33,295 nucleotides of DNA from contig JACCZX010000113.1 of assembly GCA_013695705.1 (NCBI GenBank), positions 1 to 33,295 on the forward strand. The letters are read 5' to 3'. The notes under the pieces were generated by a model. That model was not told the origin of the DNA and did no database searches. It was given only the letters and a program-made list of their open reading frames with translations. The position numbers were made by a program, and so were the translations under genes. The stretch is from Burkholderiaceae bacterium (GTDB lineage: Bacteria; Pseudomonadota; Gammaproteobacteria; Burkholderiales; Burkholderiaceae_F). Below are positions 1 through 33,295 of the stretch, piece after piece; position 1 is the first letter of the stretch, and every line of letters starts with the position of its first letter.

Positions 1-335
1 ATGCACCAGATTCCAAAGAGCCGCGCGTCATAGTGGGCATCGTTATGAAAGAACGCGCCGCGGCACTGATACCAGTCGAGGTCGATACGCAGCGCGGGCG
101 CGAATCCGGATTTGAGCGCGCCACGGAGCTGAGCGCAAACGTCCGCATCGCGCCAGGCGCCGTGCGCGTGAACCTTACCTACGGTGCATGAGGGAGCTAT
201 GACCTGTAAAGCGCGTGTTTGTAGCGCTGCACCAGGTACGCATTCCGCAATGCCCACGCTTTTAGCAACGGATCGCGCGCCGCCGGTGGGATGCAGGCCA
301 ATCGCCCGCGGCGCGCTGTGTGTAATCAATTGCAT
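1..335 (-). CDS. Partial hypothetical protein (C-terminus outside window), begins MQLITHSAPRAIGLHPTGGARSVAKSVGIAECVPG..., contains LRIDLDWYQCRGAFFHNDAHYDARLFGIWC
   Basis: My own translation of the minus strand gives an open frame from ATG at 335 to the window edge; GGAAG Shine-Dalgarno-like motif 6 nt upstream. Not in the ORF track because no stop lies in the window. Confidence 0.65.
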   Translation of the reverse strand, partial: MQLITHSAPRAIGLHPTGGARSVAKSVGIAECVPGAALQTRALQVIAPSCTVGKVHAHGAWRDADVCAQLRGALKSGFAPALRIDLDWYQCRGAFFHNDAHYDARLFGIWC

Positions 336-351
336 CGGCAACTTCCGACGT

Positions 352-380
352 AAAAAAAAGCCCCGGGGGTGCCGGGGCTT
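352..380 (-). terminator. Rho-independent terminator downstream of rpoH
   Basis: Stem AAGCCCCGG/CCGGGGCTT (358-366 / 372-380), 5-nt loop, followed on the minus strand by a T run (A352-A359 on +). Confidence 0.85.
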
Positions 381-479
381 GAGTGTCCGCCTCATCGGAG
401 GAGAGGGGGAAAAACAGAGGCGGACCTTGCTTCAACCAACCAACCAGAAGTCACGGTTCGCTCCGGGAAAGTACTAGGG

Positions 480-1388
480 CTATGCGTACTCAACCAACGC
501 GCTTCGCATCTTCTGTAACGCTTTGGCTTCGATCTGCCGAATTCGTTCCGCCGACACTCCGAATTCCTGCGCAAGGTCGTGCAGTGTTGAGGTGCCGACA
601 TTGCCCTGGCTATCCTCGTTGAGCCACCGCGCCTCGACAATACGACGGCTGCGCGGATCGAGCTCTTCCAAAGCCCCACGCACGCCCTCACTTTGCAGCA
701 CATCGTATGCGCGGCGCTGCAGAACCTGGGTCGGCTCAGACTCGGAATCAGTCAGGTAGGCAATCGGCGCAAAGTCTTCTTCGCCATCGTCAACGCGGCC
801 TTCGAGCGCGACATCGCCGCCCGATAATCGCGTTTCCATTTCTGAAACCTCTTCGCGCTTGACGTTAAGCTTGGCCGCGATATCGCCCACCTGGTCTTGC
901 GACATCGTGCCGTGACCCTTCTTCATGCTGCGCAGGTTAAAAAATAACTTGCGTTGCGCCTTGGTAGTCGCCAGCTTCACAAGCCGCCAGTTTTTCAGCA
1001 CAAACTCATGAATCTCGGCCTTGATCCAGTGCAGCGCGAACGACACCAGCCGCACACCCCGCTCAGGGTCAAAGCGCTTGACCGCCTTCATCAAACCGAT
1101 GTTGCCTTCTTGAATCAGGTCAGCGTGTGGCAGCCCATAGCCTAAGTAATTACGGGCGACCGCGACCACCAGCCGCAGGTGCGACATCACCAGTCGACCT
1201 GCAGAATCGAGATTTTCCTGATCGCGGAAGTCACGCGCTAGCCGTAATTCTTCATCAGGCGTCAGCATCGGCACCCGGTTAACGGCCTGGATATATGCAT
1301 CAATGCTGCCGAGGCTTCCGGGAGTAAGCGCGAAGGGCGGTGCCCCCAGCGGAACCAAGGCGGTACTCGACTTCATAGTTCTTGCCAC
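480..1388 (-). CDS. rpoH: RNA polymerase sigma-32 factor RpoH
   Basis: Protein has sigma70-family regions 2-4: SHLRLVVAVARNYLGYGLPHADLIQEGNIGLMKAVKRFDPERGVRLVSFALHWIKAEIHEFVLKNWRLVKLATTKAQRKLFFNLR (RpoH box) and HTH VSAERIRQIEAKALQKMR. ORF extends to ATG 1409, but GTG at 1388 has a better-placed GGAG. Confidence 0.96.
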   Translation of the reverse strand: MARTMKSSTALVPLGAPPFALTPGSLGSIDAYIQAVNRVPMLTPDEELRLARDFRDQENLDSAGRLVMSHLRLVVAVARNYLGYGLPHADLIQEGNIGLMKAVKRFDPERGVRLVSFALHWIKAEIHEFVLKNWRLVKLATTKAQRKLFFNLRSMKKGHGTMSQDQVGDIAAKLNVKREEVSEMETRLSGGDVALEGRVDDGEEDFAPIAYLTDSESEPTQVLQRRAYDVLQSEGVRGALEELDPRSRRIVEARWLNEDSQGNVGTSTLHDLAQEFGVSAERIRQIEAKALQKMRSALVEYA

Positions 1389-1414
1389 GTGTTTCTTCTC
1401 CAGTTTCATTTAGC

Positions 1415-1441
1415 TTAGCACTCGCGTTTTTAGAGTGCCAA
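1415..1441 (-). promoter_or_regulatory. CIRCE element (HrcA operator) in rpoH leader
   Basis: TTAGCACTC (1415-1423) - N9 - GAGTGCCAA (1433-1441), versus consensus TTAGCACTC-N9-GAGTGCTAA: one mismatch in 18. Confidence 0.88.
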
Positions 1442-1444
1442 GTC

Positions 1445-1473
1445 TTAGAGGGGACTGTGCCCGGGGAGTTCAA
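1445..1473 (-). promoter_or_regulatory. Candidate sigma32-type promoter for rpoH
   Basis: Minus strand reads ATTGAAC-N14-CCCCTCTAA (-35 at 1468-1473, -10 CCCC at 1450-1453), similar to CTTGAAA-N13-17-CCCCATNT; directly upstream of CIRCE. Confidence 0.45.
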
Positions 1474-1588
1474 TCCCGACTTGGGCGCTCAGGTATGGGA
1501 AATGAGTAAGTACTAACTTAGCGCAAATCCTTCTGTTCTGACGCGCCTCACTTGCCTACCGGTCACGCAACTGTCATCGTCGCCGCTT

Positions 1589-3709
1589 ATGGTTCGCAAA
1601 CACCACCGCAAACACACCAAGCGCAAGCGCTCCAAGCTTGAGCCTTCCTTGAACGCTTCGCAGGATCTGTACCTGAATCGTGAGCTCTCGCTGCTCGCGT
1701 TTAACGAGCGCGTATTGGCTATGGCTTCGCGCGCGTCAGTGCCGCTCGCCGAGAGGCTGCGCTACGTTTGTATCGTGTCGTCCAATCTCGACGAGTTCTT
1801 CGAGGTACGAGTCTCCGATTTGACGGACGCTGCGGTTGGCGCGGCCGGTTCGCCGCCGAATGTGTACGCCACAGTGCTGGAGCGCGCGCATCGCCTGGTC
1901 GCCCAGCAATATGACCTTTATAACCACACGATCATGCCGGCGCTGGCACGGCACAACATCGTGATTATTAACCATGCGCAGCGCAGCGCCGCCCAACGCG
2001 CGTGGCTACGCGATTATGTGCAGCGCGAAGTAAAACCGCTGCTGGCGCCGATAGGCCTGGACCCATCGCATCCGTTTCCGCAAGTGTTGAACAAGTCGCT
2101 GAACTTCATCATGCAGCTCGAAGGAAAAGACGCATTCGGCCGTCCTTCGGCGATCGCAATCCTCAAGGTACCGCGTGTGTTGCCGCGCGTGATTCCTGTG
2201 CCGCCAAAGCTGGCGCCTGGAAAGCAGGCGTTCGTGTTGCTGACGTCGGCGATTCGCGCGCACTTGCAGGACTTGTTTCCCGGCCGCGTGATTAGTGGGT
2301 TCTCGCAGTTTCGGGTAACGCGCGACTCCGATATGACGGTCGATGAGCGCGAAGTTCATAACCTGCGGCAGGCGATGCGCATGGAGCTGACGCAGCGCCA
2401 TTTTGGTAACGCAGTGCGACTCGAGATCCTGCGCACGTGCCCGCTGCCGTTGCAGCAACTGTTGCAGGAGCAGTTCCAGATTCCAAGCGAAGCCGTGTTT
2501 CAGGTCGATGGGCCGGTCAACCTGGTCAGACTTAATCAGCTGGTCGATCATTTAACGCAACCGAAGTTGCGTTGGCCGCCGTTTGCCCCTGCATGGCCGC
2601 GCAAACTGGCGCAGGGCTCCGACATGTTCGAGGCGATGCGGCAGGGCGATATTTTGCTGCATCACCCGTTCGAAAGTTTTGAACCCGTTATCGAATTTTT
2701 GCGGCAGGCCGCGGTCGACCCAAAGGTCGCTGCGATTCGCATGACGTTGTATCGCACCGGCATCAGCTCGGTGATGGTCGATATTCTCGAGGATGCGGCG
2801 CGGCGCGGTAAGGAAGTCACGGCGATCGTCGAGTTGAAAGCGCGCTTCGACGAAGAGGCCAACATTAACCTGGCGGAGCGGCTCGAAGCAGTTGGCGCGC
2901 AGGTCGTTTACGGCGTGGTCGGATTGAAAACGCACGGCAAAATGACGCTGGTGTTGCGACGCGAGGAAGTGCGGGGTCGCCCGACGCTGGTGCGTTACGC
3001 GCATCTGGGCACCGGCAACTATCACTCGGCGACCACCAAGCTTTACACCGACTTTGGCATGCTGACTATGCACCCAGAGATTTGCAGCGACATGGAAAAA
3101 GCGTTTTTGCACATGACCAGTTTGACCAAGGTCGAGCGACTCAGGCATCTATGGATGGCGCCGTTTACGCTGCATCGGAACCTGCTGCGCGCGTTGGCGA
3201 ACGAGGTCAGGATCGCGCGCCTGGGCAACCCGGCCCGTGTGATTGCCAAGATGAACGCGCTGACGGACGAAGCGACCATCAATGCGCTTTATGACGCATC
3301 GCAGGCGGGCGTCAAGGTCGATCTTATTGTTCGCGGTGCGTGTGCCTTGCGCGCCGGTGTGAAGGGACTGTCGGACAACATCCGGGTGCGATCGATCGTC
3401 GGGCGTTTTCTCGAGCATCATCGTATTTACTGTTTTCGCAACGAGGGCACGCCGAATGTTTATTTATCCAGCGCCGACTGGATGGGGCGCAATCTGTTTC
3501 GGCGCATTGAAATTGCATGGCCGGTGCTTGATCCGAAACTTCGCAAGCGCGTTATCGAGGAAGGACTCACGCCGTATCTTGCCGACAGGCAGGATGCCTG
3601 GACTCTGATGGCCGATGGAGAATATCGGGCGCCGAAAGCCGGCAAAGGCGGCCGCTCCGCGCAGCGCGAATTGCTGACCGCGTTGGCGGCAAGCGTGGGC
3701 GAAACATAA
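1589..3709 (+). CDS. ppk1: Polyphosphate kinase 1
   Basis: LNRELSLLAFNERVL, SNLDEFFEVRV, YAHLGTGNYH, LSSADWMGRNLFRRIEIAWPV are PPK1 motifs; full-length 706 aa. Confidence 0.97.
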   Translation: MVRKHHRKHTKRKRSKLEPSLNASQDLYLNRELSLLAFNERVLAMASRASVPLAERLRYVCIVSSNLDEFFEVRVSDLTDAAVGAAGSPPNVYATVLERAHRLVAQQYDLYNHTIMPALARHNIVIINHAQRSAAQRAWLRDYVQREVKPLLAPIGLDPSHPFPQVLNKSLNFIMQLEGKDAFGRPSAIAILKVPRVLPRVIPVPPKLAPGKQAFVLLTSAIRAHLQDLFPGRVISGFSQFRVTRDSDMTVDEREVHNLRQAMRMELTQRHFGNAVRLEILRTCPLPLQQLLQEQFQIPSEAVFQVDGPVNLVRLNQLVDHLTQPKLRWPPFAPAWPRKLAQGSDMFEAMRQGDILLHHPFESFEPVIEFLRQAAVDPKVAAIRMTLYRTGISSVMVDILEDAARRGKEVTAIVELKARFDEEANINLAERLEAVGAQVVYGVVGLKTHGKMTLVLRREEVRGRPTLVRYAHLGTGNYHSATTKLYTDFGMLTMHPEICSDMEKAFLHMTSLTKVERLRHLWMAPFTLHRNLLRALANEVRIARLGNPARVIAKMNALTDEATINALYDASQAGVKVDLIVRGACALRAGVKGLSDNIRVRSIVGRFLEHHRIYCFRNEGTPNVYLSSADWMGRNLFRRIEIAWPVLDPKLRKRVIEEGLTPYLADRQDAWTLMADGEYRAPKAGKGGRSAQRELLTALAASVGET

Positions 3710-4174
3710 ATGGAGCTCATTTTGTGGCGCCACGCGGAAGCCGAGGATGGCGGGCCGGATCTCGCTCGCAAGTTGACCGCCAAGGGGGAAAAGCAGGCGC
3801 GGCGTGTCGCCGAATGGCTAAATACACGTTTGCCGCAGACCGCGAAGGTGTTCGTAAGCCCTGCAATTCGTGCACAGCAGACAGCGCAGGCACTCGCCGA
3901 CATTTCCCACCACAAATTGCGCACGGTCGAACAGATCGCCCCGAATGCCAACGCCGCCGACGTGTTAACTGCAGCCGATTGGCCCCAGGCCAGGTCGGTC
4001 ATTGTCATCGTCGGGCATCAGCCCACGCTCGGCTACGTCGCCAGTGAATTGCTCAGTGGCCAGGCGCAGGATTGGTCATTGAAAAAAGGCAGCCTGTGGT
4101 GGCTCAGCCAACGCGAGCACGAAGGCGAGCAACAAACGGTGCTGCGCGCGGTGATAAATCCGGATCTGGTGTAG
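3710..4174 (+). CDS. sixA: Phosphohistidine phosphatase SixA-like (histidine phosphatase superfamily)
   Basis: MELILWRHAEAE (RHG-type motif), second conserved His in VIVGHQPTLGYVASELL; ATG follows the ppk1 TAA directly (TAAATG). Confidence 0.9.
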   Translation: MELILWRHAEAEDGGPDLARKLTAKGEKQARRVAEWLNTRLPQTAKVFVSPAIRAQQTAQALADISHHKLRTVEQIAPNANAADVLTAADWPQARSVIVIVGHQPTLGYVASELLSGQAQDWSLKKGSLWWLSQREHEGEQQTVLRAVINPDLV

Positions 4175-4185
4175 ACGCGCGCCGC

Positions 4186-5646
4186 TCACAACGGCTTCAG
4201 AGTGAAAGTTGTCGCCACTCTTTCCCAGTGAACCGCTTCTTCTTCCAGCAAATACTGCGTCAGTGGGTGGTGCGACAGCCAATCGTTTGCCAGTCCCAGT
4301 TCGATTGTTTTGCCAAATTTGAGCGACCACTGTGGCAGTTCGTCCGCGCGCCGCGCATGCGCCAGCACAACTGCCAGTCGCAGCGATAGGATGCCGATGG
4401 CAATGGCATGATCGTCCAGCGCAGTGGCGACCTTTTTTAAGTTGCCTCGCTGCGCCAGGACAAGCGTTGCGACCCGTTCCTGATCTGTAGTCGAGAATCC
4501 TGCCAGGTCGCTGTGCTGTATCAAATAGGCGGAATGTTTGTGATAGTCGCTGTGCGAGATCGAGAACCCGACTTCGTGCAGCAAAGCTGCCCAGCGCAAC
4601 CGGTTCGAAGTCTCGGCACTGACCGCCGCATCGAGCGCCGCATGAAACTGATTGGCGAGTGCGCTGACCTGTTGTGCCTGTGATTTGTCGACGCCGAACC
4701 GGGTCTGCATGCGAATCACGCTTGAATCACGTAGATCCTTGCGCTCGCGCCGGCCGAGCAGGTCGTACAGGACGCCTACGCGCAATGCGCCGCGTGCCGG
4801 TCGCATCTCCTCGACGTCGAGCGTATCGAACACGGCCGACAGCACCGCAGTTCCACCCGCAAGCACTTCCTGCCGATCCGGTTTCATGCCGGCAAGTCGA
4901 ATTCGTTTGATTTCACCGGCGTCGAGCAAGGCATAGCGCAACGTCAACAAGCCGTGCGGTGTGATGGTCCCATCGGTCCAACCCTGCGTGCGCAAGATTT
5001 CCGATACCGCGCCGATGGTTCCGCTTGAGCCAAACGCCTCGTCCCATTTTCCGCGAGCGAACACCGATACTCCCTCTTCAAGCTCCGCAGCAGCGGCGAC
5101 TTGCGCTTTCTTCAGGCTCGACCGATCGATCCGCCCGTCCTTAAAGAAACGCAGTGATGAATTGACGCAGCCGACTTTGAACGACTCGGCGTGTTCGGCT
5201 ACGAACCCCTTGCCGACGATAACCTCCGTCGACGCACCTCCGATATCGACGATCAGCCGGCGCGCGCTCGATGGTGGCAGGGTACGTGTGCATCCCTCGA
5301 ACACCAGCCGGGCCTCCTCCCGGCCCGAGATCACTTCGATCGGAAAGCCGAGCGCATGCTGCGCTTCCAGTAAGAACTCGTCCAGATTGCGCGCTTGCCG
5401 CAACGTTTCTGTGCCAACCGCGCGAACGTGCTCGCTTTTCATGCCGCGCAGCCGTTCGTTCATGCGCGCCAGTGTTTCGATTGCGATATCGATCGATTTC
5501 TTGGTGAGCCGTTTGCTCTCGTCGATCCCCGCCGCAAGCCTGACTGTTTCTTTCCAATAGCCATGCCGCGCGATGTGCGCACCTTCAACTTTTCCAATTT
5601 CCAGTCGGAAGCTGTTCGAGCCGAGATCGACGGCGGCCAATAGCAT
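4186..5646 (-). CDS. ppx: Exopolyphosphatase, Ppx/GppA family
   Basis: LLAAVDLGSNSFRLEIGKVEG N-terminus, LIVDIGGASTEVIVGKG, SSGTIGAVSEIL; C-terminal HD-like region LLHEVGFSISHSDYHKHSAYLIQHSDL. Confidence 0.95.
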   Translation of the reverse strand: MLLAAVDLGSNSFRLEIGKVEGAHIARHGYWKETVRLAAGIDESKRLTKKSIDIAIETLARMNERLRGMKSEHVRAVGTETLRQARNLDEFLLEAQHALGFPIEVISGREEARLVFEGCTRTLPPSSARRLIVDIGGASTEVIVGKGFVAEHAESFKVGCVNSSLRFFKDGRIDRSSLKKAQVAAAAELEEGVSVFARGKWDEAFGSSGTIGAVSEILRTQGWTDGTITPHGLLTLRYALLDAGEIKRIRLAGMKPDRQEVLAGGTAVLSAVFDTLDVEEMRPARGALRVGVLYDLLGRRERKDLRDSSVIRMQTRFGVDKSQAQQVSALANQFHAALDAAVSAETSNRLRWAALLHEVGFSISHSDYHKHSAYLIQHSDLAGFSTTDQERVATLVLAQRGNLKKVATALDDHAIAIGILSLRLAVVLAHARRADELPQWSLKFGKTIELGLANDWLSHHPLTQYLLEEEAVHWERVATTFTLKPL

Positions 5647-5651
5647 TGCGG

Positions 5652-6593
5652 TCAGCCGGTACCAATCAGCGCGTCTGCGAAGTCACGCGCTACAAACGGC
5701 TGCAGATCGTCGATAGCTTCGCCCACGCCGATGAACAAGATCGGCAACGGACGAGCGCGCCTGGCTTCCACGATCGCGGCGAGCACACCGCCCTTTGCCG
5801 TGCCGTCGAGCTTGGTGATGATGAGCCCGGTCAAGGCGACCGCATCGTCGAATGCCTGCACTTGTGCGAGCGCGTTTTGCCCATTGGTGCCGTCGATGAT
5901 TAGAATAATTTCGTGCGGCGCGCCCGGCATTGCCTTGTCCTGCGCGCGCTTGATCCGCTTCAGCTCTTCCATCAGGTGTTGCTGCGTCGGCAAACGCCCT
6001 GCAGTGTCGGCAATCAGGACATCGACGCCGCGCGCTTTTGCTGCCGATACTGCGTCGAACACGACCGCTGCGGGATCACCGCCGCTTTGCGCAATCACCG
6101 CGATGCCGTTGCGTGCTCCCCATATTGACAGCTGCTCGCGCGCCGCGGCGCGAAACGTGTCACCCGCTGCCAGCAGCACCGACTTGTCTTGATTCGACAG
6201 CCATTTGGCAAGTTTGCCGATCGATGTCGTTTTGCCCGCACCGTTGACGCCGGCCACCATCAGGATTAGCGGTCGCGCGCGGGAAAAATCGATGCGGCCC
6301 TCGGCCGGTGACAGCAGAGAAGCGATTTCGTCGCTCAGCGCGCGCCGCACCTCGTCGCGCGTGAGCAGTCCTTCCAGTTTTATGCGCATTCTCAGCGCGT
6401 CTATCAAGCGCGCCGAGGTGGCGACGCCAACGTCGGCGCTGATCAGCGCGACCTCGAGCTCATCGAGGAATTCCGCATCAACGACACCGCCGGAGAACAG
6501 CCCGGCGATATTGACGCGCGTTTTCGTAAGCCCGGTTTTCAGCCGCGACAGCCATCCGCTCTTCGAGCCTGCGGAAGAACCGGGACTTATCAT
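5652..6593 (-). CDS. ftsY: Signal recognition particle receptor FtsY
   Basis: GVNGAGKTTSIGKLAKWL, DTFRAAAREQL, DVLIADTAGRLPTQQHLMEEL, ITKLDGTAKGGVL, PILFIGVGEAIDDLQPF; start at MISPGSS (6593) instead of the longer ORF start. Confidence 0.96.
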   Translation of the reverse strand: MISPGSSAGSKSGWLSRLKTGLTKTRVNIAGLFSGGVVDAEFLDELEVALISADVGVATSARLIDALRMRIKLEGLLTRDEVRRALSDEIASLLSPAEGRIDFSRARPLILMVAGVNGAGKTTSIGKLAKWLSNQDKSVLLAAGDTFRAAAREQLSIWGARNGIAVIAQSGGDPAAVVFDAVSAAKARGVDVLIADTAGRLPTQQHLMEELKRIKRAQDKAMPGAPHEIILIIDGTNGQNALAQVQAFDDAVALTGLIITKLDGTAKGGVLAAIVEARRARPLPILFIGVGEAIDDLQPFVARDFADALIGTG

Positions 6594-6599
6594 CGAGCG

Positions 6600-7271
6600 A
6601 TGGGCGATGGACGGTCGAGCGCGAGAAGCAGTGCGGCAAAGGGTGCGGGAAAAAAACTGCGAACGGGTGCACCAGCGGAGGGCAGTGTAACAACCCATCG
6701 CGTGCGATCTGCGCAGCGCGTGCGGATCATTGGAGGCCAGTGGAAGCGAACGCTACTGCCCGTCAGCGACGCCCCTGGCCTGCGGCCCACTCCCGATCGA
6801 GTGCGCGAAACGCTTTTCAACTGGATCGGCCACTTGATTCCTCGAGTTGAGACTGTGCACGGGCTGGATCTGTTCGCCGGAACGGGCGCTCTCGGTTTCG
6901 AGCTCGCATCGCGCGGTGCACAGCGGGTGACGTTGATAGAGACGAATCGGCGATTGGTTGATCAGCTGACGCAGACCAAACGGCAGCTAGCGGCGGAGCA
7001 GATCGAAATTGTCGCCGGCGATGCCCTGAGTCTTGCCGCGCGCTGGCCGGATGCGTCATTTGACATCATTTTCATCGATCCGCCCTTTGACTCGGCGTTG
7101 CTGGCACCGGCGCTGGCGGTAGCCACGCGCTTGCTCAGCCTGGACGGCCTGATGTATATCGAGAGCGGTGTCGCGATCGAGCCGTCGACATTGACGGGTG
7201 ATTTGCAAGTCGTTAGGCGTGGCCGTGCCGGGCGCGTCCACTTTCATTTGCTGCGCCGGGGTTCTCGATGA
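6600..7271 (+). CDS. rsmD: 16S rRNA (guanine966-N2)-methyltransferase RsmD
   Basis: VRIIGGQWKRTLLPV, LRPTPDRVRETLFNWIG, LDLFAGTGALGFELASRGA, DIIFIDPPFDS. The true start may lie downstream of 6600. Confidence 0.93.
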   Translation: MGDGRSSARSSAAKGAGKKLRTGAPAEGSVTTHRVRSAQRVRIIGGQWKRTLLPVSDAPGLRPTPDRVRETLFNWIGHLIPRVETVHGLDLFAGTGALGFELASRGAQRVTLIETNRRLVDQLTQTKRQLAAEQIEIVAGDALSLAARWPDASFDIIFIDPPFDSALLAPALAVATRLLSLDGLMYIESGVAIEPSTLTGDLQVVRRGRAGRVHFHLLRRGSR

Positions 7272-7325
7272 ATAATCGCCGGCCGGTTCAAGCCTGCTTG
7301 CCGGGTTGCAGCGACGAGGGAGTGA

Positions 7326-9010
<1,685 letters not shown>

Positions 9011-9027
<17 letters not shown>

Positions 9028-9850
9028 GTTCGACGGCATCGCCCACCTGTAGTGGCGCACCGGCGCCGTGTGCGATTACAGCATTTACACCAAACGTAAT
9101 CCCGCCGGCCTGCGAGTTGTCGCGATAGGTCGCCAAAGTGTCGCCCGGTTCGAACCCCGTGGCGCCGGTTATCAGATCCACATTGGGCACCGCACAGCGC
9201 ACGCATGGGCTGGCAACCTGCAGCCGCGCGCTGCCAACGGTGATGTGATCCACAAAATCCTCTTCGTGGGCATCGACGCCGTCAAGCACGACGTTCGGTC
9301 GGAAGCGCTCGATGGTTACGGGTGCTTGCCCTTTTGCCGTCAGCCGGCTGTTAAGACTCACAAGTGATGCGTTTGACAAAATAAGCAGTGCAAACGCATC
9401 AGCAAACTTGTACGGCGCCGCGATTACACCGGTGTACTTGCGATTCGAAACACGGCGCGTTTGCGGATCGAAGCGCATCAGGCGGCATCGCAGTCCGAGA
9501 AACTCGGAGAACCACGCGTCGGCCAGCGCCCCTTGTTCCACAGCATTGATCCGATCGTTCCATACTTGAATTTCGTACACGTCGCCTTCGGAATCGAACG
9601 GCAGGTCGAGTTGCAGCATCCCTGGAGCCTTAAGCCGCAGCGAATCTGCAGTCAGTCGAGTTTCGATCTGAACCATTTTCGGTAGTTCGCGTTGGCTCTG
9701 GAATTTGCTGTCTGCATCGACGACAACCCATTCACGATCGCCGATGCCGTTGACCTCGAGTCCGGTAAGCGCGAGCGTCGCGGCTGCCACGCTGAAGCCG
9801 CGGCAGCCCTTGATCGGATATGCCCACAGCTCACGAATGAACGCGCCCAT
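9011..9850 (-). CDS. MOSC domain-containing protein (MOSC N-terminal beta-barrel plus MOSC)
   Basis: IRELWAYPIKGCRGFSV, DREWVVVDADSKFQSQRELPKM, RFRPNVVLDG, VASPCVRCAVPNVD. Confidence 0.9.
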
Positions 9851-9860
9851 GGACTGTCGG

Positions 9861-10964
9861 CTACACGTTGAAGCGAAAATGCATCACGTCGCCGTCGCGC
9901 ACAACGTAATCCTTTCCTTCGAGTCGCATCTTGCCCGCATCCTTGGCGCCGCCCTCGCCCTTGAGTTTGACGTAATCCTCGAAGGCGATCGTCTCCGCGC
10001 GTATAAATCCTTTTTCGAAATCGGTGTGAATCACGCCCGCTGCCTGCGGCGCGGTGGAACCGGTAATCACGGTCCAGGCGCGCACTTCCTTCGGCCCGGC
10101 GGTGAAGTACGTAAGCAAACCAAGCAAGGTGTAACCGGCGCGAATCACCCGGTTCAACCCCGGCTCCTGCATTCCCATGTCCGCCAGAAAAATCGCCATG
10201 TCCTCCTCGGCTAGATCAGCAATTTCCGCTTCGATTTTTGCGCAGGCGGCCACCACAGGCGCGTTCTCTTTTGCCGCGTGATCGCGAACTTGATCGAGCA
10301 GTGGATTGTTCTCGAAGCCGTGCTCCTCGACATTGGCAACATACATCGTCGGCTTGTCGGTCAGCAGGAATAGCGGACGAATGATTGCGCGCTCCTCTGG
10401 ATAAAGATCGACGCTGCGCACTGGGCGTGCCTGATTGAGCACCGGCAGGATTTTTTCAAGCGCGTCGACCAGGCGCCGGGCCTCTTTCGCTTCCAGACCC
10501 TGGCCCGATTTCGCCACCTTGATGTTCTTCGCAAGCTGTTTGTCCACAGTGGCCAGATCGGCCAGCGCGAGCTCGGTGTTGATGACGTCGATGTCGGATA
10601 TCGGATCGATTTTGCCCGCTACGTGCACGACGTTCGGATCTTCGAAACAACGCACAATGTGCGCAATCGCGTCGCACTCGCGAATGTTGGCAAGGAACTG
10701 ATTGCCAAGCCCTTCGCCTTTGCTGGCGCCCGCAACCAACCCGGCGATGTCGACGAACTCCACCGCGGCCGGGATGACTTTATCGGGCTTCGCAATCGCA
10801 GCGAGCGCGCGCAGGCGCAGGTCGGGAACTTCGACGATGCCGACGTTGGGCTCGATGGTGCAGAACGGATAATTCTCCGCAGCGATGCCCGCCTTGGTGA
10901 GCGCGTTGAACAGCGTTGACTTGCCCACGTTCGGAAGTCCGACGATGCCACATTTGACTGCCAT
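9861..10964 (-). CDS. ychF: Redox-regulated ATPase YchF (OBG family)
   Basis: [87 protein letters not shown]. Confidence 0.97.
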
Positions 10965-11005
10965 CAGTTACTTTTGGATTATGAAAGTGCGATTATCGCA
11001 AGCCT

Positions 11006-11479
11006 ATGACGATCACCCTAAAAGAAGTCACGCGCGAAACTTTGCGCACGATATGCAAACTCGATGCCGGCGATGGCGCGACGCAGGTGGCGCCGAACGC
11101 GGTGTCCATCGCCGAGGCGTCCTTCTACAACGAAGCGTGGTTCCGCGCGATCTACAACGATGAAACCCCCGTCGGTTTCGTGATGCTGTACGACCCAACA
11201 CTGGCGGAAAAACCGGAAGAGCCGCACTTCTTTCTATGGCGGCTGATGATTGACCAGACATATCAGCGCAAAGGCTTGGGCCGCACCGCCGTCAAGTTGC
11301 TGATCGACCACGTACGCGCCCGCCCCGGCGCCGAAAAACTGCTGGTGTCGCACATGAGCACGGTCGATGAGCTCGGACGCTTTTACGGCTCGCTAGGCTT
11401 CGTTTACACCGGCGCGGAAGACGACGGCGAAAAGGTGATGGCGCTCGAGCTGCAACCGCTAGCGCGTATGCAGCCGTAA
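11006..11479 (+). CDS. GNAT family N-acetyltransferase
   Basis: Acetyl-CoA binding motif LMIDQTYQRKGLGRTAVKLLIDHV and FYGSLGFVYTG; resembles spermine/spermidine acetyltransferase-like GNATs (inference). Confidence 0.85.
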   Translation: MTITLKEVTRETLRTICKLDAGDGATQVAPNAVSIAEASFYNEAWFRAIYNDETPVGFVMLYDPTLAEKPEEPHFFLWRLMIDQTYQRKGLGRTAVKLLIDHVRARPGAEKLLVSHMSTVDELGRFYGSLGFVYTGAEDDGEKVMALELQPLARMQP

Positions 11480-12061
11480 CATCGCGGCCTCGTAGTTGCC
11501 GTCCACCAGCAGATCGACAATCGCTTCGCCGCGCTCAATCGATTGATCGATCGCCGACTGCTCTTCCTTGCGCGGCGGATGCAGCACAAAATCACCGACG
11601 TCTTGCTCGATTTGTAGCGCGCGAGGATGACCGATGCCGATGCGCAGGCGCCAAAATTCCGGCGTCGACAGTCGCGCCTGAGTGTCTTTGAGGCCGTTGT
11701 GTCCGGCGGTGCCGCCGCCGAGCTTCAGCTTGACCACCCCCGGCTGCAAATCGAGTTCATCATGCGCGATCATGATTTGCGTTGGCAGGATTTTGTAGTA
11801 AAGCGCCAGCGCGACGACCGCCTGCCCCGACCGATTGACGTAAGTAGAGGGCTTCAGCAGCCACAGTTCGCTGCCGGCGACGCGAGCTCGTGCAACGTCA
11901 CCGTGGAATTTTCGTTCGCTTGAAAAGCGCGCGCCGCAACGCCGCGCGACGGAATCGACGTACCAGAAGCCGGCATTGTGCCGTGTCGATTCATATTCGG
12001 TACCCGTGTTACCGAGGCCGACGATCAGACGAATGCGGTTTACGTGTTGAACAGATTCCAT
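11459..12061 (-). CDS. pth: Peptidyl-tRNA hydrolase
   Basis: LIVGLGNTGTEYESTRHNAGFWYVD, KPSTYVNRSGQAV, HDELDLQPGVVKLKLGGGTAGHNGLKD. Confidence 0.96.
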   Translation of the reverse strand: MESVQHVNRIRLIVGLGNTGTEYESTRHNAGFWYVDSVARRCGARFSSERKFHGDVARARVAGSELWLLKPSTYVNRSGQAVVALALYYKILPTQIMIAHDELDLQPGVVKLKLGGGTAGHNGLKDTQARLSTPEFWRLRIGIGHPRALQIEQDVGDFVLHPPRKEEQSAIDQSIERGEAIVDLLVDGNYEAAMLRLHTR

Positions 12062-12063
12062 GC

Positions 12064-12098
12064 GAAAAAAAGCCCGCTGCAGTTAGTGGCAGCGGGCG
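12064..12098 (-). terminator. Rho-independent terminator between rplY and pth
   Basis: 9-bp perfect stem GCCCGCTGC/GCAGCGGGC (12072-12080 / 12089-12097), 8-nt loop, followed on the minus strand by a 7-T run. Confidence 0.85.
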
Positions 12099-12123
12099 TG
12101 ATTGTGCTGCAGCGTTTGGTCTC

Positions 12124-12840
12124 TTACTTCTTCTTGTCCTTGTCTGTCTTGTCGCCGCCTTTGCCGCCCTTGTCTGTCTTGCCGGCAGGTGGTGCACCCT
12201 CTGCCGCCGGCGCTTTTTGGGCACTCGCCGGTACGTCGGCCGCCGCCGGTGCTACTGCAACCACTTCCTCCACCACCTCTTCGCCGCGCACGGTCACTGC
12301 CACGACAACCGGGTTCTCCTTACCCTTCAACAGCGGTGCCACACCGTCAGGCATCTTGATGTCGCGCACGCGCACCGTGTCGTTGACACCCAACCCCGAC
12401 AAGTCGATCGCAATGTATTCGGGCAGATCCTTGGGCAGGCATGCGATCGCCACCTCCGACATTACGTGGCTGATTAGCACGCCGTCGGTTTTGGCCGCGG
12501 GAGAACTTTCCTGTCCCGAAAAATGCAATGGCACGCGCATGTGCAGCTTCTGATCCTCGGCGACACGCTGAAAATCGATATGCATCACCTGCAATTTGTA
12601 AGGGTGCATCTGGAACGCACGCAGCAACACCCGCTCGCTCGCGCCGTCGAGCTCCATGTCGAGGATCGACGCGTGAAACCGCTCTTTGCGCAGCGCGTGG
12701 TAAAGCGGGTTATGTTCGACTTCGATCGCCTGCGCATCGCCTTTTCCACCGTACAACACGCCGGGGACCTTGCCCGCGTGACGCAGACGGCGGCTCGCAC
12801 CCGTGCCCTGCGATTCTCGTTTATTTGCAACTACTTTCAT
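12124..12840 (-). CDS. rplY: 50S ribosomal protein L25/general stress protein Ctc
   Basis: MKVVANKRESQGTGASRRLRHAGKVPGVLYGG start; TL5/CTC domain; Lys/Gly/Asp-rich C-terminal tail. Confidence 0.95.
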   Translation of the reverse strand: MKVVANKRESQGTGASRRLRHAGKVPGVLYGGKGDAQAIEVEHNPLYHALRKERFHASILDMELDGASERVLLRAFQMHPYKLQVMHIDFQRVAEDQKLHMRVPLHFSGQESSPAAKTDGVLISHVMSEVAIACLPKDLPEYIAIDLSGLGVNDTVRVRDIKMPDGVAPLLKGKENPVVVAVTVRGEEVVEEVVAVAPAAADVPASAQKAPAAEGAPPAGKTDKGGKGGDKTDKDKKK

Positions 12841-12908
12841 TTGATGCTCCTGTTTAAGCAGCGGACCGCGACCAGCCATCGCTGCAGTTACTTCTCACAA
12901 CTTCCTCA

Positions 12909-13871
12909 TTACTCGATGAACAAACTGCTCACCGAGTCTTCGCGCGCAATGCGCGAGATCGTTTCACCCAAGAGTGCCGCACACGACAGCATTCGTATTT
13001 TCTTGCATCCGAGCGCCGCTTCTGTCAGCGGAATCGTATCGGTAACCACCAGTTCGTCGAGCACCGAGTTCGCGATGCGCTCGACCGCCGGGCCCGAAAG
13101 TACAGGGTGGGTAGCGTAGGCCATTACACGCTGCGCACCTGCATTACGCAAGGCTTGCGCAGCCTGGCACAGAGTGTTGGCGGTGTCGACCATGTCATCC
13201 ATGATGACGCAATTGCGGCCGTCGACTTCGCCGATGATGTTCATCACCTCGGCAACGTTGGCGCGCGGCCTCCGTTTGTCAATGATCGCCAGATCGGCTT
13301 CGGCTGTCTTGGCGATCGCGCGCGCCCGCACCACGCCGCCGATATCGGGCGATACAACGACGAGCTTGTCGAAATTGTGTTTCCACAGGTCGCCCAGCAG
13401 GATCGGTGCGGCGTAAATGTTGTCCACCGGGATATCGAAAAATCCCTGTATCTGATCGGCGTGCAGATCCATCACAAGCACACGGTTGACACCTACCACC
13501 TGCAGCATGTTAGCGACGACCTTGGCGCTGATAGCGACGCGCGCACTGCGCGGTCTGCGGTCTTGCCGCGCGTAACCAAAATACGGAATCGCCGCAGTAA
13601 TGCGCCCGGCTGATGCGCGCTTCAGCGCATCGGCCATGATCAACAGCTCCATTAAATTGTCATTGGTCGGTACGCACGTTGATTGCAGGACGAACACATC
13701 CTTACCGCGCACGTTCTCGAACAGCTCCACCATCACTTCGCCGTCCGAGAAGCGTGAAACCTGCGCTTTTCCCAGACGAATATTCAAATGTTGCGCGACC
13801 GCGCTCGCCAGGCGCGGATTTGCGTTGCCTGTGAACACCATCAGGTTGTCGGGAACAATTTGAACCATCAC
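12909..13871 (-). CDS. prs: Ribose-phosphate pyrophosphokinase
   Basis: [92 protein letters not shown]. Confidence 0.97.
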
Positions 13872-13895
13872 TCTGGCGCCGGCGACTTTGAATTC

Positions 13896-13972
13896 TGGCT
13901 GGGGAGGAAGGATTCGAACCTTCGAATGCCGGAATCAAAATCCGGTGCCTTAACCAGCTTGGCGACTCCCCA
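13896..13972 (-). tRNA. tRNA-Gln (anticodon TTG), CCA encoded
   Basis: Acceptor TGGGGAG/CTCCCCA, anticodon stem CCGGA-TTTTGAT-TCCGG (TTG at 34-36), T-arm GAAGG-TTCGAAT-CCTTC, 3' G-CCA. Confidence 0.96.
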
Positions 13973-14019
13973 AAACTAATACTTTGCTCTGCAACCCCGC
14001 TACATCTGATGCATCACCA

Positions 14020-14886
14020 CTACCACACCGAAAGCGGATGCTCATTTAATCCACGTGCGGCCCAACATGACCAATGCGGCGACGTGCCTGCAATTGCCAG
14101 CTCCGCCTTTTCCTTATTCGGCGTCGCCGCAAATACCGCCGAACCCGAACCTGTCATGCGCGCTGCGCCGGAGCGCTGCAGATGCTCGATCGCTTCTTCG
14201 ATGGCGGGGTAGCGGCGCCGGGCGACGGGTTCCAGGTCGTTGACGCCTAACGAGAAGATTGCGCGGTCGCCAGCCGATTGCGCGGCTGTAAAGATGTGGG
14301 GCGCCATTTTCGTGGCTTTGGAATGCAGTGTCAAACTTGGATCGTTGAAGACGTCGCGCGTTGAAACGTGAACGCGCGGCCAAATTATGGCAAACCATGC
14401 GGGTGGCAGTTCAAAGGTAGTCAGCCGCTCGCCGATTCCTTCCGCGTAAGCGTTGTGTCCGTGCAGAAAAAATGGCACGTCAGCCCCGAGCGTAAGCCCG
14501 ATAGCGCTGAGTTCCGCGCGCGGCAGATGCAGATCCCACAGCCGGTTAAGCGCGATCAACGTGGTTGCTGCGTCCGACGAGCCGCCGCCCATGCCGCTGC
14601 CCGCCGGAATTCGCTTGGCGACGCCGATGGTGACGCCAAGCGTGGTGCCGGAAACCTGCTTCAGCGCGACCGCGGCGCGCACGGCCAGATCCGCGTCGGC
14701 GTTGCCGATCAGATCACCCACGCGCTCGATCGCACCATCGAGCCGACACTCGAAATCGAGCAAGTCTGCGAGATCGATCAACGCGTAGGCGGTTTGTAGC
14801 TCGTGATAGCCGTCGGCGCGACGGCCGGTCACGTGCAGGAACAAATTCAATTTGGCAGGAGCCGGCAGCGCGAGCAGTAACTGCAT
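14020..14886 (-). CDS. ispE: 4-(cytidine 5'-diphospho)-2-C-methyl-D-erythritol kinase
   Basis: PAPAKLNLFLHVTGRRADGYHELQT, KRIPAGSGMGGGSSDAATTLIALNRLW, RMTGSGSAVFA. Confidence 0.96.
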   Translation of the reverse strand: MQLLLALPAPAKLNLFLHVTGRRADGYHELQTAYALIDLADLLDFECRLDGAIERVGDLIGNADADLAVRAAVALKQVSGTTLGVTIGVAKRIPAGSGMGGGSSDAATTLIALNRLWDLHLPRAELSAIGLTLGADVPFFLHGHNAYAEGIGERLTTFELPPAWFAIIWPRVHVSTRDVFNDPSLTLHSKATKMAPHIFTAAQSAGDRAIFSLGVNDLEPVARRRYPAIEEAIEHLQRSGAARMTGSGSAVFAATPNKEKAELAIAGTSPHWSCWAARGLNEHPLSVW

Positions 14887-14903
14887 CGCTCCATTCTATG
14901 GGC

Positions 14904-15482
14904 TCAGGTACGCGCCGGTATCGTCCACAAATAAATGGTGCTGCGCCCGACCTCGCGCGTGGTTTCGGCTTTCCAGTCGCCCATGTGAAAGTCATGCGAC
15001 ACAAGCCGGGTGCCTGGTTTCAGTTCCTTCAACAGGCGCGGCCGCAGCTTCAAATTGACGCTCGGCAGCAGGTACATTGTGACCACGCTAGCGGGACTGA
15101 AGTCGAAATCGAACACATCGCCCACTTCGAACCGCGTCAGTTCCGTAACACGCGATCGGTTGGCGTTCTCTTTCGCCTCTTTGACTCGCTCAGGATTTAA
15201 ATCGACACCGACACCGCGGCAGCCAAAGCGGGATGCAGCGCGCACGACTATGCGGCCATCGCCGCAGCCTAGGTCATACACCGTATCGGATTTGCCCACT
15301 TTTGCCAGATCCAGCATCGCGTCGACCACCGCGATGGGAGTTGGCACGTACGGCACATCAAGCGGGCGCGCGATTTCGTCCAGTGCCTGTGCATTGACGG
15401 TGCCAGCGAATCCAGCGAGCGGCACAGCTCGCGTCAGCATCAGCGCAACAGAGCTGCGCAAGACCTCACGACGGGTTTTCAT
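14904..15482 (-). CDS. Class I SAM-dependent methyltransferase-like protein with N-terminal (Tat-like) signal peptide
   Basis: MKTRREVLRSSVALMLTRAVPLAGFAGTVNAQA resembles a Tat signal; then DTVYDLGCGDGRIVVRAASRFGCRGVGVDLNPERVKEA (SAM motif I). Start chosen at M15 of the ORF. Confidence 0.85.
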   Translation of the reverse strand: MKTRREVLRSSVALMLTRAVPLAGFAGTVNAQALDEIARPLDVPYVPTPIAVVDAMLDLAKVGKSDTVYDLGCGDGRIVVRAASRFGCRGVGVDLNPERVKEAKENANRSRVTELTRFEVGDVFDFDFSPASVVTMYLLPSVNLKLRPRLLKELKPGTRLVSHDFHMGDWKAETTREVGRSTIYLWTIPART

Positions 15483-15507
15483 CGGACCATCTCCAAGCAA
15501 TGTGGGA

Positions 15508-16095
15508 TCAGCCAGCGGGCTCATCGACTACCAGACGCAACGTTACCGCAGGTGCATTTGCGATTGCCGCTCGCTCTAGCACCAAGCGGCGGGGCCGCGC
15601 GATGTGTTCGAAATATTCCGGCAGACGAATCGTCCAGCCGTCTTGCTCGATCAGCACGACGCGCCCGCCGTCACGGTCGACGCGCGCGATGCGCTCGGGC
15701 GAGGGGCGGCCTTCGATCCAGTCGGCCAGTCCAGCTACCGGCAGCGGCCACCCGAGCAACTGCTCGGTGATTGCGTCGGCGTCGGGTCCACGCACTTCGT
15801 GCATCTGAGCACCGGTCGCGCGTGCGCCGCCCGGCTCGACCTCGACCCGGGCAACCGTGGTACCCAGCGGCGAACCAAGCTCCAGCACTTGTCGCCGCCC
15901 ACGAATCTCGAGGTTGAAGCGGCCGGAGACGTTTTCGCGCTGGGTGCCAGAGGTGGTAGTAACGGAAAAGCGGCCGGTGAACGCGCGGTCGGGAAGCGTT
16001 ACGCCTGGCGTAGCGCAGGCAGAGAGAATTGCAGAAACAAACGCGGCGAGCAAACATGCGCGCACGCGCTGCACCGACGACATCGACCGCATCAA
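15508..16095 (-). CDS. lolB: Outer-membrane lipoprotein insertion protein LolB
   Basis: Lipobox ILSACA, DRAFTGRFSVTTTSGTQRENVSGRFNLE, LELGSPLGTTVARVEVEP, LLGWPLPVAGLADWIEG. Confidence 0.9.
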   Translation of the reverse strand: MMRSMSSVQRVRACLLAAFVSAILSACATPGVTLPDRAFTGRFSVTTTSGTQRENVSGRFNLEIRGRRQVLELGSPLGTTVARVEVEPGGARATGAQMHEVRGPDADAITEQLLGWPLPVAGLADWIEGRPSPERIARVDRDGGRVVLIEQDGWTIRLPEYFEHIARPRRLVLERAAIANAPAVTLRLVVDEPAG

Positions 16096-16103
16096 CGAAT
16101 CAA

Positions 16104-17918
16104 CTACAGACCGATGCGCAGCCGCGTTACGGTTGACTTAAGCAACCCGTTACCCGGTTCCTTCGCGCGCACTTCGCGCAGCAATTTGCGCGCTCCATCT
16201 TGATTGCCGCTCGACCACAACACCTCGGCCAAATGAACCGCAACTTCGGCATCGGGACGAACATCGTAGGCGCGCTGCAAATGCTGCCGCGCCAGATTCA
16301 GATCGCCGAGCCGAAAATGCACCCACCCAAGGGAATCGAGGATGAACGCATCGTCAGGTGCGAGCTGCCGCGCTTTTTCAATCAGCTGCAGCGCTTCAGG
16401 AAGCCTCAAGTTGCGATCGGCCAGGCTGTAGCCGAGCGCGTTGTACGCATGCGCGTAATCAGGCTTTAGCTCAATGATCCGTCGCAGTTGCTTCTCCATC
16501 ACTGCGACTTGGTTGAGCCGCTCGGCCGCCATCGCAGTGTCGTACATCAGGGGCACGCTGTCGGGCGTGCTTGCGAGCGCATGGGTCAACAGTTTGTACG
16601 ACTCGTCATGCCGTTTGGCGTCACGCAACAGCTGCGCTTCGGCCAGAATCAACTGCGTTTTTTCATCCGCCGATTGAACGCTGACGGTGCGTAACAATTT
16701 GCGCGCGTCGTCGAGCCGCTGCATCTTGGAAAGCACAAAAGCCTCGCGTACGCGCGCCGTCAGAAATTCTTCGCCGCCGTCGATCTTGCGCAGCCATTCG
16801 AGCGCGGTCGGAAACTGCTTGTCATCCTCGGCAATTTGCGCGAGGTGCAGGTAGGCCGGCTCGGCCGGCCGCACCCGATCGCGCAGGGCTTCCGTTGTTG
16901 CGATCAACTCCAGATAGCGTTGCAGATAGGTGCGCGCATCGGCCGTTAGCTTGCCTTGCAGCGACAGGATCGCCAGTGAGTAAACGAGGTCGGCATTTTT
17001 CGGATCGGTGTCAAGCAGCGATTGAAATTGCGAGCGCGCCTGATCGAACTTGCCGTCGGCAATCAACAATCGTGCGTAGGCCAGGCGCGTATCAGCCACA
17101 GCCGGCTGGCGCGCTACGAATGCCTGCAACAGAGCGATCGCTGCAGGACGATCGCTCGCTTGCAGGTACTGGGCGGCTGCCAGTGCCGCTCGCGCCGAGT
17201 CCGGCGCGAGTGCATACGCAGCGCGCGCTTCCTCTGCGGCACGCGCCGTTAATCCGGCCGCTTGCGCGCCATTAGCCAGCACCAGCTTGACCTCGGCTGA
17301 TTGCGCATACGGCTGCGCCAGGCGCTCGATTAATCCAAACGCACCGGCGCGATCCTGCGTACGCGCCAGCGCACGCTGCATCCGCGCCAGTTCTTCGGTC
17401 GGGTTTGCCGCCGCCTGCAACTGTGTTCTGAACAACGTGTAAGCGTCGTCAAAGCGGCTGTTGCTGGCAAACAGCATTGCGAGTGTCTGCCCTGCTTCGT
17501 TCGAGCCCGGTGCGTATTCGTGCCAGAGTTGCGCCGCCTCAAGCCCTTGCGCGAAAGCGCGCCCCTGCAGCGCCAGTTCCGCCGCGCGCCGCGCCAGTCG
17601 GTAATCGCGCGTCTCACGCGCGAGCTTCATGTAGACGGTGAATGCCGCGCCCATCTCGCCGCGCTGTGCGGCGACCTCCGCCGCCATCAGTTGATAGAGC
17701 AGAGCACTCGATACATTCACATCCGGAATCGGGTCGGCGCGCGGTGTCGTTTCCGCTGACGCAGCCGAACTCGAAGGTTGTGCCGGCGCGGCAGTGCTGG
17801 CAGCGATGCTCGCCGGCGGTGCGGTGACCGGCTTTGCGTCGACGGAGGACGGCCGCGGCCCGCTGGCGCAACCAGTGAACACAAGCGCAACGGATATCAA
17901 GAGTAATAGACGAATCAT
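16104..17918 (-). CDS. Tetratricopeptide repeat lipoprotein
   Basis: MIRLLLLISVALVFTGCASG lipoprotein signal; multiple TPR-like repeats, e.g. AHAYNALGYSLADRNLRLPEALQLIEKARQLAPDDAFILDSLGWVHFRLGDLNLARQHLQRAYDVRPD. Confidence 0.93.
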   Translation of the reverse strand: MIRLLLLISVALVFTGCASGPRPSSVDAKPVTAPPASIAASTAAPAQPSSSAASAETTPRADPIPDVNVSSALLYQLMAAEVAAQRGEMGAAFTVYMKLARETRDYRLARRAAELALQGRAFAQGLEAAQLWHEYAPGSNEAGQTLAMLFASNSRFDDAYTLFRTQLQAAANPTEELARMQRALARTQDRAGAFGLIERLAQPYAQSAEVKLVLANGAQAAGLTARAAEEARAAYALAPDSARAALAAAQYLQASDRPAAIALLQAFVARQPAVADTRLAYARLLIADGKFDQARSQFQSLLDTDPKNADLVYSLAILSLQGKLTADARTYLQRYLELIATTEALRDRVRPAEPAYLHLAQIAEDDKQFPTALEWLRKIDGGEEFLTARVREAFVLSKMQRLDDARKLLRTVSVQSADEKTQLILAEAQLLRDAKRHDESYKLLTHALASTPDSVPLMYDTAMAAERLNQVAVMEKQLRRIIELKPDYAHAYNALGYSLADRNLRLPEALQLIEKARQLAPDDAFILDSLGWVHFRLGDLNLARQHLQRAYDVRPDAEVAVHLAEVLWSSGNQDGARKLLREVRAKEPGNGLLKSTVTRLRIGL

Positions 17919-18021
17919 GGATCGGGATCCCGGCGAGTTTGTATGCAACCGGCACGGGCGCATTGAGACGCGATGCGTGGCACAGTAACAGAATGATTTC
18001 GACTTTATTAACGCGATAAAA

Positions 18022-18855
18022 GTGCCCGAACTACCCGAAGTCGAGGTCACTCGCCGGGCGCTGGCGCCCTATGTCGAACAGCAAACGGTCGAGTCGGTGA
18101 CCGTGCGGGAAGCCCGATTTCGCTGGCCCGTTCCGCCGCAACTACCTGCGTTGGTGGCGGGCCAAACGGTCGACCGGCTGCGCCGGCGTGGCAAGTATCT
18201 ATTGTGGGAGTTTGCGCACGGAACGCTGATCTCGCACCTGGGCATGTCGGGTACGTGGCGCGTGTGGCCGCGCGCGCGCGCAGTGCCGGTGCCGGGAACG
18301 CACGATCACATTGACATCGTGTTCATGGAAACGTGCGTGCGGCTGACCGATCCCCGCCGCTTCGGTGCGCTGCTGTGGCACGACGCGCGCCTTGGCGACG
18401 TAAAGCTGCACCCGTTGCTCGCGGGGCTGGGCATCGAACCGTTCGATCCACGCTTTGACGGCGAATGGTTGTACCGGCGCACGCGAAATCGCGCGGCGTC
18501 GATCAAGCAGGTTTTACTGGCGGGCGATGTGGTGGTCGGTGTCGGAAACATTTACGCGTCCGAAAGCTTGTTTCGCGCGCGCATCAACCCCAAACGGTCA
18601 GCGCGCCGTATCGGCCTGGTGCGCTGTGCGACGCTGGCGCAAGCGGTGCGCGAAGTGCTGAGCGAGGCAATCGCCGTCGGTGGCAGCACGCTGCGTGATT
18701 TTGTCGGCGCCGAGGGTGAGAGCGGTTACTTCATGCTCGATGCGCGCGTGTACGACCGTGCCGGCCAGCCATGCCGCGTCTGCGCGACGCCGATTGTTCG
18801 AGTGTGGCAGGGACAGCGCGCGACGTACTACTGCTCCCAATGCCAGAGTCGCTAA
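18022..18855 (+). CDS. mutM: Formamidopyrimidine-DNA glycosylase
   Basis: (GTG)PELPEVEVTRRALAP N-terminus; VVGVGNIYASESLFRARINP; C-terminal zinc finger CRVCATPIVRVWQGQRATYYCSQCQ. Confidence 0.97.
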   Translation: MPELPEVEVTRRALAPYVEQQTVESVTVREARFRWPVPPQLPALVAGQTVDRLRRRGKYLLWEFAHGTLISHLGMSGTWRVWPRARAVPVPGTHDHIDIVFMETCVRLTDPRRFGALLWHDARLGDVKLHPLLAGLGIEPFDPRFDGEWLYRRTRNRAASIKQVLLAGDVVVGVGNIYASESLFRARINPKRSARRIGLVRCATLAQAVREVLSEAIAVGGSTLRDFVGAEGESGYFMLDARVYDRAGQPCRVCATPIVRVWQGQRATYYCSQCQSR

Positions 18856-18992
18856 GCAGGATCGCCCGAACTCACTGCAGAACCGGGCGCTGCTTGTGCG
18901 TTTGGGTGACTGTGCGCGATGGTGCCCTCGTGCTATAGATTCGGCTCCAAGTGCGCACTGTTTTTACGTCCCCGAATTTACGTCTTTGACCG

Positions 18993-20951
18993 ATGACCCC
19001 ACTTTCGTCCAGCTTTGAGCAGTACGGCAACTGGCGTGATTCGCTGGCCACGGAGATCATGCAGCTGCGCCAGTGGCTGGAACAAGCACAGATCCTCGAC
19101 GCTGACGCGGCGCGGCGCATCGACGTCGCGCTCGAACGCCTGGCGCAAGACAAGCTCGTGATCGCATTCGTCGCCGAATTTTCGCGCGGCAAATCAGAGT
19201 TGATCAACGCGATTTTCTTTGCCGATTATGGCAAGCGCATCCTGCCGTCGTCGGCCGGCCGCACCACGATGTGCCCGACCGAGCTGCTGTATGACGAGAC
19301 ACTGCCGCCGTGCATTCGCGCGCTGCCGATCGAAACGCGCGGGCGCCACGGTTCGACCACCGACTTCAAGCGGCTGGGCGCCGAATGGCAGGTGTTCCCG
19401 CTCGACACGCAATCAGCAGACGGCATGCTCGAAGCGTTCAAGATCGTAGCCGAGACTTGTCGCGTGCCGATCGCCGAAGCAAAAAGCTACGGCCTTTATG
19501 ACGCCGACGACCCGGATCAGGCGGTCGCGGTCGATAAAAGCGGTCGGATCGAAATTTCGAAGTGGCGCCATGCGGTAATTAATTTTCCGCATCCGCTGCT
19601 GAAGCATGGTCTGGTAATTCTTGATACTCCAGGCTTGAATGCGATCGGCACCGAGCCCGAGTTGACGTTGTCACTTCTGCCAAACGCGCATGCGGTGTTG
19701 TTCGTGCTAGCCGCTGATACGGGCGTGACCAAGAGCGATCTCGACGTCTGGCGGCATGTGGTCGGCGACGCCGGCCATCGTAATCACATTGCGGTGCTGA
19801 ACAAGATCGACGGATTGTGGGACGCTCTTAAAACCCCAGGCGAACTGGAAAGGGAACTGCGCCGTCAGGTCGCGACCGTGGCGGCGACGCTCGATCTCGA
19901 TCCGATGCGCGTATTTCCGGTGTCGGCGCAAAAAGGCCTGGTGGCGAAAGTGCAGCGCGATGAGACGCTGCTGCAGGCAAGCCGGCTACCGTTGCTTGAA
20001 GAGGCGTTGATCGAGCTTCTGGTGCCCGCCAAGCAGAAAATCGTTCGCGACCAAACCGTGGCGGGTGTCGAACGGGTAGCGGGCGAGCTGCGCCAGACGC
20101 TGAACGCGCGCGAGCGCAATGTCATCGAGCAGTTGTACGAGCTGCGCTCGTTGCAGGGCAAGAATCACAGCTCGATCGAGCGCATGACGCAACGCGCGTT
20201 GTCCGAACAGCGCGAGTTCGAAGAAATCGTGCGCCGCATCGTCGCGGCACGATTGGTGCTGTCAAAGCTGTCCGAACAATTGCTCTCGGGCATGCGGGTC
20301 AGTGCATTGCGCGACCAGGTGGTGGCAACGCGTGACCGCATGAAGAAGAGCAAGCTGTCGCCCCAATTGTCGGTCGCGGTCAAGGATTACTTTGCGATGC
20401 TGCGCGACATGTTCCGGACGGCCAATGCGCGCACGCTCGAAATCGAGCAGATGATCCTTGGCGTGCAGCGGCGCTTTGCCGAGGATCTGGGGTGGAGCCT
20501 GTCGCCGCCGATGTCTTTTTCGCTTGATACCTACATTGCCGACCTGGAGCGCGCCGAGCACGCGTACAAATCGCAGTTTGGGGTGCTGGCCGTGCTGACC
20601 ACCGAAAAGTGGCGGCTAATGGAGCGCTTCTTCGACACCGTTGTGTCGAAATCGCGCGACGTATTCGCCGCCGGCGAGCGCGACACCGAGGCGTGGGTCA
20701 AGTCGCTGCTGCCGCCGATCGAAACGCAGGTGCGCGAGCAACGCAGCCAGCTCAAAAAACGTGCTGAATCGGCATCGAAGATTCGCGATGCGCAGGGCTC
20801 GCTCGATGAGCGTATTGCCGAGCTGGAAGAAGCACTGGAAGATGCGCAGAGCAAGCTCGCCGTGCTGAAGCGGTTGACCGATCGCATCCATCAGGCGGGC
20901 GCGCGTGCGCAGGTCGAAGAAAATTTTGACGAAGAGGCACTTGCCGCCTAG
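18993..20951 (+). CDS. Dynamin-like large GTPase
   Basis: P-loop AEFSRGKSELINAIF, PSSAGRTTMCPTELLYD (switch I), VILDTPGLNAIG (G3), AVLNKIDGLWD (G4), long helical/coiled-coil C-terminus, no obvious TM segment. Confidence 0.88.
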   Translation: MTPLSSSFEQYGNWRDSLATEIMQLRQWLEQAQILDADAARRIDVALERLAQDKLVIAFVAEFSRGKSELINAIFFADYGKRILPSSAGRTTMCPTELLYDETLPPCIRALPIETRGRHGSTTDFKRLGAEWQVFPLDTQSADGMLEAFKIVAETCRVPIAEAKSYGLYDADDPDQAVAVDKSGRIEISKWRHAVINFPHPLLKHGLVILDTPGLNAIGTEPELTLSLLPNAHAVLFVLAADTGVTKSDLDVWRHVVGDAGHRNHIAVLNKIDGLWDALKTPGELERELRRQVATVAATLDLDPMRVFPVSAQKGLVAKVQRDETLLQASRLPLLEEALIELLVPAKQKIVRDQTVAGVERVAGELRQTLNARERNVIEQLYELRSLQGKNHSSIERMTQRALSEQREFEEIVRRIVAARLVLSKLSEQLLSGMRVSALRDQVVATRDRMKKSKLSPQLSVAVKDYFAMLRDMFRTANARTLEIEQMILGVQRRFAEDLGWSLSPPMSFSLDTYIADLERAEHAYKSQFGVLAVLTTEKWRLMERFFDTVVSKSRDVFAAGERDTEAWVKSLLPPIETQVREQRSQLKKRAESASKIRDAQGSLDERIAELEEALEDAQSKLAVLKRLTDRIHQAGARAQVEENFDEEALAA

Positions 20952-20981
20952 GCAAGTAGCGAGCGAGCCGGACAGGCATCG

Positions 20982-22046
20982 TTGAATTTCGCCGAGCGCG
21001 TCATCGAGTGGCAGCAAGCGCACGGCCGGCACGATCTGCCGTGGCAGCGCACACGCGATCCGTACCGTATCTGGCTATCGGAAGTGATGCTGCAGCAGAC
21101 GCAGGTCGCGACCGTGACTGCCTACTACGAACGCTTCGTCGAATGCTTTGACGATGTCCAAGCGCTGGCAATGGCGCCGATCGAATCAGTGATGGAGCGC
21201 TGGGCCGGGCTCGGCTACTACTCACGAGCGCGCAATCTGCACCGTTGCGCACAACAAATTGTCGACCACCACGGCGGCGATTTTCCACGCAGCGTCGATG
21301 CCCTTGCGCGGTTGCCCGGCATCGGTCGCACCACGGCAGCGGCGATCGCTGCGCTGGCGTTCGGCCAGCGGGCCGCCATTCTCGATGGCAATGTAAAGCG
21401 CGTGCTCGCACGGCACATGGGCGTCGAGGGCTATCCGGGCAACCCTGCTGTTGAGCGCGACCTGTGGCAGCACGCCGATGCGTTGTTACCCGCCGTTGGC
21501 ATCGAGGCCTACACGCAGGGACTGATGGACCTCGGCGCCACTGTTTGCACACGCACTCACCCAATGTGCGACGAGTGCCCGGTCAATCGAACTTGCATCG
21601 CGCGGCGCGAACACGCAGTGGATCGGCTTCCGGCGCCGCGGCCGGTCAGATCAAAGCCAGTGCGAGCAGCCATCGTGCTCGTGCTGCGCGATGAAAGCGA
21701 CGCGGTGCTGCTGGAACCGCGCCCGCCGGCTGGCATCTGGGGAGGCCTTCTAAGCCTGCCGGAGTTCGATGCAGAAGCCACGCGCGAGGTAGTCGCAGCG
21801 CAAACGCGCGCACGCTACGGTTTGCATATCGCTATTAACGAAGTACTGCGCGAGGTGCGGCACGAGTTCACTCACTACACGTACCTGATGCGACCCTATG
21901 TCGCGCAAGTGATCTGCGCCTCAGCCGTTGCCGACTCATCGCTGCGCCGGATAACCGAACATGAATTCCAAAGCGCAGCGCTGCCCACGCCAATCCGTCG
22001 ACTATTGATGCAGCTGGCGAATTCGTCGCTTCCGCTCCTCGCATGA
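20982..22046 (+). CDS. mutY: A/G-specific adenine glycosylase
   Basis: RHDLPWQRTRDPYRIWLSEVMLQQTQVATV, LPGIGRTTAAAIAALAFGQRAAILDGNVKRVLAR, Fe-S Cys cluster CTRTHPMCDECPVNRTC, NUDIX-like C-terminal domain. TTG start. Confidence 0.97.
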   Translation: MNFAERVIEWQQAHGRHDLPWQRTRDPYRIWLSEVMLQQTQVATVTAYYERFVECFDDVQALAMAPIESVMERWAGLGYYSRARNLHRCAQQIVDHHGGDFPRSVDALARLPGIGRTTAAAIAALAFGQRAAILDGNVKRVLARHMGVEGYPGNPAVERDLWQHADALLPAVGIEAYTQGLMDLGATVCTRTHPMCDECPVNRTCIARREHAVDRLPAPRPVRSKPVRAAIVLVLRDESDAVLLEPRPPAGIWGGLLSLPEFDAEATREVVAAQTRARYGLHIAINEVLREVRHEFTHYTYLMRPYVAQVICASAVADSSLRRITEHEFQSAALPTPIRRLLMQLANSSLPLLA

Positions 22047-22051
22047 CCCCG

Positions 22052-22714
22052 CTACTTAAGCACGGAGTGCTGCTTTAGGTAGGTATGAACTATTTCAAGG
22101 CGCGTAGCGGCGTCGGTGAGCTCCATTAGCTTCTGTTTTGCCTTCAGTGGAACTGGCAGCACCTCACACAGACGATTTGAAACCCACGCCGACGATTCCA
22201 TTTGAAAAGGCCGTTCGAATGGTAGCTGCTCGCCTACAGGACTGGCGACGTCAGCCTCGCCGGTGCGACGCTTCTCGGCCAGTTGCGCACTCATGTCTTC
22301 GATGATGCGCGTTAAAAGATCGACGCACGGCCGGTGCTCGGCGGGGATTGGTTGATCATCGTCGGCTTCGATCAAATCGATCTCGCCGACGATCAACCCG
22401 TTTGCCTGCGTTGCGCTCGATAACAACTGAAAGCGATCGCCTCCAATGGTGCGAATCTGCAGCAGCCCAAGCTGTTGCATGTCCCATTCGGTGATGCGGG
22501 CCAGGCACCCTACGTCAGCGGGCGTCGCTCCATTGGAGCCCGTACTCTTGCCGTTGCCGACCATGCAAACGCCGAACGACGTTCCATTGCGCATGCAATC
22601 GCGCACCATGTCCATGTAGCGCGCCTCAAACACTCGAAGCGGAAGGACTCCCTGCGGGAACAGCACGGTGGACAGTGGAAACAGCGCCACGCGGGTAAGT
22701 GTTTCAGCCGACAT
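22052..22714 (-). CDS. LON peptidase substrate-binding domain protein
   Basis: RVALFPLSTVLFPQGVLPLRVFEARYMDMVRDCMRNGTSFGVCMV matches the Lon N-terminal domain; no ATPase or protease domain. Confidence 0.9.
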   Translation of the reverse strand: MSAETLTRVALFPLSTVLFPQGVLPLRVFEARYMDMVRDCMRNGTSFGVCMVGNGKSTGSNGATPADVGCLARITEWDMQQLGLLQIRTIGGDRFQLLSSATQANGLIVGEIDLIEADDDQPIPAEHRPCVDLLTRIIEDMSAQLAEKRRTGEADVASPVGEQLPFERPFQMESSAWVSNRLCEVLPVPLKAKQKLMELTDAATRLEIVHTYLKQHSVLK

Positions 22715-22725
22715 CCGCTGGTTCT

Positions 22726-23592
22726 TCAGGACGCCAGTGGCGCGATGCCGCGATGTCGCACCAGTATCGATTCGCGGCTTGCGAAGCCTTTTGCAAGCTG
22801 CTCAACGATGTAGACCGACCGATGGCGCCCGCCGGTGCAGCCGATCGCAACTGTGACGTAATGGCGATTCTCGGCAACGTAACTCGGCAGCCATTTTTCG
22901 ATGAACGTGGCGATGTCGTTGATCATGTCGTGCACTTGCGGCGCGGCGCGCAGGAACGCAGCAACCGCGTCGTCGCGTCCGGTCAGAGGCCGCAGTTGAA
23001 GGTCATAGTGAGGGTTGGGCAAGTTTCGTACGTCGAACACGAGGTCGGCTGCGACTGGGATGCCGTCCTTGAAGGCAAACGATTCGAACGACAACGTCAA
23101 ATTGGCGCGCGGCGAGTCAATGAACTGACGCACCCAGTGGCGCAGCAGATTGGGATGCAGCGCGCTGGTATCGATTGAATGGCCGATTTCGGCCAGTGGC
23201 GCGAGCAATTCGCGTTCCAGTGCGATTGCCTCCGTCACCGTGCTGACGCCGCCGCGCTCCAGATCCCGCGTTGCCATCGGGTGCCGCCGGCGCGTTTCCG
23301 AAAACCGCTGCACCAGGGCCGCGTCCGATGCGGTCAGAAACAGCACCCGCACATCGTGACCCAAGCTGCGCAGGCTCGAAATTTTCATCGGCACATCAGC
23401 AAGCGTTGCTTCACTGCGCGCATCGACCGACACGGCCACGTCGCGGTGTCCGGTGTCGTCAAGATACGAGCACAACTCGAGCAGGAACTGCGGCGGCAGG
23501 TTGTCGACGCAGTAGTAGCCGGCGTCTTCCAACAAGCGGATCGCCACCGACTTGCCGGAGCCGGACAATCCGGTGACGAGGACGATGCGCAT
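22726..23592 (-). CDS. rapZ: RNase adapter protein RapZ
   Basis: MRIVLVTGLSGSGKSVAIRLLEDAGYYCVDNLPPQFL; VTVAIGCTGGRHRSVYIVEQLA. Confidence 0.96.
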   Translation of the reverse strand: MRIVLVTGLSGSGKSVAIRLLEDAGYYCVDNLPPQFLLELCSYLDDTGHRDVAVSVDARSEATLADVPMKISSLRSLGHDVRVLFLTASDAALVQRFSETRRRHPMATRDLERGGVSTVTEAIALERELLAPLAEIGHSIDTSALHPNLLRHWVRQFIDSPRANLTLSFESFAFKDGIPVAADLVFDVRNLPNPHYDLQLRPLTGRDDAVAAFLRAAPQVHDMINDIATFIEKWLPSYVAENRHYVTVAIGCTGGRHRSVYIVEQLAKGFASRESILVRHRGIAPLAS

Positions 23593-23724
23593 TTGGGCTT
23601 CGCTGGGGAGGACGCGGCGATTGTTGCATGCGTGGCGTCCGGTGAGATTTGATATTGACCGCTGAGGAGCTGATGTTCAAGAAACCGCTTACTCGATGGC
23701 CGGATTTTTCTAGGCCGTGCAGAT

Positions 23725-23754
23725 CAAAAAAACGCCCCGTTAGCGGGGCGTTTC
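23725..23754 (-). terminator. Rho-independent terminator downstream of psiF-like gene
   Basis: AAACGCCCCG-(ctaa)-CGGGGCGTTT on the minus strand followed by a T run. Confidence 0.88.
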
Positions 23755-23776
23755 AGTTGCCTGCCTAAAACGCCCG

Positions 23777-24076
23777 CTAAGCAGACAGGCACTCCGACAT
23801 AAATTTCTTGCGCGCGTCCCCGGCCATCTTTTTTTCACCGGCCTGCTTGTTGCACGTAGTCATTTTGTCCTGCTGACTCGTCTTCTTTGCCGACAGGCAT
23901 TCGGACATAAATTTCTTGCGCGCATCGCCCTTCAGATCTTTGGCGCCCGCGTCTTTATTGCACGTCGCCATTTTTCCCTGCTGGGCAGTCATCTTTTCCG
24001 GCGCCGCCGTCTTGTCTTGCGCGACCGCAGCGAGCGGTAGAGCGATGCATGCAGCGATTACGAAATGCTTGAGCAT
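23777..24076 (-). CDS. psiF: PsiF-repeat family protein (two repeats), secreted
   Basis: Signal peptide MLKHFVIAACIALPLAAVAQ; two copies of (M.TCNK.AG.K...GDARKKFMSECLSA). Confidence 0.85.
   Translation of the reverse strand: MLKHFVIAACIALPLAAVAQDKTAAPEKMTAQQGKMATCNKDAGAKDLKGDARKKFMSECLSAKKTSQQDKMTTCNKQAGEKKMAGDARKKFMSECLSA
23796..23923. repeat. 20-bp exact direct repeat gacataaatttcttgcgcgc, 108-bp period, inside psiF
   Basis: Copies at 23796-23815 and 23904-23923; encodes the duplicated ARKKFMS segment. Confidence 0.85.
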
Positions 24077-24146
24077 GGTTGATCCCCTGTAATTGGCGCC
24101 GCTTTTGCAGCGGCGCAGTAATTAAACCACGGACGACGCGTCAGTT

Positions 24147-25073
24147 CTACCCGCTCATCTGCTGTTGCTGGCGATTTAGAAAGTCGCGCATCGTGTCGAT
24201 TCCGCGCAATTGCAAAATGGTGTTGCGCACTGCGGCTTCCGTCAGCACTGCGAGGTTGCGACCGGAGGCGACTGGTATCAGCAACTTGCGAACCGGTAAG
24301 CCAAGGACGTCTTCGGATTGCCCTTCGAGCGGCAGCCGTTCGAACGTGTCGGCGCCGCCATAGCGTCTCAGCTCGACGATCAACCTGAGCTTCATTTTTC
24401 GCCGCACCGCTGTTTCGCCGAATATGGCCTTGATGTCGAGCAATCCCAGGCCGCGCACTTCGAGCAAATTCGCCAGCAGATGTGGGCAGCGGCCTTCGAT
24501 GGTGTCGGGCGCAACGCGAGAAAAGTCGACGACGTCGTCGGCTACCAGGCCGTGGCCGCGACTGATCAGCTCGAGTCCGAGCTCGCTTTTACCGACGCTC
24601 GATTCTCCGGAGATCAACACGCCCATACCGAGTACGTCCATGAACACGCCGTGCATCGTGCAATGCTGGGCCAGCAATTTGGCGAAATAGATGCGAAGCA
24701 CTTCGATCACGGTGGCGGCAGGCAGCGGCGATCGCAGCATTGGTAGCCCAGTCTGATCGGCCATGATCTGCAGCGCTGCAGGCGGCGCTAGATTCTCGGC
24801 GATGATCAATCCGATCGGCCCGCCGGTAGTCAATTCACGAGCGTAATGTTGCCAGCGCGTCGCCTCCATTTCGCTGTAGTAACCAACTTCGGCATGGCCG
24901 AGGACATGCAGTCGAGCAGGGTGAATCGGATTCAGAAAGCCGACCAGATCGGGACTTGCCAGGCCCGCGGTGACGGGCGTAATCAACGGCTTGCTCGCAG
25001 CGGAAATTCCCGCCACCCATTCAAGTTTCAGCGCTTCTCGGTTTTCATCCAGTAGCGATTGAAACGTCGGCAT
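24147..25073 (-). CDS. hprK: HPr kinase/phosphorylase
   Basis: GVFMDVLGMGVLISGESSVGKSELGLELISRGHGLVADDVVDF, LEVRGLGLLDIKAIFGETAVR signature. Confidence 0.96.
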   Translation of the reverse strand: MPTFQSLLDENREALKLEWVAGISAASKPLITPVTAGLASPDLVGFLNPIHPARLHVLGHAEVGYYSEMEATRWQHYARELTTGGPIGLIIAENLAPPAALQIMADQTGLPMLRSPLPAATVIEVLRIYFAKLLAQHCTMHGVFMDVLGMGVLISGESSVGKSELGLELISRGHGLVADDVVDFSRVAPDTIEGRCPHLLANLLEVRGLGLLDIKAIFGETAVRRKMKLRLIVELRRYGGADTFERLPLEGQSEDVLGLPVRKLLIPVASGRNLAVLTEAAVRNTILQLRGIDTMRDFLNRQQQQMSG

Positions 25074-25123
25074 GATGCGAGGCTACGCCAGCTGATCAAA
25101 CGACGCCAGGCCGCACTCGGCTA

Positions 25124-25594
25124 TCAGGCAGCGGGACGGATTGATTCCCAGCTCGACAATGCCGCGTGCACCATCGTGGCGTCGGTCGCTGACATTAGAG
25201 CTTCGCGAAACGGTTTGTCGGAGAGCATCTGCGTCAACTCCGAAAGAATATCGAGGTGTTGCTGCGATGCCTGCTCGGGCACCAGCAAGAAAAACATCAG
25301 TGATACGGGCTGGCCGTCGGGCGCGTCGAATTGGATCGGTTCGGCCACCCTAACGAATGCCGCAATCGCTTCCTTCATGCCTTTGATACGGCCATGCGGA
25401 ATTGCAACGCCTTGGCCGAGACCAGTGGAGCCAAGCCGTTCGCGTGCGAACAAGCTGTCGAATACCTTTGAATGCGCTACCGCCTGATTATTTTCAAACA
25501 GCAGGCCGGCCTGCTCAAACGCGCGCTTCTTGCTTGAAGCGGGTAGGTCGAGCAGTACATTGGAGACAGGCAGGATGCGAGAAATAAGGTTCAT
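25124..25594 (-). CDS. ptsN: PTS IIA-like nitrogen regulatory protein PtsN (EIIA-Ntr)
   Basis: EIIA domain: LFARERLGSTGLGQGVAIPHGRIKGMKEAIAAFVRVAEPIQFDAPDGQPVSLMFFLLVPEQASQQHLDILSELTQML. Confidence 0.94.
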   Translation of the reverse strand: MNLISRILPVSNVLLDLPASSKKRAFEQAGLLFENNQAVAHSKVFDSLFARERLGSTGLGQGVAIPHGRIKGMKEAIAAFVRVAEPIQFDAPDGQPVSLMFFLLVPEQASQQHLDILSELTQMLSDKPFREALMSATDATMVHAALSSWESIRPAA

Positions 25595-25783
25595 GGGAAA
25601 GGGCGGAAAGACGAGACGAGGCTCGATGTTGCAAAGCGTAGAGGCTTCAAACGGCGACGATCAGGCGGGAAGAAACGAGTTCTGCTTCCTTTTTAACTTG
25701 GCTGTGTAGGGCGCCCGTCGATAGAAAGGCGCGGATGCTACACCGTCGTCAAGGCTTCTTCGGTTAGTAACCAAACGCACGAG

Positions 25784-26116
25784 CTACTGCGATTGTTGAC
25801 CCGCGGCCTGATGTTTTAGCGAGTCGGCGTGATGGTCCTTGACCTTGTCCTTGTGGCGAATGACCTGCCGGTCGAGCTTGTCGACCAGAGTGTCGATCGC
25901 GGCGTACATGTCGTCTTCGATTGCTTCTACATGAATGCTGTTGCCACGCACGTGCAGTGTGATTTCAGCACGGTGGCGCACTTTTTCGACGGTTAACTGC
26001 ACGCTGGCATCGATCACCTGATCAAAGTGCCGCTCGATGCGGGTGAGCTTGCCGGCGATGTGATTGCGCAGCGCTGCCGAGACTTCCATGTGGTTACCGT
26101 GAATCGTAAGGTTCAT
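25784..26116 (-). CDS. hpf: Ribosome hibernation-promoting factor HPF/YfiA family (short form)
   Basis: MNLTIHGNHMEVSAALRNHIAGKLTRIERHFDQVIDASVQLTVEK...YAAIDTLVDKLDRQVIRHKDKVKDH. Confidence 0.94.
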   Translation of the reverse strand: MNLTIHGNHMEVSAALRNHIAGKLTRIERHFDQVIDASVQLTVEKVRHRAEITLHVRGNSIHVEAIEDDMYAAIDTLVDKLDRQVIRHKDKVKDHHADSLKHQAAGQQSQ

Positions 26117-26142
26117 GCAATCCCCCGCTCATGAGTTCAACA

Positions 26143-26181
26143 CGTGATTTCGATGCGTGACTTCGATACGTGAGTGCGACA
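26143..26181. repeat. Imperfect 13-bp tandem repeat between hpf and rpoN
   Basis: CGTGATTTCGATG / CGTGACTTCGATA / CGTGAGTGCGACA, contiguous. Confidence 0.6.
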
Positions 26182-27693
26182 CTACAACGTCTTGCGCAGC
26201 GCTACGGACGGAATCTTCATTGCTTCGCGGTATTTTGCGACTGTGCGACGTGCGACAACAATGCCTTGTTCGCCCAGCAGTTCTGCGAGCTTGCTGTCCG
26301 AAAATGGAATGCGAATATCCTCAGCTCCAATCAGCTGCTTGATCAGTGCGCGGATCGCGGTGGATGACGCGGCACCCCCGGTTTCGGTTGCCACGTGACT
26401 GCCGAAAAAGTATTTGAGCTCAAAAATGCCGAACGGCGTTGCCATGTACTTGTGGGCGGTGACCCGGGAAATGGTCGATTCGTGGAGCTCGACAGTGTCT
26501 GCAATCTCGCGCAGGACCAACGGCCGCATCGCAATCGCACCGTGCGTGAAGAAGTTGTGCTGGCGATCGACAATCGCCTGCGATACTCGCAATATTGTCT
26601 CGAACCGCTGCTGAATGTTGCGGATCAACCAGCGCGCTTCCTGCACGCGGGTAGTCCATTTGCCGCGTTCGGCAGGGTCTGCTCCGAGCCGGGTTCTGTC
26701 CTTCTTCAGCACGTCGGCAAACGACTGGTTCACCCTCAAGCGGGGCATCACGTCCGGATTAAGCAACGCCGTCCAGCGATTTTTTACTTTGCGCACGAAC
26801 ACGTCGGCCACGATGTAGTCCGCACGATTATCGGCAAACGCTGTACCCGGACGCGGGTTCAAGGTGCGAATCAGCCGGTGCGCAGCGCGCAATTCTTCAT
26901 CGCTGCAGGCTAACGCTTTGCGCAACTTCGAGAACTCCCGCGCGGCCAGAAGTTGCAGGTGCTCTTGAACGATGCGGCGCGCCAGTGTGAAGATGGCCGC
27001 TGCAATATCGTGCCCATTTTTTGCAGGCGAGCGGGCTGATGCTCGTTCGAGCGCTTGCAGTTGCAGCAGCAGACATTCGGCAGCGTCGCGAGCGCCTACG
27101 CCGGTGGGCTCGAGGCTTTGCAGCAGGCGCAGCGCGGTCAGCAGTTCCTCCGGTTCGACGGTTGCTTCAGGCGGGCACATCGCGTGCAGTTCATCGAGTG
27201 TTGGATGCAGGTAGCCGTCGTCATCAAGCGCTTCGACCAGAAATTCGACCAGCGCACGATCTCGCGGCGACGCCTGGCACGCGATCTGCGCCCGCAAATG
27301 CTCGCGCAATGACAGCGTGGTGCCGGCCCAGTTGAGCGGGCTGCTGTCGTCCTCATCGGCGGCATCGCTGGTGCCACGCCACTCGATCAACGAATTGCCG
27401 TCCAACGGGCCATCTTGTCGATCGCCAGCGTCCGCTGGCGCGGGAGCGTCATGCCCGTTCAATAACTCGGGCGTCGCCACCGGCACATCGACTGCAATCG
27501 AACCGTCTGGTTTTACCCGCATTGCAAGGGCTTGCGGATCGTCGTCGCGCTCGAGCAGCGGGTTATCCGCCAACGCCTGGTCAAGCTCCTGATTAAGTTC
27601 GAGCGTCGACAGCTGCAGTAATCGGATCGACTGCTGCAACTGCGGTGTCAGCGCCAGATGCTGCGACAGCCTGAGCTGAAGACTGGGTTTCAT
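26182..27693 (-). CDS. rpoN: RNA polymerase sigma-54 factor RpoN
   Basis: [38 protein letters not shown]-terminus; C-terminal RpoN box [22 protein letters not shown]. Start at 27693 chosen over the longer ORF. Confidence 0.97.
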
Positions 27694-27841
27694 ACCTTGC
27701 GTCGCTCGTGTACGCGAGCCTTCGGCTCGCACTTGCACTCGCGACGACTAGTCAGGCGCGCGGGCTTTGGGCGGCCGGGCGCTCGCGCGCGGAACAAAAG
27801 CAAGCAAATGACAACGCTCGGCATGCTCCACATGGTCGCAG

Positions 27842-28633
27842 CTACATCCGAAAGTGTTCGCCCAAATAGACCCGTCGAACGGTTTCGTTGCCGACGATCT
27901 CTTCGGGCCGACCGGCGGCCAGGACAACGCCTTCGTTAATGATGTAAGCGTGGTCACAAATACCAAGCGTCTCGCGCACGTTATGGTCGGTCATCAGCAC
28001 GCCGATGCCGCGCTCTTTTAGAAATCGAACAATGCGTTGAATTTCGAGCACTGCGATCGGATCGACGCCTGCAAAGGGTTCGTCGAGCAAGATAAAGCGC
28101 GGTCGCGAGGCCAGCGCGCGCGCTATTTCGACACGGCGCCGCTCACCACCGGAAAGCGAGAGTGCCGTATTGGTACGCAGATGAGCGATCTGCAGGTCGC
28201 CGAGCAAACCATCAAGGCGCTCCGAAATCTCCGATCGACGCAGCGGCCGGTTGTTTTGATCGACCTGCAGTTCCAACACCGCCCGAACGTTTTCTTCCAC
28301 CGTCATCTTGCGAAACACCGACGCTTCTTGCGGCAGGTAAGAAATTCCCATACGCGCGCGACGGTGGATCGGCAGATGTGAAATCGATACGCCATTTAAG
28401 GCAATCTGACCGTCGTCATGCGGCACCAATCCAACCACCATGTAAAAACACGTGGTCTTTCCCGCGCCGTTCGGTCCCAGCAGCCCCACAACTTCGCCGC
28501 TTTTCACGCTCAGCGAAACGTCTTTGACGACGGTGCGACTGCCGTAACGCTTCTGCAGATTTTCAACCACCAGCGTGTTGCGCTCAATCGATGATGCCTG
28601 CATCACGATTGGTTCGACCAGATCTGCCTCCAT
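27842..28633 (-). CDS. lptB: LPS export ABC transporter ATP-binding protein LptB
   Basis: GLLGPNGAGKTTCFYMVVGLV, LSLSGGERRRVEIARALA, FILLDEPFAGVDPIAV. Confidence 0.96.
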   Translation of the reverse strand: MEADLVEPIVMQASSIERNTLVVENLQKRYGSRTVVKDVSLSVKSGEVVGLLGPNGAGKTTCFYMVVGLVPHDDGQIALNGVSISHLPIHRRARMGISYLPQEASVFRKMTVEENVRAVLELQVDQNNRPLRRSEISERLDGLLGDLQIAHLRTNTALSLSGGERRRVEIARALASRPRFILLDEPFAGVDPIAVLEIQRIVRFLKERGIGVLMTDHNVRETLGICDHAYIINEGVVLAAGRPEEIVGNETVRRVYLGEHFRM

Positions 28634-28648
28634 GCGGTCGTTGAATTC

Positions 28649-29257
28649 CTATTGGCGCCGCGGGCTGGCGAGATCGGTTGACGGGGCCAAAATAGCCTTC
28701 GATCCGGCTGGCACCGACTCGGCGCGCGGCGCGATCGTGCCGCGCACGCGACCGTCCGGATTGTTCGGATCGGTCGATGGTTTGCCGCCGGAAACAAAAT
28801 ATTTTGAATTGCGCTGATCATAGGTAATTGCATCGCCGCGCAATTCGTCGCGCTGCACTTCGTTTTCGAGCAATCGAACGCGCGCACGTGTAGTCAGCTT
28901 GACGCTATCTTCACGTTCATCGTATTCGATACGCTCGGCATAGCCCTCGACGAACTCTTCGAGCCCAGGTTTACTGCTGTCGCGACGTTGACGAAACGTT
29001 GCCAGCTTTCCCGGTGCCGCGACGATGACGCCATACTGATAGCCCTCGGGGTCTTTGCGCACCTGGACTCGCTCGCCGGCCGCGCGCATAGTTCCCTTCG
29101 ACAACATGACGTTGCCGACCAGTACGCACACTTGCTTCAGGTCGTCGCACTCGCCGCTGTCTGCTTCGTAGTTCAGAGGCTTGGAGCGGTCGGCCTTTTC
29201 GGCGACCGCGGGTGAGACCGCGACTGCAAACAGCAGGGCCGATATCCAGTTTTTCAT
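28649..29257 (-). CDS. lptA: LPS transport periplasmic protein LptA
   Basis: Signal peptide, OstA-like domain (DRSKPLNYEADSGECDDLKQVCVLVGNVMLSKGTMRAAGERVQVRKD); position between lptB and lptC. Confidence 0.92.
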   Translation of the reverse strand: MKNWISALLFAVAVSPAVAEKADRSKPLNYEADSGECDDLKQVCVLVGNVMLSKGTMRAAGERVQVRKDPEGYQYGVIVAAPGKLATFRQRRDSSKPGLEEFVEGYAERIEYDEREDSVKLTTRARVRLLENEVQRDELRGDAITYDQRNSKYFVSGGKPSTDPNNPDGRVRGTIAPRAESVPAGSKAILAPSTDLASPRRQ

Positions 29258-29847
29258 TGCGCTGCCTCAATCGGTGGTGCGGTCGCCGCAATCGTGCCGC
29301 GCACCTTCGAGCGAAACTTGACGGTGCGCTCGACGTTGTCGTAATCCATCCCGATCGAGCGCACCACCGAGTCACCGCGCTCGACTTCCACTGCGGCGTC
29401 GGTTGAATACTGATCCAGGTCGGGCACCGCAATCAGGCGCTGAGTGCGAAGGCGCATCGGCGGCGCTCCATCCTTACCCGGCGCGCGAGTAATTACCACG
29501 TCGCCGCTTAACAGCACGCGCTCACCGCCGCCTTCGACCAATGCACTTTTCGAACGCGCCTCGAGCAGCGGCTGGCCCGGCCGCAGGCTGATCAGTCGCG
29601 GTTGCACCAGCTCGGAGCGATCATCGGCGGCGAAATGCGCCAGCTCGCCAGCGTGTAGCCGATTGGTTGCGCGCCCGGTGTCGTCGAACTGGGTGAGCGT
29701 GACACCTTTGGCGACGAAGTCGGGGCCCTCGCGTGACACCGGACTCGATATTTTTTTCAAGCGTGCCGACTGCGAATACCAGTAGCTCACGCCGGCCAGA
29801 GACGCAAGCAGCAGTATTGCGACGAACGCCGTGATCCGATCCTTCAT
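29254..29847 (-). CDS. lptC: LPS export protein LptC
   Basis: Single N-terminal TM then LptC-type domain (PDFVAKGVTLTQFDDTGRATNRLHAGELAHF); 4-bp overlap with lptA and kdsC. Confidence 0.9.
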   Translation of the reverse strand: MKDRITAFVAILLLASLAGVSYWYSQSARLKKISSPVSREGPDFVAKGVTLTQFDDTGRATNRLHAGELAHFAADDRSELVQPRLISLRPGQPLLEARSKSALVEGGGERVLLSGDVVITRAPGKDGAPPMRLRTQRLIAVPDLDQYSTDAAVEVERGDSVVRSIGMDYDNVERTVKFRSKVRGTIAATAPPIEAAQ

Positions 29848-30386
29848 GCGAGCCTTTCCGAGGCATCGGGATCAACACCCTTCGCGCGCAGGATGAACTC
29901 GGCGAGTCCCCGCACCGCGCCGTGGCCGCCATTTTGTGCAGTGATCCAATGGGCCGCCTCCTGCGCTGCGGCGCAGCCATCGGCAACGGTGACGGCAAAC
30001 CCGGCGGCGCGCATTGCCGGCAGGTCGAGCAGATCGTCGCCGATATAGCCGCTTTGGTCGGCGGCGATCGCTGTGTCAGCGAGCAATGTTGCAAACGCAC
30101 TGGCCTTGTCCGACCGGCCCTGCAGCACACGCACGACTCCGAGCTCGCGCGCGCGTGCCGCAACGATGTCGGAACTGCGCGCCGACAACCAGGCGACCTC
30201 GACGCCGTTTGCCATCAGCATCTTAATGCCGTGCCCGTCGCGCACGTTGAACACCTTGATTGTTTCGCCCTGCGCTGCGAAGTAAAGTCGCCCGTCGGTC
30301 AGCACGCCGTCGACGTCGAACACCATTAGACGCACGCGTGCAGCGCGCTGCTCGGCTGTCACGGAGCTTTCGATACCAGACTTCAT
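29844..30386 (-). CDS. kdsC: 3-deoxy-D-manno-octulosonate 8-phosphate phosphatase KdsC
   Basis: HAD motif VRLMVFDVDGVLTDGRLYF; GHGIKMLMANGVEVAWLSARSS; IGDDLLDLPAMRAAGFAVTVADG. Confidence 0.95.
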   Translation of the reverse strand: MKSGIESSVTAEQRAARVRLMVFDVDGVLTDGRLYFAAQGETIKVFNVRDGHGIKMLMANGVEVAWLSARSSDIVAARARELGVVRVLQGRSDKASAFATLLADTAIAADQSGYIGDDLLDLPAMRAAGFAVTVADGCAAAQEAAHWITAQNGGHGAVRGLAEFILRAKGVDPDASERLA

Positions 30387-30397
30387 CTGATGAGCGC

Positions 30398-31384
30398 CTA
30401 GATGACCTTCGCCGCCAGCAAATCGGGCATGCTCAGTGCGCCGACTAATTTGCCGTTGTCAACCGCCAGCAATACGTTCTTGCGGCTGGCATCCATCGTC
30501 TGCGCTGCTTCTGCCGCCAGCACTCCGGGTGAGATCGTCAGCGGATCGCGCGTCATCACTTCAGCGACCTGAACGTTACGCACGTCGCCGATTTTTTCGA
30601 GCAGGCGCCTCAGATCACCGTCGGTAAAAATGCCACTGAGCAAGCCCCGCTTGTCGACGATTGCGGTCACGCCGATTTGCTTGCGCGTGATCTCGTGCAA
30701 GGCGTCCATTACGGTCGCGTCGGGGCCGACGATCGGAATGCGGTCATCGGTGCGCATCACGTCGCGCACATAAGTCAAAAGCTTCCTGCCCAGCGCGCCG
30801 CCAGGGTGCGCGCGTGCAAAATCCTCGGGCCCGAATCCGCGCGCATCGAGGCACGCAATCGCCAGCGCGTCACCCATCGCCATCATCGCCGTGGTTGATG
30901 ATGTGGGCGCAAGATTGAGCGGACACGCCTCCCTTGCAACACGGACGTCGATATGCACGTCGGCCAGCTTTGCCAACGCCGACAGCGCGTTACCCGTAAA
31001 CGCGATCAGCGGCGTGCCCAGGCGTTTTGCGATTGGCAACATCGTCAGCAATTCATCTCCTTCGCCTGAGTACGATAGGGCCAGCAAAACGTCTCCCTGC
31101 GTAATCATTCCAAGATCGCCATGAGCAGCTTCGGCCGCGTGCAAGAACAGTGACGGTGTACCGGTCGATGCCAGCGTAGCCGCGATCTTGCGCGCAATGT
31201 GCCCCGTCTTGCCGACGCCGCTGACGACGACGCGGCCCTTGCACGCCAGTAAAAGATCGACTGCCTTGGAGAACGCATGATCGATGCGATCAGCCAGTGC
31301 GGTGATCGCCTGCGCTTCGATGTGCAGAACCTCGCGCGCCAGCGCAAGCGCGCCCGGGGTCGCAACAAGGCTCAATTCACTCAT
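30398..31384 (-). CDS. kdsD: Arabinose-5-phosphate isomerase KdsD (SIS + 2xCBS)
   Basis: GRVVVSGVGKTGHIARKIAATLASTGTPSLFLHAAEAAHGDLGMI (SIS) and CBS repeats; start at MSELSLVATPG (31384), not the 480-aa ORF start. Confidence 0.94.
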   Translation of the reverse strand: MSELSLVATPGALALAREVLHIEAQAITALADRIDHAFSKAVDLLLACKGRVVVSGVGKTGHIARKIAATLASTGTPSLFLHAAEAAHGDLGMITQGDVLLALSYSGEGDELLTMLPIAKRLGTPLIAFTGNALSALAKLADVHIDVRVAREACPLNLAPTSSTTAMMAMGDALAIACLDARGFGPEDFARAHPGGALGRKLLTYVRDVMRTDDRIPIVGPDATVMDALHEITRKQIGVTAIVDKRGLLSGIFTDGDLRRLLEKIGDVRNVQVAEVMTRDPLTISPGVLAAEAAQTMDASRKNVLLAVDNGKLVGALSMPDLLAAKVI

Positions 31385-31432
31385 AAAAATTCGATCGTCC
31401 AAGGCCGGCGATAATACACCGCCACTTTCTTC

Positions 31433-31448
31433 TGGCACGGGTCTTGCT
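31433..31448 (+). promoter_or_regulatory. Sigma54 (-24/-12) promoter element upstream of Kef-type antiporter
   Basis: TGGCACG (31433-31439) - GGTC - TTGCT (31444-31448); GG-N10-GC spacing exact; matches TGGCACG-N4-TTGCW at every position. Confidence 0.75.
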
Positions 31449-31521
31449 CTAGGCGCGCTGCGCCGGAGCGGGGAGTTTTCTGCAACCGCAATGTGTTGAC
31501 GGACGTCCTGCCGCCGCATCC

Positions 31522-33295
31522 ATGACATCAGGTCTCGAGTTCGCACTGTTGCTGCTTGCGTGCGCCGTCGTCGGTGTCGTCGCGTTTCGTCTGTTGCATC
31601 TGCCGCCGTTGCTCGCGTATCTCGCGGTCGGCATTTTGATCGGCCCCCACGCACTGGCATTGCTGCCCGATAGCGCGGACACGCGCTATCTCGCGGAGTT
31701 CGGCGTCGTCTTCCTGATGTTCTCGATCGGCCTCGAGTTTTCGTTGCCCAAATTGCGAGCGATGCGGCGCACCGTGTGGGGGCTCGGTGGTGCGCAGGTG
31801 GTGCTGACGGTTGTGGTGACTCTGCTGACGGGATGGGCAATCGGCCGCTATTTCAATGTAGGGCTGGTCGGTGCGTTTGCGCTCGGCGGCGCACTTGCCA
31901 TGTCATCGACCGCTATCGTGATGAAGACGCTGGCCGAGCGCGCGCAACTCGATAGCGAGCACGGCAAGCGCATCGTTGGCGTGCTGTTGTTTCAGGACCT
32001 CGCCGTCGTTCCGCTGCTGGTCATAGTGCCGGCGCTTGGAGCCGAAGCTGGCGGGCTCGCGCAAACCCTGGTCATCGCGCTGTTAAAGGCCGCGGTCCTG
32101 CTGGCGCTGCTTCTCGCCGGAGGGCAGCGCGCGATGCGCTGGTGGTTCCACCTCGTCGCGCAACGCAGATCGCAGGAGCTTTTCACGCTCAACCTGCTGT
32201 TCGTAACGCTGGGGCTGGCGTGGCTGACCGAGATCGCCGGGTTGTCGCTGGCGCTCGGCGCGTTCGTGGCTGGCATGCTGATTTCTGAAACTGAATTCAA
32301 GCATCGCGTCGAAGAAGACATCAAGCCGTTTCGCGACGTGCTGCTGGGGCTGTTCTTTGTCACGATCGGAATGCTTCTCAACGTGCAAGTTGTACTCGAC
32401 AACCTGGGCTGGGTATTGCTGGCGTTGGTCGTGCCGGTGTCGTTCAAGTTCACCATGATCTTCGCGCTGGCGCGCGTCTTCGGCGCACCTGCGGGCACTG
32501 CGATCCGCGCTGCGCTCGCACTGGCCACGGCCGGCGAGTTTGGATTTGTATTGCTCGGTCAGGCGGGCGGCCTGGGCCTGATCGACGATCTGGTGCTGCA
32601 GATCGTGCTGGCAGCGATGCTGCTTTCGATGCTGGCCGCGCCGCTGTTGCTGCAGTATTCCGATCGCATCGTGGTGCGGCTGGTCGCATCGGAATGGCTG
32701 CTCAAGTCGGTGCAGATCGCCAGCATCGCTCAGCGCGCGATCGCGGTCGACAAACACGTGGTGATTTGCGGCTTCGGCCGCAGCGGACAGCATCTGGCCA
32801 AAATGCTCGAGCAGGAAAACATTGCGTTTGTAGCGCTCGATCTCGACGTGGATCTGGTGCGAGAAGCCGCCGGCGCTGGAGAATCGGTCGTCTACGGCGA
32901 CGCGGGGCGCCGCGAAGCGCTTGTCGCGGCGGGCATAACGCGCGCTGCAGCCTTGGTCATTACGTACGCCGATACACATTCCGCATTGAAGGTGCTGAAT
33001 CACATGCACGAATTGGCGCCGACGTTGCCTGTCATTGTGCGAACACAAGATGATCATGATCTTGACCGGCTGACGCGCGCGGGCGCGACCGAGGTCGTTC
33101 CTGAAATCCTCGAGGGCAGTTTGATGCTCGGCTCGCACGCGTTAGTACTGCTCGGGGTGCCGCTGGCGCGCGTTGTCAGGCGCGTGCGTGAGGCTCGTGA
33201 TCAGCGCTATCGAATGTTGCGCGGGCACTTCCACAGCAGCATCGGAGACGACGACGATGCGATCGACGATGATGCGCACGAGCGGTTGCATTCGG
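31522..33295 (+). CDS. Monovalent cation:proton antiporter-2 (CPA2/KefB-KefC type) with TrkA-N domain; 3' truncated by window
   Basis: My translation: MTSGLEFALLLLACAVVGVVAFRLLHLPPLLAYLAVGILIGPHAL...FGVVFLMFSIGLEFSL...HVVICGFGRSGQHLAKMLEQENIAFVALDLD...; open to the window end, so absent from the ORF track. Confidence 0.95.
   Translation, partial: MTSGLEFALLLLACAVVGVVAFRLLHLPPLLAYLAVGILIGPHALALLPDSADTRYLAEFGVVFLMFSIGLEFSLPKLRAMRRTVWGLGGAQVVLTVVVTLLTGWAIGRYFNVGLVGAFALGGALAMSSTAIVMKTLAERAQLDSEHGKRIVGVLLFQDLAVVPLLVIVPALGAEAGGLAQTLVIALLKAAVLLALLLAGGQRAMRWWFHLVAQRRSQELFTLNLLFVTLGLAWLTEIAGLSLALGAFVAGMLISETEFKHRVEEDIKPFRDVLLGLFFVTIGMLLNVQVVLDNLGWVLLALVVPVSFKFTMIFALARVFGAPAGTAIRAALALATAGEFGFVLLGQAGGLGLIDDLVLQIVLAAMLLSMLAAPLLLQYSDRIVVRLVASEWLLKSVQIASIAQRAIAVDKHVVICGFGRSGQHLAKMLEQENIAFVALDLDVDLVREAAGAGESVVYGDAGRREALVAAGITRAAALVITYADTHSALKVLNHMHELAPTLPVIVRTQDDHDLDRLTRAGATEVVPEILEGSLMLGSHALVLLGVPLARVVRRVREARDQRYRMLRGHFHSSIGDDDDAIDDDAHERLHS

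Follow-up and report, generated by a model that had tools for sequence, protein, structure and literature searches.

In E. coli, sigma54-RNA polymerase (RNAP) represses sigma70 promoters whose sites overlap its own. The effect was shown in living cells as well as with purified components, and a C at −12 is common to all of the repressive sigma54 motifs (PMC4551910). A survey published in 2025 took the sigma54 promoters of rpoN genes as evidence of RpoN autoregulation (PMC12316311). At the protein level, E. coli PtsN controls K+ efflux by binding directly to the CPA1 antiporter YcgO (PMC11808508).

Here we analyze a 33,295-nt stretch of DNA (hereafter the window) from the 483-contig draft assembly of a Burkholderiaceae bacterium, in which a 16-bp sigma54-type element separates the kdsD-rpoN-ptsN operon from a divergent gene for a Kef-type antiporter (kef). 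Like the class I/II cases of E. coli (e.g., argT, chaC, mdfA, and patA; PMC4551910), the element has a −24/−12 motif with C at −12 inside a sigma70 footprint, and binding competition is the mechanism proposed there as well as here. Unlike those cases, it is divergent, is a candidate promoter for the gene opposite, and the operon predicted to be repressed encodes RpoN. As in the survey (PMC12316311), rpoN would be under the control of its own product, on the evidence of promoter motifs; the sigma54 promoters there are said to transcribe rpoN, whereas the window element points away from it and would repress. The first-pass annotation had proposed a nitrogen-PTS/potassium circuit, which would resemble PtsN-YcgO (PMC11808508) in linking the nitrogen PTS physiologically with a K+/H+ antiporter. 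PtsN acts there by protein contact with a CPA1 protein, whereas ptsN is linked with this CPA2 Kef-type antiporter by gene neighborhood only; the part of the proposal that stands is a kef gene behind a conserved sigma54-type promoter. In a limited literature search, we found no paper on kef under sigma54 or on the promoters of the kdsD-rpoN operon.

The element and the genes around it

The element TGGCACGGGTCTTGCT carries all 12 consensus bases and fits YTGGCAYR-N4-TTGCW with correct GG-N10-GC spacing, its end lying 73 nt from the antiporter ATG at 31522. The first-pass annotation had described this full match, its spacing, its distance, and its orientation toward the antiporter, and re-reading of the sequence bears out each of these. 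The pattern TGGCAYRNNNNTTGCW has one exact match in the window, namely this site. Given the base composition, one would expect 0.026 exact matches across the window, 9e-5 within the 137-bp kdsD-kef intergenic region, and 2.3 genome-wide; the genome holds 3. When up to two mismatches are allowed, the window shows no excess (21 matches vs. 19.7 in shuffles). Because the genome-wide count is near expectation, the match alone is merely suggestive, and it is conservation that decides.

Table 1. Features of the kdsD-kef locus in the window and of contig C166 (locus L034) of the same genome.
Feature	Coordinates	Strand	Basis or remark
hpf, ptsN, hprK (downstream of rpoN)	24147..26116	−	Translations
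rpoN (sigma54)	26182..27738	−	NCBIfam NF004598, 702 bits, above cut-off
kdsC, lptC, lptA, lptB	27842..30386	−	Translations; gaps ≤15 bp or overlaps
kdsD (arabinose-5-phosphate isomerase), first gene of the operon	30398..31384	−	Translation
kdsD-kef divergent intergenic region, 137 bp	31385..31521		Read from the sequence
Putative −10 hexamer of the kdsD operon promoter, TATTAT	31411..31416	−	TATCAT in most relatives; TATGAT in kef-less g4
Candidate −35 hexamer of the kdsD promoter, GTGCCA	31433..31438	−	Occupies the sigma54 −24 box, as its reverse complement
sigma54 promoter element, −24 TGGCAC / −12 TTGCT	31433..31448	+	Faces kef; 12/12 consensus bases
Kef-type CPA2 monovalent cation/proton antiporter with C-terminal nucleotide-binding region (RCK/TrkA-N type)	31522..33294	+	Reaches the window end
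Contig C166: activator	956-2335	−	Name from translation
Contig C166: sigma54 site	2906-2921	−	
Contig C166: sigma54 site	10608-10623	+	

Apart from rpoN, kef, and ntrC, the genes are named from our reading of the translations. We take the first gene of the operon to be kdsD from family knowledge and gene order, and the names kdsC, lptC, lptA, lptB, hpf, ptsN, and hprK are likewise assumed from family knowledge. The order behind the kdsD promoter is kdsD-kdsC-lptC-lptA-lptB-rpoN-hpf-ptsN-hprK. Gaps are small as far as lptB and widen to 103–148 bp between lptB and rpoN, where rpoN may have its own promoter. No strong sigma54 match precedes rpoN itself in the lptB-rpoN gaps of 15 genomes, as judged by rough scores in which the N positions were counted. 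The listed rpoN reading frame may begin 15 codons before the likely start (ATG 27693), with model matches beginning at residue 16.

The antiporter matches the NCBIfam KefC, KefB, and CPA2 models with E values of 1e-69 to 1e-106, all below the curated cut-offs. As it scores 357 bits against a cut-off of 752 for the KefC equivalog and 338 against 804 for KefB, we call it CPA2 Kef-type only and do not claim glutathione gating. A 99% identical copy of its C-terminus lies at a contig end in the same genome (G000, C475:3-608) and is probably an assembly duplicate of the window end.

Conservation and loss in the window's family

The first-pass annotation had suggested scanning orthologous kdsD-kef regions for the element. 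Such a scan finds it upstream of kdsD in 23/23 non-degenerate genomes of the window's family (f1), spanning at least 10 genera, and a variant of it in 5/5 genomes of a second family (f3), while it is absent from the 32 other families sampled. The element is carried by each of the 19 f1 genomes that have kef at the locus, and by four genomes of genus g4 without kef there. The earlier identification of a sigma54-type promoter before a Kef-type antiporter near rpoN and ptsN is thus upheld, both in conservation and in orientation toward kef. In a KdsD tree, the element is found on the deepest f1 branches (g1 and g3), which makes it ancestral to the family.

When the 23 f1 sites are aligned, TGGCA and TTGC (nine unambiguous consensus bases) are invariant, position 6 is only C or T, position 7 only A or G, and position −1 only C or T. 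The N4 spacer varies, and the flanks retain about 0–0.5 bit per column. An invariant core, Y/R degeneracy, and drifting flanks together reproduce the sigma54 consensus itself. A chance match would agree with the near-expected genome-wide count, but it is ruled out by a core that stays invariant across 23 f1 genomes while the flanks drift.

These data also bear on the idea that the element is no RpoN site at all and instead an extended −35, or the site of another kdsD regulator, with an accidental likeness to sigma54 promoters. It does overlap the putative kdsD −35 (see below), and RpoN binding here is predicted from sequence alone. We nonetheless consider this reading very improbable: the conserved positions coincide exactly with the sigma54 set, down to the Y/R degeneracy, the Y at −1, and the unconserved N4, and TTGC falls outside any −35. 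Further, genomes whose RpoN is diverged or missing lack the site while keeping the kdsD −10. An ATGATA-type hexamer (the kdsD −10) is present in many f1 genomes without the sigma54 site.

The genomes without the site belong to host-type genera in which both the element and the antiporter at this locus have been lost, and in which RpoN is diverged or absent. Among the 16 site-less f1 genomes searched for RpoN, it is diverged in 13 (35–43% identity) and absent in 3, and these genomes have no kef at E ≤ 1e-100 either. In the KdsD tree, the sampled site-less genomes (g5, g6, g9, g14, and g17) form one nested clade; for the site-less genera g2, g11, and g16, the upstream regions were read and left out of the tree. 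Absence of the site where RpoN has diverged or been lost supports a genuine RpoN promoter, but the host clade contributes a single, correlated loss, which counts against that explanation. In the host-type genomes G010, G024, and G034 (g9), rpoN is not detectable; in sister genera, KdsD is still about 60% identical, with RpoN at 35–43%.

Overlap and fixed spacing with the divergent kdsD promoter

On the operon strand, GTGCCA-16-TATTAT is the sole sigma70-like match in 8.1 kb (9/12). Taken overall, the scan yields no more than chance predicts (2 matches vs. 2.2 expected), so the weight of the kdsD promoter call rests on conservation. From the sequence, GTGCCA is the best candidate for the −35 of a divergent sigma70 promoter of kdsD. 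In 23/23 f1 genomes, the site has an ATnATA hexamer (TATnAT on the opposite strand) 16–19 bp away. The mean distance from site to kdsD −10 in f1 is 17.4 ± 1.1 bp; that from site to kef start is 56 ± 22 bp, with anything from 28 to 96 bp separating the site from the antiporter ATG. The two f1 promoters thus share base pairs (31433–31438 in the window), and the spacing between them is held in both f1 and f3. Since the −24 box doubles as the kdsD −35, the element is as relevant to the operon encoding RpoN as it is to kef. The first-pass annotation had read it from the antiporter side; a conserved sigma54-type promoter does face kef, but the overlap with the kdsD −35 was missed. We regard this overlap with the promoter of the kdsD/RpoN operon as the more interesting feature of the locus, ahead of a potassium/nitrogen circuit.

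On consensus promoters, sigma54-RNAP settles into a stable closed complex, which stays silent until opened by an activator. We hypothesize that RpoN holoenzyme binds the element as a promoter directed at kef. Because the −24 half and the kdsD −35 are the same base pairs, the two polymerases could not occupy the region together. Without an activator, the closed complex of RpoN-RNAP would compete with sigma70-RNAP at the kdsD promoter and damp the rpoN-bearing operon, giving negative feedback on RpoN to the extent that transcription from the kdsD promoter reads through into rpoN. With an activated enhancer-binding protein, RpoN-RNAP would open and transcribe kef. Orientation and the f3 data favor the kef output; overlap, fixed spacing, and retention of the site without kef favor operon repression. 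On balance, we think it probable that the element is a genuine RpoN promoter for kef that is mutually exclusive with the sigma70 promoter of RpoN's own operon. If so, one 16-bp element would tie together RpoN level, LPS-export genes, the nitrogen PTS, and a K+/H+ antiporter, and the locus would be a compact and testable example of one site, contested by two RNA polymerases, at which sigma54 both represses and activates. The element is a concrete candidate mechanism for RpoN feedback, readable from conservation in uncultured bacteria.

A simpler view is that the element is a plain sigma54 promoter for kef alone, with the −35 overlap a packing coincidence that has no effect on the operon. The site is oriented toward kef, and no f1 or f3 genome that has kef at the locus lacks it. 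This view is weakened by the spacing, which is tight to the kdsD −10 and loose to kef, and by the four kef-less g4 genomes (G005, G021, G032, and G075; loci L152–L155), which retain the exact site (16/16 identical) after kef has gone from the locus. The flanks of these four sites are also 74% invariant (149/201). As the four form one clade, they represent one loss event, which is supportive of a role for the operon without being decisive. A membrane protein gene that we take to be BPSS1780-like now adjoins the site in these genomes, having its place behind kef in G077 and G078, and the retained site could serve this downstream gene.

In f3, TGGCATCAnnNTTGCA faces kef in 5/5 genomes, with rpoN in the same gene run. 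The site there, TGGCATCA-N3-TTGCA, matches 11/12 consensus bases in all five genomes and lies 27–29 bp from the kdsD −10, approximately one helical turn beyond the f1 distance. The f3 −10 is TATACT with a preceding TGC (extended −10), and the site shares no bases with the kdsD −35. Autorepression is therefore not needed for conservation in f3, which favors the view that the element serves kef alone; weighing both sides, we consider that view unlikely, although it is a serious contender. For the preferred reading, the two spacings allow a more specific form, which we put forward tentatively as a possibility: a two-way switch in which the closed complex represses the kdsD-lpt-rpoN-ptsN operon and the activated form transcribes the antiporter, with the two promoters kept on a fixed helical phase, ~17 bp apart in f1 and a further turn apart (~28 bp) in f3. 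At the f3 loci (L021 and L233–L236), a conserved GGCTATCAT-N(6-7)-AGTATAGCAAA block adjoins the kdsD −10.

The Kef tree does not place f3 as the sister of f1, so the trait was either gained twice or is of older date and was lost. The divergent kdsD/kef pair itself is found across the order (e.g., in Cupriavidus, Massilia, and Paraburkholderia), with the same gene pair upstream of kdsD, but a comparable sigma54 element is lacking in the 32 sampled families and in nearly all named loci. In those 32 families, represented by 1–2 genomes each in which kef is nearly always divergent from kdsD, no site scores 11 or 12 of 12, so the circuit proposed in the first-pass annotation does not hold as a general one; among named Burkholderiales loci outside f1, L086 alone reaches 11/12. 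The combined overlap pattern was matched in 20/399 genomes of the order. Five of these are f1 matches (the window's own genome, G005, G019, G021, and G032) and correspond to this locus, and the other 15 are about as many as we expect by chance.

Activators and the genome's other sigma54 sites

The genome encodes the machinery that a sigma54 promoter would use, with rpoN in the window and four full-length sigma54-activator domains (PF00158), one of them in a clear NtrC. An enhancer site had been predicted to lie within the kdsD coding sequence, and our analysis does not bear this out. Synonymous-site conservation in kdsD codons 1–90 shows no excess (0.48–0.56 vs. 0.51–0.59 elsewhere), and NtrC-, NifA-, PilR-, and IHF-like motifs within approximately 350 bp of the site are no better than in shuffles, with none conserved. 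The activator site may be distant, unspecific, or of another type.

The lack of a conserved enhancer site leaves kef activation without a required part, which counts against the preferred reading as well as against a promoter serving kef alone, and lends some weight to the opposite alternative, namely that the element is only an autorepressor site, where sigma54-RNAP represses its own operon at the kdsD promoter and makes no kef transcript. Overlap and fixed spacing, the retained g4 sites, and the precedent for sigma54 repression (PMC4551910) agree with this alternative. So do the very short predicted sigma54 leaders of kef, 2–16 nt in some genomes if +1 is placed 26 bp after the site start, which likewise speak against the preferred reading; as a test for a leaderless or Shine-Dalgarno signature of kef, the Shine-Dalgarno matches are weak, equally so in site-less relatives, and thus uninformative. 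Repression alone is nevertheless improbable, as all five f3 genomes have the site facing kef without shared −35 bases, and the orientation is constant, though a repressor site needs none fixed.

The genome's other two exact sigma54 sites lie together on one 12-kb contig (C166; Table 1), beside an AtoC/NtrC-type activator. Their neighbors are small stress-type membrane genes (YmgE/GlsB-like, DUF883-like, holin-family, and BON/OsmY-like), followed by a fumarase-like gene. Judging from its gene content, the region resembles a sigma54 module for envelope or osmotic stress. Contig C461 carries an activator similar to the one on C166.
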